NCBI RefSeq assembly: GCF_000724625.1
Contig: NZ_CP007139.1
Span: 2,480,001-2,544,000 of the forward strand
From: Fimbriimonas ginsengisoli Gsoil 348
GTDB lineage: Bacteria > Armatimonadota > Fimbriimonadia > Fimbriimonadales > Fimbriimonadaceae
Direction of reading: 5' to 3'
DNA: 64,000 nucleotides
The notes below the pieces were generated by a model, which did not search any database, was not told where the DNA came from, and saw only the letters and a list, made by a program, of their open reading frames with translations. A program made the position numbers and the translations under genes. Positions 1 to 64,000 of the stretch are shown here, in pieces (the first letter of the stretch is position 1; each line of letters opens with the position of its first letter).

Positions 1-678
1 GGAATCAACGGCGGCTTCTTCGCGATGGCCGCGGTCGCGGCGACGGATAACAAGATGGTCGGCCCGTGCAAGACTGCCGATATGCCCGAGGTTGCCCCTG
101 ATCTGGAGCAGTTCCGCTGGGAGAAGCTTCGCAACCGGCCGCTCGTCGCCTGGAGTCAAAAGGAATTCGCGATTGTCCCTTTCGTGCCGGAATCGATGCA
201 CGATGCCTCCGTCTTCGCCGACTTTATGCCGGACATGACCGACACCTTCTTGGCCGGCGTCTGGCTGGTCCACGGCGGCGTCGCCCGCGAGCGGGACGAC
301 ATGGATACGTTCTCCTCCAAAGACATTCAGGACGCCCGAAAGCGGGCGTTCCTCGGCGTCATGGCGGACGGCTCGTTCGTCATCGGAGCATCGCTGGAGT
401 CGGTTTCGTCCGCGAACCTCGCCAAGGCGATCGCCGCCGCCGGCGTTTCGGAAGCGGTGCTTCTCGACTCTGGGTTCTCGACGTCCTTGGTCTACGGCCA
501 GTCGATCAAAGCGTTCGGCCATAGCACCCCGACGAATCCTTCCCGCCCGATCCCCCACGCCGTCCTAATCAAAGGCGTCCTCGATCCCGCCACCGCCCCC
601 CTAGGCGCTCCCGATCCGGCGGCTCCGGTCTCCACCGACGAGCGGCCGCACCGCCGCCGTCGCCACCGCCGAAAGTAG
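1..678 (+). CDS. Phosphodiester glycosidase-type (NAGPA/DUF2233) protein, C-terminal part
   Basis: The gene is cut at its 5' end by the window edge: the frame is open from base 1 and runs 225 codons to a TAG. The visible part begins G-I-N-G-G-F-F, and NGGFF is the typical core motif of the phosphodiester glycosidase domain (NAGPA family). A second family block, LLDSGFSTSL, lies about 70 residues before the end and corresponds to the usual LDGGGSS-like motif. The family removes phosphodiester-linked sugars, and bacterial members are usually exported, but the N-terminus that would show a signal peptide is missing. The last 15 residues are very rich in Arg and His (RPHRRRRHRRK). The domain is fairly sure; the substrate is unknown. 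Confidence 0.75.
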   Translation, partial: GINGGFFAMAAVAATDNKMVGPCKTADMPEVAPDLEQFRWEKLRNRPLVAWSQKEFAIVPFVPESMHDASVFADFMPDMTDTFLAGVWLVHGGVARERDDMDTFSSKDIQDARKRAFLGVMADGSFVIGASLESVSSANLAKAIAAAGVSEAVLLDSGFSTSLVYGQSIKAFGHSTPTNPSRPIPHAVLIKGVLDPATAPLGAPDPAAPVSTDERPHRRRRHRRK

Positions 679-690
679 AGGGAGGAACTC

Positions 691-1521
691 TCAGGACGGT
701 CGGCTTTTTCGCTTCAGTCTCGTTACCTCGTGTGAGTGTCTTTGGGCGGAAATCGTTCGCCTCAAGGTCGAAGGGTCACAAACTTCGAACAGTTCGTTTC
801 GCCAGTCCACGGTGGGTATCGGGTCGTCAACTTTTATGCCGTGAAAGTAGCGGTGACCTCGCCAGATGACGCCAAATGATCGAGCGGAACCTATCCGATA
901 GATGCCGACCAACTGGGGCGGCCCCTCGCTGTAGGGGTCTCGCTTTTGATGAAGTAAAGCGTCGCAGAGAGCGGAGTAAATTGCCCGGGTAGTGTTTGCA
1001 GCAGAAGTTTCGCGCCACTTGGCCAATGCCTTCACAATGAAAGTGCTTCCGCTACCGTCAATGAATATGATCTCGGAAGTAGAAGGCAGAGGTAGCTCAA
1101 TCCAAGTCGCACCCCCAGGAACGCATATCATCTGGAAAACTCGAAAACGTTTGTCCGCTTCCCGAGTGGCCATCACGATTCGTATCTCGTCCTCGCCAAA
1201 TGTTGGAGCGGAAACCATCGCATTTGCCGCGAATTTGCAGGCCGCCTCGACCCGGGCTTCTGTTGTCAAACCTTGCGCATCTATGGCTTCGAGATAGCTT
1301 TGGACCCGCGGAATGATCTGCGCCGCGAAGAATCCATGGCCGACGCACCCGAAGATCCACGTCGTCTGTGGTGATGCATAGGCTTTCTGTCCGCAATCCC
1401 ACTTTGTTCTCGGCGCTTTTCCGTCCGTGCTCTTGACAAGCGACACTCGACTATCTGTGGCAATGTAAATGGACGCAGTTCCTCTACTGTCGACTCCGGC
1501 CCAGCAAACAAGCGAACTCAT
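691..1521 (-). CDS. Stand-alone Ntn-hydrolase-like (HslV/proteasome-beta-like) protein
   Basis: This 276-residue protein begins M-S-S-L-V-C-W, followed by IYIATDSRVS about 20 residues later and a Lys in CGQKAYAS about 47 residues in. That order resembles the HslV/proteasome-beta N-terminus (nucleophile at position 1 after Met removal, then an Asp in A-G-D, then a catalytic Lys), with Ser instead of Thr at position 1. There is no signal peptide or membrane segment. Its neighbours give no functional clue: it ends 12 bp from the convergent upstream gene and is divergent from the ABC operon. By eye the base composition is lower in GC than the flanking genes, which may mean transfer. The fold is an inference from the N-terminal pattern, and the function is unknown. 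Confidence 0.5.
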   Translation of the reverse strand: MSSLVCWAGVDSRGTASIYIATDSRVSLVKSTDGKAPRTKWDCGQKAYASPQTTWIFGCVGHGFFAAQIIPRVQSYLEAIDAQGLTTEARVEAACKFAANAMVSAPTFGEDEIRIVMATREADKRFRVFQMICVPGGATWIELPLPSTSEIIFIDGSGSTFIVKALAKWRETSAANTTRAIYSALCDALLHQKRDPYSEGPPQLVGIYRIGSARSFGVIWRGHRYFHGIKVDDPIPTVDWRNELFEVCDPSTLRRTISAQRHSHEVTRLKRKSRPS

Positions 1522-1592
1522 TTCGCTGCTATACTATCAGTAAGTTGCGGTGGGAACTGCCGATCGCAACTCCGCCCGTAAGGTCGAGGTGA

Positions 1593-1624
1593 CCCGCCCT
1601 ATCGACGAAAGTTGATAGGGCGGG
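1593..1624. promoter_or_regulatory. Perfect 11-bp hairpin between divergent genes
   Basis: CCCGCCCTATC at 1593-1603 pairs exactly with GATAGGGCGGG at 1614-1624 across a 10-nt loop. It lies between two gene starts, 72 bp upstream of the Ntn-like gene and 80 bp upstream of the ABC ATPase, so it is unlikely to be a simple terminator of either. It could be an operator, an attenuator in the ABC leader, or the relic of a mobile insertion. Confidence 0.5.
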
Positions 1625-1704
1625 GCGGTTTGTGGTTCGGCTCAGGCTGGCGACTCTCCTATAACTGCAACCCAGACGGCATCCGCGGTGTAATCTACTC
1701 CCAC

Positions 1705-2661
1705 GTGAGCGTCGTTGCCCGCATTCAGAATCTCGTCGTCCAGTACGGACGATTTACCGCGCTCAATGGGCTGACGTGTGATATCCCCGAGGGTGCCACC
1801 GGACTGCTGGGGCCTAACGGCGCCGGCAAGACCACCCTGCTCAAAACCCTCCTCGGCTTCGTGAAGCCGGCGAGCGGTACCGGCGAAGTGCTCGGAATCG
1901 ATATCCGCACCGGCGATCGAGCCATCCGCCAAAAGATCGGCCTCATGCCCGAGCAGGACTGCCACATCCCTGGCATGAGCGCCGTCTCCTTCGTCGCTTA
2001 CGCCGGCGAACTGGCGGGAATGCCTCCCGAGCAAGCGCTACGGCGCGCCCACGAGGTGCTCGAGTACTGCGGCCTCGGCGAAGCGCGATACCGAAACGTC
2101 GAAACCTATTCGACCGGTATGAAGCAGCGCATCAAGCTAGCCCAAGCGCTCGTTCACGGCCCCAAGCTCCTCCTTCTCGACGAGCCGACGAACGGCCTCG
2201 ACCCCGCCGGGCGCGAAGACATGCTCGAACTGGTTCGCTCTGTGTCGCACGGCAAAGGGGTAAACGTTCTCGTTTCGTCGCACGTGCTGCCCGATATCGA
2301 GCGGGTCTGCGACCGCGTGATCGTTATCATGGGCGGTCAGCTCCGGGCCGCGGGCACGATTAAGGATCTCAAACGGATCGAGGGCCATCCCGTCGACGTC
2401 GAGCTCCGAGAGGTCTCTCCCGAGTTCGTGAAAACGATGCGGGAGCGAGGGGCAAATGTCGAGCTCCTTAAATTCACGACCTACCGGGTTCAACTGCCCG
2501 GCCTCCCCGAGGAGGTCGCGCGTAACGTGATCGAAGGAGCCCTCAAATCGAGAGCCCAGGTACGCGGCCTCACACTCGCCGAACGATCCCTGGAAGAAGC
2601 GTTCCTCGACGCCGTTGCCCCGCTTCCCACTCCCGCGCCCTCGCTCGCGCCGACCGCCTAA
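1705..2661 (+). CDS. ABC-2 exporter ATP-binding protein (first copy)
   Basis: This is the ATPase subunit (318 residues) of an ABC-2-type exporter. Walker A GPNGAGKTT is at about residue 37, the signature YSTGMKQRIKLAQAL at about 134, Walker B LLLLDEPTNGLDP at about 154, and the switch His in SSHVLPDIERV. I chose GTG 1705 (V-S-V-V-A-R-I-Q-N) because the protein then begins at the usual first strand. The longer frame back to TTG 1612 runs through the hairpin and has no family resemblance. It is the first gene of a tightly packed operon: the permease starts 5 bp later, followed by a second ATPase and a second permease. The C-terminal 100 residues are the usual variable ABC-2 tail. The substrate cannot be told. 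Confidence 0.9.
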   Translation: MSVVARIQNLVVQYGRFTALNGLTCDIPEGATGLLGPNGAGKTTLLKTLLGFVKPASGTGEVLGIDIRTGDRAIRQKIGLMPEQDCHIPGMSAVSFVAYAGELAGMPPEQALRRAHEVLEYCGLGEARYRNVETYSTGMKQRIKLAQALVHGPKLLLLDEPTNGLDPAGREDMLELVRSVSHGKGVNVLVSSHVLPDIERVCDRVIVIMGGQLRAAGTIKDLKRIEGHPVDVELREVSPEFVKTMRERGANVELLKFTTYRVQLPGLPEEVARNVIEGALKSRAQVRGLTLAERSLEEAFLDAVAPLPTPAPSLAPTA

Positions 2662-2666
2662 CGACC

Positions 2667-3638
2667 ATGGCTTCTCCCATTGCCGATCTCAGCTATCGAA
2701 ATTACGACGGGCCGATGCTCCCGCCAGTCAACCGCTGGTGGGCTATCGCCAAGATGTCGATACGGCTCGCGCTCAAGAAGAAGGGATTTTGGATCTGGTC
2801 AGTCATGTCGGCCTACTGGTATCTGATTCTCATCGCGATCCTCTACTTTGTCGACAACCTCTCGAACGGTCCGCTCGGTCAAAAGAACCCGTTCCTGAGT
2901 TCGATGGTTTGGAAAGATCAGTTCTTAAACGCTTTCTCGATCTCTCAGATGCTCCTCTTCATCGTGGCGCTGCTGATCGGGGTCGGCACAATTGCGAATG
3001 ACAATCGGGCGAACGCGCTTCTCGTGTACCTAAGCAAGCCGTGTTCGAAGCTGGACTACCTGATCGGCAAGTGGTTTGGCATCTTCTTGCTGATCACCGC
3101 GGTGACGGCGGCCCCCACTCTTCTCTTCTACCTGTACGGTGTGTTGAGTTACCGGCAATACGGCTTCCTCTCTGAGGATCCGATGCTCATCTTTAAGCTC
3201 CTCGCCATGTCGACGATCCCCGGAATCGTTCACGCGAGCCTTGCCATTGGCATCAGCGCGATGTTCAGTCAGGGGAGATTGGCCGGAGCCACCTACGCCG
3301 GCCTTTACTTCATGACCCTCTTCTTTACGAAGGCGATGCAAGTCACGAGCTCGGTGAATCAGTTCAACCACCATTCTGTGCCCCCAATCGTAAACAACCT
3401 CTACTACTGCAGCGTCGATGGAATCCAAATTGGGCTCGCCAAGTTGGTCCTCGGTACCGACGGAAGCAGCATCCTACCGATGCAAGCGGGAGGAGGGGGC
3501 GGAAGAGGACGAAACTTTAACCCGATGCCGATTCCGATGCCGCACGCGACCTTCATCCTTCCCCTCGCGCTCGCTCTTTGCGCCGGTGCGCTGTGGATCG
3601 CCTGGTACCGAGTCCGCGCGGTGGAGGTGGTCGGTTGA
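2667..3638 (+). CDS. ABC-2 exporter permease (first copy)
   Basis: This 323-residue integral membrane protein has six or so hydrophobic segments. The first (YWYLILIAILYFV) lies at about residues 50-65 and the last (LPLALALCAGALWIAWY) at the C-terminus. The N-terminal Y-R-x-Y-D-G-P motif before the first segment is typical of one group of ABC-2 permeases. A Gly/Arg-rich stretch (GGGGGRGR) sits in the loop before the last membrane span. Its stop overlaps the start of the second ATPase in TTGA, indicating translational coupling. It forms the membrane channel with one of the two ATPases of this operon. Confidence 0.88.
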   Translation: MASPIADLSYRNYDGPMLPPVNRWWAIAKMSIRLALKKKGFWIWSVMSAYWYLILIAILYFVDNLSNGPLGQKNPFLSSMVWKDQFLNAFSISQMLLFIVALLIGVGTIANDNRANALLVYLSKPCSKLDYLIGKWFGIFLLITAVTAAPTLLFYLYGVLSYRQYGFLSEDPMLIFKLLAMSTIPGIVHASLAIGISAMFSQGRLAGATYAGLYFMTLFFTKAMQVTSSVNQFNHHSVPPIVNNLYYCSVDGIQIGLAKLVLGTDGSSILPMQAGGGGGRGRNFNPMPIPMPHATFILPLALALCAGALWIAWYRVRAVEVVG

Positions 3639-4552
3639 TCACCCTTCAAAACGTCTCCCGCTGGTACGGACAGGTCATCGGACTTAACGACGTCAACTGC
3701 ACCATCGGTCCCGGCCTGACCGCGCTTCTTGGCCAAAACGGCGCCGGCAAAAGCACGTTGATGCGGCTGGTGACCGGCCAGATCAAACCGACAACGGGCG
3801 AGCTGAAAGTCTTCGGCATGGAGCCGTTTGCTAACCCAGAGGTGTACCGTCGGCTCGGCTACTGCCCGGAGATCGACAACTTCTACGAGCATTACTCGGG
3901 ACGGGATTTCGTCCGTTTCTTGGCTCGGTTGGACGGCATGTCGGCCTCCGAAGCCAAGATCCGAACCGAAGAGGTCATCGCGATGGTCGGCATGAGCGAC
4001 CGAGCCAACCGAAAGATCCAGGGATACAGCAAAGGGATGCGCCAGCGCATCAAGCTCGCCCAGGCGATGCTCCACAACCCCGACATCATCCTGCTCGATG
4101 AGCCGTTGAACGGCCTCGACCCGGTCGGACGGCGCGAGTTCATCGACGTTCTCGGGGGCCTTGCCGCCGGTGGAAAGTGCATCGTGGTTTCCTCGCACAT
4201 CCTGTTCGAGGTCGAACAAATGACCCGCTCGATCCTGCTGCTGCATCGGGGGCGTTTACTAGCGACGGGCGATCTGCGCGACATCCGCGATCTCATCGAC
4301 AAGCACCCGCACAAGATTCGGATCGAAACCGACAACCCCCGGCGGGCGGCCGAACTGCTGGCGCCGCTTCCAAACGTGGTGAGCATGTCGTTCGACCGCA
4401 AAGGAGACGCGTTGCAGCTCGAAGTTCGCGATCCAAACAGTTTCTACGATTCGCTGTCCGGCATCGTGCTGGAGAAGCAACTCGAGATCCGGAGCTTCAG
4501 CAGCCCGGACAACAACCTTGAATCGGTGTTCAAGTACCTGGTGGAGGCCTAA
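3635..4552 (+). CDS. ABC-2 exporter ATP-binding protein (second copy)
   Basis: The second ATPase of the operon has 305 residues. Walker A is GQNGAGKST, the signature YSKGMRQRIKLAQAM, Walker B IILLDEPLNGLDPVGR, and the switch His is in SSHILFEVEQM. The start is taken as TTG 3635, which overlaps the permease stop (TTGA) and puts ITLQNVSRWYGQ at the N-terminus. Extending to 3578 would only add permease sequence read in another frame. It is clearly related to the first ATPase but diverged, so the operon probably encodes either a heteromeric exporter or two exporters made together. Confidence 0.9.
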   Translation: MITLQNVSRWYGQVIGLNDVNCTIGPGLTALLGQNGAGKSTLMRLVTGQIKPTTGELKVFGMEPFANPEVYRRLGYCPEIDNFYEHYSGRDFVRFLARLDGMSASEAKIRTEEVIAMVGMSDRANRKIQGYSKGMRQRIKLAQAMLHNPDIILLDEPLNGLDPVGRREFIDVLGGLAAGGKCIVVSSHILFEVEQMTRSILLLHRGRLLATGDLRDIRDLIDKHPHKIRIETDNPRRAAELLAPLPNVVSMSFDRKGDALQLEVRDPNSFYDSLSGIVLEKQLEIRSFSSPDNNLESVFKYLVEA

Positions 4553-4556
4553 CGCT

Positions 4557-5321
4557 TTGGGATCGGCAATTTTCGGACAGGCAATGCGCGAATATTTGCG
4601 GCCCAAGCGGCTCTTGCCGTGGATCGGGCTGTCGTTCCTGTGCCTGCTCTTAGCCCACTTTTGGTCGACCCTCGACCCTTCGTCTAAGCCGGATGGCAGG
4701 TATGCCACCGTCTCTTCGATCCTGGTGTATCGCCTCCTCGCGCTCGCCTCGGCGATCTTCACCACCGCCATCATCACCCAGGAAGTCGAGCAGCGCACGA
4801 TCGTCTACCTTCTGACTCGGCCCGTGAAGCGATCCACCTTGCTGCTGGTGCGCTACGCCGCCTCGGTCCTCGTCGTGACCATGCTCGGAGTATTCGGCGC
4901 GGTTCTTACAACCTTAGGAGCATTCAACGGGCTGGGTGGGAATTCGATGCTGGCGACCGACATTCTGGCCATGTCGATCGGAGCGATGGCCTATGGAGCG
5001 CTCTTCCTCTTCGTAAGCTTGCTCTTCAACCGATCGCTGATCATCTGCGCCCTCTTCGCCTTTGGCTGGGAAGCCTCGATTCCGAATATGCCCGGCGAGA
5101 TGTACCGGCTTTCGATCTTCAGCTACCTCCAAGCGATCGCTCAACACCCAAGCCAGGGCGACAACAAGGGCCTCGCCTTGCTAACCGGTACCGCCGGAGA
5201 TAACGCGATCACCCGCAACTCCGCGTTCATGACGCTCGGCATCCTCGTCGTCGTCATGCTCGCCCTCTCCGCCTGGTGGTTCACCAAGTTCGAGTACGTG
5301 CCGCGAGAAGACTCGGAGTAA
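4557..5321 (+). CDS. ABC-2 exporter permease (second copy)
   Basis: This is the last gene of the exporter operon, a 254-residue protein with about six membrane spans starting at LPWIGLSFLCLLLAHFW. TTG 4557, 4 bp after the second ATPase stop, is the likely start; ATG 4584 (M-R-E-Y-L-R-P-K-R) is an alternative. The motif QEVEQRTIVYLLTRPVKR after the second span is characteristic of ABC-2 permeases of the ABC2_membrane_5/NosY type. No terminator was seen in the 40 bp downstream. The substrate is unknown. Confidence 0.87.
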   Translation: MGSAIFGQAMREYLRPKRLLPWIGLSFLCLLLAHFWSTLDPSSKPDGRYATVSSILVYRLLALASAIFTTAIITQEVEQRTIVYLLTRPVKRSTLLLVRYAASVLVVTMLGVFGAVLTTLGAFNGLGGNSMLATDILAMSIGAMAYGALFLFVSLLFNRSLIICALFAFGWEASIPNMPGEMYRLSIFSYLQAIAQHPSQGDNKGLALLTGTAGDNAITRNSAFMTLGILVVVMLALSAWWFTKFEYVPREDSE

Positions 5322-5361
5322 TTCTGCAAAGAGTCGGCGAGCACCGCGATGGCCTCAGGTT

Positions 5362-5697
5362 CTAATTCTCACCGGTAGGTGTAATTGTCACAAACGCGCC
5401 TACCGGCAAATCCGCTAAGGCGGCCAATACTTGCGGTACCAGCGGCGAGATACCGCGGAGATCTGCAAAGAGTGCGTTCAGGGTGATGATGCTTATGGTG
5501 CGGCCCTTGAGGTTTTGCTGATAACGCATGTTCTTGTCGCCCGTGATAAGAACGACAAAGCCCGCCTTCTCCGCAGCGCCAAACCGGTCGCCGTTGTAAA
5601 GTTCAGCCCATCCGAGGTGGCGAGCGTGCACCACCTCGTGACCCGTCAAGAGCCGCCCGAAGCGATGATCGATGTTGTTGTCGAGCAGAACTCGCAC
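5362..5697 (-). CDS. DUF5615-type PIN-like toxin
   Basis: This 111-residue protein has the layout of DUF5615 proteins, the PIN-like toxins usually paired with DUF433 antitoxins. The N-terminus LLDNNIDHRF supplies the first acidic cluster, and LITGDKNMRY the second (D-K-N/D motif). GTG 5697 shares a base with the TAG stop of the antitoxin (TAGTG), so the two are translationally coupled. A longer frame back to 5973 only covers the antitoxin on the same strand. It probably acts as a ribonuclease when free, by analogy with PIN toxins; this has not been shown for this subfamily here. Confidence 0.82.
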   Translation of the reverse strand: MRVLLDNNIDHRFGRLLTGHEVVHARHLGWAELYNGDRFGAAEKAGFVVLITGDKNMRYQQNLKGRTISIITLNALFADLRGISPLVPQVLAALADLPVGAFVTITPTGEN

Positions 5698-5939
5698 TAC
5701 GCGACGAGTTCCAGCCCGAAAGTTTGGCGGGCGACATTCTGCTGCCACTGAACGACGGCAAGTGCCTGTTCGGCGGTCACGTCGGGAAACCCTTCGAGAA
5801 AGTCCGACACCGGTAACCCATGACCTAGGGTGTCTAGCAATGCTTGGACCGGAACGCGAGTCCCCTTGAAGCGGACCGCGCCGCTGATGATCTCCGGCTG
5901 AGCCGCAAGGACCTCTTTTAACTCTTCGGGAATTACCAT
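5697..5939 (-). CDS. DUF433 antitoxin
   Basis: This 80-residue protein contains the DUF433 core I-S-G-x-x-R-F-K-G-T-R-V-P-V and the L-E-G-F-P-D-V-T-x-E-Q block, the usual helix-turn-helix-like antitoxin fold. It is the first gene of a two-gene unit with the DUF5615 toxin, which it is expected to neutralise, probably also repressing its own promoter. An inverted repeat 25 bp upstream of its ATG is a candidate operator. Confidence 0.88.
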   Translation of the reverse strand: MVIPEELKEVLAAQPEIISGAVRFKGTRVPVQALLDTLGHGLPVSDFLEGFPDVTAEQALAVVQWQQNVARQTFGLELVA

Positions 5940-5963
5940 GGGTTACATCCTCAATCTGCTTGG

Positions 5964-5985
5964 ACGCTATCACAAATTGTAGCGT
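5964..5985. promoter_or_regulatory. Candidate operator of the DUF433/DUF5615 module
   Basis: ACGCTA at 5964-5969 and TAGCGT at 5980-5985 form an exact inverted repeat with a 10-bp AT-rich centre, so the half-site centres are about 16 bp apart. It lies just upstream of the antitoxin start, where toxin-antitoxin complexes usually bind. Only the symmetry and position support it. Confidence 0.4.
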
Positions 5986-6055
5986 TTCCTCTCAGCGATG
6001 TCGCTCCGGATCCTGAAGGGCGTCGGGAGGTCAACCGAGGGGCTATGCTAAGCCC

Positions 6056-6801
6056 ATGAAGATCGTCGTCTTTACCGGCGCGGGGGTCAGCCGGGAGAGT
6101 GGGCTGCTCACGTTCCGCGACAGCGAGGATGGTCTGTGGAATGGGTACAGCATCCACGAAGTTGCCTCCATGAAAGGGTGGTGGGCCGATCCCGCAAAGG
6201 TGCTTGATTTCTACAACATGCGCCGCCGAGAAGCGAGGCAGGCGGAGCCGAACGACGCCCATCGCGCCATCGCTGAGTTGGAAAAGGATCACGATGTCAC
6301 CGTCATCACCCAAAACGTTGACGACCTGCACGAGCGGGCCGGCAGCACGAACGTCATCCACCTCCACGGCGAGCTGTTCAAGGTCCGGGCAATCGACGAA
6401 GAGGAAACCAATACGCTCCCCTGGGTTGACGACCTCGTCCTCGGCGACGTACACCCCGAGAAGGGCACCCAGCTAAGACCCCACGTCGTCTGGTTTGGAG
6501 AAGGTCTCCCCGAGCTAGACCGTGCTATGAAGATCGCCCTCGACCCCGGAGTCGATGTCCTCATCGTGGTGGGAACGACCCTAACCGTCTACCCCGCCGC
6601 CCTCATCGCCACGGAAACAAACGCCTGGCACGTCTTCGTCGTCGACCCGAACCCGCCGGAGTTAATGCTCGCGAACGTCCGCTACATCCGCGAGCCGGCA
6701 ACATACGGAATGAAATTGGTAACCGAGGCGATTAAAGCGCTCCCGCTCTACGAAGAACACTGGGAAGGGGAGGCCGCTCTCGAGAGCGGCGGTCCGGGTG
6801 C

Positions 6802-6808
<7 letters not shown>
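6056..6808 (+). CDS. Sir2-family NAD-dependent deacylase lacking zinc cysteines
   Basis: This 250-residue sirtuin has the NAD-binding motif [17 protein letters not shown] at residues 6-22, [13 protein letters not shown] at about 83-95, and the catalytic His in HLHGEL. The segment between HLHGEL and [10 protein letters not shown], which normally carries the two Cys pairs of the zinc ribbon, has no cysteine at all and is short and acidic (DEEETN). Zinc-less sirtuins of this length with a VASMKGW-like segment are known from other bacterial phyla. The gene overlaps the convergent prepilin gene by 7 bp at the 3' ends. It removes acyl groups from lysines using NAD; the target is unknown. Confidence 0.88.
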
Positions 6809-7593
<785 letters not shown>

Positions 7594-7623
7594 AACAGTG
7601 ATCGTAACACGTACATTACGGTT

Positions 7624-9210
7624 TCACCAGTTCCGTAAAAGATTGTTGGAGGTCCGAAAAGACATCGCCATGATTGTGAGCACCGGATTGAATCCACCGT
7701 TCGTCGGGTGCGCCGATCCGTCCGCGACGTACACGTTCTTCGTGCCGTGTACGCGGCCGTTCGTATCGACTGCCGATAGAGCTGGATCTTCACCCATCCG
7801 GCACGTTCCGGCCTGGTGCTGCCCGGCCGACAGTCGTAGCTCCGGCTGGCGGCTGTAAACCACCTCCGCCCCCGCTCCCACCAGCCATTCCTTGGCCCGG
7901 TCGGTCATGTAGCTCGTCGTGCGGAGGGTCTCGGGGTGAGTCGTGCCGCCGAGGCGCGCCGCCGGCAGGCCGAGCTTGTCGGTGACCACCGGGTCCAAGG
8001 TAACCCGGCACTCCGGGGAAGGGATCTCGTGAACCGGCCCCATCACCTGAATAAACCGCCGATACGTGTCCCGCATCCAGCGCTTATGCTCCAATCCCCA
8101 AGCCGGCACGTTCTCCGGTCGGAACCACTTGGCGTACACGATCGGGAGAGTCACAAAATCGTCCGCCAGCATCCCTCCGCCTACGATTCCGTCGTTGCCG
8201 TGGTTGAACTTGAGGGTAGAGATAGAAGCCCCCGGTCCGACCCCGTCCCAGACCGGATCGGGCATCAACCCCCACGCCACCGCGTAGTAGTGCCCCTGCA
8301 AATTTCGTCCGACATGGTCGTTCCCCAATCCGGAGATCATCAGCAACCGGGCCGTTTCGATCGCCCCACCAGCGACGACGATCACGTCCGCCTCGGCTCG
8401 GATTTCATGGCCATGCCAGACGTAGGTAACCCCCGTCGCCTCCCCCTGCTCGTGGACGATCTTGGTGACCGATGCCTCGGTAATCAGCTCGCATCTTCCG
8501 GTGGCCGACGCGCGTGGGATGACCGTGTTCTGAGTCCCATTCTTGGCGTTGGTGGGGCATTGGAATCCGACACAGTGCTGGCACTCCGCGCACGCGCCCC
8601 TGCCGTTCCGGGGGACCATATTGATCAGCAGCGGCGGCGCCTGGGTATCCCACCCGAGCCGCTCCGCTCCGGCCGCGAGCCGGCGTCCTTTCTCGGTCGT
8701 ACGCCCGCGCGGCATCGGATACTCCCGCCGAGCCGGCATCTCTGGCGCCGGCGGTCCGCCGGAAACGCCGATCTCCCACTCCGCCATTTCGTAGTAAGGG
8801 GCCAGCTCGTCGTAGCCGAATGGCCAATCGACCAGCGAGCTCCCTTCCGGGACCCCGTAAGTGGAAGCCATACGAAAATCGAGCGGGTGATACCGCCAAG
8901 CTTGTCCGCCGTAGACCAGAGTTCCGCTCCCCACCGCGGAGGCGATGTTGCTCCAACGTCCATCGTTCGGCTGCACCACCGTTTCTTTGCCGTCTTCGAC
9001 GAAGACGCGTGGATTCCCCTTCAACTCGGGACCGGTGTTGTGGCCGTATTGGGATAGTCGGTGGTTCCGCAGGTGGTCCCGAGTCTCGTCTTCCCACTCC
9101 AGCAACCGTCCCCGTTCCAGCAGGAGCACCCGCTTGCCTCCCTCGGCCAGCACGCAAGCGGCGATTCCCCCTCCCGCGCCGGAGCCGATCACGATCGCGT
9201 CGTATCGCAT
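7624..9210 (-). CDS. GMC-family FAD-dependent oxidoreductase
   Basis: This 528-residue flavoprotein opens with the dinucleotide-binding motif IGSGAGGGIAACVLAEGG (residues 8-25). It contains the Cys cluster C-A-E-C-Q-H-C-V-G-F-Q-C followed by N-A-K-N-G-T, common in long-chain alcohol oxidase-like GMC members. It ends with the family active-site blocks AGQHQAGTCRMG (His) and GFNPVLTIMAM (Asn). It oxidises an alcohol or sugar; the substrate cannot be read from sequence. Its ATG overlaps the stop of the upstream subunit-3 gene (TGATG), so the pair is co-translated and probably forms a membrane-linked dehydrogenase complex. No Tat or Sec signal is visible on this subunit. Confidence 0.92.
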   Translation of the reverse strand: MRYDAIVIGSGAGGGIAACVLAEGGKRVLLLERGRLLEWEDETRDHLRNHRLSQYGHNTGPELKGNPRVFVEDGKETVVQPNDGRWSNIASAVGSGTLVYGGQAWRYHPLDFRMASTYGVPEGSSLVDWPFGYDELAPYYEMAEWEIGVSGGPPAPEMPARREYPMPRGRTTEKGRRLAAGAERLGWDTQAPPLLINMVPRNGRGACAECQHCVGFQCPTNAKNGTQNTVIPRASATGRCELITEASVTKIVHEQGEATGVTYVWHGHEIRAEADVIVVAGGAIETARLLMISGLGNDHVGRNLQGHYYAVAWGLMPDPVWDGVGPGASISTLKFNHGNDGIVGGGMLADDFVTLPIVYAKWFRPENVPAWGLEHKRWMRDTYRRFIQVMGPVHEIPSPECRVTLDPVVTDKLGLPAARLGGTTHPETLRTTSYMTDRAKEWLVGAGAEVVYSRQPELRLSAGQHQAGTCRMGEDPALSAVDTNGRVHGTKNVYVADGSAHPTNGGFNPVLTIMAMSFRTSNNLLRNW

Positions 9211-9551
9211 CAGGCGGTCACCTTAAACCCGACCATCTGCCAAGCCACTCCGCCACGGTTTCCGCCGTTCCCCGGGTCCGCGTAGTACCCCTCGATCGTC
9301 TGGCTTGCCACAAGATCGATCAACGACCATTGGAGAAGGAGAGCGTCCTGACGGCCCGGATTGAGGGCGGCAAATGAATCGCCCAGCTCGGTGAGCCCCT
9401 CGGCGTAACGAGCTTCCAGGCCTTGCTCGGCGATGAGATGGCGAAGGAACTCTAGAACTCCCACTTGTGTGGCGGAGGGCCATTCGTCGGCCGGTACGAT
9501 CCGGTCGACGACGGCGGCGAGGGTGCTCCAATGCGCTTCGGACAGCTCCAT
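9210..9551 (-). CDS. Gluconate 2-dehydrogenase subunit 3-like protein
   Basis: This 113-residue protein contains the subunit-3 pattern: LSEAHWSTLAAVVDRIVPADEWPSA near the N-terminus, then a G-V-x-x-F-L segment and a C-terminal G-Y-Y-A-D-P-x-x-G-G-N-x-G motif. In gluconate/sorbitol dehydrogenase-type complexes this small subunit accompanies the GMC flavoprotein and carries the export signal. Here ATG 9551 (M-E-L-S-E-A-H) is preferred over TTG 9560, and no clear signal peptide is present. It is coupled to the GMC gene through a TGATG overlap. Confidence 0.85.
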   Translation of the reverse strand: MELSEAHWSTLAAVVDRIVPADEWPSATQVGVLEFLRHLIAEQGLEARYAEGLTELGDSFAALNPGRQDALLLQWSLIDLVASQTIEGYYADPGNGGNRGGVAWQMVGFKVTA

Positions 9552-9601
9552 CGCCGCCAAGCATACGCCGTATCACGTTCCGAGTAACATGCTCCCCGGT
9601 A

Positions 9602-10990
9602 ATGAAGAAGGTCTGGGGTGGTGCGTTTAGCGAGTCTTCGAACGACTTGGTCGACCGGTTCGGTCAGTCGATCGAGTCGGATCTGAATTTTTGGCAGGAA
9701 GATATCATCGGCTCCGTCGCCCACGCTCGCATGCTGGGCGAAGTTGGGATCATCACCAAGGAAGAGGCCGACATCCTGATCCGCGGCCTCGAAAAGATCC
9801 ACGAAGAGGGGCCGGATTTCCTCCACCTGGACGTCGAGGACGTCCACACCGCCATCGAGATCCGCCTCAAGGAGCTGGTGGGAGACGTCGGGGGCAAGCT
9901 CCACACTGCCCGCAGCCGCAACGACCAGGTAGCGACCGATACCCGCCTCTACGTTCATAACCAATTGATCGAAGTCCAGGACCTGATCAAGAAGCTCCAA
10001 GGGCTTCTGCTGCGGAAGGGCGAAGAATTCCAGGGCGCGATCATGCCGGGATACACCCACCAGCAGCGGGCTCAACCCATCACCCTCGGCTTCCACCTGA
10101 TGGCCCATTTTTGGGCGCTACAGCGGCACGGATGGAGGGCCGAGCGACTGTTCGAGCTCGCCAACTACTCCCCGCTCGGCGCTGCCGCCCTCGCCGGAAC
10201 CAGTTTCCCGATCGACCGGGAAATGACCGCGAAGGAACTCGGCTTCATCGCCCCAATTCCAAACGCTCTCGACGCCACCAGCGACCGGTCGTACATCCTC
10301 GACACCCTGCACCTTTGCGCGCTCATCATGCTGGATCTCTCCCGGATCTCGCAAGAGCTCGTCCTCTATTCGGGCCGCGAGTTCGCATTTGTGAAGCTTA
10401 GCGACACCGTGACTACGGGAAGCAGCATCATGCCGCAGAAGCGAAACCCCGACATGGCCGAGTTGATCCGCGGCCGAACCGCCCGCGCCGTGAGCAACTG
10501 GGTCACCCTTGCCGGCGTGATGAAAGGCCTGCCCCTCGGCTACAACCGCGACACGCAGGAGGATAAGCCACCGCTGTTCGATTCCCTGCGCAAGGTCAAG
10601 GACAGTATCGAGCTCGTGTTCATGATGATCGACACCGCCGACTGGCAGCTCGATCGCATGGCGACGACCGTCCGGGGGGATTTCAGCACCGCGACCGATT
10701 TGGCCGATTACCTTGCCGCCCAAGGAATGCCGTTCCGCGAAGCCCACGAGCTCGTCGGCCAAGTCGTCCGCGGCTGCGATTCCTTAGGCTGCGCCCTCGA
10801 AGACCTCACCGAAGCCCAACTCGCGCAGATCGCTCCCGGCGTCCCCAAGGAAGCCTTAAGCGTCCTCCAACCGGAAGACTCCGTCCGCCGCCGAGAATCC
10901 CTCGGCGCCCCCGGCCCCAACGCCATGGCCACCCAACTCGCCCACGCGCGACGAATGCTGGAAGCCGTCGGGTTCCCGAAGGTCGCCTAA
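9602..10990 (+). CDS. argH: Argininosuccinate lyase
   Basis: The enzyme splits argininosuccinate into arginine and fumarate, the last step of arginine synthesis. The 462-residue length from ATG 9602 (M-K-K-V-W-G-G-A-F) is normal for ArgH; the upstream extension to 9467 runs across the divergent neighbour and is not real. The fumarase/aspartase signature GSSIMPQKRNPD lies about two thirds in, TARSRNDQVATDTR is the second conserved region, and H in GYTHQQRAQPI is conserved. It stands alone: no argG or other arginine gene is beside it. A palindromic repeat begins 10 bp after the stop. Confidence 0.97.
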   Translation: MKKVWGGAFSESSNDLVDRFGQSIESDLNFWQEDIIGSVAHARMLGEVGIITKEEADILIRGLEKIHEEGPDFLHLDVEDVHTAIEIRLKELVGDVGGKLHTARSRNDQVATDTRLYVHNQLIEVQDLIKKLQGLLLRKGEEFQGAIMPGYTHQQRAQPITLGFHLMAHFWALQRHGWRAERLFELANYSPLGAAALAGTSFPIDREMTAKELGFIAPIPNALDATSDRSYILDTLHLCALIMLDLSRISQELVLYSGREFAFVKLSDTVTTGSSIMPQKRNPDMAELIRGRTARAVSNWVTLAGVMKGLPLGYNRDTQEDKPPLFDSLRKVKDSIELVFMMIDTADWQLDRMATTVRGDFSTATDLADYLAAQGMPFREAHELVGQVVRGCDSLGCALEDLTEAQLAQIAPGVPKEALSVLQPEDSVRRRESLGAPGPNAMATQLAHARRMLEAVGFPKVA

Positions 10991-11412
10991 CCCGCCACCG
11001 TGGCATGGGCTTCCAGCCCATGTGTATCACGACCATCCTGGTCGTGCAAAGCCGCCAAGGGCAAGATGCCCTTGGGACACACGGGCTGGAAGCCCAATGC
11101 CATCCAGTTTTCGTGCCGGCCGCCTATTTAGACTGCGGTGGCCTGACACCGCTTTCTGTCCGCGAGCCTGCGAGCGAGCCACCGAGTCGCTCTCGATCCC
11201 GATTCTAAGGCTCCGTCGGCAGGAAAACGGCGGCAAATCTTGCCCTCCAACAAAAACTGGATGGCATTAGGCTGGAAGCCCGTGCCACGCCCGGAACCTA
11301 GCCCACGAGGACGATGTATTTGTTCCACCGAAGGCCGTGTCTCACCCGGTGCTCAGACCGGGTGTGGATTGAAACAAGGCGAACGACGGGATCTATGCCT
11401 CGAACGGAGGTC
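10991..11412. repeat. Repeat-filled intergenic region (422 bp, no gene)
   Basis: No credible coding frame is present. In order it holds: a palindrome GGGCTTCCAGCCC at about 11007-11019; a hairpin CACGACCA/TGGTCGTG at 11028-11046; a composite element bounded by inverted copies of AAAACTGGATGGCATT (11083-11281); and a CRISPR-like repeat-spacer-repeat that starts at 11339 and runs into the next gene. Related palindromes recur at 26.3, 43.2 and 58.9 kb. Confidence 0.8.
11083..11281. mobile_element. MITE-like composite element A with 16-bp terminal inverted repeats
   Basis: AATGCCATCCAGTTTT at 11096-11111 and its exact reverse complement AAAACTGGATGGCATT at 11253-11268 face each other. Each is flanked on its outer side by a small GGCTGGAAGCC palindrome (11083-11095 and 11270-11281). 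About 140 bp of unrelated sequence lies inside, with no transposase. The same ends in the same arrangement occur at 26365-26580. No target-site duplication was identified. Confidence 0.55.
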
Positions 11413-11446
11413 TCATCTGGTCCCCCGACCGGGTGCGGTCCCTTCG
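11339..11446 (+). CRISPR. CRISPR-like remnant: one repeat, one 34-nt spacer, one degenerate repeat
   Basis: The first unit (11339-11375, 37 nt) has an internal 8-bp hairpin CACCCGGT/ACCGGGTG (11343-11364) and ends in GTGGATTGAAAC, the hallmark 3' end of many type I and III CRISPR repeats. Exactly 71 nt further on (11410-11446) lies a second unit. It matches the first at 21 of its first 29 positions and is degraded at its 3' end, as terminal repeats often are. The gap between them is 34 nt, a normal spacer length. There is no cas gene in the window. The second unit overlaps the last codons of the convergent membrane-protein gene. It may be an orphan or decayed array, or chance resemblance. Confidence 0.5.
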
Positions 11447-11943
11447 CGCCCTGCGCCCCGCGCTTCCCCCCGCAGGAGGAGGCCAAAGGCCACCACGTGC
11501 GTGACGAAGAGCACCGGGACGTAGATTGTCGGGATCGCGAAGTTTGCGCCGAGCTGGCCCGAGACGGAGGGCAGGTCCAAGCGGACCGCGTTTGCCGTAT
11601 CGATGACAAGGTCTGCCATTCCGGCCAAGTTGAATAGCCAAACCATCGGCCAGAAAATTTTCGGCCGCCGATAGCTCACCAACGCCCCGATCGCCAACGT
11701 CGCGGCTAGAAAGTCGCCGTAGGCGGCCGTGACCGCAAAGTCCGAGGGCAGATGTGCGCCAACCACCCCGGGCAACAGGAACGTGAGGCCGTAGTACCGA
11801 AAGCTGTGGATGGTCGCGATGAGGCGGTTTGCGCTCAAACGATCCATCGATTTGACCTTTGGCCAAAAGTAGTGAATCGCGAAAAGAGTCGCCACAACGT
11901 ATCCGGTAACCAGGTCGACGAGAAAAATGCTAGTTGGATTCAT
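11413..11943 (-). CDS. Small integral membrane protein, unknown family
   Basis: This 176-residue protein has about five hydrophobic segments (FLVDLVTGYVVATLFAIHYFW, YGLTFLLPGVVGAHL, FLAATLAIGALV, IFWPMVWLFNLAGMADLVI and VPVLFVTHVVAFGLLL). I do not recognise a family. It follows the methyltransferase gene by 16 bp and is most likely co-transcribed with it under TetR control. The last dozen residues (REGTAPGRGTR) are encoded by the degenerate CRISPR-like repeat and are low complexity, so the natural C-terminus may have been altered by that sequence. Confidence 0.75.
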   Translation of the reverse strand: MNPTSIFLVDLVTGYVVATLFAIHYFWPKVKSMDRLSANRLIATIHSFRYYGLTFLLPGVVGAHLPSDFAVTAAYGDFLAATLAIGALVSYRRPKIFWPMVWLFNLAGMADLVIDTANAVRLDLPSVSGQLGANFAIPTIYVPVLFVTHVVAFGLLLRGEARGAGREGTAPGRGTR

Positions 11944-11959
11944 GGCCTACCTCCTCGGG

Positions 11960-12799
11960 TCAGATTCGGGTCGAGCCCGGCTTGCGGGCGATGAACAGAT
12001 AGACGCGCAAGCGGCCGTCGCGCAGACCCTCGGTGAGGTTCTGTACGGCATCTCTTGCCCGCCCGCCGACCAGCGAGACGAGGTTAAGCGGCGGCATCTC
12101 GCCCGACTGCATCAGCCGCCCAAGCTCGGCAAATCCCTGGACGGCGAGCGGCGTCTTGTCTTCCGCCGAAATCTCTTCGAAGCCGGCGGTCAAAAGCGCT
12201 TCGATGATCGCATGGGGCGGTGCCACGAAGCTAGAACTAGGGTCGGCCGCCCACGGCATCGGGTAATTCGGAGCCTCGCCGCCGGACAGAACCACGTCGT
12301 AGATCGCGATCCTGCCGCCCGGCTTCAGCACCCGGAACACTTCGGAATAGAACCGCGGTTTGTCTTCGATGTTCATCCCGGCGTGCTGGGTCATCGCGTC
12401 ATCGAACTCGGAGTCGTCGAACGGAAGACGAAGCGCGTCCCCACACGTGAAAGACACCCGCCCCGTTTGTCCGGTGCGCTCCGTCAGGTAGTTCGCAATC
12501 TCCACGTACTCGGGGGTCAGGTCCACTCCGGTGACGCGGCAGTCATACGCGTTCGCCAAGATTCGGGCAGGACCGCCGAATCCCGATCCGATGTCGAGAA
12601 CGTGGCTTCCCGGCTTCGGATCTAACGCCGCCCCCACCTCCTCCGTCGCGGCCAGGCCGCCCGCGTGAAATTGATCCGCTAGGGCGAGCCGTCTCGGTTC
12701 GATACGCCCTTCCGAAAACCCGGACGTCTCGAGCGCGCTCTCGAGTCGCGCGCGGATTCCCTCGGTTCCGTAGAAGTTACTGACAGTTGCGTTGCTCAT
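11960..12799 (-). CDS. Class I SAM-dependent methyltransferase
   Basis: This 279-residue methyltransferase has motif I VLDIGSGFGGPARILA at about residue 68, the acidic VTGVDLTPEYVEIA after strand 2, DALRLPFDDSEFDDAM (motif II), and FRVLKPGGRIAIYDVV. The G-F-G-G-x-A-R motif I and the QFHAGGLAAT lead-in resemble sarcosine/dimethylglycine and sterol-type methyltransferases, so the acceptor is probably a small molecule, though unassigned. It starts 30 bp downstream of a copy of the TetR operator and is followed by the membrane-protein gene. Its job may be detoxification or modification of the TetR inducer. Confidence 0.88.
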   Translation of the reverse strand: MSNATVSNFYGTEGIRARLESALETSGFSEGRIEPRRLALADQFHAGGLAATEEVGAALDPKPGSHVLDIGSGFGGPARILANAYDCRVTGVDLTPEYVEIANYLTERTGQTGRVSFTCGDALRLPFDDSEFDDAMTQHAGMNIEDKPRFYSEVFRVLKPGGRIAIYDVVLSGGEAPNYPMPWAADPSSSFVAPPHAIIEALLTAGFEEISAEDKTPLAVQGFAELGRLMQSGEMPPLNLVSLVGGRARDAVQNLTEGLRDGRLRVYLFIARKPGSTRI

Positions 12800-12828
12800 G
12801 TTTTCAGGTCTCCTAAATGAGGCTCATT

Positions 12829-12846
12829 AAATGATGATCGTCATAC
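12829..12846. promoter_or_regulatory. Second (imperfect) TetR operator
   Basis: This 18-bp site matches the perfect palindrome in front of the tetR gene at 13 of 18 positions, keeping ATGATG on the left and TCATAC on the right. It lies 30-47 bp upstream of the methyltransferase ATG. A second short palindrome, AATGAG-G-CTCATT, sits beside it at 12816-12828. Confidence 0.55.
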
Positions 12847-12890
12847 AATCGAAGTGCGACAACAGGTCTTGGGAGCGGCTTCATCACTCT

Positions 12891-13463
12891 TCAGAGGGTG
12901 CTGAGGAACTGGCGAAGCTGTTCGCGGGTGGCACGGAGGATTGCGGAGCTGAGATCGGGGTCCCCGCTCGCCCGGGCAAGGGCGACCGAGCCGCTCAGGG
13001 CCGAAAAAATGTAGATGGCGCGCTCCCGTTTCTGTGAGAGCGTGGCCCCCGGCAAGTAACCGGCCAGTACGTCGATCCCCTGTCGATACTTCTGGGCGAA
13101 CTTCGCTTTCGATTGCGGAGACCTCCGCCCCTCCTCCGCGGTGAGCGCGGGAAGAATACAGCCGAAACCGGGATGGTCGCGGTGAAGCTCGCTTGTGTAG
13201 TGCTCGACGTAACCCATAACCCCACCCTTGAGAAGCGTCTCGGCGGCGGTCTCGATGCTACGTTCGAACGCATGCTCCATCGCCTGATCCTTGAGATCTT
13301 CTTTGTCTTCGAAATGAGCGTAGAAGCCGCCATGGCTGAGGCCCAGCTTCGACATCAGGGTGGCGATGCCGATCCCCTCGAAGCCGTGCTCCCGAAACTC
13401 CTGAGAAGCCCGCTCGACGATCTTCTTGTGGGTCTTCTCCTTATGGTCTTCCTGATATCTCAT
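12891..13463 (-). CDS. TetR/AcrR-family transcriptional repressor
   Basis: This 190-residue regulator has a TetR helix-turn-helix in the first 55 residues: IVERASQEFREHGFEGIGIATLMSKLGLSHGGFYAHFEDKEDL in outline, with the typical G-x-x-Y-x-H-F end. The C-terminal ligand-binding part is most like the TetR_C group seen next to short-chain oxidoreductases, with a Cys in GFGCILPAL. A perfect 18-bp palindrome abuts its start codon, indicating autorepression. A related site precedes the downstream methyltransferase gene. The GH38 gene starts divergently 75 bp away and could share the control region. Confidence 0.92.
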   Translation of the reverse strand: MRYQEDHKEKTHKKIVERASQEFREHGFEGIGIATLMSKLGLSHGGFYAHFEDKEDLKDQAMEHAFERSIETAAETLLKGGVMGYVEHYTSELHRDHPGFGCILPALTAEEGRRSPQSKAKFAQKYRQGIDVLAGYLPGATLSQKRERAIYIFSALSGSVALARASGDPDLSSAILRATREQLRQFLSTL

Positions 13464-13469
13464 CGGATT

Positions 13470-13487
13470 GTATGATGTACATCATAC
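13470..13487. promoter_or_regulatory. Perfect 18-bp TetR operator
   Basis: GTATGATGTACATCATAC is a perfect palindrome located 7-24 bp upstream of the TetR start codon and about 52 bp upstream of the divergent GH38 start. Its size and symmetry are normal for TetR operators. No other ribosome-binding site is visible in that space, so bound repressor would cover the translation start region. Confidence 0.8.
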
Positions 13488-13538
13488 CTTTCCTTTTCAT
13501 AAAATCAAGGGTCCGGATTCTTCATTCATAATCCAGAC

Positions 13539-16500
13539 TTGCTCCTCGATCCCAAGATTCCGACCAAGATCGTTCACCTCGAAAAGACCTACGACCTCCT
13601 GCGGTTTGCCCCCGTCGCCGCAGTCGAAATGGAGATAGCGGAAACGCGGGAGCACTTTCGATCGGTTCCTCAGTTGGATTACCGGCCGGTTTCCGTAGGA
13701 ACGGCTTGGGGCGAAAATTGGGGGAACGCCTGGTTCCGCGGGCGGGTCTCCGTTCCTGCGGAACTAGACGGCGAGTCGCTCTTCGTTCGTGCCGACACCG
13801 GCGCCCCGGAGAGCCTGTTCCTGGTCGACGGTGTCCATCGGGGTGTCTTCGATCCGTTCCACCCCGTTCGCCTTCTCGACCTTCGAGCGCAAGGCGGCAA
13901 GAGTTACGAGATCGCCCTGGAGGCGTATGCCGGCCACAGCTTCCCCGGAACCCAACCGTACGAGTACGTCCGCCCGACCGAGAACGCGGTCGAGGTGACT
14001 CCCGGGTGTCGGATTTACAAGGGCGTCGAGCTCGTTCGCGAGCGAGCCGACGTTAGCGCCTTCGTAAACGAGCTCCGAGCGCTCCGGCAGGTCGCCGCCG
14101 CGCTCGACCCGAACTCCTTAAGAAGGGCTCGTATTCAGACGATGTTCGGTGAGGTCTTCCAACTCGTCTACGCCAAGCCGGAAGAGACGGACGAGGCGAC
14201 TTGGCGCGAGGCGATCGCCGAAGCCTGCAAAGTCATGCGACCGCTTCTGGAGGCGAAGAATGGCAGCAGCATTCCCCAGATGGGGATCGTCGGGCATTCT
14301 CACATCGACACCGCCTGGCTTTGGCCGATCCGAGAGACTTGGCGCAAGCTGGCTCGCACCTACTCCTCGGTGCTGAGCCTCATGGACCAGTACCCGGAGT
14401 TCCGCTTCACCCAGAGCGCTGCGTATCACTACGATGTGGTCCGACAGCTCTATCCCGAGATATTCGAACGGGTCCGGCAGCGGGTGCGGGAGGGTCGGTG
14501 GGAGGTCAACGGCGCCATGTGGATCGAGCCGGACTGCAACCTTCCATCCGGCGAGTCGTTCGTCCGCCAGCTCCTCGTCGGGCAGCGCGCCACCAGGGAG
14601 ATGTTCGGCGTGACCTCCGACTGTTTCTGGCAGCCGGACGTCTTCGGCTACTCGGCGTCGCTTCCCCAGATCCTGCAGAGCGCCGACGTTCGGTTCTTCC
14701 TGACTACCAAACTGAGCTGGAACGACACGAACCGTTTCCCGTACGACACCTTCGTCTGGCAGGGGATCGACGGCAGCACGGTGATCTCTCACTTCAACGA
14801 GATGCAAGGATGGCCGGATCCGGAGTCGCTTACCCGCCTATGGGGGCAGGTGCAGCACAAAGACGTTCAGGATCGGCGTCTGGTCGGTTTCGGTCACGGC
14901 GACGGCGGGGGCGGCCCGATGGCCGAGATGATTGAGATCGCGCGGTTGACCGAAGACCTGGAGGGTTGCCCAAAGACCGCTTACACAAGCATGAGCGAGT
15001 TCATGAACGGGGTGCAGGACGAGCTGCCGGACCTGCCCCGGTGGGTGGGCGAGCTGTACCTCGAGCTGCACCGCGGCACCCTGACCTCGATCGCCGCGAT
15101 CAAACGGTTCAACCGGAAGTGCGAATTCGCCCTCCGCGACGCAGAGCTCGCGGCGACCCTCGCGGCGCTGAACGGAACTCCGTACCCGCGCGAACCGATG
15201 CTGGATACGTGGAAGCGACTGCTTCTAAACCAGTTCCACGACATCCTTCCCGGCTCCTCGATCGCGGAGGTGAACGACGAAGCGCTCGACACCTTCGACC
15301 TCTGCCTCTCCGAAGCAAACTCCCTGCGCGACCAAGCGCTGGCCGCCATCGCCGGTAAAGGCGACCACGCCGTGCTCTTCAATAGCATGAGCTGGGTCCG
15401 CGGCGGTGAGATCGTCCTGAAAGGGTTGCCCGAGGGGCTGAGTCCGGCGGGCTCGGTCGCTCAGCCGATCGTTGACGTGGCGGGGGAACGGTCGCTGGCC
15501 GTGAGCGGCGTAGAAATTCCCGCGCTTGGGTTTACCGGCCTCCCCTTGGTTGCCGCCGAAGAGTGCGGCGCGTCGGCCTTCGGGCTAGATGATTTGGAGG
15601 TACGCACTCCCTTCGCCCATGTTCGATTCGACGAAAGCGGACGCATCATCTCCTTCTTCGATCTTGCGGCTCGGCGCGAGCTCGTCTCATTGGGGGGCAC
15701 GTTCAACAACCTTCTCATGGGTGAGGACGTCCCGGCCGCCTGGGATAACTGGGACATCGACCGCGATCAGCGACACAAGCTGAAGTCAGCGGGCCGGCTG
15801 ATCAAGAAGGAGGTCGTGGCCGACGGTCCGCTCCAACTCCGGATCCGGTTCGAATACGAGCTGGGTCGCGAGTCGCGCCTCGTTCAGGACGTCGTCTTCC
15901 ACTCAACGACGCCGCGGGTTGATTTCGATACTTGGGTCGATTGGCACGAGCGGTACCAGTTCCTTAAGGTTGGCTTCGCCCTCGATGTGCTGGCGGAAAC
16001 GGCCCGCCACGAGATCCAATTCGGTCACGTCGTTCGAAACGCGCACGACAATACCAGCCAGGATCGAGCGCAGTTCGACGTATGCACCCACAAATGGTCC
16101 GACATCTCCGAAACCGGCTATGGCGTCGCGTTTATCAACGATTGCAAATATGCCTGCACGATCAAGGAAGGGGAATACCGGCTGAGTCTCATTAAGTCCG
16201 GGCGGCGTCCGGACCCCCGAGGGGATGAGGGAGAGCACCGATTCGCTTACGCGATGCTTCCTCACGCCGGCGGGTTCTCCGTCGAGTCGGTCATCCGCCC
16301 GGCCTATGAGTTCAACGTGGACGTCACCGCGGCCCTGGGTGGCGGATCAGATTCCTTCTCGCTCGTACAAATCGATGCGCCGAATGTGATCGTCGAAGCG
16401 GTGAAGTGGGCGGAAGACGAAGACGCCGTGATCCTCCGGATTTACGAAGCCTCAAAGACCGGAACGCACGCCAAGCTCCGATTCGGCTTCGCCACAACGT

Positions 16501-16616
16501 CCGTGGAGGAGACGAACCTCCTGGAGGAGCGGCCGACTCCGGTCCGCTTGGAAAATGGCGAGGCAAAGCTCTACTTCCGCCCGTTCGAAATCCAGACCCT
16601 GCGGTGCCGACGGTGA
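13539..16616 (+). CDS. Alpha-mannosidase, glycoside hydrolase family 38
   Basis: This 1025-residue GH38 enzyme hydrolyses terminal alpha-mannosides. GHSHIDTAWLWP at about residue 250 gives the zinc-binding His and Asp, QPDVFGYSASLPQ at about 365 the nucleophile Asp, and GFGHGDGGGGP at about 450 the further zinc His. LLLNQFHDILPGSSI is the conserved middle-domain block. The length is normal for bacterial GH38. No signal peptide is visible, so it is probably cytoplasmic, acting on imported mannosides. TTG 13539 is the best start in frame, since no ATG or GTG precedes the conserved N-terminus. It is divergent from tetR and convergent with the GH43 gene. Confidence 0.95.
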   Translation: MLLDPKIPTKIVHLEKTYDLLRFAPVAAVEMEIAETREHFRSVPQLDYRPVSVGTAWGENWGNAWFRGRVSVPAELDGESLFVRADTGAPESLFLVDGVHRGVFDPFHPVRLLDLRAQGGKSYEIALEAYAGHSFPGTQPYEYVRPTENAVEVTPGCRIYKGVELVRERADVSAFVNELRALRQVAAALDPNSLRRARIQTMFGEVFQLVYAKPEETDEATWREAIAEACKVMRPLLEAKNGSSIPQMGIVGHSHIDTAWLWPIRETWRKLARTYSSVLSLMDQYPEFRFTQSAAYHYDVVRQLYPEIFERVRQRVREGRWEVNGAMWIEPDCNLPSGESFVRQLLVGQRATREMFGVTSDCFWQPDVFGYSASLPQILQSADVRFFLTTKLSWNDTNRFPYDTFVWQGIDGSTVISHFNEMQGWPDPESLTRLWGQVQHKDVQDRRLVGFGHGDGGGGPMAEMIEIARLTEDLEGCPKTAYTSMSEFMNGVQDELPDLPRWVGELYLELHRGTLTSIAAIKRFNRKCEFALRDAELAATLAALNGTPYPREPMLDTWKRLLLNQFHDILPGSSIAEVNDEALDTFDLCLSEANSLRDQALAAIAGKGDHAVLFNSMSWVRGGEIVLKGLPEGLSPAGSVAQPIVDVAGERSLAVSGVEIPALGFTGLPLVAAEECGASAFGLDDLEVRTPFAHVRFDESGRIISFFDLAARRELVSLGGTFNNLLMGEDVPAAWDNWDIDRDQRHKLKSAGRLIKKEVVADGPLQLRIRFEYELGRESRLVQDVVFHSTTPRVDFDTWVDWHERYQFLKVGFALDVLAETARHEIQFGHVVRNAHDNTSQDRAQFDVCTHKWSDISETGYGVAFINDCKYACTIKEGEYRLSLIKSGRRPDPRGDEGEHRFAYAMLPHAGGFSVESVIRPAYEFNVDVTAALGGGSDSFSLVQIDAPNVIVEAVKWAEDEDAVILRIYEASKTGTHAKLRFGFATTSVEETNLLEERPTPVRLENGEAKLYFRPFEIQTLRCRR

Positions 16617-16636
16617 GGTTGTATTGCGGCAACCTC
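16615..16636. terminator. Hairpin between convergent GH38 and GH43 genes
   Basis: GAGGTTG at 16615-16621 pairs with CAACCTC at 16630-16636 over an 8-nt loop, between the two converging stop codons. There is no strong T-run, so efficiency is uncertain; position is the main argument. Confidence 0.4.
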
Positions 16637-18087
16637 TAAAGAGGCTTGTATACGAACCAAGAGAATTTTGCTTCGCCCGCAAGGGCGAATAGGCCGAACA
16701 TGACGCCGGTGAAGCCGCCGGCGACCTCGGTGGAGAGCAGGCGGGTGGTTCCTTCCGCTAGCCAGTGGGGCTCTGCCTCTTGGACAAAACCGAGCCGGTA
16801 GGTTTTTGCATTCGCTTGGATGACAAGCTGCACGGGACCCTCAGGAATGGACGCCTCGGCGACGGTCGCGAAGAGGTCCGCCACTCGCCGCCGGACCTGA
16901 ACCTTTCTGCCGGGAACCACCACGACCGAGTAGTGGTGACGCTCGTCGATCAGGACGCAAAGGCCGGCTTCGCCCCGGGTGTCGACGAGGGTCGACACTC
17001 GGACATCGAAATGACGTTGCCGGCGGCCGACCCAGGCGGCTCCGGTCGGGTCGTCCAGAGTCTTCCCCGTGGCCCGCAGGGTCAGGCCGTCCGAGCCGAC
17101 CGACCACGAGGAGGGAACCGGGTTGCCACGGAAGAGCCACTCGAAGCCGAGCGACTCGAAGTTGTCCCGCTCGGGCGGGGCCGGCCAGGGAGACGAGGGG
17201 AGCGAGGGCGCCTTCATTTCGATGCAAACCCGTCCCAGGTCACCGACGATCGGCCAGCCGTTTTCCCAGGCGACTGGAGCGAGGAACGTCTCCCGGCCAA
17301 GGTGATGGACGACCGGATACGACGGCACCGGCCGGATTCCGAGGAGGACCGCCCACCAGGAGCCGTCGGGGGCCTCGACAAGATCGGCGTGACCGACGGT
17401 CTGGATCGGGTCGTCGTAGGTGCGGTGGCGATGGGTTAGGATCGGGTTGCTCGGGCACGGTTCGAACGGTCCCCACGGGGAATCGGATCGGGCAATCGAC
17501 TCCATGTGCCCGAGCTCCGTGCCTCCTTCCGCGAGCATCAAGTAGTACATGCCGCCGATCCGATAGAGGTGAGGAGCTTCGGGATATTTCCCTTCCTTGC
17601 CACTCCAAAGCAGGGCTCGCTCGGACGTGAGCTCGCCCGTTTCGATATCGATCGTGAACTGCTGAATCCCGTCGTTCGATTGCGAGGTGAAGTAGACGGT
17701 CCCGTCCTCATCGAAGAATAGGGACGGGTCGATGCAACTCGTCCGCACCGGAATCGGCTCGGACCACGGCCCCTCGGGCCGCTCGGACCACACATAGAAG
17801 CAGCCGATCTGCGTGTTCGTGGTGATCATATAGAACCGGCCGTTCGCGTAGCGAATCGTCGGCGCGAATATCCCACCCGAGCTAAAAACGCCATCGAGCG
17901 GGAGCTGCGAGGGGCGGTCGAGTACGTGTCCGATCTGACGCCAGTGGACCAGGTCGCGACTGTGGAAGATTGGAACCCCAGGGAAATACTCGAACGAGCT
18001 AGCGACGATGTAGAAGTCGTCGCCCGAGCGGCAGATGCTTGGGTCGGGAGAAAAGCCAGGCAGGATCGGATTGGTAAAGGTCCTCAT
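16636..18087 (-). CDS. Glycoside hydrolase family 43 beta-xylosidase-like enzyme
   Basis: This 483-residue protein has a five-bladed GH43 catalytic domain followed by a C-terminal beta-sandwich (about residues 310-483). NPILPGFSPDPSICR gives the general-base Asp at position 15, CIDPSLFFDEDG the pKa-modulating Asp at about 120, and KYPEAPHLYRIGGMYYLM the general-acid Glu at about 170. TVGHADLVEAPDGSWW is a block typical of the subfamily of beta-xylosidases and alpha-arabinofuranosidases. There is no signal peptide, so it probably acts on imported oligosaccharides. It is convergent with the GH38 gene. Confidence 0.94.
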   Translation of the reverse strand: MRTFTNPILPGFSPDPSICRSGDDFYIVASSFEYFPGVPIFHSRDLVHWRQIGHVLDRPSQLPLDGVFSSGGIFAPTIRYANGRFYMITTNTQIGCFYVWSERPEGPWSEPIPVRTSCIDPSLFFDEDGTVYFTSQSNDGIQQFTIDIETGELTSERALLWSGKEGKYPEAPHLYRIGGMYYLMLAEGGTELGHMESIARSDSPWGPFEPCPSNPILTHRHRTYDDPIQTVGHADLVEAPDGSWWAVLLGIRPVPSYPVVHHLGRETFLAPVAWENGWPIVGDLGRVCIEMKAPSLPSSPWPAPPERDNFESLGFEWLFRGNPVPSSWSVGSDGLTLRATGKTLDDPTGAAWVGRRQRHFDVRVSTLVDTRGEAGLCVLIDERHHYSVVVVPGRKVQVRRRVADLFATVAEASIPEGPVQLVIQANAKTYRLGFVQEAEPHWLAEGTTRLLSTEVAGGFTGVMFGLFALAGEAKFSWFVYKPL

Positions 18088-18359
18088 CTTCGCAATCGGG
18101 AAAGAGTTATATTTAACCGTAAATCATGATGCGCAATCGTTGCCGCTTTCCCTGGTGCTCAGCGGCTTCCATGGTCGAACCGTAGCCCGCTGGAGTGGAG
18201 GGGCAGTCCGGATAACGCAAAGCGTTGTAGCCGCAGGTTGGCTCGTACCTGCGCGGCAGCCCCTCAACGATGCGAATGTTTGGTCAAAGGGCGAAACGCT
18301 CTCGCGCAGGTACGAGCCAACTTGCGGCTACACGGCTTCGCCGTAGAGGCTAGCTGACA
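18088..18359. repeat. Intergenic repeat region with a 30-bp inverted repeat
   Basis: Arms at 18226-18255 and 18303-18332 are complementary at 29 of 30 positions and are separated by 47 bp. The same 30-mer (CGCAGGTACGAGCCAACC core) recurs at about 27771-27800, followed there too by a small hairpin of the type CACGGCTTCGCCGT. No coding frame is credible here. Confidence 0.8.
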
Positions 18360-18917
18360 CTAAAATTGGGCGGTTAGCATCATCCCCGCGGACCGGCCAT
18401 CGATCCAGGGGGTGAGGAGGAGGCCGCGGTTTCGGGAGAGCTCCAGCCTGGCCGTGGCAAACCCGAGGGCGGCTCCGCCGAGGACGTCTAACGGACGATG
18501 TCGGCCCTCCCAGAGACGGGAGAGCGAGATAACGGTGGCGCCGGCGTACCAGAGGGGGGCTTCGCGCGGATGGAAGTCGGACTCCATGGTGGCGACGGCG
18601 AAAGCGGCGGTAGCGTGTTCGCTGGGGAAACTGTCGCGCTCGCCGGTGTCGGGACGGGGGACTCTGGTCAGCCGCTTCAACCCTTCGGCGAGGAGAACCG
18701 CCGAGAGCCCTGAATCTGCGGTGCGAAAGAAATGGTTCTTACCTTCGCTCCCGTCTCGTAGCAGCGGAAGGCCCACGCCGGCGGCGAGGAATAGATAGGT
18801 ACCGGGTCCGGAAGCGAAGTTGGAGGAGGAATCCTGCGCTCGGGCGGTGGATGAAGCCAATACAAGGGATAAGGCCATTGCTCCGCAGGCTAGGGTTCGG
18901 CGGGCGACTGCGCTCAT
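18360..18917 (-). CDS. PAP2-family phosphatase, exported
   Basis: This 185-residue protein has a signal peptide (cut after ASSTARAQ at about residue 28). The three phosphatase motifs of the PAP2 superfamily are present: KRLTRVPRPD (K-x6-R-P), FPSEHATAAF (P-S-x-H, with Glu for Gly), and SRLWEGRHRPLDVLGG (S-R-x5-H-x3-D). It would dephosphorylate lipid phosphates or similar compounds at the membrane or in the periplasm. It stands alone between a repeat region and the sigma factor unit. Confidence 0.9.
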   Translation of the reverse strand: MSAVARRTLACGAMALSLVLASSTARAQDSSSNFASGPGTYLFLAAGVGLPLLRDGSEGKNHFFRTADSGLSAVLLAEGLKRLTRVPRPDTGERDSFPSEHATAAFAVATMESDFHPREAPLWYAGATVISLSRLWEGRHRPLDVLGGAALGFATARLELSRNRGLLLTPWIDGRSAGMMLTAQF

Positions 18918-18957
18918 CGGCCCTTAGACGACGTTCGCCGGAATGAGGTTCCGCTAC

Positions 18958-19290
18958 TCACATTCCTCCAAATTGAAGCGCGCAAGACTGAGTCCCATTT
19001 CGGATTTGGTCAATGGTGGCCGGCAGTTTGCACACCCCCCAACCCAGCAGGAGGAATACCACGATTCCCAAGAGGACGAACATTGCGCCCTTCGTCCATC
19101 TCAACCTCTGATGCTGTCGCAGGCGAATGGCGATCGAATCGTCTTCGCCTCCGAGGGCGGCGGCCATGAGCAGTCCGACCCGTTGGTAGTCGGCGTGTCG
19201 CTTTCGGGATTTCGCCGAGAAGAGAAAGAGTCGGAGAAACGGGTTGGCGGCTCCGACCGCACACAAAAGACTGAGCTGGTTGCGCTTCAT
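18958..19290 (-). CDS. Small single-span membrane protein paired with sigma factor
   Basis: This 110-residue protein starts at ATG 19290, overlapping the sigma-factor stop (ATGA). It has a polar first half with a basic stretch (SAKSRKRHADYQR) and one clear membrane span (GAMFVLLGIVVFLLLGWGVC) at about residues 72-91. The gene order and topology (cytoplasmic N-terminus, one span, short outer tail) fit an anti-sigma factor. However, there is no recognisable zinc-binding or other anti-sigma domain, so this role is an inference from position. Confidence 0.7.
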   Translation of the reverse strand: MKRNQLSLLCAVGAANPFLRLFLFSAKSRKRHADYQRVGLLMAAALGGEDDSIAIRLRQHQRLRWTKGAMFVLLGIVVFLLLGWGVCKLPATIDQIRNGTQSCALQFGGM

Positions 19291-19937
19291 CGTCGCACCT
19301 CCCAAGATTCCGCGGGAGCTGAGCTGAGCAGTTTCTCTCGAGCTTCCTCGTGGGCTCGGTAGAACTGGTATTTGACCGTGTTGAGGTTTCGATTCAGAAT
19401 CCGGCTGATCTCCGGAAGGCCGAACCCCTCGGAATAGTAGAGGCTCAGTAACTCGCGCTGCTCGGGCGTGCAGGAATTCCAGTAGCCGCGCATCGCCTCG
19501 CGGAGCTCCACGCTCGCGAACTCGGAAGGGAAGTAGGGGGTGCCGTCCTCGGCCTGAAAAATGTCACCGCAAACCGGACGGCCCCGTTCACGACGCCAGT
19601 GGTCCTGGACGGTGTGGTAGCAAACCGAGTAGAGCCACGTTCGAACGCTACTGTTCCCGTCGAAGGTTGAGAAACCTTGCCAGGCTCTCATCCAGGTCTC
19701 CTGGAGAACGTCTTCACGATCCCGTTCCTGAACCCTACGGGCGATGAAGCGGCGGAGGTAGCTCGAGTTTTCGTCTACGACCAAGCCGAACGCTTCCCGA
19801 TCTCGCCCTTTTGTCCCGCCGAAAAGGGAAGTTTTACGCCCTCCCTGGGAGAGCGCCGCCGGAACCAACATCGCCAAAAAGGCGAAAACCCTCTTTCTTG
19901 AAATAACAACGCCGCTAAACAGGGCTGCAGTATTCAT
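19287..19937 (-). CDS. ECF-type RNA polymerase sigma factor
   Basis: Region 2 is represented by RDREDVLQETWMRAWQGFSTF and SSVRTWLYSVCYHTVQDHWRRERG; region 4 by EQRELLSLYYSEGFGLPEISRIL followed by NTVKYQFYRAHEEAREKL. It directs polymerase to a regulon that cannot be deduced here. The start is uncertain: ATG 19937 (after AGGA) adds an unusual hydrophobic N-terminal stretch (VFAFLAMLVPAALS); a later in-frame start such as the ATG of MLVPAALS or the TTG of LVVDENSS would give a conventional ECF length. It is coupled to a small membrane protein downstream. Confidence 0.88.
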   Translation of the reverse strand: MNTAALFSGVVISRKRVFAFLAMLVPAALSQGGRKTSLFGGTKGRDREAFGLVVDENSSYLRRFIARRVQERDREDVLQETWMRAWQGFSTFDGNSSVRTWLYSVCYHTVQDHWRRERGRPVCGDIFQAEDGTPYFPSEFASVELREAMRGYWNSCTPEQRELLSLYYSEGFGLPEISRILNRNLNTVKYQFYRAHEEAREKLLSSAPAESWEVRR

Positions 19938-20204
19938 GTTCCTAACGTTCGTCGCGCTCGAAGCGAAAGAAGTTGGGCCTTTTGTCGCGACATCCAACTT
20001 TTCTTGAAAGCCAGGCGACTACCCGCGCTGTGATGCTCGGACGCCGTTTCAATACCACTCGGTCGCTCCGAGCTCAGACTCGCGCCGCCGACGCCAGCGG
20101 GCAAGGATGCCCCGAGGTGCCGCCGGCGATTCATTGCAATGGAACGGAGCCCTTTTGAAAGGAGAGCCCCCTTCCCAGGTCCGAAAAACAGGAACGACCT
20201 TCCC

Positions 20205-21257
20205 ATGAAAATCAGTTACAAAGGCTTCGTCATTTCTCTCGCCCTCTCCGCCGCCATTGCCGGCTGCGGAGGTTCGGGCAGCTCGAGCGGTTCGCCGGTT
20301 CCCCCGGCCGAGGTGCATAAGTTTGCGCAGACCAACCTAATTTCCGACCAGCCGGGGGCGGCGGTGCAAGACGCCGACCTCCTCAACCCGTGGTCGATCG
20401 CCTCTTCTGCCAACGGCCCGTTCTGGGTGACCGACAACGCCAGCGGAAAGGCGACGATCTACAACACGGCCGGCGCCAAGCAGGGGCTCGTCGTCAACGT
20501 CTCGGGTCCTCGGAACAACCCGAATTCGCCCGCTACCGGCGAGATCTTCAATTCGACCCCATCGTTCGTCATTCCGGGAGGAGCCCGGTCGATCTTCATC
20601 TTTTCCACTCTCGACGGCGTGATCTCCGCCTGGAGCGGCGGGAACCAGTCGGTGGTGGTGGCAGACCGGTCCGGGAACGGGGCCGGCTACACCGGTCTCG
20701 CTCTCGGCAACGTCGGAGGCAACAACTTCCTTTATGCCACCAACTTCGTCGGCGGAACTGTCGACGTGTTCGACGCCAACTTCGGCTTTGTGCGGTCGTT
20801 TACCGATCCCGGAATACCGCGCGGCTTCACGCCGTTTGGGATCCGGAACATCGACGGCCATCTGTTCGTGACGTACGCGAAGCTCCACGCCGGACGCGGC
20901 AACGGGTTCGTCGACGTTTTCGCAACGGACGGCACGTTGCTTAAGCGGCTCGTGACGGGCGCTGCACTCGACTCTCCTTGGGGCTTGGCCAAGGCCCCGG
21001 ACGGCTTCGGTGGTTTCCATAACGCCTTGCTGGTCGGTAATTTCGGCGATGGACGCATCAATGCGTTCGACATCGACAGCGGCGCCACCCTGGGGGTGGT
21101 TGGCGATGCCAACGGTCGGCCGATCGTCCTCGACGGCCTCTGGGCGCTGACCTTCGGAAACGGGATCGCCGGTGGCTTGGCGGACAACCTTTACTTCACT
21201 GCCGGAATCGGCGGCGAGAAGCACGGCTTGTTCGGCTTCCTTGCCCCGGCTCCGTAA
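20205..21257 (+). CDS. TIGR03118-family beta-propeller lipoprotein
   Basis: This 350-residue lipoprotein has a signal peptide ending in AAIAGC, a lipobox with Cys at about residue 20, then a Gly/Ser linker. The rest consists of repeated blades such as NLISDQPGAAVQDADLLNPWSIA, ATNFVGGTVDVFDANF, TPFGIRNIDGHLFVTYA and LLVGNFGDGRINAFD, characteristic of the TIGR03118 family. The function of the family is not established. ATG 20205 is preferred to upstream starts because it gives the lipobox at the right distance. Confidence 0.9.
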   Translation: MKISYKGFVISLALSAAIAGCGGSGSSSGSPVPPAEVHKFAQTNLISDQPGAAVQDADLLNPWSIASSANGPFWVTDNASGKATIYNTAGAKQGLVVNVSGPRNNPNSPATGEIFNSTPSFVIPGGARSIFIFSTLDGVISAWSGGNQSVVVADRSGNGAGYTGLALGNVGGNNFLYATNFVGGTVDVFDANFGFVRSFTDPGIPRGFTPFGIRNIDGHLFVTYAKLHAGRGNGFVDVFATDGTLLKRLVTGAALDSPWGLAKAPDGFGGFHNALLVGNFGDGRINAFDIDSGATLGVVGDANGRPIVLDGLWALTFGNGIAGGLADNLYFTAGIGGEKHGLFGFLAPAP

Positions 21258-21277
21258 TCGCTCGCCGGGACAGGTAT

Positions 21278-21304
21278 CGGTGGCGCGGGTACCCCGCGCC
21301 ACCG
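21278..21304 (+). terminator. Strong GC hairpin after the TIGR03118 gene
   Basis: CGGTGGCGCGGG at 21278-21289 pairs perfectly with CCCGCGCCACCG at 21293-21304 over a 3-nt loop, 21 bp after the stop codon. No T-run follows, so it may be a transcript-end stabiliser or repeat-derived rather than a canonical terminator. Confidence 0.45.
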
Positions 21305-21390
21305 TTGATGACAAGCGTAGCTTCAACTGGTTTCCATTACAGCTACTGAAATGCTTGGGTACAGAACGAGCGGTGGCTAAACTGAAAGAG

Positions 21391-21882
21391 ATGCTCTACG
21401 TCGCACCGCTCCTTTTCTCTCTTCTCGCGGCTTCACCAAGGCACGTTCAGGAGCCGGTCGTTGGGGCGGCGAATCCGGAGCGCCTCTTCACGAGCCGCGA
21501 CCGGCGGCTCAACGCGAACAAGCAGGTGGTGCTTCACATCGTTCGCGACCTATTGGAGGCAGGGCACTGGAGCGATGCGCCCAAATACCTCTCGAATCGA
21601 TACCTGCAACACAATCCGATGGTGGCATCGGGGCTGGCGCCAGTCATGGCGTTTTTCTCCGGGCGGCCGGAGCGGCCGATTCCTAAGCCTGGCGAGTGGA
21701 AGACCAAGGTGGTGTCGGTTGTTGCGGAAGACGATCTCGTCGTCGTCGCTACGGTTCGCGAATTGCCTCGACCGTCGGGAGCTGGGAGCTACACGACTAC
21801 CTGGTTCGATATGTGGCGGATTCGAGATGGCAAAGCCGACGAGCATTGGGACGGAGCGGAACTCCCCCGCATTTCTCGGTAG
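21391..21882 (+). CDS. SnoaL/NTF2-like protein, probably secreted
   Basis: This 163-residue protein begins with a hydrophobic segment (YVAPLLFSLLAAS) that looks like a signal peptide, followed by a SnoaL-like fold. The features are HIVRDLLEAGHWSDAPKYL, RYLQHNPMVASGLAPVMAF (Y-x-Q-H-N, a family hallmark), and a C-terminal FDMWRIRDGKADEHWD. Proteins with this set are often of unknown function. GTG 21373 is an alternative start adding six residues. Confidence 0.82.
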   Translation: MLYVAPLLFSLLAASPRHVQEPVVGAANPERLFTSRDRRLNANKQVVLHIVRDLLEAGHWSDAPKYLSNRYLQHNPMVASGLAPVMAFFSGRPERPIPKPGEWKTKVVSVVAEDDLVVVATVRELPRPSGAGSYTTTWFDMWRIRDGKADEHWDGAELPRISR

Positions 21883-21888
21883 CCCCGT

Positions 21889-22281
21889 TTAGCCGCGTTG
21901 CCTTGACTCGAGCATGCTCTCGACACCCACGGCTGCGAGTGCGCCTCCGACGTCGATGAGGACGTCGCGCGCGGTTCCAGTTCTCCCTTCGACGAATGTC
22001 TGGTGGAACTCGTCCAAAGCCGCGCCGAGGGTGACGAGCAGGAGAGCGGCTTCGCGATTCCTCCCCGAGTAGCGCAGCAGGGCGTACAGAACGGCGAACT
22101 CCGTGGCGTGCCATCCCTTTACGGGCAGCCACCACGCCTTACCCCAGATCGCCGCCAACCGCTCTCCCCGCTTACCGGGCGCTCGCCGGCGGATCTCCTT
22201 GTCGATCATCTCGCCGTTCACCGACTTGCACGAACTCGCGAAGATCATCGCATACCAGAGAAAGGGAACCAAGCTTCGCAT
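21889..22281 (-). CDS. VanZ-like membrane protein
   Basis: This 130-residue protein has a hydrophobic N-terminus (LVPFLWYAMIFASS) and the VanZ-family C-terminal block TLGAALDEFHQTFVEGRTGTARDVLIDVGG. Three or four membrane spans are expected. VanZ proteins are linked to teicoplanin tolerance in enterococci, but most homologues have no known role. The gene ends 7 bp from the convergent SnoaL-like gene. Confidence 0.88.
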   Translation of the reverse strand: MRSLVPFLWYAMIFASSCKSVNGEMIDKEIRRRAPGKRGERLAAIWGKAWWLPVKGWHATEFAVLYALLRYSGRNREAALLLVTLGAALDEFHQTFVEGRTGTARDVLIDVGGALAAVGVESMLESRQRG

Positions 22282-22389
22282 CGCAAAGGGTGTGGACCTT
22301 TCTCGTAACGTTTGAGTTCGGGCAGCCCCAGGGATGAGGCCGGTGAAGGAGGAAGCTTGGATCCTTCTTCCCAGGCGTCAGACTAATAA

Positions 22390-23451
22390 GTGGTGAGCAG
22401 CGCGGAACGAGCACGGCGGCTGGTGCAGCGGTTTGGCTGGAACAGCACCTGTTACCAGATCGTGAATCCAGGCATCGATCGCTGGTTTTCAGCCGCGGGC
22501 GATTCCGTGGTCGGGTTCGTCAGGCGCATCGGAGTTCGCGTGGTCGCTGGAGCGCCGGTTTGCTCGATCGACCGTCTTCCCAACGTCGTTGAAGAGTTCG
22601 AACGGTGCCGAGCGGGGTGCGTCTGTTACTTCGGCGCGGAGGGGCGGATTCGAGAGCTGCTTGGCGGGCGCCCGGAATATAGCACCGTCGTCTTAGGTGC
22701 GCAGCCGATATGGCGCCCCGAGGAATGGTGTCGGCGCTTCGATGCCGATCCCACGTTGAGAGCCCAACGAAACCGAGCCGCCAACAAAGGAGTCGTCGTC
22801 GTCGAATGGCCCACCGAGAAGGCTACCAACCATCCAGAGCTTTGGCGGTGCTTGCACGAGTGGCTGGAGACAAGGGGGTTGCCCCCCCTCCACTTCTTGG
22901 TCGAACCGGAAACCCTCGGCGGCTTAGAGGGGCGACGCGTCTTTGTGGCGGAGAAGGAAGGCCGCCCCGTCGGCTTCGTCGTCCTTTCGCCCGTTCCAGA
23001 ACGAAGGGGTTGGCTGACCGAGCAGTTCGTGCGAGGACGCGGCGCTCCTAACGGAACCGTCGAGCTCACGCTCGACACCGCTATCCGGGCGGTCGCGGCG
23101 GACGGTGACGAGTACGTCACCATGGGGATCGTCCCGCTCTCCAATCACGGCGTCGGCGCCAGCCACGGCAATCCAGCTTGGTTGCGGGCGCTACTAGCAT
23201 GGGTTCGCGCCCACGGGCGCAGGTTCTATCACTTCGACGGTTTGGACGAATTCAAGTCGAAATTCCATCCCGAAGAATGGGAGCCGATCTACGCAATCTC
23301 CAAGGAGTCTCGATTCTCCTTCCGCACCCTCTACGCCATTGCGGCGGCGTTCACCGACGGTCCACCCGCGCTAGCCGTTGCCAAGGGGTTGGCCAAGGCG
23401 GTTCGTCAAGAGTTTCGCTGGCTCCGGAGATCGTTGGCCGCCGCCGAGTAA
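22390..23451 (+). CDS. DUF2156 (phosphatidylglycerol lysyltransferase C-domain-like) protein
   Basis: This 353-residue protein is a stand-alone C-terminal domain of the MprF/LysX2 type, with no flippase-like membrane part. The GNAT-like double fold is seen in GVRVVAGAPVCSID, RNRAANKGVVVVEW, KEGRPVGFVVLSPVPERRGWLTEQFVR and VTMGIVPLSNHG. FYHFDGLDEFKSKFHPEEWEPIY is the typical closing block. Members transfer aminoacyl or acyl groups; the acceptor here is unknown. The start is one of two consecutive GTG codons (22390 or 22393). The SCO gene follows after 8 bp and may be co-transcribed. Confidence 0.85.
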   Translation: MVSSAERARRLVQRFGWNSTCYQIVNPGIDRWFSAAGDSVVGFVRRIGVRVVAGAPVCSIDRLPNVVEEFERCRAGCVCYFGAEGRIRELLGGRPEYSTVVLGAQPIWRPEEWCRRFDADPTLRAQRNRAANKGVVVVEWPTEKATNHPELWRCLHEWLETRGLPPLHFLVEPETLGGLEGRRVFVAEKEGRPVGFVVLSPVPERRGWLTEQFVRGRGAPNGTVELTLDTAIRAVAADGDEYVTMGIVPLSNHGVGASHGNPAWLRALLAWVRAHGRRFYHFDGLDEFKSKFHPEEWEPIYAISKESRFSFRTLYAIAAAFTDGPPALAVAKGLAKAVRQEFRWLRRSLAAAE

Positions 23452-23459
23452 AATGGGCT

Positions 23460-24296
23460 GTGAGACCTCGCGTTCTCCTCGCTCTCCTCGGGTTGCTTCC
23501 CGCCTTGGCCGCCGCCCAAACCGACTCCCAAATCGCGGTTAACGCCGGCACGATTTCCCGAACCATCGATCACTCCAAAGTGCGTATCGACCAATCGCTG
23601 GGCGCTCAGGTGCCGCTGGATGCCTCGTTCCTCGATCGAACCGGTAAGACGGTGGCCTTCGGCGATCTGCTGGCCGGCAAGCCGGCGCTTGTCCTCCCGA
23701 TCTTTTACAAGTGCAAGGGGATCTGCGGCCTCGAACTGCAGGGCGCGATCGCGGCGATCAAGGGGCTGAAGCAGAGCCGCCTCGGGCGCGACTTCAACGT
23801 CATCGTCCTAAGCATCCATCCCAAAGAGACGCCGGACTTGGCACAAGGGAAGTACGCGTCGACCATCGACGAGGTCGCCTTGCCCGGGACCGAAGGCGGC
23901 TGGAGGTTCCTGGTGGGCGACTGGGCAAACATCCACAAGGTCACCGACACTCTCGGCTTCAAGTACACCTACAACGAAGCGAAAGACGCCATCGACCACC
24001 CATCCGGAGTCATGTTCGTGACTCCGCAAGGTGTCGTGTCGAGCTACATTTACGGGGCGGTTTATACGCCCGAGCAGTTCGAGCGAAACTTCGCCATCGC
24101 CGGCCATTCGAAGGTGGGCGCCAAGGCACAGGAGATCTTCTTCGGCTGTATCCACCTCGACCCGCTCACCGGCAAACGAAGCCTGGTTGTTCAGAACGTC
24201 ATCAAAGTCGCCGGCGCCGCGACCGTGCTGACGCTTGGACTATCGATCTTCGTGCTGTCCGGCAAGGCCCGGTTCCGAAAACGAAAGCCAGCCTAA
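23460..24296 (+). CDS. SCO1/SenC-family copper chaperone-like protein
   Basis: This 278-residue protein has an N-terminal signal peptide (VLLALLGLLPALAAAQ), a thioredoxin-like fold with the copper-binding C-x3-C (YKCKGICG) and the conserved His in DHPSGVMFVTPQG, and a C-terminal membrane anchor (VLTLGLSIFVLSG) followed by a basic tail. SCO proteins deliver copper to the CuA centre of cytochrome oxidase or act as thiol reductases. No oxidase gene is adjacent. GTG 23460 is the only start that gives a proper signal peptide. Confidence 0.9.
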   Translation: MRPRVLLALLGLLPALAAAQTDSQIAVNAGTISRTIDHSKVRIDQSLGAQVPLDASFLDRTGKTVAFGDLLAGKPALVLPIFYKCKGICGLELQGAIAAIKGLKQSRLGRDFNVIVLSIHPKETPDLAQGKYASTIDEVALPGTEGGWRFLVGDWANIHKVTDTLGFKYTYNEAKDAIDHPSGVMFVTPQGVVSSYIYGAVYTPEQFERNFAIAGHSKVGAKAQEIFFGCIHLDPLTGKRSLVVQNVIKVAGAATVLTLGLSIFVLSGKARFRKRKPA

Positions 24297-24412
24297 CCGC
24301 CGTGTGGTACGACACCTCCGGACGCCAGGTGGAAAGGGTCTCGCAGAAGTTGGTGCTCTGGAAAGGGGAACGTAGTGCCGGCGGTAAGGTGCGTTTCAGA
24401 GCTCCGTCGTGG

Positions 24413-24754
24413 TCATCCGCCGCCTAGGTGTTTGGGCAAGTCTCTTGCGCTGTGAAGGATGCGCAATACGTAAACGCCCTCGGGGATTCTCTGATAAATG
24501 ATCCGATGGGCATACGTTGCGCCAGGCCACTTGACGACAACCAAAAACCTCCCTGGTCGTTGGTCGATCGGATTGCCGTATCCGCGGAGTTCGGCGGCCC
24601 GCTGCGCTTCTTCTTTTAGCAGATCGGTATAGCGTTCGGCCTGATCCCAACCCCAATGGCGGGTCGTGTGGGTATGGATCTCCGCGAGGTCAAGGGCGGC
24701 CTCCTCACTGTAGAGGACTAAGCCTTGGGGGTGGGGGCCGCTGCTTGCATCCAT
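24413..24754 (-). CDS. ParE/RelE-family toxin
   Basis: This 113-residue protein has the RelE/ParE fold: LVLYSEEAALDLAEIHTHTTRHWGWDQAERY at the N-terminus and GATYAHRIIYQRIPEGVYVLRILHSARDL at the C-terminus. ATG 24754 overlaps the antitoxin by 37 bp on the same strand; no later start precedes the conserved LYSEEA strand. ParE toxins poison gyrase and RelE toxins cut mRNA on the ribosome; the sequence alone does not decide between them. Confidence 0.88.
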   Translation of the reverse strand: MDASSGPHPQGLVLYSEEAALDLAEIHTHTTRHWGWDQAERYTDLLKEEAQRAAELRGYGNPIDQRPGRFLVVVKWPGATYAHRIIYQRIPEGVYVLRILHSARDLPKHLGGG

Positions 24755-24891
24755 GCCTCGGTTCGCTTCCTGGCCTGCCGGTGGGCTTCTTCTGCACTCA
24801 TGCCCTTGCCAGGCTCATAAGGAGCCACGACGTCGATCGCGGCCAACTCCTCGGGCGTAAGCGTCACCGGCTCCTTAACTTTTTCGATCAT
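24718..24891 (-). CDS. Antitoxin of the ParE-type module
   Basis: This 57-residue acidic protein begins at ATG 24891 (M-I-E-K-V-K-E-P-V-T-L-T-P-E-E-L). The helical ARKRTEAWMQAA segment near its end probably wraps the toxin. No ribbon-helix-helix motif is obvious, so its DNA-binding ability is unclear. It precedes and overlaps the toxin gene, the standard order. An upstream in-frame extension to 24981 has no family support. Confidence 0.75.
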   Translation of the reverse strand: MIEKVKEPVTLTPEELAAIDVVAPYEPGKGMSAEEAHRQARKRTEAWMQAAAPTPKA

Positions 24892-24940
24892 GGCTCGGCT
24901 CTCTACTTCAATCTTACGCCATTTCAGGTTCAAAGTTACC

Positions 24941-25762
24941 TTATAGGGGTACGCCCGCCTGCTCCGCGACCATTCGCACATGAGCGGCGGCTTCTTTGTA
25001 TTCTTCCTCGGAGGGCAGATGTTCGATGAGCACCGGCATGTCCGCGTCGAGCCCGTCGTGAATCGCGCGTAAACAGGCGGCGATGTCGAACCGGCCGAGC
25101 CCGGGGCGCACTTCTTGAAGGTGCACGGTCAGGCGGGGCTCGAGCACGATGTCTTTGAGGTGGACCGCCGTGATGTGGGGGCCAACCTTGTCTACAAACT
25201 CGCGGACAAGCCCACCGGTATCGAAAAACCGCCGCGGTGAATTCACGATGTTTACGGGATCAAAGTGAATTCCGAAAGCCGGACGGTCGATGGCTTTGAC
25301 GAGGTCGAGCGAGCTCTCCCAGCCGTCCGGGACCATGTACGGCATCGTCTCGATGGAGTACTTCGCGCGCGTTGGCTTGACCGCATCGATTACGTTGCGG
25401 ACCGTCTCCACGATGGCGTGGAACGCTTCGGGGGTTACGTCTCTCGGGTCGGGGCCATCCCACCGTTCGCCGAGGCTTCCCGCGATGTTCACGCAGCATC
25501 GGGCGCCGACGAGGTCGGCCAGCACCAGGCGCTCCTTGCATTTCTCCACCGCTTCTTTTCGGCGTTGGGGATCTGGAGAAAGAGGGTTGTTCCAAATCCC
25601 GACCTCGGCAATGAGCAGGTCTGCCTCGCGCGCGGCGGCGGCGAACTCCGCCGGATTGGGCACGTCCCCGGGAAAGTAGGCTGCGCTGTAGCCCGCATCG
25701 CGATGCGCCGCTACCCAACTGTGCGGGTCCGTCCAACCAAAAACCGGCCCGCCGAACCTCAT
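24941..25762 (-). CDS. Sugar phosphate isomerase/epimerase (xylose isomerase-like TIM barrel)
   Basis: This 273-residue AP_endonuc_2-type TIM barrel has YSIETMPYM (metal-binding Glu), IHFDPVNIVNSP (Asp/His-like position), ITAVHLKDIVL (His), and IEHLPSEEEYKEAAAHVR near the end. Members isomerise sugars or inosose compounds, often in polyol or aromatic-sugar catabolism. ATG 25762 overlaps the VOC gene stop (ATGA), so the two are made together. The longer frame to 25924 lies within the VOC gene and is not used. Confidence 0.88.
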   Translation of the reverse strand: MRFGGPVFGWTDPHSWVAAHRDAGYSAAYFPGDVPNPAEFAAAAREADLLIAEVGIWNNPLSPDPQRRKEAVEKCKERLVLADLVGARCCVNIAGSLGERWDGPDPRDVTPEAFHAIVETVRNVIDAVKPTRAKYSIETMPYMVPDGWESSLDLVKAIDRPAFGIHFDPVNIVNSPRRFFDTGGLVREFVDKVGPHITAVHLKDIVLEPRLTVHLQEVRPGLGRFDIAACLRAIHDGLDADMPVLIEHLPSEEEYKEAAAHVRMVAEQAGVPL

Positions 25763-26217
25763 GCGAGCGGCGTCCGTTTCTGTTCGAGAAGCTCGATCAT
25801 CGTCCCGATTTGCTCCTGCCCGTCGAAATAGGCGTACTGCCCATCTCCCATGTCGCCGCGCTGAATCATGGTCACGCCGTGTTCGTCGAGGAACGTTTTG
25901 GATTGCCGCATGTCGTCGGTCCAAAAGGCGATGTGGTGCAGACTCTCTCCTCGCTTGTCGTAACCCTCGTACCAGGCGCTATCCTTTCCGATCGGCTCGA
26001 TGAGCTCGAGCTGAACGCAGCCGATGTCGAAGAAGGCGAGCTTCGCGCGGTCGTTGGTCGGCTTACCGCGGTACGTGCCATTCACCTCGCTTCCCGGATC
26101 GGTGACGATGATATTCGGTGGGTCGACTCCAAGAACGGCGGCCCATCGCTGCACCGCCAGCTCCATGTCCTTCACCACGATCGCCACCTGCGCGAGCTTC
26201 TTATTTCCGAGACTCAT
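25759..26217 (-). CDS. VOC-family (glyoxalase/methylmalonyl-CoA epimerase-like) protein
   Basis: This 152-residue protein has two beta-alpha-beta-beta-beta modules of the vicinal oxygen chelate fold. LAQVAIVVKDMELAVQRW starts module one, CVQLELIEP supplies a metal Glu, ESLHHIAFWTDDMRQSKTFL starts module two with its His, and TMIELLEQ the second Glu. The pattern resembles methylmalonyl-CoA epimerase and glyoxalase-type proteins. It is translationally coupled to the TIM-barrel isomerase, suggesting joint work on a sugar-derived substrate. ATG 26217 was chosen because upstream sequence is repeat-derived. Confidence 0.88.
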   Translation of the reverse strand: MSLGNKKLAQVAIVVKDMELAVQRWAAVLGVDPPNIIVTDPGSEVNGTYRGKPTNDRAKLAFFDIGCVQLELIEPIGKDSAWYEGYDKRGESLHHIAFWTDDMRQSKTFLDEHGVTMIQRGDMGDGQYAYFDGQEQIGTMIELLEQKRTPLA

Positions 26218-26604
26218 GGTGGTGAGTTTAGTAGAAATGGGAACGCTCGTAGTCCGGAGCCCCTCTCCCTCCTTCGGATGCATGTGCCGACGAGGGAGAG
26301 GGGTTGGGGTGAGGGAGCAAGCGAACGTACGTTCGCCATGTCCTGGAAGGACATGGGACCCACTGGCTGGAAGCCTAATGCCATCCAGTTTTTGCCCAGG
26401 CGAACTCTCGGAGAATACAAACACAGAGGCACAGAGACACGAAGGCACGGAGTTCTTGGCAATGGGACGTGCGGATGGGGCAAACGCCGACTGGATCTTT
26501 GTGTCTTTGTGCTTGGCGCCTTTGTGTTAACTCCGGACGGAAGGTTCGTTCGAAAAACTGATGGCATTAGGCTGGAAGCCAGTGCCACATTGCCGCCGGC
26601 AAAG
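26218..26604. repeat. Repeat-filled intergenic region (387 bp, no gene)
   Basis: It contains the composite element bounded by AATGCCATCCAGTTTT repeats (26365-26580). Inside that lie two long purine/pyrimidine stretches that are imperfectly complementary: ACACAGAGGCACAGAGACAC around 26410-26435, and TTTGTGTCTTTGTGC around 26497-26515. A small palindrome, CATGTCCTGGAAGGACATG, lies at 26337-26355. No coding frame is credible. Confidence 0.75.
26365..26580. mobile_element. MITE-like composite element B with the same terminal inverted repeats
   Basis: AATGCCATCCAGTTTT at 26377-26392 faces AAAACTGATGGCATT at 26554-26568 (one G missing). Both are flanked on the outer side by GGCTGGAAGCC-type palindromes, exactly as in element A at 11083-11281. 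The interior is unrelated to that of element A and itself forms an imperfect inverted repeat. There is no transposase gene, so movement, if any, would be in trans. Confidence 0.5.
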
Positions 26605-27696
26605 TCAGGCTTGCAAGCTTTGGCAGACGGTAGTCAATTTCTCCGCGAAGAGGTCGAAATCCTCGAGACGGGGAATGGTGATCCGAACTCCTCGATCCAG
26701 CGGGGGCTGGCCGGGTTTTCGGACGAAGATTCCGGCTTCGAGCAGCGCCTTCATCGCCGAGACGGCGCGATCCTTCGTGCCGAAATCCACGAGCACGAAG
26801 TTGGTGTGGGAAGGCAAGGCTCGAAGTCCGAGCGACTCGGCTAGTGCTTCCATCTTTACACGCCCTAAATCGGCTTGCTGGACGACGAATCGGAGAAACT
26901 CCGGATCTTCGAGCGAGGCGATCGCTCCCGCGGCGGCCACGGAATTGACGCCGAAGTGCATCCGAATCCGGTCGATGAGTCCCACCATCTCCACATGGCC
27001 GACCGCGTAGCCGACTCGCAAGCCCGCCATCCCGTACCCTTTGGAAAAGGTGCGAACCCGGACGACACTCGCGTCCGATGTATCGATCGGCGGCAGATCG
27101 TTGGTGAAGTCGGCATACGCCTCGTCCATGAGCAACAGTGTTCGTTCCGGGAGCTGTGCTCGAAAATCGCTTAGCTCCTTTGAGGTGAGCAAGGAACCGG
27201 AGGGATTGTCGGGATTCGCCACGTACACGATGCGAGCGTCGGTTCGCAGAACCTCCGCCAGCAAAGCCGCCAGATCCACGGCGTCGTTTCGATAAGAAAC
27301 CCTCGCGATCTGAGCCCCTGCGCCCAGCGCGCCGTACTCTAACGTGGGATAGCTGCCCAAGGTGGTGACGACGAAGTCGCCCGGATCGCAGTAAGCCCGG
27401 CAAAGCAGGGCCAGCAGGTCGTCGATGCCGGTGCCGACCATGACCTCTTCAACGCGAACGCCATGGTGAGCGGCGATCGCCGCCCGGAGATCCCAACCGT
27501 CGGGCTGGGAGTAATTCTGCCCCTGCGCCGCCTGAGCGACCATCGCCTCGATCGCGCGCGGCGACGGCCCGAATGGGCTCTCGTTCGCTCCCAACCGCAA
27601 AGTGAATTTTCGGCCAAGCTGCCTCTCCAGCGTTTCCGGTCCGAGGAAGGGAGCGGTAGAGGGAAGGGAGGCAACGAGCGCGGAGGGAATCGGCAT
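26605..27696 (-). CDS. hisC: Histidinol-phosphate aminotransferase
   Basis: This 363-residue class I/II aminotransferase, PLP-dependent, has LRLGANESPFGPSP near the N-terminus (typical HisC), PDNPSGSLLT, LLMDEAYADF and the PLP-binding Lys in RTFSKGYGMAGLRVGY. HisC makes histidinol phosphate from imidazole acetol phosphate; some close homologues act on aromatic amino acids instead. It stands alone without other his genes. Its start (ATG 27696) is preceded within 20 bp by a dispersed repeat. Confidence 0.9.
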   Translation of the reverse strand: MPIPSALVASLPSTAPFLGPETLERQLGRKFTLRLGANESPFGPSPRAIEAMVAQAAQGQNYSQPDGWDLRAAIAAHHGVRVEEVMVGTGIDDLLALLCRAYCDPGDFVVTTLGSYPTLEYGALGAGAQIARVSYRNDAVDLAALLAEVLRTDARIVYVANPDNPSGSLLTSKELSDFRAQLPERTLLLMDEAYADFTNDLPPIDTSDASVVRVRTFSKGYGMAGLRVGYAVGHVEMVGLIDRIRMHFGVNSVAAAGAIASLEDPEFLRFVVQQADLGRVKMEALAESLGLRALPSHTNFVLVDFGTKDRAVSAMKALLEAGIFVRKPGQPPLDRGVRITIPRLEDFDLFAEKLTTVCQSLQA

Positions 27697-27713
27697 GGCG
27701 CGAGATTACCGTC

Positions 27714-27813
27714 GTGGCACGTAGCGTCGGCGCCCTCGCCGATGAACCTGGTGTACCTTCGGTACACCAGGCGCAGGTACGAGCCAACCTGCGGCTACAC
27801 GACTTCGTCGTAG
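27714..27813. repeat. Composite dispersed repeat between hisC and the M42 gene
   Basis: Three modules lie in series: GTAGCGTCGGCGCCCTCGCC (27721 on), a hairpin CCTGGTGTACC/GGTACACCAGG (27747-27771), and the CGCAGGTACGAGCCAACC module also seen twice at 18.2-18.3 kb, followed by CACGACTTCGTCGTAG. The first module recurs at 29397, 34204 and, with variation, at 33984 and 43255. Confidence 0.75.
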
Positions 27814-27822
27814 GGATCCGGC

Positions 27823-28896
27823 TTAAGGTAGGCGAGGGGTGAAATCTGTCTCGGGCTTGACTTGGCGGCAGTAGGCGGCCATGAGGCGGGCGCAGTTTTC
27901 GACGTCGGTTAGCGACAGCAGCTCGCACGGAGTGTGCATATAGCGGAGGGCGACGCCGACGATGCCGACGGCCATACCGGCGCGGTTGAGCTGCATCGCG
28001 TTGCCGTCGGTTCCGGTGCCGCCGGGGGCCACGTCGATCTGGTAGGGGATCTCTTCTGCCGCCGCGCCCGCGCGGATCATCTTCACGACGTTCGGGTTGG
28101 CGTTCGCCCCGCGCATCACGCTCGGTCCCTTACCGACGTCGAGAGCGCCATGCTTCGTCTTGCTCACGCTCGGATAGTCGATCGCATGGTTCACGTCTAC
28201 GGCGAGTCCGCTTTGCGCGTTGATCCAATAGGCGCTGGTACGAGCGCCGCGGAGGCCGATCTCTTCTTGGACGGTCGCGGTGGCGTAGACGCCGACGCCG
28301 GGATCGAGGCCGCCGTCCTCCTTTAGAAGCCTCAGCGCCTCGGCGACGATGAACGAACCCATCTTATTGTCGAACCCACGGGCGGTCGCGCGGTCGTTCA
28401 TGAGCATCTCAAACTCGTATTGGAAGGTGACGACGTCGCCGATCTCCATCACTTCTTCCACTTGCGCTCGCGAAGTCGCCCCGATGTCGATCCAGAGATC
28501 TTCCAGGTCCGGTTTCCGCTTTCGTTCATCGTCCTTCAGAAGATGGATCGCCTTACGGCCGATGATGCCGGGGATCTTTTCCTTGCCATGCACCCACACG
28601 CGCTGGCCGATCGGAATAACGCTATCGTGGCCGCCGATCCCGGAGAAGTAGAGCAGCCCCTCGTCGCTGATGTAATGGACGATAAAGCCGATCTCGTCCA
28701 TGTGCCCTGCGAGCATGATTCGCATCTCTGCCTGGGGGTTTAGGATTGCCGCTACGTTTCCGTGAACGTCGGTTCGGACGTCGTCGGCGAAGGGACGGGT
28801 GTAGTTGCGGTAGATCTCCGCCGCCCGTTCTTCGTAGCCGGACGGGCTGGGGACGTTAACTATGGCCTTGAAGAACTCAAGCGACTCCGGACGCAT
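27823..28896 (-). CDS. M42-family aminopeptidase
   Basis: This 357-residue metallopeptidase has LAGHMDEIGFIVHYI (zinc His and Asp), GFDNKMGSFIVAEAL (bridging Asp), TVQEEIGLRGARTSAY (catalytic and zinc Glu), VDVNHAIDYP (zinc Asp), and GTGTDGNAMQL with RYMHTPCELL (zinc His). M42 enzymes are large dodecameric aminopeptidases that remove N-terminal residues from peptides in the cytoplasm. ATG 28896 was chosen; the same frame stays open to 29628 but that extension is opposite other coding sequence and has no family resemblance. Confidence 0.94.
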   Translation of the reverse strand: MRPESLEFFKAIVNVPSPSGYEERAAEIYRNYTRPFADDVRTDVHGNVAAILNPQAEMRIMLAGHMDEIGFIVHYISDEGLLYFSGIGGHDSVIPIGQRVWVHGKEKIPGIIGRKAIHLLKDDERKRKPDLEDLWIDIGATSRAQVEEVMEIGDVVTFQYEFEMLMNDRATARGFDNKMGSFIVAEALRLLKEDGGLDPGVGVYATATVQEEIGLRGARTSAYWINAQSGLAVDVNHAIDYPSVSKTKHGALDVGKGPSVMRGANANPNVVKMIRAGAAAEEIPYQIDVAPGGTGTDGNAMQLNRAGMAVGIVGVALRYMHTPCELLSLTDVENCARLMAAYCRQVKPETDFTPRLP

Positions 28897-29007
28897 AAGG
28901 GTGAGGATAGCACTAGAGGGTCCTTCGGTACGTTGCGGCAAACGTGCCAAGATCTTGGGTCGTCCGAATCTCCAAGAGACCTTGCGCCATCTTTTACTTA
29001 TCACCCC

Positions 29008-29391
29008 ATGCTTTCGTCGCGTGCCCTCAGTGGAAACTATCTCGGCCTGAAGAAGGTCAGGGAGGGTCGCGAGGACGAGTTGAGCCCGAAGGAGCGCAAG
29101 GAGCTTCAGAAGGCGAAGCCGGACGTCGATTTGGCCCTTCGCGGAGACGGCACCTTTAAGAGGCAGGTCACAGAGGGTACTTGGGAAGTCGAGGGGGAGC
29201 GCGTGGTGTTTAAGCCAACCACGTTTGGCGGCGAGTCGCTTGAGAAAATGAAATCTCGGACCGAGGAAATGGGGCGCACTTTCACCCTCGGGTTCGTCTT
29301 CGCCCCCTTTGAACTGGCGATCGAGGGCGAAGCCCTCGTCACGCCGGACGAGAACGCCATCATCGTTACCGAGTTTCGGCGGCAGTGGTAG
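29008..29391 (+). CDS. Hypothetical small protein
   Basis: This 127-residue protein of unknown family begins MLSSRALSGNYLGLKKV. It has a charged, Lys/Glu-rich first half (ELSPKERKELQKAKPDVDL) and beta-like segments (LALRGDGTFKRQ, GTWEVEGERVVFKPTTFGG, AIEGEALVTPDENAIIVTEF). The G-x-Y and G-T-W-E-V-E-G motifs resemble small lipocalin-like or META-like domains, but I cannot assign one. It is transcribed towards the transporter, with a repeat copy between them. Confidence 0.65.
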   Translation: MLSSRALSGNYLGLKKVREGREDELSPKERKELQKAKPDVDLALRGDGTFKRQVTEGTWEVEGERVVFKPTTFGGESLEKMKSRTEEMGRTFTLGFVFAPFELAIEGEALVTPDENAIIVTEFRRQW

Positions 29392-29396
29392 TTCCC

Positions 29397-29422
29397 GTAG
29401 CGTCGGCGCCCTCGCCGATGAT
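29397..29422 (+). repeat. Copy of the GTAGCGTCGG repeat
   Basis: GTAGCGTCGGCGCCCTCGCC and the following GATGA are identical to the module at 27721-27744. It lies 6 bp after the stop of the small gene and just upstream of the fused transporter gene start. Confidence 0.75.
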
Positions 29423-29437
29423 CCGGAAGCCGAAAGA

Positions 29438-31924
29438 ATGTCGTATCCTATCGGAACCCCGTTCGGACGCTTCGCGGGGCTGGAGTCGCTGTTGATATAC
29501 CCGTCGATCAGCAAGGTCGCTGTTCGCCTCGCCCTCGTAATACTCGGGGTCGGGGCGGCAATGTCGGCACTTGCCGCACCTAAAGTTTCTCTGCGCTTCA
29601 CCGTCTGGGACGGTGACGAGTCGCTCAAGGTCCTTCACCGGGTCGTCGAGCAGTTCATGAAGGAGAATCCGGACATCGAGGTCAAGCTCGAAAGCAATCC
29701 GGATTACACCACCTACCATCAAAAGATGTTGACCCAGTACGCGGGCAACACCGCGCCCGATGTGGCGATGATGGACCCGGGGCACTTCACCGCCCTCGCC
29801 AATCGCGGCGCGCTTCTCAACCTGAACGACTTTATGAAGCGGACGCCCGGCTTCGACATCGGCAAGTACTACAAGCCGATCGTCGACGCTCACTCCCTCA
29901 ACGGGAATCTGTACGTCCTTCCGCGCGATATCGCCCCGTCCGGGTTGGTCTACTACAACAAGGAAGCGTTCAAAGAAGCGGGGATTCCGCTCCCGGACGG
30001 CACTTGGACCTGGGATTTCAAGGAGCGCCCGGAGCTCAAAGAGAAAGATTTTCTTTGGGTGATGCACAAGCTCACCAAGGTCGGCTCCGATGGAAAGCCG
30101 ACCCGCTATGGATACGTCTCCGGGTGGCCAGGGCTTTTCGCCGACACGCTGATGTACTCGTACGGGCTTCAGCCGGCGAACGATAACCAGCACCCGACCA
30201 AAGTGTTGTACGGGTCGCCGGAAATGAAGAAGGTTTACACCCTTCTTCAAGATTTGACGCTGGAGAAAAAGTGGTCCCCCAGCAGCGTCGATGTCTCCAA
30301 TGTCCTCCAACAGAACACGACGTCCCTGTTCGTTAAAGGAAAGGTCGCAATGTTCCAGAACGGTATCTGGGAAGTGCCGAACGTCCGCCGGGACATGAAG
30401 CCGGACTCCAAGGAGTTCTTCGATTGGGACATCGCCATGTTCCCGGCGTACGCCAACGGCCACCGTGGGTACGCCACCGGCGGCTCGGGCTACTGCATCT
30501 TTTCCAGCACTCCGCACCCGGAGGAGTCGTGGAGGCTCTGTCGTTACATGGCCGGTCCCGTAGGGATGCGCGCGATGGCGCAAGCCGGCATCGCCCAGCC
30601 GGCGATCCGGGAAGTCGCGCTCTCCGATTGCTGGATTCCCGGTCCGAACACTCCCAAAGAGCAGCAGTGGCCCCATAACCGGATCATCACCGACACCGAA
30701 GTTCAGTACGTGAATTTTGGCCCGACCGCCGAGATCTGGCCAGAGATTTCGGCGATCATGGGCTCGCGCCAAGATTCGGTCTACAACGGCTTGATGAAGC
30801 CTGAAGAGGCGCTGGGAACCGGTGCGATAGAGTCGCAGCAGCGGCTGGATGCGCTCTTGAAAGAGGAGACGCTCCCGCTTTTCAATTGGGGCTATGGCGT
30901 GGCGCTCGGCGTACTCATCATCGCGGTGGTCTTATTCGCGGTGTATTGGCCGGAGCGAAAGCTGCGGTACACGCGCCGCCAGAAGAAAGAGAACGCGGCG
31001 GCCTATCGGTTCCTCAGCCCATGGCTCATCGGCCTCTGCCTCTTTACGCTCGGCCCGATGATCCTTTCGCTGATCATGAGCTTCCTGAACTGGGACATGA
31101 TCCGCCCTGCTCAATGGCGAGGAGTGCATAACTACACGGAGGCCATGACGGAGGATCCTCGCTTCTGGATCTCCCTGAAAGTCACGGCGTATTACACGCT
31201 GGTTTCTACTCCGTTGGGAATCCTCATCGCCCTTATGCTGGCAATGCTCCTAAACCAAAAGGTGCGCGGCATCCCGCTCTTCCGAGCGATGTTCTATATC
31301 CCGACGATCGCGAGCACCGTTGCCATGACGCTAGTAACGCGTAAGATCATGTCGCCCGACGAAGGGCTGCTAAACACGATCCTGTACAACCCGATCTTCG
31401 AGAAGACGCTCCATCTGGGCAGCCTGCTCAACCAATGGTCCGGCACAAAGCCGGGCGAGCATGTGAACTGGCTGGGTAACGAACACACGACGATGCCCGC
31501 GGTTATCCTCTTATCCCTGGTTGGAGTCGGCGGAACGATGCTGATCTTGCTTGCCGGGCTGCAAGGGGTGCCGCAGTATTACTACGAAGCCGCGACGGTC
31601 GACGGAGCGAGCGCCTGGCGCCGGTTCAGGTCGATCACTTTGCCGATGATCACCCCTTCGATCTTCTTCACGATGATTACGGGCTTCATCGGGTCGTTCC
31701 AGGTCTTCACGCAAGTCTTCGTCATCACGAACGGCCAAGGGGGCGGGCCGAATAACTCGCTTTGGGTCTACATGATCGCGTTGTACAGCAATGCTTTCCA
31801 GACCTTGCGCATGGGCTACGCGGCCGCGCTCGCGTGGGTGCTGTTCCTCATCATCCTTATCATCACTCTTCTCCAAATGCAGGCAAGCAAACGATGGGTT
31901 TACTACGAGGCGGAAGCTAAATGA
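29438..31924 (+). CDS. Fused sugar-binding protein and MalF-type permease of a CUT1 ABC importer
   Basis: One continuous 828-residue frame joins two normally separate subunits. A signal segment (VAVRLALVILGVGAAMSALA) is followed by an extracellular solute-binding protein of family 1 (about residues 48-478): FTVWDGDESLKVLHRVVEQF, YVLPRDIAPSGLVYYNKEAF and FVKGKVAMFQNGIWEVP. A membrane span (GVALGVLIIAVVLFAVYW) and a basic loop (RKLRYTRRQKKEN) then lead into a complete MalF-type permease. The permease carries FLSPWLIGLCLFTLGPMI and the EAA loop EAATVDGASAWRRFRSITLP. The topology is consistent: binding protein outside, extra span, permease N-terminus inside. Its stop overlaps malG (ATGA). The substrate is probably an oligosaccharide. 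No ATPase gene is nearby. Confidence 0.93.
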   Translation: MSYPIGTPFGRFAGLESLLIYPSISKVAVRLALVILGVGAAMSALAAPKVSLRFTVWDGDESLKVLHRVVEQFMKENPDIEVKLESNPDYTTYHQKMLTQYAGNTAPDVAMMDPGHFTALANRGALLNLNDFMKRTPGFDIGKYYKPIVDAHSLNGNLYVLPRDIAPSGLVYYNKEAFKEAGIPLPDGTWTWDFKERPELKEKDFLWVMHKLTKVGSDGKPTRYGYVSGWPGLFADTLMYSYGLQPANDNQHPTKVLYGSPEMKKVYTLLQDLTLEKKWSPSSVDVSNVLQQNTTSLFVKGKVAMFQNGIWEVPNVRRDMKPDSKEFFDWDIAMFPAYANGHRGYATGGSGYCIFSSTPHPEESWRLCRYMAGPVGMRAMAQAGIAQPAIREVALSDCWIPGPNTPKEQQWPHNRIITDTEVQYVNFGPTAEIWPEISAIMGSRQDSVYNGLMKPEEALGTGAIESQQRLDALLKEETLPLFNWGYGVALGVLIIAVVLFAVYWPERKLRYTRRQKKENAAAYRFLSPWLIGLCLFTLGPMILSLIMSFLNWDMIRPAQWRGVHNYTEAMTEDPRFWISLKVTAYYTLVSTPLGILIALMLAMLLNQKVRGIPLFRAMFYIPTIASTVAMTLVTRKIMSPDEGLLNTILYNPIFEKTLHLGSLLNQWSGTKPGEHVNWLGNEHTTMPAVILLSLVGVGGTMLILLAGLQGVPQYYYEAATVDGASAWRRFRSITLPMITPSIFFTMITGFIGSFQVFTQVFVITNGQGGGPNNSLWVYMIALYSNAFQTLRMGYAAALAWVLFLIILIITLLQMQASKRWVYYEAEAK

Positions 31925-32823
31925 GCACGGTGCCAGTGGAACTGCTGTCCCCCGAGGCGGAGCGTTACCGAACCGCGACCAACCGAGCTGAGAAAGCGAA
32001 TGCGGCGGCGCGGGCTTTGCTTTGGCTTCTCCTGTTGGTGGGATCGATCATCTTCTTGATTCCGCTCTACTTGATGCTGGCGATGTCGCTCAAGTCCTCG
32101 TCGGAACTTGCTCACACTTCCTCGTGGGCTTGGCCCCAACAGATCACGTTCGAGAACTTCCAGAAGGTTCTTACCAACCCAAACGCCCCGTTCTTTCTTT
32201 TCTTCAAGAACACGTTGGTGATTGCCTCCCTGGGGACCTTGGGAGTGTTGTTCTCTTCTAGCCTGGTCGCCTACCCGTTCGCGAGGCTGAGGTTCCGAGG
32301 CCGCGATCGGCTGTTCATTCTTCTGCTCAGCACGATGATGCTTCCCGGCGTGGTCACCATGATTCCGACCTACGTGTTGTTCACTCACCTGTACTGGGTC
32401 GACACGATCAAGCCGCTGGTGGTCCCTGCGTTCTTCGGGGGCGGCGCTTTCAACATCTTCCTGATTCGCCAGTTCTTCATGGGAATCCCCCGCGAACTCG
32501 ACGAGGCGGCCCTGATCGACGGCGCTAGTCACGCGACGATTTTCTGGCAGGTCATCATGCCGAACTCGGGCGCGGTGCTGGCGACGGTGGGCATCTTCTC
32601 GTTCATCTTCAACTGGAAGGACTTTATGGGGCCGCTGCTGTACCTGAACAGCCCCGATCGACAGACTCTCGAACTCGGTCTCCGAACCTACCAATCTCTG
32701 CAGGCGGAGCAGTGGCATCTGCTGATGGCCGGTTCGGTCATCGTCGTGATTCCGTTGCTCGTGATCTTCCTTCTTGGTCAGAAATGGATCATCCGTGGGA
32801 TCGCGATGACGGGTGGCAAGTAG
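31921..32823 (+). CDS. MalG-type permease of the CUT1 importer
   Basis: This 300-residue permease has six spans. ALLWLLLLVGSIIFLIPLYLML is the first, FFKNTLVIASLGTLGVLFSS the second, and the EAA loop is EAALIDGASHATIFWQVIMP. It starts inside the stop of the fusion gene (ATGA), so the two are made in fixed ratio. Together with the fused binding-protein/MalF chain it would form the complete membrane complex, lacking only the ATPase. A long hairpin follows the stop. Confidence 0.94.
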   Translation: MSTVPVELLSPEAERYRTATNRAEKANAAARALLWLLLLVGSIIFLIPLYLMLAMSLKSSSELAHTSSWAWPQQITFENFQKVLTNPNAPFFLFFKNTLVIASLGTLGVLFSSSLVAYPFARLRFRGRDRLFILLLSTMMLPGVVTMIPTYVLFTHLYWVDTIKPLVVPAFFGGGAFNIFLIRQFFMGIPRELDEAALIDGASHATIFWQVIMPNSGAVLATVGIFSFIFNWKDFMGPLLYLNSPDRQTLELGLRTYQSLQAEQWHLLMAGSVIVVIPLLVIFLLGQKWIIRGIAMTGGK

Positions 32824-32830
32824 GAAATCG

Positions 32831-32876
32831 TTCGCCAATCGTTGCGGTTAGGTTCGCAACGAAACCCATTGGCGAA
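32831..32876 (+). terminator. Hairpin downstream of the transporter operon
   Basis: TTCGCCAAT-CGTTGCG (32831-32846) pairs with CGCAACG (32855-32861) and, after a 6-nt bulge, ATTGGCGAA (32868-32876). It begins 8 bp after the malG stop. There is no T-run, so it may stabilise the transcript end rather than terminate. Confidence 0.45.
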
Positions 32877-32985
32877 AGCAGTTGAATTAGAGTTCAATAC
32901 TCGTAAGGCTCAACGTTGCGTTTGCTCTCCCCTTGGCAGCCGCGAGCCCTATTTTTTCGCCCGGCCATCGCCACCCTTACGGACC

Positions 32986-33024
32986 GCAGAGCTCCAGCTC
33001 TGCCCGCGTTGTCAAAGACAACGC
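32986..33024. repeat. Two adjacent palindromes downstream of deoB
   Basis: GCAGAGCT-CC-AGCTCTGC (32986-33003) and GCGTTGTC-AAA-GACAACGC (33006-33024) are perfect hairpins in the gap between malG and the convergent deoB. The second could end the deoB transcript, but no T-run is present. Confidence 0.5.
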
Positions 33025-33052
33025 ACCGCGGCTCACATTGCACTTGCTTTGG

Positions 33053-34180
33053 CTACGGGCTTGAGAGCGGCATTCCCACCGACCAATCGACGCCCAAATG
33101 CCTGGCGACGGTGGCGCCGATCGCCGTCATTCCCTCCACGTCCCCCAGCGGTCCTGAGCCGGCTCCTATAACACAGACCGGCACGTACTCGCGGGAGTGG
33201 TCGGTCGATGGCGAGGTGGGGTCGTTGCCGTGATCGGCGGTAATGATGAGCAGGTCGTCCGGCGTCAGCCGAGCCATGAGGTCGCGAAGCACCGGATCGA
33301 ATGCCTCTAACGCCCTCGCGAATCCGACCGGGTCGTTGCGATGGCCGTACAGCATGTCGAAGTCTTCGAAGTTGGCGAAGATAAACCGCGCATCGCTTTC
33401 GAGTGCTTGCCACAGCATTTGTGTGTGTTCGACGTTGCTCTGGGTCCGGTGGACGGGCAGGAAGCCTCGGCCGCCGAACAGTTCGGGCACAACGCCGATG
33501 CCGAAGACGCCCCCGATTTGATCGATGAGATTGGGCGGCGCGGGAAGTGGGAAGTCTTGCCGGCGCTCCGTCCGCTTAAAACTGCCAGCCTCCCCGACAA
33601 AGGGGCGGGCGATGACGCGTTGAACGTCGTTCGGCGGAACGCAGATTTCTCGTGCGATCCGACACATCTCGTACAGCCGCTCGATAGGGACGACTTCCTC
33701 GTGAGTGGCGATCTGGAAGACGGAATCGGCGCTGGTGTACACGATCGGCTGCCCTGACTTCACGTGCTCAGGCCCCAACTCGTCGATGATCGCGGTGCCG
33801 CTGGCGGCCTTGTTGCCGAGGATCCGGGTGCCGATCCGCGCCTCAAACTCCTCGATTAGGTCGGCCGGAAAGCCGTTTGGGTAGGTGGGGAAGGGGCGCT
33901 CGGTGACGACTCCCATCATCTCCCAGTGCCCGGTGACGGAGTCTTTCCCCATCGAAAGCTCTCGTAGCCGCCCCCATCTACCCGTAGCATCGGCCCCCAG
34001 CCGATGAATCCCCCCGGCATCAAGAAACCCGATCGACTCCAACGTTGGCGCATCGAACCCGCCGACCGCTTCCCATACGTGCTTGATCGTCGAAGGATGG
34101 TCGTAATCCCCGAACGCGGGCGCGTCCGGCGCCTCCCCGGCTCCGCATCCATCCAGCACGATAACGATCGCTCGCTTCAT
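33053..34180 (-). CDS. deoB: Phosphopentomutase
   Basis: This 375-residue alkaline phosphatase-superfamily mutase interconverts ribose 1- and 5-phosphate. Metal ligands are visible: D10 in IVLDGCG, DFDMLYGHRNDP, ITADHGND and STDHSREY, besides IVYTSADSVFQIATHEEVVP and ARPFVGEAGSFKRT. The phospho-acceptor site reads GKDSVTGHWE: Ser-81 stands where the Bacillus enzyme has Thr-85. The variable cap segment just before it (about residues 54-67, GGIHRLGADATG) is encoded by a copy of the dispersed palindromic repeat. Linked nucleoside phosphorylase genes are absent. Confidence 0.92.
   Translation of the reverse strand: MKRAIVIVLDGCGAGEAPDAPAFGDYDHPSTIKHVWEAVGGFDAPTLESIGFLDAGGIHRLGADATGRWGRLRELSMGKDSVTGHWEMMGVVTERPFPTYPNGFPADLIEEFEARIGTRILGNKAASGTAIIDELGPEHVKSGQPIVYTSADSVFQIATHEEVVPIERLYEMCRIAREICVPPNDVQRVIARPFVGEAGSFKRTERRQDFPLPAPPNLIDQIGGVFGIGVVPELFGGRGFLPVHRTQSNVEHTQMLWQALESDARFIFANFEDFDMLYGHRNDPVGFARALEAFDPVLRDLMARLTPDDLLIITADHGNDPTSPSTDHSREYVPVCVIGAGSGPLGDVEGMTAIGATVARHLGVDWSVGMPLSSP
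33984..34012. repeat. Dispersed palindromic repeat inside the deoB coding sequence
   Basis: GTAGCATCGGCCCCCAGCCG followed by ATGAATCC matches the intergenic copy at 43255-43282 at 26 of 28 positions. It lies fully within deoB, in frame, and encodes part of the variable segment before the active-site Ser. Confidence 0.6.
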
Positions 34181-34203
34181 GTCTTCATCGTGGCATGCCG
34201 CCT

Positions 34204-34300
34204 GTAGCGTCGGCGTTTCGCCGATGTTTCAGTTGAAGCCAGGTCCGGGCGGGACGCCCGGGGTCCGAGGGGCGGACGGGACGTCCGCGCTCCGGGGAAC
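34204..34300 (+). repeat. Repeat copies upstream of the serine hydrolase gene
   Basis: GTAGCGTCGGCGTTTCGCCG (34204 on) is a member of the GTAGCGTCGG family. It is followed by the palindromic pieces CGGGCGGGACGCCCGGGG and CGGACGGGACGTCCGCG (about 34247-34290). The sequence lies between deoB and the hydrolase start and is translated only if an unlikely upstream start is used. Confidence 0.65.
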
Positions 34301-34334
34301 CGCTTTCGTGGTTTTCCCCGTAAGGGTAAACGCC

Positions 34335-35720
34335 GTGAAGTTTTCGTGCTTGCCTATTCTCTTGCTTCCTCTTCTCCCCCTCGCTGCCCGCGCCGACGGC
34401 GTGGACGATGTCGTTAACCGCGAGATGAAGCGGGCGGGGATTCCTGGGCTTTCGCTTGGCATCATTCGAGACGGAAAGCTAGTGCGGAAACAGGCGTATG
34501 GGCTGGCCGATATCGAGCTGAATGCGCCGGCACAGGCGGATGACCTGTACGAAATCGGCTCGATGACCAAGCAGTTCACGGCTTTCCTGACCCTCATGCT
34601 GGTGGAGGAGGGGAAGATCGGATTGGACGATCCGATCTCCAAATACATCGAGGGTACGCCGGCCACCTGGAGCAAGGTCACGATCCGCCACATGCTCAAC
34701 CAGAACTCGGGCCTTCCCGAATATGTCACCGTCCCCGGCATCGGGCTGATGGACGATTTCGACCGCGACAAGTGGATGAAAGGGGTCACCCCGCTGCCGC
34801 TCGACTTCCAGCCAGGGGAGACCTGGGCTTACAGCAACACTAATTTCGCCCTTCTAGGCTGGGTGATCGAGAAGGTGGCGGGCAAGCCGTATACCGAGGT
34901 CATGACCGAGCGAGTTTTGAAGCCGCTCGGGATGGACCACACGAGGTTCGAGAACGTGAACGACGTGATTCCGCGCCGCTCGCATGGTTACCTTCCGCAG
35001 CCGGGAGCGCCCATGCTTCGGGTAGAAGGGATGAAGGGGACGTCCGTGCAATCCGACGGAACCCTCATGTCGAATGTAGAGGATCTTGCCAAGTGGGACG
35101 CCGCTCTGCTCGAGCGCAAGCTTCTCAAACCCGAGAGCTACCGGCTTCTCTGGAGCCCCGGCAAGTTGAACAGCGGGCGCGTCCGCTATTACGGTATGGG
35201 CTGGATGCTAAGCTCCCCCGGTACGAAGCCGTCCGTTTACCACCCCGGCGCCAGCGTGGGTTACGGCGCGTGCATTACCCGGTACGAGGACCCTCACGTC
35301 ACCGTCGTGGTTCTCACGAACCTGTATAGCGGCGCTCCCGAGGTCATCAGCCGCCGCGTCGCCGAAGCGTACGACTCGGCTCTGGTGCCCGAGATCCCGA
35401 AGGAAACCAAGGACCCGATTCCGGACCGAACCAAGCGGGTCCGGGAAACGCTGGAAAAGCTCGGCGCCGGAACCGCCGACCCGGCTTCGATGGAGCCGGA
35501 GCTGATCGCTCCGCTCCAAACCGCCCGGGCGAAGATGTTTCCCCAGTTCCGTGACTTCACGAAGATCGAGCAGCTCAACTACTCGGCGGAATCGAAGCAA
35601 GGCGACGACACCATGCTCGTCTACCGCCTAAAGAACGACCGCCGGACCCTTTCGGCGTTCTTGCTCGTGTCCAAAGAAGGCAAGCTGGCCCAGATCTATC
35701 TGAAGGCCGATCCGGTTTAG
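34335..35720 (+). CDS. Serine hydrolase of the beta-lactamase/class C superfamily, secreted
   Basis: This 461-residue protein has a signal peptide (LPILLLPLLPLAARA), a beta-lactamase fold with the S-x-x-K motif in GSMTKQF, Y-x-N in YSNTNFALLGW, and the conserved IRHMLNQNSGLPEY. The third motif (H-x-G in the family) is represented by YHPGASVGYGA. A C-terminal extension of about 110 residues (from LVPEIPKET on) is a small alpha/beta domain common in such hydrolases. It is probably a periplasmic peptidase or esterase rather than a true beta-lactamase. GTG 34335 is used because upstream sequence is repeat-derived. Confidence 0.88.
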   Translation: MKFSCLPILLLPLLPLAARADGVDDVVNREMKRAGIPGLSLGIIRDGKLVRKQAYGLADIELNAPAQADDLYEIGSMTKQFTAFLTLMLVEEGKIGLDDPISKYIEGTPATWSKVTIRHMLNQNSGLPEYVTVPGIGLMDDFDRDKWMKGVTPLPLDFQPGETWAYSNTNFALLGWVIEKVAGKPYTEVMTERVLKPLGMDHTRFENVNDVIPRRSHGYLPQPGAPMLRVEGMKGTSVQSDGTLMSNVEDLAKWDAALLERKLLKPESYRLLWSPGKLNSGRVRYYGMGWMLSSPGTKPSVYHPGASVGYGACITRYEDPHVTVVVLTNLYSGAPEVISRRVAEAYDSALVPEIPKETKDPIPDRTKRVRETLEKLGAGTADPASMEPELIAPLQTARAKMFPQFRDFTKIEQLNYSAESKQGDDTMLVYRLKNDRRTLSAFLLVSKEGKLAQIYLKADPV

Positions 35721-36287
35721 GCGATTTGGACCCCTCTAGCGGAGACCCTTGCGTGCGAATTCGGCGGGTCCGAGGACCCCTGATAGCGCTGGACAGATAT
35801 CGCCGCTTTCAGGGCTCGGTGGGTTGGTCGGCTTTTACCCAGGGCTCACGCCCCGGGCTGTAGGATGTCGCGCCTTCAGCGCTGGAGGCGGACTTACGGT
35901 AGGAGGCACCTTTGAAGGTAACGGGTGCTTCGTAAGGTAAGCCCCATTCGCGGCGTTCAGGGCTCGGAGGGTGGTCGGCTTCCTTACCAGGGCTCCGCTT
36001 CGTTGCGCCTTTCGCTTTTGAGATATCGTCCCCTTGGGGCTGCCTCGGGATGCGTATTTGCGCGCACCTCGATCGCGGCACCCTCGGTATACAATGCGAC
36101 GCCTTTCGAAGCAGAGTGCCGGCGGTGAATCTACGAGGTTGATAGATATAGGCACTTCGGACTTCGTCTGAGTGCTTCTTGGCGTCCACCGCCTTAACGC
36201 CCACCGCCCGACGCCCACCGCTCAATTCCCTTCAGTCCACAAGCCACACGCCACAGTCCACACCTTCCCCCCGGTATCCTCTCCCGA
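35721..36287. repeat. Non-coding region with imperfect direct repeats (567 bp)
   Basis: A module of about 50 bp (TTCAGGGCTCGG, TGGTCGGCTT and CCAGGGCTC in order) occurs at about 35806-35854 and again, with small changes, at about 35954-35998. The right end (36184-36272) is a degenerate run of CCACCG/CCACA units. No frame with family resemblance was found; the short frames that span it are low-complexity. Confidence 0.65.
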
Positions 36288-37424
36288 ATGACGTTCGACC
36301 TCGGTTTTCTTGGGGGCGGGCAGCTTGCCCGGATGTCGATCCAGGCGGCCCAGAGGATGGGTTTCAAGTGCCTTTCCCTGGATCCGGGCGCGGATACGCC
36401 GGCATCGCAGATTGCGGAAAGCGTTCAAGGGAGCCTGAGCGATCCGTCGAAGATCGCCGAGATTCTCAACCGGTGTGAGCGGGTGACGCTGGAGAACGAA
36501 TTCATTCCCGCCGCCGCGATTCGGGAAGCGGTTCAGTTAAGCGGGCGCAATGAGGAAGTCGTTATTCCCGGCATCGACACGCTGGCGACCATTCAAGATA
36601 AGTTGCTCCAGAGGCAGGCGCTGATCGCGGCGGGTGTCGCTTCGCCCCGTGCCGTACCGATGGACGACGGGGGCAAGAAAGCCATCGCGGAAATCGGCTT
36701 CCCGATGGTTCTCAAGGCGAGATTCGGCGGTTACGACGGGAAGGGAACGCGTTACGCGAAGACGCCGGAGGAGCTGGAGCAACATCGCCCGCTTTGGGAA
36801 GGCGGAGGCTGGTTAGCGGAGGAGTTCGTGCCGTTTCGCCGCGAGTTGGCGGTGATGGTGGCGGTCGATAGCCGCGTCCAAGTGGCGCTCCACACGGTCG
36901 AGACGATCCAGACAAACCATGTCTGCGACTTCACCTTCCCGAGCCATTTCGGGGAGTACGGCCAAGCCGACGGAACCGAAACCGCGGTCGCCGCGATCCG
37001 GGCGGTTGGTGGATACGGACTGTTCGGCGTGGAGCTGTTCGAGACGGCCGATGGACGCCTCTTGGTCAACGAAATCGCCCCCCGCCCCCACAACACCGGC
37101 CACTACACCCTCGACTGGGGCGAGCAGAGTCAGTTCGATTACCATGTCCGCCTCGTCGCCGGACTGCCGATTGAGGAGGGGCCGGCGGGGAACTCGGTTT
37201 ACATGGCGAACCTCCTCGGTCAACCCTCCGCCGGCGACTATCGACGCGGAGTCCAAGCCGCTCTTGAGCGATATCCGGGAGCCCGAGTCCACTGGTACGG
37301 CAAAACCGAGTCCAAGCCTGGGCGAAAGATGGGCCACATCAACCTCGTCGCCCGGCCTGGGGAATCTAATCTGGATCGCCTACGTGAGATTCGGCGGGCG
37401 TTCTACGAAGCCTGGACCCTGTAG
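36288..37424 (+). CDS. purK: 5-(carboxyamino)imidazole ribonucleotide synthase
   Basis: This 378-residue ATP-grasp enzyme makes N5-CAIR from AIR, bicarbonate and ATP in purine synthesis. FLGGGQLARMSIQAAQRMGF is the N-terminal signature, ERVTLENEFIP and IQDKLLQRQAL follow, KARFGGYDGKGTRYA binds ATP, and EIAPRPHNTGHYTLD is the metal-binding block. The usual partner purE is not adjacent. The start (ATG 36288) follows a low-complexity region. Confidence 0.96.
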   Translation: MTFDLGFLGGGQLARMSIQAAQRMGFKCLSLDPGADTPASQIAESVQGSLSDPSKIAEILNRCERVTLENEFIPAAAIREAVQLSGRNEEVVIPGIDTLATIQDKLLQRQALIAAGVASPRAVPMDDGGKKAIAEIGFPMVLKARFGGYDGKGTRYAKTPEELEQHRPLWEGGGWLAEEFVPFRRELAVMVAVDSRVQVALHTVETIQTNHVCDFTFPSHFGEYGQADGTETAVAAIRAVGGYGLFGVELFETADGRLLVNEIAPRPHNTGHYTLDWGEQSQFDYHVRLVAGLPIEEGPAGNSVYMANLLGQPSAGDYRRGVQAALERYPGARVHWYGKTESKPGRKMGHINLVARPGESNLDRLREIRRAFYEAWTL

Positions 37425-37446
37425 AAAAGCGCGACCGAGGTCGCGC
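37425..37446 (-). terminator. Rho-independent terminator of the CoA-transferase operon
   Basis: Read on the minus strand, GCGCGACCTCGGTCGCGC (37446-37429) forms a tight hairpin followed by TTTT (37428-37425). It lies 16 bp beyond the CoA-transferase stop and between the convergent purK and CoA-transferase genes. Confidence 0.75.
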
Positions 37447-37461
37447 ACTCCCAAGGCGGCG

Positions 37462-38118
37462 CTACACCGGGACGGTTGAGAGTTCAGGCGATACGGCGAA
37501 CGCGGCCTCGGTCTTGGCGCGGATTTCTTCTTCGGTGACTCCGGGGGCGAGCTCACGGAGTACGAGTCCGAGTTCGGTCACGTCGAAGACGCACAGATCG
37601 GTGATGATCAGGTCGACGCACGCCTTGCCGGTCAAGGGCAAGCGGCACTCTTTGAGCACCTTGCTCTCGCCGGCTTTGTTGGTGTGCTCCATCACGACTA
37701 CGACCCGCTGGACGCCGGCGACCAGGTCCATGGCGCCCCCCATCCCCTTCACCATCTTGCCGGGGATCATCCAGTTTGCGAGGTCGCCTTGCTCGCTTAC
37801 TTCCATGGCGCCCAAGATCGATAGGTCGATGTGGCCGCCGCGAATCATCGCGAACGAATCGGCGCTGGAGAAGAACGCGGTGCCGGGAATCGCCGTGACG
37901 GTTTGCTTGCCGGCATTGATAAGGTCCGGGTCCTCCTCCCCCTCGTAAGGGAATGGGCCGAGACCAAGCATCCCGTTTTCACTCTGCAACACAACGTTCA
38001 TCCCCTCTGGAATGAAGTTCGCGACGAGGGTTGGGATTCCGATCCCGAGGTTGACGTAGAATCCGTCGCGCAATTCTAGCGCGGCTCGCTGGGCCAATTG
38101 ATCGCGGCTGAGTGGCAT
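37462..38118 (-). CDS. CoA transferase subunit B (3-oxoacid CoA-transferase type)
   Basis: This 218-residue protein is the beta subunit of a family I CoA transferase. [11 protein letters not shown], the active-site Glu in [24 protein letters not shown] and [11 protein letters not shown] are family marks. The alpha subunit, needed for activity and normally directly upstream, is absent here; instead the gene is last in an operon behind PhyH, SDR and methyltransferase genes (21 bp gap). Either the alpha subunit is encoded elsewhere or this gene has been separated from it. Confidence 0.92.
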
Positions 38119-38139
38119 GAGGTCGTTCCTTACTTGAGG

Positions 38140-38919
38140 TTATCTCACCCGGCCCCACACTTGGTGGGTCCCGGCCCCGCTGATGAGCGACTTCTGGTCG
38201 TCTTCGAGCTCTAGAAGTTCGGCGAGCACCTTTTCTATCTCTTCGGCGCTTGCCATTCCTTCCGCGACGAGCGCTTCTTTAATCCCATCGAGCGTGAGGC
38301 TGCTGATCCGCTTCGTCTCTCCTTCCGGTAAGAGAGTGATTTGAACGTCCGCCCTTACCGGATCGAGGCCCGCGTCGAGGGCAAGCCGGTACAGCTTTCG
38401 TCCCAGGTATGGGTCCCCTCCGCGACGGCGCACCACTACCTCGTACCATTCCAGATAGCGATCAAACGCCGCCGTTCGCGGCTCGGCGACGTGCAGGTCG
38501 AAGTCGATGTCCTCGAGCACGACCCGTGCACCCGGCTTGGTGGCCGCGATCATGGAAGCGATCGCGGCCGCTGGATCGGCGAGATGGGAAAGCAGATACC
38601 GGGCGTAGACGAGGTCGAACTTCCGTTCGATGAAAGCTAGATCGCGAACGTCTATCCGCTCGAACCGGATGCTCGGATGCCGATGGCGAGCGGCCTGGAT
38701 AAATCCCTCGTTCGCGTCGACCCCCATCGCGTCGACTCCCAATTCCGCGACGCGGGCGGTAAGCGCCCCGACTCCACAACCGACGTCGAGGAACGACATC
38801 CCCTTCCGCAGCCCCGCCGCCCGAAGCAATCGCCGCGAACGCGGCCACATCGCCTCGTTAAGGATCTCGAGCCGGCGCCTGCCCGGCGCGCCGGTCGCCA
38901 ACGAATACCTTTCGTCCAT
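38140..38919 (-). CDS. Class I SAM-dependent methyltransferase
   Basis: This 259-residue methyltransferase has SFLDVGCGVGALTARVAELG (motif I, about residue 42), GVDANEGFIQAA, FDLVYARYLLSHLADP and GARVVLEDIDFDLHV. The Y-A-R-x-L-L-x-H motif is typical of UbiE-like small-molecule methyltransferases. It starts 4 bp after the SDR stop and is part of the PhyH-SDR-methyltransferase-CoA transferase operon. The acceptor is unknown. Confidence 0.88.
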   Translation of the reverse strand: MDERYSLATGAPGRRRLEILNEAMWPRSRRLLRAAGLRKGMSFLDVGCGVGALTARVAELGVDAMGVDANEGFIQAARHRHPSIRFERIDVRDLAFIERKFDLVYARYLLSHLADPAAAIASMIAATKPGARVVLEDIDFDLHVAEPRTAAFDRYLEWYEVVVRRRGGDPYLGRKLYRLALDAGLDPVRADVQITLLPEGETKRISSLTLDGIKEALVAEGMASAEEIEKVLAELLELEDDQKSLISGAGTHQVWGRVR

Positions 38920-38923
38920 GGCG

Positions 38924-39676
38924 TTAGCCTCGCATATCCATGCCGCCATCGACGGTGATCGTGCTGCCGGTGATGAACGAGGCTAGGTCGGAGAGAAGGA
39001 ACACGGTCGCCCCCGCTACATCTTCTGGGCGGCCTATCCGGCCGAGAGGAAAGCTGGCGGCTACGTTATCGCGTCCGAGAATGTCGAAGCTGGGAGCGGC
39101 CATGTCGGTGTCCGTCCAAGCCGGGGCGATGCAGTTCACCCGGATCTGATCAGGCGCCAACTCCTTGGCCATGGAGCGCATGAACATGATCTGCGCCCCC
39201 TTCGAGGTGGCGTAAGCCGAATACTCGGCGGAGCCGCGCTGGCCGGCGGTGGAGGTGTAGATGACGATGCTTCCGCCCGCGGTCCTCATATGCCGAGCGG
39301 CCGCGCGCACGGCCAGAAAGGTGCCGCGTACGTTCACCGACATCGTTCGATCCCAGAACTCGGCGGTCATCTCGGGCAAGTAACACCCTTCGAAGACCCC
39401 CGCGGAGACGACCAAGCCGCTCAGCGGGCCAAGCTCCGCCACCGCCGCGTCGACCGCCGCGTCCATGGCGCCGTCCTCTGAGATGTCCGCCTGGACGGCG
39501 AATCCTTTGCCGCTCGACGCGCGGACGTCCTCCACCGTCCGATCCGCGGCTTCGCGGTTCGAAAGGTAGTTGACGCTGACAGCGGCTCCGGCTTGCGCCG
39601 CCATCCTGGCAGATGCCGCCCCGATACCGCGGCTGCCGCCGGCGATAAAGATGTGCCGGCCGGCCAGGCTAATCAT
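38924..39676 (-). CDS. Short-chain dehydrogenase/reductase
   Basis: This 250-residue classical SDR has the NADP(H) motif IAGGSRGIGAASA at residues 8-20, the Ser in IVIYTSTAGQRG, the catalytic Y-x-x-x-K in YSAYATSKGAQ, and the FITGSTITVDGG end block. It reduces or oxidises a 3-hydroxy/oxo or sugar alcohol group. ATG 39676 overlaps the PhyH stop by 8 bp; GTG 39697 is an alternative. Confidence 0.9.
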   Translation of the reverse strand: MISLAGRHIFIAGGSRGIGAASARMAAQAGAAVSVNYLSNREAADRTVEDVRASSGKGFAVQADISEDGAMDAAVDAAVAELGPLSGLVVSAGVFEGCYLPEMTAEFWDRTMSVNVRGTFLAVRAAARHMRTAGGSIVIYTSTAGQRGSAEYSAYATSKGAQIMFMRSMAKELAPDQIRVNCIAPAWTDTDMAAPSFDILGRDNVAASFPLGRIGRPEDVAGATVFLLSDLASFITGSTITVDGGMDMRG

Positions 39677-40469
39677 AAGCGGCTCTTTTGTGGTCACCCA
39701 TCAAACGGAGCTGTCGAGGGTTCGCCGCTGCCAAGACCTCGGGATTAAATTGCCAACTCATGAACGGCGAGAACTGTTGGGCAATGAACCGGTGCGAGTA
39801 GTGGACTTGGAGCAGGTGACGAATCCGATCCGACTTGTTTTCGCTCCCGGTATGCCAAATCTCGCTTCGGAAAAAAAGGACGTCGCCCGCTTTGCACAAC
39901 ACCGGCTCGAGCTTCCGCCCCTTGTACTCCGGGTCCTTGTCTTTCCCCCAAGTAAGGGCTTGACCCGATTTGTGGCTGCCCGGAATCACATAGGTCGGAC
40001 ACAGCTCCTCGTCGATGTCGCTGAGGTAGAAGTGGGCGGTGCAGAGGTAGATCGGCAGCTTGAAGCGAGGGTCCTCGGCCATGTCTTCGGGCACTTCCAC
40101 AAAGACGCGGTCGGTGTGCGGCGACCACCCGTTGTGACCTGGGTGACTGCGCCAAGCCGTCTGCCCGATAATGTGGCACTCGCTCCCCATCGTCGCCTCC
40201 GCGAGGTCGATAACGCCAGGCCAGTCGATGAACTGCAGCCAGAACGGGTCGCGGTTGAAGACGCACTTGTAATGGTCGTTGATCCCCTCCGAGTCGAAGC
40301 CGAACGGCTTAAGTCCGTCGATCTTCTCCCGTGCCTGCGCCACCAGCTCAGACGAAAGGACGTTCGGGATCAAAGCGAAGCCGTCGTCGTGGATCGCCTG
40401 GGCCATTTCGGCGACTTGGTTGAGGCCAAAGGTGTGCTGTAGATAGCGGAAGTCTTGGGTCACGCTCAT
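39669..40469 (-). CDS. Phytanoyl-CoA dioxygenase (PhyH)-family oxygenase
   Basis: This 266-residue 2-oxoglutarate/Fe(II)-type dioxygenase has the H-x-D iron site in WSPHTDRVF, the distal His in EIWHTGSENKSDRIRH with the 2-oxoglutarate-binding Arg soon after, and TYVIPGSHKSGQAL. It probably hydroxylates a small molecule. It is the first gene of an operon with SDR, methyltransferase and CoA transferase B. ATG 40469 (M-S-V-T-Q-D-F) is preferred over the start 12 bp upstream. Confidence 0.9.
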   Translation of the reverse strand: MSVTQDFRYLQHTFGLNQVAEMAQAIHDDGFALIPNVLSSELVAQAREKIDGLKPFGFDSEGINDHYKCVFNRDPFWLQFIDWPGVIDLAEATMGSECHIIGQTAWRSHPGHNGWSPHTDRVFVEVPEDMAEDPRFKLPIYLCTAHFYLSDIDEELCPTYVIPGSHKSGQALTWGKDKDPEYKGRKLEPVLCKAGDVLFFRSEIWHTGSENKSDRIRHLLQVHYSHRFIAQQFSPFMSWQFNPEVLAAANPRQLRLMGDHKRAAYD

Positions 40470-40492
40470 GATTCTGGGCACACTTTATCATG

Positions 40493-41320
40493 TTAGGCGC
40501 GTTTCAAATCCGCATAAAGGATGTCGTTTCCGTACAGAGAGTGGGAGGTCGCCAGGATCTCTCCCTTCGGCGAATAAATCGTCGAGAATCCGTACCCGAA
40601 CCACGGCTGGGGTTCGTCGACGCTCCAGTTTGCGCCCACGACGTAATGACCGTACGCCCTTAACCGCCCGGGCAGGATATGCCAAAACCAGTCGGCGGGA
40701 TGGCTGGGCGAGACCCAGGCGATCGGATAGAGCAGCGCCCAGATTTTCTTCGGCTTGAGACGGTCGAGGATGGTGTGGATGTCGAAACAGATCGCCAAGC
40801 CGACGCGGCCGTATTCCGTGTCGTACGTCTGGACGTCTCGATCTCCCTTCGTCGCCCAGCTCTTCTCCGGGACCGGCCAGGGCGTCAGCTTGCGATAGTG
40901 CGCCACGATCTTTCCCGTCGGAGCCGCGAGGCAGACCGTGTTGTAATACTTCGCTCCATCCTTCTCCACGAACGGGACGGTGACGTAGATGCCGAGACGC
41001 TTGGCGGCGGCGGCGAATTGCTTCGTGGATTCGCCGTCCACTGCCTCGGCAAACTGTTCGGGATCTCGGCCTCGAAAGGACGGCTCGATCGGCCAGCCGT
41101 CCAGATGCCAGTTCGTTCGCAGGTCCTGCGAGAGGTAGCCCGTGATCGATGCCTCGGGCAGAACCACGATCTTGGCTCCGTTCTTGGCGGCTTGCTCCAC
41201 CAAACCCAGCAGCTTCTTCCGATTCGCCTCGACTTCGCCCATCACCGACGAACATTGGATCGCCGCCACTTTGACCGTCGCGGACTGGGCGATAAGAAAC
41301 GTCGAAAGAAGTGTAAGCAT
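40493..41320 (-). CDS. Carbon-nitrogen hydrolase (nitrilase superfamily), exported
   Basis: This 275-residue protein starts with a short signal peptide (LTLLSTFLIAQSATV). The Glu-Lys-Cys triad is visible: E in VLPEASITGYLS, K in YRKLTPWPVPE, C in GLAICFDIHT. An exported nitrilase-fold amidase is less usual than the cytoplasmic forms. It is transcribed in the same direction as the PhyH operon, with a 23-bp gap before that operon's first gene, so it may be its true first gene. Confidence 0.88.
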   Translation of the reverse strand: MLTLLSTFLIAQSATVKVAAIQCSSVMGEVEANRKKLLGLVEQAAKNGAKIVVLPEASITGYLSQDLRTNWHLDGWPIEPSFRGRDPEQFAEAVDGESTKQFAAAAKRLGIYVTVPFVEKDGAKYYNTVCLAAPTGKIVAHYRKLTPWPVPEKSWATKGDRDVQTYDTEYGRVGLAICFDIHTILDRLKPKKIWALLYPIAWVSPSHPADWFWHILPGRLRAYGHYVVGANWSVDEPQPWFGYGFSTIYSPKGEILATSHSLYGNDILYADLKRA

Positions 41321-41385
41321 CAAATCAATTCATCCTTGCAGTCGGAAGCCGAGGGTTTCGCTCGACTGCTAATCTAGACAAATCG

Positions 41386-43197
41386 ATGGCCATCCCCACT
41401 TTCCTCGCCTTGCTCCTGATCCGGGCACAGACGCCGGTTCAGTACGCAAAGTTCGAATTCAATATTCCAATGCGGGACGGGGTCAAGCTTTACACTTCCG
41501 TCTACATTCCCAAGCAGGTTGCAGGCCGGCACCCGATTCTGTTGGAGCGCACCCCTTACTCTGCCGGACCTTACGGCCCAGCGAATAAGGATGATTTCTT
41601 GGGCTCGCCCCGCATGCGTCAAAAGGGCTACATCTTCGCCTACCAAGATGTCCGTGGTCAATACATGAGCGGCGGAACGTACGAGAACGTCCGCCCGATA
41701 CGGAAGGACGCGACGGTCGGGACCGATGAGAGCACCGATACCTGGGACACCGTCGATTACCTGGTGAAGCATGTGCCGGGAAACAACGGAGCGGTCGGGC
41801 TTTGGGGGATTTCCTACCCCGGGTTTTACGCCGCCGCCGGGGCCATCGACACCCACCCGGCCCTGAAGGCGGTATCGCCGCAGGCGCCGGTGAGCGACTG
41901 GTTCGTGGGGGACGACGTGCACCACAACGGGGCGTTTTTCCTGCAGGACAACTTCGATTTCGGGGCGTGGTTCGATATGCCCCACAAGTCATTGGAGCGA
42001 GACCACCCCGGACTCAAGATCGACCGCGGCGGTCGCTCGGCCTACGATTTCTTCCTGCAGGGCGGATCGCTCGCGGAAATCGAGAAGAAGTATTTCAAGG
42101 GAAGAATCCCGTACTGGAACGAAGTCGCCCGACACGGCACTTACGACGATTACTGGAAAGATCGAGCCTTGCCGCCTCACATGAAGAACGTGAAGTGCGC
42201 CGTCCTAACCGTCGGCGGCCTCTTCGACGCCGAGGACATGTGGGGCGCGCTGAATACCTACGCCGCGACCGAGCGCCAGAACCCCGGAATCCCCAACTTC
42301 CTTGTGATGGGCCCGTGGTACCACGGGATGTGGGCCGAGGGAGAGGGAACCGCGTTCGGAGATCTCTCTTACGGCATGGCGACCAGCCAGTGGTATCGCG
42401 AGAATGTCGAATTTCCGTTCTTCGAGCGGTATCTTCGCGGCCAAGAAGTACCTCCGCCCGCGGAGGCGACGATTTTCCAAACCGGTGCTAACCGATGGCG
42501 CACGTTCACCCAATGGCCGCCCGCCGGCCTGGGCAAATATTCCGTCTATCTGGGCGAAGGACATACGCTGACGGAATCCGCGCCGGGTACAGAGGGCGCG
42601 GATTCGTATGAGAACGATCCAGCCCGGCCGACCCCGTACATCGCGGATCTCTCCTCGAAAGAACGTCCCGCCACCTACATGGTGGACGACCAGCGATGGG
42701 CCGAGAAGCGTTCGGATGTCGCCACCTATAAGGGCCCGGTGCTAGCTCGGGATCTGACGGTTGCCGGTCCGGTCGACGTCGACCTCTGGGCCTCGACGAC
42801 CGGAACCGACGCCGATTTCGTGGTGAAGGTGATTGACGTATGGCCCGCTGATTCGACGGATGTTTCGTCCCGCGGCCGTCCGATGGCGGGCTACGAGCAG
42901 CTTCTTCGCGGCGACATCATGCGCGGCAAGTTCCGGAATTCGCTCGAGAAGCCTGAGCCGTTTGTCCCGGGCCAGTCAACCCGCGTGCACTTCCGGATGA
43001 ACGACGTCCTCCACACCTTCAAGGCTGGCCACCGCATCATGGTCCAAGTCCAAAGCTCCTGGTTCCCTCTGGTCGACCGCAATCCGAACCGATTCATGGA
43101 CATCTATCAAGCCACGACGTCCGACTTCCAACCCGCCACCATCACCCTCCACCACGACCCCGCCCACCCCTCGTCGGTCTCCTTCGGCACCTTGTAG
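41386..43197 (+). CDS. CocE/NonD-family hydrolase (X-Pro dipeptidyl-peptidase-like), secreted
   Basis: This 603-residue serine hydrolase has a short signal-like N-terminus (IPTFLALLLIRAQ), then the CocE fold: MRDGVKLYTSVYIP, AYQDVRGQYMSGG, the nucleophile in WGISYPGFYAAAGAI, MGPWYHGMW (His), and a C-terminal jelly-roll domain (from PVLARDLTVAGPVDVDLW on) with HFRMNDVLHTFKAGHRIMVQV. Such enzymes cleave esters, amides or X-Pro peptides. It is divergent from the nitrilase-type gene. Confidence 0.92.
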   Translation: MAIPTFLALLLIRAQTPVQYAKFEFNIPMRDGVKLYTSVYIPKQVAGRHPILLERTPYSAGPYGPANKDDFLGSPRMRQKGYIFAYQDVRGQYMSGGTYENVRPIRKDATVGTDESTDTWDTVDYLVKHVPGNNGAVGLWGISYPGFYAAAGAIDTHPALKAVSPQAPVSDWFVGDDVHHNGAFFLQDNFDFGAWFDMPHKSLERDHPGLKIDRGGRSAYDFFLQGGSLAEIEKKYFKGRIPYWNEVARHGTYDDYWKDRALPPHMKNVKCAVLTVGGLFDAEDMWGALNTYAATERQNPGIPNFLVMGPWYHGMWAEGEGTAFGDLSYGMATSQWYRENVEFPFFERYLRGQEVPPPAEATIFQTGANRWRTFTQWPPAGLGKYSVYLGEGHTLTESAPGTEGADSYENDPARPTPYIADLSSKERPATYMVDDQRWAEKRSDVATYKGPVLARDLTVAGPVDVDLWASTTGTDADFVVKVIDVWPADSTDVSSRGRPMAGYEQLLRGDIMRGKFRNSLEKPEPFVPGQSTRVHFRMNDVLHTFKAGHRIMVQVQSSWFPLVDRNPNRFMDIYQATTSDFQPATITLHHDPAHPSSVSFGTL

Positions 43198-43199
43198 CC

Positions 43200-43358
43200 C
43201 CCGTGGCACGGGCTTCCAGCCCGTGTGTATCACGACCATCCTGGTCGTGTGAACGTAGCATCGGCTCCCAGCCGATGAACCCGACGGCCCTCGTGGCCAT
43301 TGGAAAAGGGCCAGGGGCAGGATCCCCCTGGGACCCACTGGCAAGATGCCAGTGGCAC
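43200..43358. repeat. Array of five palindromic repeats ahead of the S10 peptidase
   Basis: In order: GGGCTTCCAGCCC, CACGACCATCCTGGTCGTG, GTAGCATCGGCTCCCAGCCG, a block around CCCTGGGACC, and CTGGCAAGATGCCAG followed by TGGCACG. The first two are the same pair, in the same order, as at 11007-11046. The array ends 8 bp before the chosen start codon of the next gene. Confidence 0.8.
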
Positions 43359-43366
43359 GTTCGGAA

Positions 43367-44911
43367 ATGCGGCTCGTGCGTTATGCTCTTTCCGTGCTTA
43401 GCCTCATTCCTTTTTTCGCCGTGATGTTGGCCCAGGGGCCGGGGCAGAACCCTCAGACGGGACCTCGGAGCCAAACGCGACCGCCGGTGGCCGACGCCTC
43501 CCCGGTCGTACCCGCGATCGAGATCGCTCCCTCGGTGACTCATCACACGCTCACCCTTCCGAGTGGCGCGGTGACCTACACGGCCACCGCGGCCCAGATT
43601 CCGCTCCGAAACGAAGCGGGCGAGGTCGAGTGCCGGATGTTTTACGTCGCCTACACCAAGGATGGCGCCGAGGCGCATAACCGGCCGGTCACGTTCGCCT
43701 TCAACGGCGGTCCGGGAAGCGCCACTTTGTGGCTCCACATGGGTTCCCTCGGGCCCAAGCGGGCGCCGATGAACGACGACGGGACCCTGCCAAACCCGCC
43801 GTACGAGGCCGTCGACAACATGGACTCGTGGCTCGACTTCACCGACGTGGTGGTCATCGACGCTCCCGGCACCGGTTACAGCCGCATTGCCCGACCGGAC
43901 CTCGCGTCCAAGTATTTTGGACTCCAGCCGGATATCGCCGCTTTCAGCTCGTTTATCCGGAACTGGCTCACGTCGCACAAGCGCTGGCGCTCCCCGCTCT
44001 TCGTGGCCGGCGAGAGCTATGGCGGCATCCGTGGTTCGGGCCTCAGCAACGCCCTCTTCCGCTCCGGAGTGGCGCTGAACGGGTTCGTGAGCATCTCAGG
44101 GACCAGCAACTTCATGACGCTGGACGGCATGCGCGGCAACGACTCCACCTACATTAGCTTCTTCCCATCGATGGCCGCGTGCGCGTGGTACCACCACAAG
44201 CTCGCGCCGAGGTTCAAGGACGTCGCGAGCGTCGTTCGAGAAACCCAGGACTGGATCGACAAGGAGTACGCTCCCGCCCTTCAGCGCGGCGACAGCCTGA
44301 GCCCCAAGGAGAAGGAGCATATCGCCGACAAGATGTCGGAGTATCTCGGGATTAGCAAGAAGTATTGCCTCGGCGCCAACCTCCGCGTCACCGAGCGCCA
44401 GATGTTCCGCGAGCTGCTGCGGGACGAAGGGCTGACGATCGGACGATACGACGGCCGGCTTACCGGAAAGGAAGAGCTGCTCGTCGGCGAGCGCGGATCC
44501 GGCGACCCGAGCGACGATGCCACGACCGCTCCATTCACCTCCTCGCTCAACGACTACCTCCAGAACGATCTCGCGATCAAGACCGACCTCCCGTATCTCA
44601 ACTCCGGCAACGTACGTCCTTGGGCGGAGCCGGAGGGTAGCTATGCCGAAACCGCATCGGACCTCCGAAGCGTGCTGGCGCGGAATCAGCACTTCCGAGC
44701 GCTCTACTGCTGCGGGTACTACGATCTCGCCTGTCCGCTTAACGGCACGATCTACACCGTCAACCACATGGGACTCGACCCGGTGACCCGCTCGCACGTC
44801 TCGTTCCAGTACTACCCGGCGGGCCACATGATGTACATCGAAAAGAGCTCCCGCAAGAAGCTCCACGACGATGTGGCCAAATTCGAAGCCGACTGCCTAA
44901 GCGGACGATAG
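43367..44911 (+). CDS. S10-family serine carboxypeptidase-like protein, secreted
   Basis: This 514-residue protein has a signal peptide (YALSVLSLIPFFAVMLAQ). The S10 marks are FAFNGGPGSATLWLHMGSLGPKR, the nucleophile in VAGESYGGIRG, the Asp in CCGYYDLACPLNGT, and the His in YYPAGHMMYIE. S10 enzymes remove C-terminal residues or act as acyltransferases. ATG 43367 (or GTG 43376) is chosen; the start at 43346 lies inside the palindromic array. Confidence 0.93.
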   Translation: MRLVRYALSVLSLIPFFAVMLAQGPGQNPQTGPRSQTRPPVADASPVVPAIEIAPSVTHHTLTLPSGAVTYTATAAQIPLRNEAGEVECRMFYVAYTKDGAEAHNRPVTFAFNGGPGSATLWLHMGSLGPKRAPMNDDGTLPNPPYEAVDNMDSWLDFTDVVVIDAPGTGYSRIARPDLASKYFGLQPDIAAFSSFIRNWLTSHKRWRSPLFVAGESYGGIRGSGLSNALFRSGVALNGFVSISGTSNFMTLDGMRGNDSTYISFFPSMAACAWYHHKLAPRFKDVASVVRETQDWIDKEYAPALQRGDSLSPKEKEHIADKMSEYLGISKKYCLGANLRVTERQMFRELLRDEGLTIGRYDGRLTGKEELLVGERGSGDPSDDATTAPFTSSLNDYLQNDLAIKTDLPYLNSGNVRPWAEPEGSYAETASDLRSVLARNQHFRALYCCGYYDLACPLNGTIYTVNHMGLDPVTRSHVSFQYYPAGHMMYIEKSSRKKLHDDVAKFEADCLSGR

Positions 44912-45249
44912 CGGACCGTTACCCTCCACTCTCTTATGTGGAGGGTCTCATTCTGCGAGGATTTGGGTGTCCTTGCTGCCCGGGGAATTGGACCACCGAG
45001 CATCGACAACCGTAGCCCGGGGATTTATCCCCGGCAGAACCTTGGAGCGCGGCTAAAGCCACGGGCTACGGGTGAAATCTGACTGGCGGACAGTCGGCAT
45101 GCGCGCTTCCGGCATTTGGCCCTCCGGGCATCGACTAAAGTCGACTCCGCATGCGAGCTAAAAGCTCGCGCTCCATTTGTGATTCGCGCCCGAGAAGGCT
45201 AGTAAAAAGACTAGACCCGCAGTGGAGATTTCGCTAGAATGGATACGTT
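44912..45249. repeat. Intergenic region with hairpins (338 bp, no gene)
   Basis: It holds a terminator-like hairpin (44921-44946), a double palindrome with outer arms CGTAGCCCG/CGGGCTACG (45011-45019 and 45062-45070) and inner CCGGGGA/TCCCCGG, then TCGACT-AA-AGTCGA (45131-45144) and GCGAGCT-AAA-AGCTCGC (45153-45169). No coding frame is credible. Confidence 0.75.
44921..44946 (+). terminator. Terminator-like hairpin after the S10 peptidase
   Basis: ACCCTCCAC (44921-44929) pairs exactly with GTGGAGGGT (44938-44946) over an 8-nt loop, 10 bp after the stop codon. The following CTCATTCT is only weakly T-rich. Confidence 0.6.
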
Positions 45250-45642
45250 ATGAACGATGCACGGATGCTGAAGTTCGCCCTGTTTACGGTCTGTCTCGCC
45301 GGTTGCGGAGGAGGCGGGGGCGGCGGCTCTGATTCCAACTCTCTAGAGGGCCACTATTCCGGAAGCTTTTCCGCCGAAGGGGTTGGCGCCGGAACCGTCG
45401 ACGTTACGATTTATTCCGGAAACCGGGTCTCAGGGACCACGGTCAATAGTGCGGCTTCCAACCGGCACGGTCTTTTCGTGGGTCGAATCATCGACTCGAC
45501 TATTTCCGGTTCGGTCCTCGAAGATGCGCAGCAAGAAAAGGGATTTACCGGCACCGTCGACAAAGGGAACGGTCAGTTGACCTTGCATCTGACCTTCAAT
45601 GGTTTGAACACTACGGCCACCTACACGCTGACGAAAAATTAG
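45250..45642 (+). CDS. Small lipoprotein of unknown function
   Basis: This 130-residue protein has a lipoprotein signal (LKFALFTVCLAGC, Cys at about residue 19) followed by a run of seven glycines and Ser. The mature part is a beta-rich domain (GHYSGSFSAEGVGAGTVDVTI, TVDKGNGQLTLHLTF, TATYTLTKN). No family was recognised. ATG 45250 gives a normal-length signal; ATG 45265 is an alternative. Confidence 0.75.
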   Translation: MNDARMLKFALFTVCLAGCGGGGGGGSDSNSLEGHYSGSFSAEGVGAGTVDVTIYSGNRVSGTTVNSAASNRHGLFVGRIIDSTISGSVLEDAQQEKGFTGTVDKGNGQLTLHLTFNGLNTTATYTLTKN

Positions 45643-45728
45643 ACTTCGCCCCGGCGCTTTCATTCCCGCGAACTTGCCGGCAAATGGCGGTTCTCGGGCT
45701 TCCTCGATTGCGCAAAATCTCGGCATTT

Positions 45729-45768
45729 TTGCTAGGCAACCACTTGCTTCTATCCTACTTTGGATAGA
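45729..45768 (+). promoter_or_regulatory. Possible sigma-70-like promoter
   Basis: TTGCTA (45729-45734) and TATCCT (45751-45756) are spaced 16 bp apart, about 80 bp upstream of the large secreted protein. A small inverted repeat TCTATCC/GGATAGA overlaps the -10 side. The match is weak. Confidence 0.25.
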
Positions 45769-45834
45769 GGCGTACACAATGGACTTCGCGGCTCTGACTT
45801 CCCCCAATCGTGTCTAGCCTTCGCGCGGAGTTCC

Positions 45835-48522
45835 ATGCCTGGTAGCACGCCTAAGTTTTCAATGTCGAAACCTTCTTTCCGCTTCCTGAGCCTCCTGGGG
45901 ATTCTCCTGCTGATTGTCCTTCCCGGGCTTGCCACCGCGCAATCGGTTTCGAGCTTGGTGTTGGAGCCGCCGAGCGTACCTGGTGGTTACTCCTCCCGGG
46001 GCGTCGTGACTCTTACCTCTGCCGCCACCGGCAACGGACGGCTGGTGTCTGTCTCCAGCGATAAAGCTTTCGTTCAGGTTCCTAGCCTCGTCCGAGTCGT
46101 CGCCGGTCAAACCTCCGCTAAGTTCACCGTTAAGACGAGCCCTTTGTCTTCTACCGACACCGCTACCCTGACCGCCACCGCCTCTGGAACGGCGACCGCC
46201 GTGATGACCGTCCTGAGTGCGTCCATCAGAAACGTGGAACTCACGCCGAACCCGGCGATCGGCGGTGCAGCCGTACAAGGAAAGGTCAACCTAGCCGGGA
46301 CGGCGCCGGCAGGTGGCCTGACCGTTGCCTTGACGAGTTCAGGTGCGTTCGCCCATGTCCCTGCAAATGTTATGGTAGCCGCGGGCAACGGTTCTGCCAC
46401 TTTCAGCATTCCTACCGATTCCGTGGCGACCAGTAAGTTTGCTATCGTCACCGCGACCTTGGGCGCTTCCTCCGCCAGTCGGCCGCTTTTCGTGAACCCC
46501 GCCGCGGTTACCGCCCTCTCCTTCTCGCCCGGTGTTGTCGTTGGCGGCGCCGGGACCGTAGGCACCGTTACGATCGACGCGCCCGCCGGGGCCCCGGGGG
46601 TCGACGTTCGAGTGTGGAGCGAGAATTCCGCCGTCAAAGCGCCGCTCACGGTCACCATTCCTTCGGGCAGTACGCAGGCGACGTTTAACGCCACGACGAT
46701 CGCCTTGGCGTCGCAACAACTTGCTCGTGTGACGGCCAAGACAAGTGGATCGCCAGTTGCCGCCACGGTCATCGTCAACCCGCCAACTCCCGCCTCGCTG
46801 ACCTTAGCCCCTACCTCAGTTACCGGAGGCACCTCCTCTAAAGCGACCGTCACGCTTACCGGAGCCGCTCCCGCGGGAGGAATCGATATCGCCCTTTCCT
46901 GCGACAAGAGCTATGCCCAAACGCCGGCTTCGATCCACTTGACTACCGGAGCGACGTCGGGGATCTTCACAGTTACATCGAGTGCGGTTGATGCGGATGG
47001 AAAGGCCGCGATCACGACCGCCGTTGGCGGAGGAACAAAAAGCGCGAACCTCACGGTTCTCTCTCCGCCGGTCGCCTCCGTTGCTGTCGACCCGGCGATC
47101 GTAACCGGAGGAACCAGCGCAACGGGCAAGGTCTTCCTCGTCAATCCCGCTCCCGCTGGAGGGGTAGTCGTGACATTACAGAGTGACCGGAGCTTCGCGA
47201 CTCCGCCCGTTTCCGTTCGGGTGCCCGTGGGAAGCGTCTCCACCACGTTCACCGTCTCCACCGCGGGAGTCGTGTCGACGCAGAACGCTACGCTTACCGC
47301 CACCGCGGGAGGCATCCGTGTAACGGCAACTTTGACGGTAGCTTCGCCTCAAGATACGATCGTCTCGATCATCGCTCCGGGGCGGACGCTACTCTTCGCC
47401 GCCGCTCAGGACGGAAACCAAGTCTGGCGGACCATTCCCGTAACCGGGGACCACGCGGTCGCGATTGTCACCGATCCATCGGGTCGATATGGCCTAACCG
47501 TGGTTTATGCGGAACCCAACGGAAAGATCGTTACTTCGATCCACCAAGCAACCCTCTCGGAGATCAAGGCGATCGTTATTCCTGCGGACAACCCAACTTA
47601 CGATACGGGAGAGGTTTCTGGGTCATTGTCGAACCTACCCACCGGCTCCTCCGTGTCCCTGATGGGATTTGGTCGCGGTTTTTCTTCGCTAACAAAGAAC
47701 GGCGCGTTCTCGGCCTCGTTGCCCAAGAAAGCCCCTTGGGATCTTGTTTCGGCCCTATATGGTCCAAGGAATACGTTTCAGGGCTTGGAAATTCGCCGTA
47801 ACCTCTCCAGCACTCCGATCTCCGGCATCAACCTCGACGCTTCTCAGTTCTTGATGCCAACCGAGGAGTTCAGCCTGTTGGGTTCGGGCGACTCGATCGG
47901 TTTCGCGTTATCGTATGCCGCCTCCTCCTACTTACAGACGGTGAACGGCACCCTAAGCAGTGTTATCGATACTCAGCGCGATGCGCACTATTCGTTCTAT
48001 GGATTGCCGGCGTCGTTCCAAGATGCAGGTGATCGGTATTACGCGACGCTAACCGATTATTCTGAGAATTTTAACGGCGACTTCGGCGGTTGGTCCGTTT
48101 CGTCCACGGGGGTAGCGGTCGGAGCCCCGCATGATATCGAGCTTAATCTCGACTTCCCGTCGGACCCTCTTGCCTTTTCCAGCATCGGCGCCGCGGGCCA
48201 TGAGGTGGGCCAGGTGACTTGGAACGAACTCTCCCCTAACTTGAAGGCGTTGGAAAACACGTTCATCGGGACGGGCGTATCCCACGCATGCTTTGCTAGC
48301 GTCGGTTGGCTTGGAAAAAATCTTTCCAATTACACTTACACCTCTCCGGATTTCGCAGGACTTCCCGGATGGAATATCTCCTGGAATCTAGGCAAATTCA
48401 CCAGCAGTGAAGCAAAGATTATCGTCAATAACGGCGCCTTCGCGGACCTCTACGACTCCACTCGCCCCATCTCCGATGGTTACATTTCGACGACTTACTT
48501 CATTAGGTACGTCGCCAACTAG
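45835..48522 (+). CDS. Large secreted protein with tandem beta-sandwich repeats
   Basis: This 895-residue exported protein has a signal peptide (FLSLLGILLLIVLPGLATAQ) at about residues 16-36, then five to six repeats of about 85-90 residues. Each has the pattern V-x-G-G-x-x-x-x-G-x-V-x-L (for example PTSVTGGTSSKATVTLTGAA and PAIVTGGTSATGKVFLVNPA), a PAGG turn, and a T-x-T-x-V-S/P strand with T-A-T-x-x-G. A unique C-terminal region of about 380 residues (from SPQDTIVSIIAPG) has no recognised domain. ATG 45835 is preferred because GGAG lies 5 bp upstream. The repeats resemble Ig-like surface domains; adhesion or polymer binding is an inference. Confidence 0.85.
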   Translation: MPGSTPKFSMSKPSFRFLSLLGILLLIVLPGLATAQSVSSLVLEPPSVPGGYSSRGVVTLTSAATGNGRLVSVSSDKAFVQVPSLVRVVAGQTSAKFTVKTSPLSSTDTATLTATASGTATAVMTVLSASIRNVELTPNPAIGGAAVQGKVNLAGTAPAGGLTVALTSSGAFAHVPANVMVAAGNGSATFSIPTDSVATSKFAIVTATLGASSASRPLFVNPAAVTALSFSPGVVVGGAGTVGTVTIDAPAGAPGVDVRVWSENSAVKAPLTVTIPSGSTQATFNATTIALASQQLARVTAKTSGSPVAATVIVNPPTPASLTLAPTSVTGGTSSKATVTLTGAAPAGGIDIALSCDKSYAQTPASIHLTTGATSGIFTVTSSAVDADGKAAITTAVGGGTKSANLTVLSPPVASVAVDPAIVTGGTSATGKVFLVNPAPAGGVVVTLQSDRSFATPPVSVRVPVGSVSTTFTVSTAGVVSTQNATLTATAGGIRVTATLTVASPQDTIVSIIAPGRTLLFAAAQDGNQVWRTIPVTGDHAVAIVTDPSGRYGLTVVYAEPNGKIVTSIHQATLSEIKAIVIPADNPTYDTGEVSGSLSNLPTGSSVSLMGFGRGFSSLTKNGAFSASLPKKAPWDLVSALYGPRNTFQGLEIRRNLSSTPISGINLDASQFLMPTEEFSLLGSGDSIGFALSYAASSYLQTVNGTLSSVIDTQRDAHYSFYGLPASFQDAGDRYYATLTDYSENFNGDFGGWSVSSTGVAVGAPHDIELNLDFPSDPLAFSSIGAAGHEVGQVTWNELSPNLKALENTFIGTGVSHACFASVGWLGKNLSNYTYTSPDFAGLPGWNISWNLGKFTSSEAKIIVNNGAFADLYDSTRPISDGYISTTYFIRYVAN

Positions 48523-48559
48523 ACCTGAAAAATATCCCGCAACGTGGCCCGGGCGGACC

Positions 48560-49195
48560 CTACATCGCCAGTAGCGCGCCGGTCAATTCCGGGAACGAGT
48601 GGTAAGTGAAATCGGGAGCGAGCGAGGTCCCAAATCCGTAAGTCACGAAGGCGAACGGAATCCGGCATGCTCGCGCAGCGGCTTCGTCTCCGGCCGCGTC
48701 GCCCACCATGATCGGCCGCTGAAGGCCGTTTCGCTGGATCACCCGTGCGAGGTTTCGATCCTTGGATTCGGCGGTGTTGCCGAAGCACTCGCAGTCCTCG
48801 AACAACTCGCCGAGGTTCGAGAACGCGTAAAACGTCTCGATGTAACCGCTCTGGCAGTTGCTGACGATGAAAAGCCGGTAACGCTCCTTTAACCGCCGCA
48901 GTCCTTCCGTAACCCCCTCGTAAATTGTGCCGCCAAGCCGCGTGATCGCCGCGTTGTCCTCCACCGCCGTATCGTCGATCAAGAGCCGGATTTGCTCCTC
49001 CGATAGGTCTGAGAACGTCTCGCGGATGCACAGGTCGTGCGGCTTTCCGGTTACGAGTTGAACGTCATCCGCAGTGATGTGGCGGTAGGGAATGCCGTGC
49101 TTGGCCAACACGTCGTTCCAGGCGACTGCGCAAGCGGGCGTCGTATCCCAGAGCGTGCCGTCCAAGTCGAAGACGATCGAGTCGAAGTTCGTCAT
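48560..49195 (-). CDS. HAD-superfamily phosphatase
   Basis: This 211-residue protein has motif I FDLDGTLWDT (residues 9-18), motif II FIVSNCQSG, a conserved Lys in AESKDRNLARVI, and motif IV MVGDAAGDEAAA. The helical cap lies between motifs I and II. It is closest in layout to phosphoglycolate phosphatase-like enzymes, but the substrate is not determined. A small GAF-GGDEF remnant lies directly upstream. Confidence 0.9.
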   Translation of the reverse strand: MTNFDSIVFDLDGTLWDTTPACAVAWNDVLAKHGIPYRHITADDVQLVTGKPHDLCIRETFSDLSEEQIRLLIDDTAVEDNAAITRLGGTIYEGVTEGLRRLKERYRLFIVSNCQSGYIETFYAFSNLGELFEDCECFGNTAESKDRNLARVIQRNGLQRPIMVGDAAGDEAAARACRIPFAFVTYGFGTSLAPDFTYHSFPELTGALLAM

Positions 49196-49214
49196 GCCGG
49201 TTGCGCCAGAGGAC

Positions 49215-49355
49215 CTAGCCGACGCTATGGCCGAACGTATCGTTCAGGTTCTTGAACTGGTTGACATCCAGCTCGTTCAGCGTGTCCAGCACGTGGTACT
49301 GCGCCAACGTTTCCAGCCGTAGAGACTCATTCGCGGGGATTGCGGCCTTGACCAT
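49215..49355 (-). pseudogene. Internal-deletion remnant of a GAF-GGDEF (diguanylate cyclase) gene
   Basis: A 46-codon frame starts at ATG 49355 and ends at TAG 49215-49217. Its first 30 residues (M-V-K-A-A-I-P-A-N-E-S-L-R-L then YHVLDTLNE) match the standard lead-in of GAF-domain sensor proteins. The next residues, DVNQFKNLNDTFGHSVG, are the nucleotide-binding core of a GGDEF domain. In an intact protein these are separated by 150-200 residues, so a large in-frame deletion joined them, and the frame stops soon after. It was found by reading the gap; it is below normal gene length. Confidence 0.7.
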
Positions 49356-49371
49356 AGGGGAGAGCCAATTA

Positions 49372-49398
49372 TAACGGGTAACGGCTCCCTACCCGTTA
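49372..49398 (-). terminator. Hairpin downstream of the GH2 gene
   Basis: TAACGGGTA (49372-49380) pairs exactly with TACCCGTTA (49390-49398). On the minus strand it follows the GH2 stop by about 57 bp and is followed by TAATTGG, a weakly T-rich tail. Confidence 0.5.
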
Positions 49399-49454
49399 CC
49401 CAACGTCCGCACGAATCGCCATATGCCAGGCCCTCCCGTCCCGTGAAGAGGGAA

Positions 49455-51710
49455 TCAGGAGAGCTGGGCGGCGAGCGCGCGCAAGAGGGCGACGCCGGCG
49501 GGGTTTTTGGTTAGGGAAGTGGGTTGGGTTCCGAGCCCTCCGTAGGGACGCAGGGTCGTCACCAGGGTATTTCCCCTCCTCACGAGGACCGGGGCATCTT
49601 GGTAGGTGCGAACGTCTACCCGATTGAGCAGCACCTCGTAGGGACCTTCCGAGTCGTCCAGGGAGCCCATATCGATCACGCGGTCGCTCGAAACCGGGAG
49701 AAGGCGCGACCACTTCTCGGCAAACGGGACCTCCGACCAGAAGGCGTCGTTACGGAACTCGTAAGCGGCCTCCCGCCAAAAGGGGGCGGCTTTGACGCCC
49801 ATGTCCGTAAGGAAGAGAATCCCACTTCCGATCTTGCCGAACGCGCCGGTGGCGAGTACCGGGGCATCGTCGGGCGATTCCGCTGTCCGTAACTTCAAAT
49901 CCCGAAAAAGCCCAGCCTGATCGTGGAGAAAAAACGATTCAAACTCAGAGCTTTCCAGCCTCGGCGTCACCCAGACTGGCCATTCGTTGATCGCCCCGCC
50001 AAACTCCACACTGAGCGTATATTCGCCCGGCTCGGCGTCCCACGCGATCTGTCCCACCTCTCGAGAATGTAAGGCGGGTACGCGTTTTGTGCGCTCCGCC
50101 CCGTGGGCCACGACCTTTCCATCCTCGCGAACGACGCGCCAGAACAGCCCGCCCTGCAGGTCGTGATCGGAATGGACGCCGATGCGCCAGAACACTTGGC
50201 CCGCGAAATGGTTGAAAGGATCGACCCACCCGGAGCGGTTTCCGCCATCCACCCACGGAGGGCGGCGAGTCGGGATAGCAAAGAGGACGGTCTCTCCGTT
50301 CCAGGGCAGCATCTCGGCGGGCGAAAATCGCGGGTCGCCCCAGTCGTCGAAGACTCCTGCCGAGGAGATCGGCGTGTCGCGCCATCCTGTGATGACGTAC
50401 CCGGAGATCGAGTCGCGTGAGCGAACCGCCTCCTGCACCGTTTTCCGAATGAACGTGGCCTTTGCCGCCGAGCTGGCCATCAGCGCCGTATGGCGGCTTT
50501 TGGTTGGCTGGTTGGCGAAACGGCTCTCCGAGAGGACGGCGGGAAGATCGTATTGCCATCGCACCCCTTTATCGTTTAGCTCCGGCAACGAGGAGGCCCA
50601 GTACGGCATCTCGTCTCCGATCTTGGCGAGATCGCGGTGAACGTCGATGTCGTTGAACTCTCCGAGGAGCGTCGGCATCGGCTCCCTCGCGCCCGGGAGG
50701 AGCGAGTCGAGCACGTCGGGATAGAACGGGAGGTCGCAGTACGGGTGAAAGTCGTACAAGTCTCCGTACTCGCGAAGGTCGCCGCCGTACATTTCGGCGC
50801 CGCCCGAATTGTCTTTCACCAAAGGAGAGCCGGTAAGGCTCCGCACGAGCTGGGTTAGGTAGGCGCGATACTCGTGCGGCGTAGATGCGCTGAGCTCGCA
50901 ACCGACCGTCCAGACGACGATATTGTCGTGGTGGCGGTATTGCCGGACCACCCGTTCGATCTCCTCCGCGATCTCGGCCAACCGGGCTGGATCGGGCGAG
51001 GGATCCCAAAGCGGCAGCTCGATCCACGCCTCCATCCCTTCTTCACGAAGGATGTCGAGGTACCGGTGGGAAGGAACCCACAGGCAGAACTTCACCAGGT
51101 TGAATCCGCGCGCCTTCGCCGCCGCCACCTCTTCCCGGATCGTCCCTTCTGGCGGGTTCGGGTGCCCGATCTCCGGATACCAACCCCAATGCAAGAGGCC
51201 GCGAACGTAGAATGGGCGGTCGTCCACAAAAATCTTCGACCCGTCCACCCTTACCCGCGATGCGAGCGGGGGACGCTGCAGAATGGGCTCCCCGCGCACC
51301 AGCTCGACCATGCCGAAGATGCCGCCGAACGTGTGGTAGACGAACGGCAGGAAGCCGCTGGCGACCTCCCTGACCGGGTAGGTCGGCCCTCCGTTCTTGA
51401 CTACCGAAACCTCGACCTCGATCTTCTTCGCCGAGTATTTGTCCAACGGAACCGCAAAGGCATCCCAGATCCCCTTGTGAGAGGCAACCGTTTCGCCGTC
51501 GATTCTAACCTCGGCCGCGTAACTTACGTTGTGGAAAAGAAGATGCGATTTTCCGCGCGGCACGGCGATCGTGGTTCGATAGGTCACCGGCCCCTCGTAG
51601 CTCACGGCGACGTCTTGACGCCAAGTGTGAGGAAGAAGGATCTCAACCGACGGAGCGTCCGCATCGTAACGGACATGCCAGCGTACGACGGGTTCAGCGT
51701 GCTCGCTCAT
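49455..51710 (-). CDS. Glycoside hydrolase family 2 enzyme (beta-galactosidase/glucuronidase-like)
   Basis: This 751-residue protein has a sugar-binding jelly roll (YEGPVTYRTTIAVPRGKSHLLF), an Ig-like linker, a TIM barrel starting near YVRGLLHWGWYPEIG, and a C-terminal region of beta domains. The acid/base Glu is in WTVGCELSAS (usually N-E; here C-E) and the likely nucleophile in TLLGEFNDIDV. No signal peptide is visible. Replacement of the conserved Asn before the acid/base Glu by Cys is unusual for GH2 and may change specificity. The start is ATG 51710; an in-frame ATG 12 bp upstream is possible. Confidence 0.88.
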   Translation of the reverse strand: MSEHAEPVVRWHVRYDADAPSVEILLPHTWRQDVAVSYEGPVTYRTTIAVPRGKSHLLFHNVSYAAEVRIDGETVASHKGIWDAFAVPLDKYSAKKIEVEVSVVKNGGPTYPVREVASGFLPFVYHTFGGIFGMVELVRGEPILQRPPLASRVRVDGSKIFVDDRPFYVRGLLHWGWYPEIGHPNPPEGTIREEVAAAKARGFNLVKFCLWVPSHRYLDILREEGMEAWIELPLWDPSPDPARLAEIAEEIERVVRQYRHHDNIVVWTVGCELSASTPHEYRAYLTQLVRSLTGSPLVKDNSGGAEMYGGDLREYGDLYDFHPYCDLPFYPDVLDSLLPGAREPMPTLLGEFNDIDVHRDLAKIGDEMPYWASSLPELNDKGVRWQYDLPAVLSESRFANQPTKSRHTALMASSAAKATFIRKTVQEAVRSRDSISGYVITGWRDTPISSAGVFDDWGDPRFSPAEMLPWNGETVLFAIPTRRPPWVDGGNRSGWVDPFNHFAGQVFWRIGVHSDHDLQGGLFWRVVREDGKVVAHGAERTKRVPALHSREVGQIAWDAEPGEYTLSVEFGGAINEWPVWVTPRLESSEFESFFLHDQAGLFRDLKLRTAESPDDAPVLATGAFGKIGSGILFLTDMGVKAAPFWREAAYEFRNDAFWSEVPFAEKWSRLLPVSSDRVIDMGSLDDSEGPYEVLLNRVDVRTYQDAPVLVRRGNTLVTTLRPYGGLGTQPTSLTKNPAGVALLRALAAQLS

Positions 51711-51872
51711 GGGCACGGGCATTGTCGCATGTTAAGTGCCTCCGTTGCGAAGGTGAGCGCCTTTTCCGCATCCTTGGCCCACGAAACGTAACTCTCGGCG
51801 CATTCTGACGTTAAGGGAAATGGTGGCCCCAATCTCCGGATCGGGACCCCACCCGTCTTTCAAGGAGGATCC

Positions 51873-52880
51873 ATGACGTTTCTAACCGCTGCCCTCGTGC
51901 TGGGCATTCCGGCTGTGGTCATTCCCGGCCCGCAAATCCAAGGCCTTCGCCCCCTGGCTTACGCCGCCTCGCCTTTCGGCTCCCAAGTTCTGGTGACGCT
52001 GGAGGACGGTTCCGTCCGGATTATCGATACAAAGACCCGGCAAACCGTTCGCACCCTCGCCAAACACCTGCAGCCGGCTTATGCCGCCGCTTGGAGCCCG
52101 GACGGACTCTTCGTCGCCACCGGCGACGAGACCGCCCGCATCTGGATCGAGAACGCCCGAAGCGGCCAGAAGGTGCGCGAGTACCGGACCCACACCAAAG
52201 GGATTCAAAAGCTGAGCTTCAACAGCATGGGGAACCTGCTCATCAGTACCGGCAAGGACGATGAGATCAAGATCTACAACCTCACGAAGCCCGGGCCCAA
52301 GGAGAGCCAGCACGTTCTCGGCAAAGGGGCCAACTTCTACGGGGCCGCGTTTGATCCGCACTCGCCCTTCGTCTTCGCCACCGGGATCTTGATGGCCGGC
52401 GGCGGACGCACCTACGATGCCCAGTCGGGCAGCGTCGGCGCGTTCATCTTGGGCCACGACAGCCAAGGCGCGATGGACGTGGCCTACAATCCGCAGGGAA
52501 CCCGAATCGCAACGGCCGGCAAGGACGCCACGACCGTGATCGCCGATACGAAGAGCTACAAGAAGATCGGCACCCTGAAGGGGCATGCCGACTGGGTAAT
52601 GGCGGTCGCATTCTCGCCGAACGGCAAGCTCGTGGCCACCAGCTCCACTGACCGAACCGTGAAGGTTTGGGACTCCACGACGATGAGAAAGGTCGCCGAC
52701 CTTCCCAACCAGAGCTTCGTCGGTTCCCCCGTCGCCTTTACCGCCGACGGAAAGTCCTTGGTCACGGTCAGCGACCAAGGGTTCCTCCAGATCAACACCG
52801 TCGTCGGTCCCCAGTCGGCGGCCGTTACCACCGTCTCTTCGAGGCCGACTCCGAAGCATAAGAAGGGACTGCACGGCTAA
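51873..52880 (+). CDS. Exported WD40-repeat protein
   Basis: This 335-residue protein has a strong ribosome-binding site (AAGGAGG, 51862-51868) and an N-terminal hydrophobic segment (FLTAALVLGIPAVVIPG) that looks like a signal peptide. About seven WD40 repeats follow, such as AAWSPDGLFVATGDETARIW, LSFNSMGNLLISTGKDDEIKIY and VAFSPNGKLVATSSTDRTVKVW. It ends with a basic tail (RPTPKHKKGLHG). A scaffold role outside the cytoplasm is likely; no partner is evident. Confidence 0.88.
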   Translation: MTFLTAALVLGIPAVVIPGPQIQGLRPLAYAASPFGSQVLVTLEDGSVRIIDTKTRQTVRTLAKHLQPAYAAAWSPDGLFVATGDETARIWIENARSGQKVREYRTHTKGIQKLSFNSMGNLLISTGKDDEIKIYNLTKPGPKESQHVLGKGANFYGAAFDPHSPFVFATGILMAGGGRTYDAQSGSVGAFILGHDSQGAMDVAYNPQGTRIATAGKDATTVIADTKSYKKIGTLKGHADWVMAVAFSPNGKLVATSSTDRTVKVWDSTTMRKVADLPNQSFVGSPVAFTADGKSLVTVSDQGFLQINTVVGPQSAAVTTVSSRPTPKHKKGLHG

Positions 52881-52912
52881 GCCGCACCCAACATCGCTCG
52901 GCGAACCACACG

Positions 52913-52942
52913 AACCCTCCAGACTCCGTCTGGAGGGTTTTC
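52913..52942 (+). terminator. Rho-independent terminator after the WD40 gene
   Basis: AACCCTCCAGAC (52913-52924) pairs exactly with GTCTGGAGGGTT (52928-52939) over a 3-nt loop, followed by T residues. It begins 33 bp after the stop and also lies just beyond the convergent decarboxylase-like gene, so it could serve both. Confidence 0.85.
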
Positions 52943-52956
52943 CATGGCTTCAGGTT

Positions 52957-53286
52957 CTAACTCTTCGGCTCACCTTCCTGCCCTAACACATCTTCGATCC
53001 ACGATAACCCCCGCATCATGTTGGGAAATCCGATCGTAGTCAAGGCCTGAAGCGCCGCGTGGCGAAGCTCCTCCGGAGTCGCGCCCGCCTCTAGAGCCTT
53101 CCGCGCCTGACTGTGGGTTCCTCCCTCGAGTCCCGCGCCAATCGCCAAGCCGAGCTTCACCAGGCATCGCTCCTTATTGCTAAGCGGCCCGGCATCGGCG
53201 ACCGCGTCACCCAGCTCCCGGTATGCCGCCCCAATCCTCGGGTACGTCTCGACAAACGCCGTAAACCGTTTCGGAAGCTTTCCCAT
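52957..53286 (-). CDS. Carboxymuconolactone decarboxylase-family protein
   Basis: This 109-residue all-helical protein has the CMD/AhpD pattern: LSNKERCLVKLGLAIGAGLEGGTHSQARKALEAGATPEELRHAAL. The C-x-x-C of AhpD-type peroxidase partners is missing, so thiol chemistry as in AhpD is unlikely. The function is unknown. Confidence 0.85.
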   Translation of the reverse strand: MGKLPKRFTAFVETYPRIGAAYRELGDAVADAGPLSNKERCLVKLGLAIGAGLEGGTHSQARKALEAGATPEELRHAALQALTTIGFPNMMRGLSWIEDVLGQEGEPKS

Positions 53287-53327
53287 TCCCTAATCGTGGC
53301 ACGAGCGGGGTGAGGTAGCGTCGGGAC

Positions 53328-53897
53328 ATGAGCATTGAGGCCGTCGTCCTTACCGGAGGCGCGAGCCGCCGAATGGGAACCGACAAGTCGCAGATCCCGA
53401 TCGACGGGGTCGCCCAAGCCGAACGAATCGTCGCCGCCCTCACAGTGGCCGGAATTCCGGTGACCGTTCTCGGCCGAGAGGCGGTTCCGGGAGCCGCTTT
53501 CCTCGCCGACGCGGAAAAGTTCGGCGGGCCGCTCGCCGCGCTTGCCGCTTTCTCTGCAAGCCATGAGCTCGTCTTCGTCGCCTCCTGCGACCTCCCCCGA
53601 TTCGAGCCGAGCGTCGTCAACCTCCTGGCTTTGAAGCTTGGCGGAGCCGATGCCGCCGTGCCTCTGCTCTCTGGTCATCGCCAACCACTCTGCGCACTCT
53701 ACCGGTCCAACGCCTTCGAAGCCGCCGCCGAGGTTGCCGCCATGGGGAAGCGCAGTCTCATGGCCTGGCTCGACGTCCTCCAAGTCGCCGAGGTCGCCGA
53801 AGGCGATTTCGAATCGAGTGGCTTGGACCCGGTGGCGGCGACAAGCGCGAATACCCCCGACGAGCTCGCCGCCTTGCTTGAGCCGAAACCATGCTGA
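53328..53897 (+). CDS. mobA: Molybdenum cofactor guanylyltransferase
   Basis: This 189-residue enzyme attaches GMP to molybdopterin. LTGGASRRMGTDKSQIPIDG is the nucleotide-binding signature, FVASCDLPRFEP the metal-binding block, and HRQPLCALYR the family motif. The moeA start overlaps its last 7 bp, so the pair is coupled. A molybdoenzyme must therefore exist elsewhere in the genome. The start lies 5 bp after a GTAGCGTCGG repeat-like sequence. Confidence 0.93.
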   Translation: MSIEAVVLTGGASRRMGTDKSQIPIDGVAQAERIVAALTVAGIPVTVLGREAVPGAAFLADAEKFGGPLAALAAFSASHELVFVASCDLPRFEPSVVNLLALKLGGADAAVPLLSGHRQPLCALYRSNAFEAAAEVAAMGKRSLMAWLDVLQVAEVAEGDFESSGLDPVAATSANTPDELAALLEPKPC

Positions 53898-55069
53898 CCT
53901 ACGAAGAAGCCCTGTCCACGATCTTGGATGCCGTCGCGCCCCTTCAAAGCGAGTCGGAGTCACTCGTAATGCTCCCCGGCCGGATCCTTGCCGAGCCGAT
54001 CGTCGCGCCCATCGACCTCCCGGTCTTCGATAACTCCGCCGTCGACGGATACGGCGTCGGCTTGCCAATCAAAGGCCCGCTCCGCCTCAAAGGCGAGCTG
54101 GCAGCCGGCTCGGATCCCACGAATGTCTCCGTCGGAAAGGGCGAGACGATCCGAATCTTTACGGGCGCCCCAGTCCCGGCCGGCGTCAACGCGGTTGCGA
54201 TGCAGGAGGATTGCGTGGTGGAGAACGGCTCCGTGACGATCGGTGGAAAGCTCAAAGTGGGCGAGCATGTCCGCCGGCGAGGCGACGAGTTGACCGCCGG
54301 CACGCGGATCTTCGACTCGGGAGTCCTGGTCACCCCGCCCGTTCTTGGAGTGCTCGCCATGTGCGGCGTTGCTTCGGCGTCCGTTGCCCGCCGCCCACGC
54401 ATTACCGTCGTGGAGACCGGTACCGAGCTCGTCGAGCCGGGGCAGCCGCTCACCCCCGGCGCGGTCTACGCCGCCAACGGCGTGGCCCTGGCCGCGGCGG
54501 CCCAAGCTCTGGGAGCAGAAACCCGGATCCTCCGCGCGACCGACGATCCTGCCCTATTGAAAGAAACTCTCCGCGATGCCATGAACGACGCCGACCTCGT
54601 CGTCACATCCGGCGGCGTCTCGGTGGGCGATCACGACCTCGTCCGCCCAACCTGGGAGTCGCTGGGAGTTCGCGAGGTTTTCTGGCGTGTCTCGATCAAA
54701 CCGGGCAAGCCGGTCTTCTTCGGCAAGAGCGAAAGCGGCCCCCTCGTCCTTGGCCTTCCGGGCAACCCGGTTTCCTCGCTCGTAACCTTCCGCCTCTTCG
54801 TCCGCCCGGCCCTCTTGGCGCTTCAGGGGCGGAAGGATGGCGGCATCTTCACCGTCAGGGCCGGGGTCGAGATGCGCGGCAGCGATTCGCGGGACGAATT
54901 CGTCCGCGTCAACCTCCGCGATGGCCACGCTTACCCCACTCCGCACCAGGGCTCGAACGAGGCGACCGGCCTCGCGACTGCCGACGCACTCGTGCGCCTA
55001 CCCGCCGGAACCGTAAGGCTAAAGTCCGGCGAAAAGGCCTCGGCGCTCTTGCTCGACTGGGCTCCGTAG
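53891..55069 (+). CDS. moeA: Molybdopterin molybdenumtransferase
   Basis: This 392-residue enzyme inserts molybdate into molybdopterin. It has DLPVFDNSAVDGYGV, FTGAPVPAGVNAVAMQED, VETGTELVEPGQPLTPGAVY, VTSGGVSVGDHDLV and VLGLPGNPVSSLVTFRLFV, in the usual order, with the C-terminal domain IV intact. It overlaps mobA. Confidence 0.95.
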   Translation: MLTYEEALSTILDAVAPLQSESESLVMLPGRILAEPIVAPIDLPVFDNSAVDGYGVGLPIKGPLRLKGELAAGSDPTNVSVGKGETIRIFTGAPVPAGVNAVAMQEDCVVENGSVTIGGKLKVGEHVRRRGDELTAGTRIFDSGVLVTPPVLGVLAMCGVASASVARRPRITVVETGTELVEPGQPLTPGAVYAANGVALAAAAQALGAETRILRATDDPALLKETLRDAMNDADLVVTSGGVSVGDHDLVRPTWESLGVREVFWRVSIKPGKPVFFGKSESGPLVLGLPGNPVSSLVTFRLFVRPALLALQGRKDGGIFTVRAGVEMRGSDSRDEFVRVNLRDGHAYPTPHQGSNEATGLATADALVRLPAGTVRLKSGEKASALLLDWAP

Positions 55070-55127
55070 GCACTTCGCTTCAATAAAGGAGCGACAGGAA
55101 CCCCCCTAAACCACACTTGGTCTACCA

Positions 55128-56102
55128 ATGTCTAAAGTCGTAAGCGCGCCGATAGCGCGGTGGGTCAAGGCAATGTCTCTCTTAGGTAAGTGGTTCGGAT
55201 TTTCAGCCGACGAGGTCTTCGATGAGGCCATGGCTGAATTCGACCAAGGAGCCTACGAAGAGGCGATCGAAGCGTTCGCCAGGTGCCTCAGCGACGACTC
55301 GGTCGACGCTGCCACGCTGAGACTATCCCGCTTCTACACTGCGGAAAGCCATTCCCAGCTTGGCAAAAACCGCCTCCGAACCGGCTTGGCGCTCTCGGCC
55401 CTCCAGCACTTCGAGGCCGCCCTTCAGCTCTTTCCCGGATACCCGGACCTGAACCTGAGCGCGGCCCGCGCCTGCCGCCTTCTCGGCGCCCGGACCCGCG
55501 CTCGCTTTTACTTAGACCGAGCCCTCGACGCTAATCCGCGCTTCCCGGAGGCAATCTTCCTCGACGGAGTGCTCCGGTATGAAGCGGCGGAGTACGAGCC
55601 GGGGCTCAACCGATGTCGCGAAGCGTGCGAGCTGGAGCCAAGCCTCGGACTGGACATCTGCCGCCGTGCCATCCAGGACCATCAAGACGGCGAATGCGAA
55701 CGGTGCCTCAAGTGTCTGGCCGCGATGGCGGTCAATAGCCACGGCGACTCGACGCTTCACGCCCGCGTCGCCGATAGCTTCATGCGAGACGGCCTGCTCG
55801 AAGAGGCCGCCGAGGAATACCGTCGGGCAACCGCCCTCGCCCCCGGATTTGCCGACGTTCGGTGCAAGCTCGGGCGAGTTCTCATCGCCCTCGGGCGGCC
55901 GGGGGAGGCGCTCGATCAGCTTCGAGAGGCCCTGCGTATCAATCCCGCATCGGCGGACGCCTACGCCCAGGCCGGCCTCGCCCACCGTCTATTGGGAAAC
56001 GGCCTCGAGGCGATCGCCGCATTTCAAAAGGCGCAAAGCCTGAGCCCGGACCACCCGATCGCGAGCCAGGAGCTTCGAAGAGTCCGCGGATACCTGAGCT
56101 AA
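55128..56102 (+). CDS. TPR-repeat protein
   Basis: This 324-residue protein has tetratricopeptide repeats at both ends: FDQGAYEEAIEAFARCL near the N-terminus, RTGLALSALQHFEAALQLFPGYPDL, and at the C-terminus GLLEEAAEEYRRATALAPGFADV and GRPGEALDQLREALRINPASADAYAQAGLAHRLLG. A Cys-rich patch (CERCLKCLAAM) in the middle is unusual for TPRs. There is no signal peptide. ATG 55173 (M-S-L-L-G-K-W-F) is a possible alternative start. It is convergent with, and overlaps by 4 bp, the acyltransferase gene. Confidence 0.85.
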   Translation: MSKVVSAPIARWVKAMSLLGKWFGFSADEVFDEAMAEFDQGAYEEAIEAFARCLSDDSVDAATLRLSRFYTAESHSQLGKNRLRTGLALSALQHFEAALQLFPGYPDLNLSAARACRLLGARTRARFYLDRALDANPRFPEAIFLDGVLRYEAAEYEPGLNRCREACELEPSLGLDICRRAIQDHQDGECERCLKCLAAMAVNSHGDSTLHARVADSFMRDGLLEEAAEEYRRATALAPGFADVRCKLGRVLIALGRPGEALDQLREALRINPASADAYAQAGLAHRLLGNGLEAIAAFQKAQSLSPDHPIASQELRRVRGYLS

Positions 56103-57316
56103 GCGACCGCCGGCTCCGCCTCTCGCCGCGCGGCGAGTTCTAACCGGGAGGGATGGTACGTCTTCAGCGGTAGTCGAATCGGAACCAGCCCGGGGTGCAG
56201 CTCGTGCCGGGTCACCGCCCGCTGAGGCATGAATGGCCGCTCGAAATAGAGCGAGAAGAGCCAGGTGCCGAACAAGACGACCGGCAAACCGGCTGCCAAA
56301 AGGTAGAAAAAGATGGCGGTCTCGCCGGTGATCCCCGTCGGTCTCAGCCCATAAACGACCTGCAGAATCGGATGGTGCATCAGATAGAGCGAATAGGAAA
56401 AGCCGCCGAGCGCCACCAGCTTTGGCCTTGATACCAGGCTGATCAGCGCGCCTTGCTCCGACGTGGTCAACACGAAGCAGAGCGCTGCTACCGTCACCGC
56501 GATCGCCGCGTCCCCCCACGCTAGCACGTCGCCATGGGTCACGCTCCACACCGTGGCGGCGGCCCCTCCTAGAAAAGCGATCCAGCCAAGGATCGGCCGG
56601 CTCCCGAGCTTGAGACTCGGACGGTACGCCAGGTGCGCGGCTAGCATTCCCAAGACGAACAGGGCGAGGAACCAGGGATACAACTTTGGCGCATGGGGTA
56701 CGAACTTCATCGCAACCAGCGCCAAGCCGCTCGCCCCCGCCAGGGTGGTCCACCGGCCGAACCGGGTAAAGCTCAGGACCAAGAGCGGAAACAGCACGTA
56801 AAGCTGCGCCTCGATGGCGATGCTCCAAAGCACGCCGTTCAGCTTGTACATCCACTCCTCGCTGAAGTTGTGGACCATGAAGAGGTGGGAAAGCACCGTC
56901 CCGGTATTCACGGGAAGGAACCGCGAGAGCTCGGGATGCGCCCCGGTGACCGTTACGCAAACGATCAGGGAAAAAGCGAGGCAGGCGTAGTAAGCGGGCA
57001 GAATCCGGAGCGCCCGACGCCGGTAGAAGTTCCCAAGGTTGCCGATGGTGCCGTCCGCCCGGGAGAAGAGCGACAACTGTAGACAGTAGCCCGAGATGAC
57101 GATAAACGCCGCCACCGCGAGATGGCCGAAGGCAAACGGACGCATCACCGTCTGCAGCCAGATCGGAGCGTGGTCGGTCATCCCGAGCAGGCGCCGCGGG
57201 TCGGCCAGGGTGCAAATATGCCCTAAAACTACGTAGAGGGCCGCGATACCACGCAGCGCCTCCAGAAACGGCAGGCGCGTGACGGGCAGGCTTGCAAGGG
57301 CCGGACGTCGCCGCAT
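56099..57316 (-). CDS. OafA-like membrane acyltransferase (acyltransferase family 3)
   Basis: This 405-residue protein has about ten membrane spans. FLEALRGIAALYVVLGHIC gives the conserved R and H of the family, AVAAFIVISGYCLQLSLF follows, then FYRRRALRILPAYYACL. Members move acetyl groups onto exported polysaccharides or lipids. ATG 57316 is used; the longer frame to 57565 crosses the divergent gene. Confidence 0.92.
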   Translation of the reverse strand: MRRRPALASLPVTRLPFLEALRGIAALYVVLGHICTLADPRRLLGMTDHAPIWLQTVMRPFAFGHLAVAAFIVISGYCLQLSLFSRADGTIGNLGNFYRRRALRILPAYYACLAFSLIVCVTVTGAHPELSRFLPVNTGTVLSHLFMVHNFSEEWMYKLNGVLWSIAIEAQLYVLFPLLVLSFTRFGRWTTLAGASGLALVAMKFVPHAPKLYPWFLALFVLGMLAAHLAYRPSLKLGSRPILGWIAFLGGAAATVWSVTHGDVLAWGDAAIAVTVAALCFVLTTSEQGALISLVSRPKLVALGGFSYSLYLMHHPILQVVYGLRPTGITGETAIFFYLLAAGLPVVLFGTWLFSLYFERPFMPQRAVTRHELHPGLVPIRLPLKTYHPSRLELAARREAEPAVA

Positions 57317-57418
57317 GGTACAGAATAGTATGGAAGGGGTAACGCGGCTCCCGCGCCCGGTTGCCCTAAATTGGACAGGAATGCGAAACCGGTTCGCCGT
57401 CGAACCGTCAGGAAACTC

Positions 57419-58405
57419 ATGAACGCCTTGCGCTCCGCCTTCGCCCTCTTCGCCGTCGCGGCGGCCGCATTGTCGGGTGCTCAGGTCAACATCAAGCCCT
57501 GGAACCCACAGAACCAGCTTAACTGGTCGGTGCTGACCAGCGGAACGGTGTCGCAGTTCAAGCAATCATCGTTCCAGATTCTGAATTCGCAGAACGATCT
57601 CCAGATGTACTGGATGAACGCCACCGGCCAAGCGCCCCAAACCGCCCCGATCGGCGTCAACTGGATGAAGGAGAAGCTGGTGGCGATCAACATCGGCCAG
57701 CGCCCCACTGGCGGGTATTCCGTGGTGGTCCAGAACGTAGTGAAGAACGGAGTCTACGGAACCGTTTACGCCGTAGAACAGAAGCCGCCGCAGGGTCAGT
57801 GGGTGAGCGAGCACATCACCAGCCCGTACGTGATCATCAAAGTCGACCGCTCGGCCGCTCAGCTTTCGCTGAGTATGTCGCAGCAGGAAGGCGGGTCTAA
57901 CGGCGGCGTTTCGGTCTACGGTCCGGGGCTCTTCCGCTACAACCCCGCCAACTACGACCGTCAGGGCGGCGGCGGATTCGTCGATCCGAGGTTCCAGGCC
58001 GATTGGTCATCGTTCCAATCCGGTCGCCGATCGAAAGTTGCGGCTGCCGGAATGGTGACCCTCAACAACCTGTCCGACTGGCAGCGGTGTTGGGAAAAGA
58101 TCACCGGCGACCCTCCCCAGACCGCGCCTGGTGGCGTGGATTGGATGAAGTATCGCCTCGTGGCCATCAATCTCGGCCAGCGCCCGACCACCGGCTTCGA
58201 TATCAAAGTGATCAATGTGGAGCGCCACGGCGTCTACGGCGTCATCCGCGCCGTGGAAGAGATTCCGGTCGCGGGCGCCCGCGTCCGTCATCGATCCACG
58301 ACCCCATGGGTTGTCATCAAGGTTCAGCGGGAGATCTCCCAGTTCAACATCGACGTCACCCAGCGCGAAGGGAATGGCGACCTCCGCTACAACGACGGCG
58401 ATTGA
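57419..58405 (+). CDS. Secreted protein with two PrcB-type domains
   Basis: This 328-residue protein has a signal peptide (FALFAVAAAALSGAQ). Two copies of the PrcB C-terminal-like domain follow: copy one around residues 60-165 with VAINIGQRPTGGYSVVVQNV, copy two around 215-320 with VAINLGQRPTTGFDIKVINV. Both have Q-T-A-P-x-G-V-x-W-M-K and G-V-Y-G-x-x-x-A-V-E. PrcB domains occur with dentilisin protease in spirochaetes and are otherwise of unknown role. AGGA lies 6 bp upstream of ATG 57419. Confidence 0.87.
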   Translation: MNALRSAFALFAVAAAALSGAQVNIKPWNPQNQLNWSVLTSGTVSQFKQSSFQILNSQNDLQMYWMNATGQAPQTAPIGVNWMKEKLVAINIGQRPTGGYSVVVQNVVKNGVYGTVYAVEQKPPQGQWVSEHITSPYVIIKVDRSAAQLSLSMSQQEGGSNGGVSVYGPGLFRYNPANYDRQGGGGFVDPRFQADWSSFQSGRRSKVAAAGMVTLNNLSDWQRCWEKITGDPPQTAPGGVDWMKYRLVAINLGQRPTTGFDIKVINVERHGVYGVIRAVEEIPVAGARVRHRSTTPWVVIKVQREISQFNIDVTQREGNGDLRYNDGD

Positions 58406-58496
58406 GCCCGTTAGACCTAGGTCCACGCGAACATGTCCGAGTTCCGGGCGTCGAACCCACTACAGCTTCTCCGCGTGGCGAAGTGAGGTGAACAAG

Positions 58497-58892
58497 ATGA
58501 TCAACCTTAATACGAGCATTACAAAAATGGTGGCCCTGGGCACGATTGCGGCGGTCGGCTTCGCGCCGTTGGCGGCAAACGCCCAGACCCAGTCCCAGCT
58601 CAAGAATCGACAAAAGCAGAAGAACACTTGGCGAAATCTCGGCCTCGCCGGCGCGGCCGTCGGTGTCTATGGCCTACTCAAGGGGGACAAAGTCCTCACC
58701 ATCGCCGGACTCGGCGGCGGCGCCTATTCGGCATGGCGCTACGAGCAGGACCGCAAGAGCCAAAGCAACATGGAGCGCCAACGAGCCCAACTCTTCAGCC
58801 GCCGATCCATCGTGCGGAACGGCCACCGCTACAACCGCAAGACGGTTTGGAAGAACGGTAAGAAGTACTACCAGTTCGTCCGCGCGAACTAG
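58497..58892 (+). CDS. Small exported basic protein, unknown function
   Basis: This 131-residue protein has a signal peptide (VALGTIAAVGFAPLAANAQ), a Gly-rich hydrophobic middle (LAGAAVGVYGLLKGDK, AGLGGGAYSAW) and a basic C-terminus (RYNRKTVWKNGKKYYQFVRAN). GAGGTG lies 7 bp upstream of ATG 58497. It follows the PrcB gene by 91 bp. No family was recognised beyond a Gly-zipper-like middle. Confidence 0.75.
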   Translation: MINLNTSITKMVALGTIAAVGFAPLAANAQTQSQLKNRQKQKNTWRNLGLAGAAVGVYGLLKGDKVLTIAGLGGGAYSAWRYEQDRKSQSNMERQRAQLFSRRSIVRNGHRYNRKTVWKNGKKYYQFVRAN

Positions 58893-58896
58893 GGAA

Positions 58897-58946
58897 GTGG
58901 CATGGGCGGCTCGCCCATGCGTATCAGGGGCGGCCCGCCCCTGTAG
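58897..58946. repeat. Palindromic repeat pair
   Basis: CATGGGCGGCTCGCCCATG and AGGGGCGGCCCGCCCCT lie in tandem, preceded by GTGG as in the copies at 11000 and 43203. They are variants of the same dispersed layout with different stem sequences. Confidence 0.7.
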
Positions 58947-58958
58947 CCTTCTGGAATC

Positions 58959-58990
58959 GGGTAGCCGTCGCCATAGCGCGATGGCTACCC
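58959..58990 (-). terminator. Hairpin overlapping the methyltransferase stop
   Basis: GGGTAGCC (58959-58966) pairs with GGCTACCC (58983-58990). The right arm contains the stop codon of the minus-strand methyltransferase. There is no T-run, so this may be another repeat. Confidence 0.3.
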
Positions 58991-59773
58991 TGCTTTACGT
59001 GCCAGCATTGTTACCTGGGGCAGCCGGAACCCGATCCGATTTCCGTCGATGGAGATGTCCAGCAGCCGCCGGAGCTCCGGCGAGGCCTGCGTGAATCGCC
59101 TCCTCAACTCGGTGACCGCGTCCTCCGGAGTGCGCATGCGGATTACCCAGTCGTCGAAATCCATCGCCCGACCTTCGTCGCAGAAGCTGTTCGCTTCGTG
59201 CTCGACGGTCAGCCCGGCATCCTCGACCATCTGACGCCACTCGGACGGCGAGTAGTTATGCACGTGCGAGGGATCGCGCAAGCGTTCGATCTCGTCGAGC
59301 TCCACCGCGAGCCCGGCATCTTCGGGCGAGGCCGTGTCGACCACGAGATACCGCCCACCCGGACGGAGCACCCGCGCCGCTTCGCGAACCGACTCCGCCG
59401 TATCGGCGAAATGGTGCGGCGCCAACCTGACCGTGTATATATCGAACGAAGCATCTGCGAACGGAAGCTTCTCCGCCGTACCCTGCTGCGTCTCAATGTT
59501 TGAGAGGCCCCGCCCGCGGGCGCTCGCCAGGGTCTGTTCCAACATGGACGGCGTCAGGTCGTACGCCACCACCTTGGCCACCCGGGGCGCGAATGCCAAG
59601 GCGACGTGCCCTGCGCCAGTGGCGACGTCCAGCACCTCGTCAGTCGGCTTCGGATCGACCAAGGCCACCAATTCCGCTAGCGCCTGCGCGTTGCCGTGGA
59701 CGGCGCTCACGGCATACGAAGCCGCCGTCGGCGCAAACTGATCGGTGACGAGCTGGTGGATAGAGTTGCTCAC
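58985..59773 (-). CDS. Class I SAM-dependent methyltransferase (UbiE-like)
   Basis: This 262-residue protein has EVLDVATGAGHVALAFAPRV (motif I at about residue 46), VAYDLTPSMLEQTL, TAEKLPFADASFDIYTVRLAPHHFAD and ARVLRPGGRYLVVDTASPED. The layout is that of UbiE/YcgJ-type small-molecule methyltransferases. It is divergent from adenosine deaminase with only 29 bp between the starts. The acceptor is unknown. Confidence 0.9.
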   Translation of the reverse strand: MSNSIHQLVTDQFAPTAASYAVSAVHGNAQALAELVALVDPKPTDEVLDVATGAGHVALAFAPRVAKVVAYDLTPSMLEQTLASARGRGLSNIETQQGTAEKLPFADASFDIYTVRLAPHHFADTAESVREAARVLRPGGRYLVVDTASPEDAGLAVELDEIERLRDPSHVHNYSPSEWRQMVEDAGLTVEHEANSFCDEGRAMDFDDWVIRMRTPEDAVTELRRRFTQASPELRRLLDISIDGNRIGFRLPQVTMLARKAG

Positions 59774-59802
59774 ACCCTAAGCCTACCGGCGCGGCATCGC
59801 AA

Positions 59803-60753
59803 ATGGACATGACCGAACTTCACATACACCTCGAAGGCGCCGTGCCGATCAAAGCGATGGCCGAGATCTACCGACGGCACGGCCACCCTGAGCTGGGCGA
59901 CCCTGAGCGAGTGAAGGAGTTCATCCGCTTCGAAGGGTTTTCCGACTTCCTAAGCCGCTTCAAGCACTTCCTCACCTATATGAAGGCGGCGGAAGATTAC
60001 GCTTTTCTCACGGAAGCCGCGTTGGCGAACCTAGCCGACGACGGCATCCGCGACGTCGAACTCACCATTTCACTCGGCGCCGCTTCATTCTTCCACGGCC
60101 TAGACTGGACCCACGTCCTGGAGGAGATCGCGCGCGGCTATTCCGCGGCTCATACCGCTACCGGGATCGAGATGCGGATCCTCGTCGACCTCATCCGAAA
60201 CCACGGTCCGGAAGCCGGCTGGAAAGCCGCCCGCTTTGCAGCCGAAAACCGCCACCTCAATATCGCCGGGATCAACTTGGGAGGTGACGAGGCCAACTAC
60301 CCGGCCGCGCCCTACACCGAGATTTACGCGTTCGCCCGAGACCAGGGCCTCGGGCTCACCGCGCATGCCGGCGAAGCCGCCGGCCCCGAGAGTGTGTGGG
60401 CATGCGTAAACCTGCTGAAGGTAGACCGAATCGGCCACGGCACCCGCGCGGCCGAGGACCCGGCGCTGCTGGAAACGATCGCCGAACGGGGAATCGCCAT
60501 CGAGGCGTGTCCCACGAGCAACGTCCGCACCGGGGCCGTTGCCTCGCTAGCGGATCACCCTCTGCGTAAGTTTCTCGATGCCGGCTGCCGAGTTTGCCTC
60601 AATACCGATGACCCCACTTTCTTCGGCGTGCGGCTGTCCGATGAGTTTCGGCAATGTGCCGAAACCCACCGGCTTTCGGACGACGAGGTCCAATCGCTAC
60701 ACCGCGTCGCCCGAGAGGCCGCGTTTACCGGCCGCCCAGTCCGCTCAATGTAA
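59803..60753 (+). CDS. Adenosine deaminase-family protein
   Basis: This 316-residue enzyme has ELHIHLEGAVP (zinc His pair) at residue 5, TAHAGEAAGPESVW (zinc His and catalytic Glu), VDRIGHGTRA (His), and CLNTDDPTFFG (Asp pair). It converts adenosine to inosine, or acts on a related aminopurine (adenine deaminases share these motifs). ATG 59809 is also possible. Its 3' end overlaps the convergent permease gene by 29 bp. Confidence 0.92.
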   Translation: MDMTELHIHLEGAVPIKAMAEIYRRHGHPELGDPERVKEFIRFEGFSDFLSRFKHFLTYMKAAEDYAFLTEAALANLADDGIRDVELTISLGAASFFHGLDWTHVLEEIARGYSAAHTATGIEMRILVDLIRNHGPEAGWKAARFAAENRHLNIAGINLGGDEANYPAAPYTEIYAFARDQGLGLTAHAGEAAGPESVWACVNLLKVDRIGHGTRAAEDPALLETIAERGIAIEACPTSNVRTGAVASLADHPLRKFLDAGCRVCLNTDDPTFFGVRLSDEFRQCAETHRLSDDEVQSLHRVAREAAFTGRPVRSM

Positions 60754-62467
60754 CCCCTTCGATGAAGTAGCGCTGGCAGAAGAAGAAGAGCGCGAGCACC
60801 GGAATGACGGTCAAAGTCGCAAACGCCATCAGCAAGCCGGGCTCACCCGACCGATCGCCTTGGAATAGCTTCAGCGCATAGCTGAGGGGCATGTTCTCCG
60901 GGGAGTTCACGTAGATCAGCGGCCCCATGAAGTTGTTCCAAGCTCCCACGAACGTCCAGATCGCGATGACGGCGAGCGCCGGTTTGATCTGCGGCATCAT
61001 GATGCTCCAGAACGTCTTCGGATACGAGCAGCCGTCGATCTTTGCCGCGTCTTCCAACTCCAGCGGAATTTGCATGAAGAACTGGCGCAGCAGGAAGATG
61101 TTGAACGCCGACCCAAAGAACGCGGGGACCCAGAGCGGCATCAAGGTATCGATCCACCCGAACGCGCGGAAGATGAGGAACTGCGGCATCATCGTCACCG
61201 CGCCCGGCAACATCATCGTGCCTAGCATCAAGGTGAAGAGGGCGTTCCGGCCGGGGAACCTCATGCGCGAGAAGGCGTAGGCAACGATCGCGGAGCTCAA
61301 GATCGTTCCGATTACCGAGAACACGACGATGACGAGCGTGTTCTTGAGATACACCATCCCGCGGTTCGTCTCCGGCGGAAGGAAGTCGAGCGCGTCCGGA
61401 TAGTTCTGCGTCCGCAATCCAATATGCCGAACCGGATCTAGGTCCGCCAGCGCGAAAAGCGACTGCTGGCCCGCCAGGGAAGGGGGCTGCATGAACTCGA
61501 TCCGCCGCCGCCCATCGTCCATCTCCTCGACGACCTTTCCCACGAAGTCTACGCCGTTAAACTTGCCCCGGAAGACGTTCGCCTCCTTGGGAATCTCTTT
61601 GAGCTGCGACGGCTGCGCGACGAACGTGAGCCCCCGAATTGCCATCGGCTTCTGGATGTCGAGCTTCACCGAACCGTCCGGATTCTTTTCGATAATCGAG
61701 GCCTGCACCGTCTGCCCCTCGTATTGAGCTTCGAACAACGGGTCCTTTTTGTCGAAGAACGGCACCGTTTCCTGAACCCGCGGAATCCAGATGATCCCGT
61801 TGACCGAGCTCATATCGCGGTCCTCTTTAAAGCTCGTAACCAACAGGAAGGCGAACGGCAAGCCGAACACGAAAGCTCCGGCCAAGAGGGCGGCCTGGGC
61901 GACGATCGCCTTACCGTACCCCCGTGTCTGAGCGCCGCGTCCCGCGAGCACCATGGCCACCGTACCGGCTACGGCAAACAGAAGGATCGCAATCGCGGTG
62001 TCGGGCTTCAACCCGATGCCGCCCTTGAGCACCTCGATCTTGCTGCCCGGATCGGATTTATAGAGCCAGGCAAAGACGAGGCCCGCCGCTAGCCAAAGCC
62101 CGGCCGACTGAAGGCGGACCATTCGCTCCTTGGAATCCATCGCCATTCCGGCCTGGAGGGACCGCCAGATCACGAAGACGAGGGCGATAATGCCCAACCA
62201 GGCCGTCCAAGGCATCACGAACCAGACCAGCGGGAATCGCCATACTCCCGGCGCGCTCGCCGAGGTCGCCGCGGCGTCGGGCTGCATCTTCATCAGGCTC
62301 GCCACAACGAAACAGACCCCCGCGGCGACGGCCGTCCCGGCCAGCCCAGAACTGACTCGCCTCTTATCGCCGAACATCTGTGCGATCAGTACGATCGCCC
62401 GAAAGAAGAGGAACCATCCCGCCCAACTCGCAAGCGTCCCTACTGCGTAAACCAGGTTCGCGCTCAC
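60725..62467 (-). CDS. Extended MalG-type permease with extra N-terminal spans and a duplicated insert
   Basis: This 580-residue protein is twice the usual MalG length. The normal C-terminal core is present: NTLVIVVFSVIGTILSSAIVAYAF, EDAAKIDGCSYPKTFWSIMMP (EAA loop) and WTFVGAWNNFMGPLIYV. In front of it lie about five extra membrane spans (residues 4-190). Between MalG span 1 (about residue 210) and span 2 (about 370) is a soluble insert containing two related segments, about 243-273 and 296-326, with F-x-x-x-Y/F-x-G and D-G-x-x-x-L/I in common. GTG 62467 overlaps the stop of the upstream fusion gene (GTGA). The role of the additions is unknown. Confidence 0.88.
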   Translation of the reverse strand: MSANLVYAVGTLASWAGWFLFFRAIVLIAQMFGDKRRVSSGLAGTAVAAGVCFVVASLMKMQPDAAATSASAPGVWRFPLVWFVMPWTAWLGIIALVFVIWRSLQAGMAMDSKERMVRLQSAGLWLAAGLVFAWLYKSDPGSKIEVLKGGIGLKPDTAIAILLFAVAGTVAMVLAGRGAQTRGYGKAIVAQAALLAGAFVFGLPFAFLLVTSFKEDRDMSSVNGIIWIPRVQETVPFFDKKDPLFEAQYEGQTVQASIIEKNPDGSVKLDIQKPMAIRGLTFVAQPSQLKEIPKEANVFRGKFNGVDFVGKVVEEMDDGRRRIEFMQPPSLAGQQSLFALADLDPVRHIGLRTQNYPDALDFLPPETNRGMVYLKNTLVIVVFSVIGTILSSAIVAYAFSRMRFPGRNALFTLMLGTMMLPGAVTMMPQFLIFRAFGWIDTLMPLWVPAFFGSAFNIFLLRQFFMQIPLELEDAAKIDGCSYPKTFWSIMMPQIKPALAVIAIWTFVGAWNNFMGPLIYVNSPENMPLSYALKLFQGDRSGEPGLLMAFATLTVIPVLALFFFCQRYFIEGVTLSGLGGR

Positions 62468-64000
62468 TTCTCCGCCTCGTAGTGGACCCACTTCGGAGCG
62501 AGCCGGAACTGGGTGAAGGTCAGGGCGACGATGATCGCGAATATAAGCCAGGCGATGGCGGAGGCGTATCCCATCTTAAAGAACGTAAACCCGTTTTGGA
62601 ACAAGACGTAGACCGGCGTCAGCATGGAGTTATCCGGGCCGATCGGACCGTCGGATGAGGGCTTCATCGCGTAGGATCGGTCGAACTCCTGCATCGCCCC
62701 AATGAACCCCATAACCGTGTTGAAAAAGATAATCGGACTGAGCTGGGGGAACGTGATCTTCCAGAACTGCTGCTTCGGCGTCGCCCCGTCGATCCCCGAT
62801 GCTTCATACAGCGTCGGCGAAACCCCTTTTAGGCCCGCGAGCCAAAGGAGCATCCCGCTCCCGGCTCCCCAGATCCCTTGCACGATCAGGGCGTTCTTGG
62901 ACCAGTCCGCCGATTGAAGCCACGCCGGCGGCGCAACTCCCAGCCACGGCGTCAGAGTGTGCGTCCAGTACGAGTTGATCAACCCCTTGTTGGCATCCGG
63001 CGTCAGCACCCAGGTCCAGAGCACCGCGCTCGCGATCGTCGGCACGATCGCGGGAATGTAGAACAGGGTTCGGTAGAACCTCATCCCCTTGGCTGCCGTG
63101 TTCAGAAGCAACGCCACGGAGAGGCCGGTAAATAGCCCGAGCGGAACTCCGATCCCTCCAAGGTAGACCGCGTTCCCAAACGCCTTGAAGATCCGGTCAC
63201 GATCCGCGCCGAATAGGTCGGCGAAGTTCTTAAATCCCACCCATCGAGCCTCGTTGAGAACGTCGTACTGAGTGAAACTAAAGAAGAGCGACGCGAGCAT
63301 CGGTCCAAGCGTCAACGCCAAGAAGCCGATGACCCATGGCGAGATAAACAGGTAGGCCCACTTCGCCTCGTTCCGCTCGAGCCTTCCCAGCCGCAGCCGG
63401 GTGAACCATATGATCAGCGCGCAGATGGCGGCGAGGGTGAGGGCGGAGAAGACCTTCGGAAGGATGCCGAGGTCGACGATCGGATGCTGCGCCCGGTCGT
63501 AGAACGCGTCGAGGTCGCGCTGCACCGTAGCCTGACCCGAGAGAAGAGAGTCTTTCGGGGAAGCCTTATGGAGACACGCGGTCTCCAGTGCCGTGGTGTG
63601 CTCATTCCAGAGCATCTGGCCCACAAAGGTCGCCGGCCGGATTCGTCCCACCGGCATCATGTCGATGTGCATCTTCAGCGCGTCGGCGAATTTCTTGTCG
63701 GCCGGACGGAACTGCTGGAAAATGACCGCGTTCGCCTCGCTGCTGGCCGAAACCCCCGGGACGTAGAATCGGCCGCGGTGCTTTTCCCACGCTTGCTGAG
63801 CCTTGGCCTGAAGAACCCGCCCTTCCGTGCTCGTGGCAAATTTGATGTACTCCCACGCGTCCTTCGGATTCTTGGCTCCTTTGGGGATGCAAAGCGAGTA
63901 ACCGCCGATCCAGGTGATGAACTGGTCCTTCTCGTTGGCGAACCGTCCCTTATGGTTGTAACGATCCTCCGGTACGGGTGGGGGCGCGGTGGCGAAATCG
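62464..64000 (-). CDS. Fused sugar-binding protein and MalF-type permease, 5'-truncated
   Basis: The frame is open from the window end (64000) to TGA 62464-62466, 511 codons visible. The first 140 or so residues are the C-lobe of an extracellular solute-binding protein: WIGGYSLCIPKGAKNPKDAW, EYIKFATSTEGRVLQA and ASSEANAVIFQQFRPADK. A membrane span follows (KVFSALTLAAICALIIWF), then a basic loop (TRLRLGRLERNEAK) and a full MalF-type permease. The permease has FISPWVIGFLALTLGPM, FYIPAIVPTIASAVLW and the EAA-like YEASGIDGATPKQQFWKITFP. The arrangement repeats that at 29438-31924. It is the upstream partner of the long MalG gene. Confidence 0.92.
   Translation of the reverse strand, partial: DFATAPPPVPEDRYNHKGRFANEKDQFITWIGGYSLCIPKGAKNPKDAWEYIKFATSTEGRVLQAKAQQAWEKHRGRFYVPGVSASSEANAVIFQQFRPADKKFADALKMHIDMMPVGRIRPATFVGQMLWNEHTTALETACLHKASPKDSLLSGQATVQRDLDAFYDRAQHPIVDLGILPKVFSALTLAAICALIIWFTRLRLGRLERNEAKWAYLFISPWVIGFLALTLGPMLASLFFSFTQYDVLNEARWVGFKNFADLFGADRDRIFKAFGNAVYLGGIGVPLGLFTGLSVALLLNTAAKGMRFYRTLFYIPAIVPTIASAVLWTWVLTPDANKGLINSYWTHTLTPWLGVAPPAWLQSADWSKNALIVQGIWGAGSGMLLWLAGLKGVSPTLYEASGIDGATPKQQFWKITFPQLSPIIFFNTVMGFIGAMQEFDRSYAMKPSSDGPIGPDNSMLTPVYVLFQNGFTFFKMGYASAIAWLIFAIIVALTFTQFRLAPKWVHYEAEK

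Follow-up and report, generated by a model that had tools for sequence, protein, structure and literature searches.

A gene of Fimbriimonas ginsengisoli Gsoil 348, located in the window (the whole stretch of 64,000 nucleotides analysed here), very probably encodes part of a working CUT1-type ABC importer for oligosaccharides whose receptor and MalF pore half form one permanent chain. This reading builds on the reading frame and its domains, the partner gene, the conservation of the fusion, the selection acting on it, the pattern of its topology and the single recognisable ATPase of the genome.

One reading frame encodes a solute-binding domain and a MalF-type permease

The gene is a single open frame on the + strand, running from an ATG start to a TGA without an internal stop, and the ATG of the downstream MalG gene overlaps its stop codon by 4 bases (ATGA). 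The locus comprises the following features:

29438..31924, + strand: fused solute-binding domain and MalF-type permease, 828 aa (frame, Pfam and AlphaFold; single-frame relatives are 50-62% identical over the full length)
29438..29575, + strand: N-terminal signal peptide, residues ~1-46, with probable cleavage near SALA-A (sequence; N-termini of relatives)
29579..30871, + strand: extracytoplasmic solute-binding domain, residues ~48-478, family 1, oligosaccharide-binding type (Pfam SBP_bac_1/SBP_bac_8; fold matches)
30887..30946, + strand: extra transmembrane span, residues 484-503, running out to in (AlphaFold helix; hydrophobic segment in all fused relatives)
30947..31018, + strand: basic cytoplasmic loop WPERKLRYTRRQKKENAAAYRFLS, residues ~504-527 (sequence; positive in the fused relatives)
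31019..31921, + strand: MalF/UgpA-type permease core with six spans and an intact EAA loop at residues 717-736 (BPD_transp_1; UgpA, MalF and GlcT models; invariant residues)
31921..32823, + strand: MalG-type partner permease, 300 aa (BPD_transp_1, 7e-21; start overlaps the stop of the fused gene)

Pfam places SBP_bac_1 at residues 66-376 (3.1e-37) and BPD_transp_1 at residues 594-814 (6.9e-17), and the receptor domain scores 129.7 bits with PF01547 against a cut-off of 26. SBP_bac_1/SBP_bac_8 and BPD_transp_1 are the only Pfam domains in the protein; NCBIfam points to UgpA/MalF, its UgpA, MalF and GlcT models matching the permease each below its curated cut-off. The AlphaFold2 single-chain model (mean pLDDT 86.4, pTM 0.80, 48 aligned sequences) has a complete two-lobed binding domain at residues ~48-478, a helix at 484-503 and permease helices from residue 513, with a linker of about 10 residues between the last receptor helix and the span. 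The earlier note had read a solute-binding protein and a MalF permease fused in one CUT1-type polypeptide, in which a complete binding domain is followed by an extra span, a basic loop and an entire MalF-type permease; frame, domains and model agree with this anatomy. The components found are those of a CUT1 importer: a family-1 solute-binding protein, MalF-like and MalG-like BPD_transp_1 permeases and, elsewhere in the genome, a MalK-type ATPase with a C-terminal OB domain that would pair with them.

The same frame stays open upstream to a TTG at 29309, and a later in-frame TTG at 29492, with GGAG upstream, would leave a signal peptide of about 28 residues, which is more typical. It is possible that TTG 29492 is the true start, which would affect the signal peptide only and leave the fusion the same. 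Promoter and terminator scans gave results near chance.

The fusion is widespread in the Armatimonadota

Reading of the DNA confirmed 89 complete fusions in a single frame, some of them at loci from a separate scan of named genomes. Open reading frames were re-read from DNA for each fusion counted, since the frame lengths in the search tables read through stops and were therefore not used. All but a few of the fusions come from 65 of 121 Armatimonadota genomes, spread over 20 family-level groups, where 65 is a lower bound because the best candidates alone were read. Within the family of F. ginsengisoli itself, every genome (14 of 14) has a fusion.

These relatives bear directly on whether two normal neighbour genes were joined here by a sequencing or assembly error. 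Such an error is conceivable because solute-binding and MalF genes adjoin in most bacteria, as they also do in the split relatives from Armatimonadota and Chloroflexota, but the same single frame recurs in many separately sequenced genomes. The nearest relatives are joined at the same point, as the earlier note had asked to be checked, and no stop or frameshift is found at 30880-30900, where it had placed the possible break; the near relatives read through this point as well. Between close pairs where it could be measured, dN/dS at the junction is 0.09-0.18, looser than in the domains and clearly constrained, and by this measure the junction is translated and under purifying selection. Moreover, a span and a basic loop stand between the two domains and are missing from most split permeases, so the frame is no mere read-through. 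We therefore give the error next to no chance, and the fused relatives, the added span and the selection at the junction support the suggestion that this is a working design.

A few fused genes are broken. The one at L033/L077 (G081) has one in-frame stop within its receptor domain, and an apparent frameshift breaks that of L123 (G005), also within the receptor domain; error and decay are not distinguished in either case.

The genome of F. ginsengisoli, one contig of 5.23 Mb, holds six fused genes. Besides the window gene these are two members of its clade (53% and 42% identity), one gene of a second clade and two very divergent ones. Its 21 SBP_bac_1 genes divide into six within fused frames, 815-890 codons long, and 15 free ones (the listing had 22 rows, two of which are pieces of one fused gene). 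The earlier note's premise that CUT1 importers normally keep a separate receptor needs amending: fusion is common in the Armatimonadota and was already known for MalE-MalF of Bdellovibrio, discussed below. The two very divergent genes (L053:5903-8461 and L054:4236-6710) depart from the others in both domains, and with their unsure placement in the trees they are possibly further independent fusions.

The window itself contains part of a second fused gene and its partner:

62465..64000, - strand: second fused gene, clade B, 857 aa, distantly related, cut by the window end (whole in L056:7465-10038)
60726..62492, - strand (L056:5726-7492): the second fused gene's MalG partner, 588 aa, enlarged by N-terminal spans and a periplasmic insert

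This MalG carries about five extra N-terminal spans and an insertion of about 130 residues between the first and second MalG spans. The added parts had no match in Pfam; a model of moderate confidence suggests tandem small beta barrels, with weak Foldseek matches to tandem Agenet domains. MalG is likewise long in Chloroflexota L046/L047, which encode receptor and MalF as separate proteins.

A small survey of other phyla found split genes at five Chloroflexota loci and one Bacillota locus, and only a solute-binding protein at two Clostridia loci. Annotated plasmid matches had receptor and permease separate except for H18, which on reading proved to be broken up, and the three plasmid loci read as DNA were all split, two of them degraded. 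On two Enterococcus plasmids (L133 and L134) a CUT1 operon adjoins an alpha-galactosidase gene, in fragments on both.

An added span fits the receptor to the permease

With an external receptor and a MalF core that begins on the cytoplasmic side, an odd number of spans must separate the two domains. Indeed, a hydropathy count gives 88 of 89 fusions a single extra span ahead of the permease core; the sole exception is L053, where two spans were counted, the second of which is probably the first core span. The loop after the extra span is net positive in all 89. By contrast, 32 of 36 split permeases have no extra span. The proposal that the extra span restores correct topology is thus sustained across the fused relatives.

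The N-termini of fused relatives resemble signal peptides. Several of them (L009, L102, L109, L116, L121 and others) have lipobox-like motifs ending in Cys, for example LAGC in L009 and L109. In these fusions the motif suggests a lipid anchor besides the membrane span, and the receptor would then be anchored at its two ends.

We propose that the signal peptide carries the binding domain out of the cytoplasm, and that the chain would then cross the membrane once, from outside to inside, and turn at the basic loop, after which the six usual MalF spans would follow with a normal inside N-terminus. The fused MalF would assemble with MalG and a pair of subunits of the single MalK-type ATPase, whose gene lies elsewhere in the genome. 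The one receptor per pore, on its tether of about 10 residues, would capture the sugar, dock and deliver it in cis without a long diffusion step.

Alternatively, the chain might be made as one and cleavage might then separate the receptor from the permease, yielding a free receptor of the kind that other importers of this genome use (15 of 21 SBP_bac_1 genes). Signal peptidase I acts on the outer side of the membrane and needs a hydrophobic segment ahead of its cutting site. The extra span runs from outside to inside, so a different protease would be required, and span and positive loop are kept in all fusions. We regard such cleavage as improbable and retain the permanently tethered receptor.

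Fused clades lie among split importers

Trees of the permease, of the receptor and of the joined domains recovered the same three fused clades, with split Armatimonadota importers interleaved among them. Clade A contains the window gene, clade B has the widest spread and clade C is confined to one family; comparison of the trees indicates that receptor and permease of each fused clade travel together. A single fused clade was rejected on the joined binding and permease domains, where its log-likelihood was 142.6 lower (the printed p of 6e-83 is to be taken merely as very small); with the permease alone, the one-clade constraint was borderline (p-AU 0.0506).

Judged from these trees, fusion or splitting has recurred, with at least three fused clades among split ones. 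Having no root, the trees would fit three fusions or one fusion followed by two splits alike. We prefer repeated fusion to repeated splitting, since other phyla generally have split genes and no remnant of the extra span is seen in most split permeases. On balance, we lean slightly towards the view that CUT1 receptors became joined to MalF on several independent occasions in the Armatimonadota, with one span added each time, and that the phylum as a whole favours a tethered single receptor driven by one shared ATPase, which would then not be the accident of one gene.

A single recognisable MalK-type ATPase and a probable oligosaccharide substrate

The genome has one recognisable MalK-type ATPase (G000:C1:4785237; L136:751-1899), in which OB_MalK and TOBE_2 match the same gene, although an ATPase lacking these domains could escape a domain search. 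It carries the motifs GPSGCGKT (Walker A), LSGGQ and MDEP (Walker B) and lies far from all six fused genes. Bacillus subtilis importers share the ATPase MsmX. With many CUT1 permease pairs and one recognisable MalK, we infer that the pairs must share it, and this ATPase probably drives all the fused and free-receptor CUT1 importers of the genome.

The binding domain matches 5f7v (VIA-align Z 42.6, 386 aligned, rmsd 2.6) and AbnE 6rjy (Z 39.7, 400 aligned, rmsd 2.8) in a fold search that was filled by receptor-domain matches and barely probed the permease fold. By sequence and fold, the nearest receptors are AbnE (arabino-oligosaccharides), Lmo0181 (cycloalternan) and MalE of Xanthomonas citri, and some oligosaccharide is the likely substrate as predicted from these resemblances. 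The neighbouring genes encode an M42 peptidase, an aminotransferase, a metalloenzyme-superfamily protein resembling phosphopentomutase and a beta-lactamase-family protein, and those adjoining the fused gene gave no metabolic enzyme or substrate hint.

This lack of an adjoining enzyme or substrate gene would suit a fusion that is dead for transport and acts as a receptor or sensor. The EAA coupling loop and the permease core are conserved, however, with D722, G723 and A724 of the loop invariant across 48 fused relatives, and dN/dS in the permease part is 0.014-0.10 for related pairs where measurable. The MalG partner is also kept, and an intact MalK is present in the genome. A sensor is thus very improbable, and we hold to the transporting importer.

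Comparison with known systems

In the maltose importer, the standard textbook example, the receptor diffuses freely. Fused and split importers in one genome, probably under the same ATPase, would test the value of a free receptor pool, and the two forms could be compared in capture rate, affinity, receptor excess versus a fixed 1:1 ratio, and how far empty receptors compete with loaded ones. Structural work would also profit from fused complexes, as their composition is fixed. Free receptors tend to exceed translocators in amount (PMC9045158), whereas a fusion forces one receptor per pore; the tethering would alter transport kinetics and remove the free receptor pool, as the earlier note had suggested.

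Canonical CUT1 importers such as E. coli MalE-MalFGK2 and UgpB-UgpAEC and Mycobacterium LpqY-SugABC likewise combine a family-1 solute-binding protein, MalF- and MalG-type permeases and a MalK-type ATPase, but they make the receptor as a protein of its own. Eight spans and a large periplasmic P2 loop characterise MalF of E. coli, whereas the window protein has seven spans and its receptor precedes the core. Span numbers in a 2013 survey of 35 CUT1 membrane proteins ranged only from 6 to 8 (PMC3654945).

OpuA (OpuABC) and GlnPQ resemble the window protein in that a short linker tethers the receptor to the permease; that of OpuA consists of 11 residues and a hydrophobic membrane anchor (PMC11065425; PMC8025302). 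Unlike the window protein, which is without such domains, they belong to glycine betaine and amino-acid receptor and permease families. Their complexes contain two identical permease-receptor chains, whereas one receptor per pore is expected here.

The closest parallel comes from Bdellovibrio. PDB 6FFL is titled 'MalE domain from Bdellovibrio bacteriovorus', and we take the published MalE-MalF fusion to be the importer of this species, which fits that title. The title of Licht et al. 2019 (PMID 30193862), as cited in PMC7756565, gives a single MalE domain fused to MalF, and the fusion is reported to be transport-competent (PMC7756565); a CUT1 receptor-permease fusion is thus known already from one characterised case. 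Like the window protein, it would have a CUT1-type receptor fused to MalF in one polypeptide, with one receptor domain per pore. The 6FFL domain shares the binding-domain fold of the window protein (VIA-align Z 37.4, 375 aligned, rmsd 3.4), but identity over the fold match is 18% and 6FFL is absent among the sequence matches listed at E 0.001. The Armatimonadota fusions differ further in being phylum-wide and in several lineages. Our literature searches, which covered few subscription journals, found no report of an Armatimonadota fusion, and within the literature searched the phylum-wide spread, the recurrence and the presence of free receptors alongside fused ones, all served by one ATPase, look unreported. 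What looks new beside Bdellovibrio is a recurrent, phylum-wide receptor tethered ahead of MalF by about 10 residues and one span.
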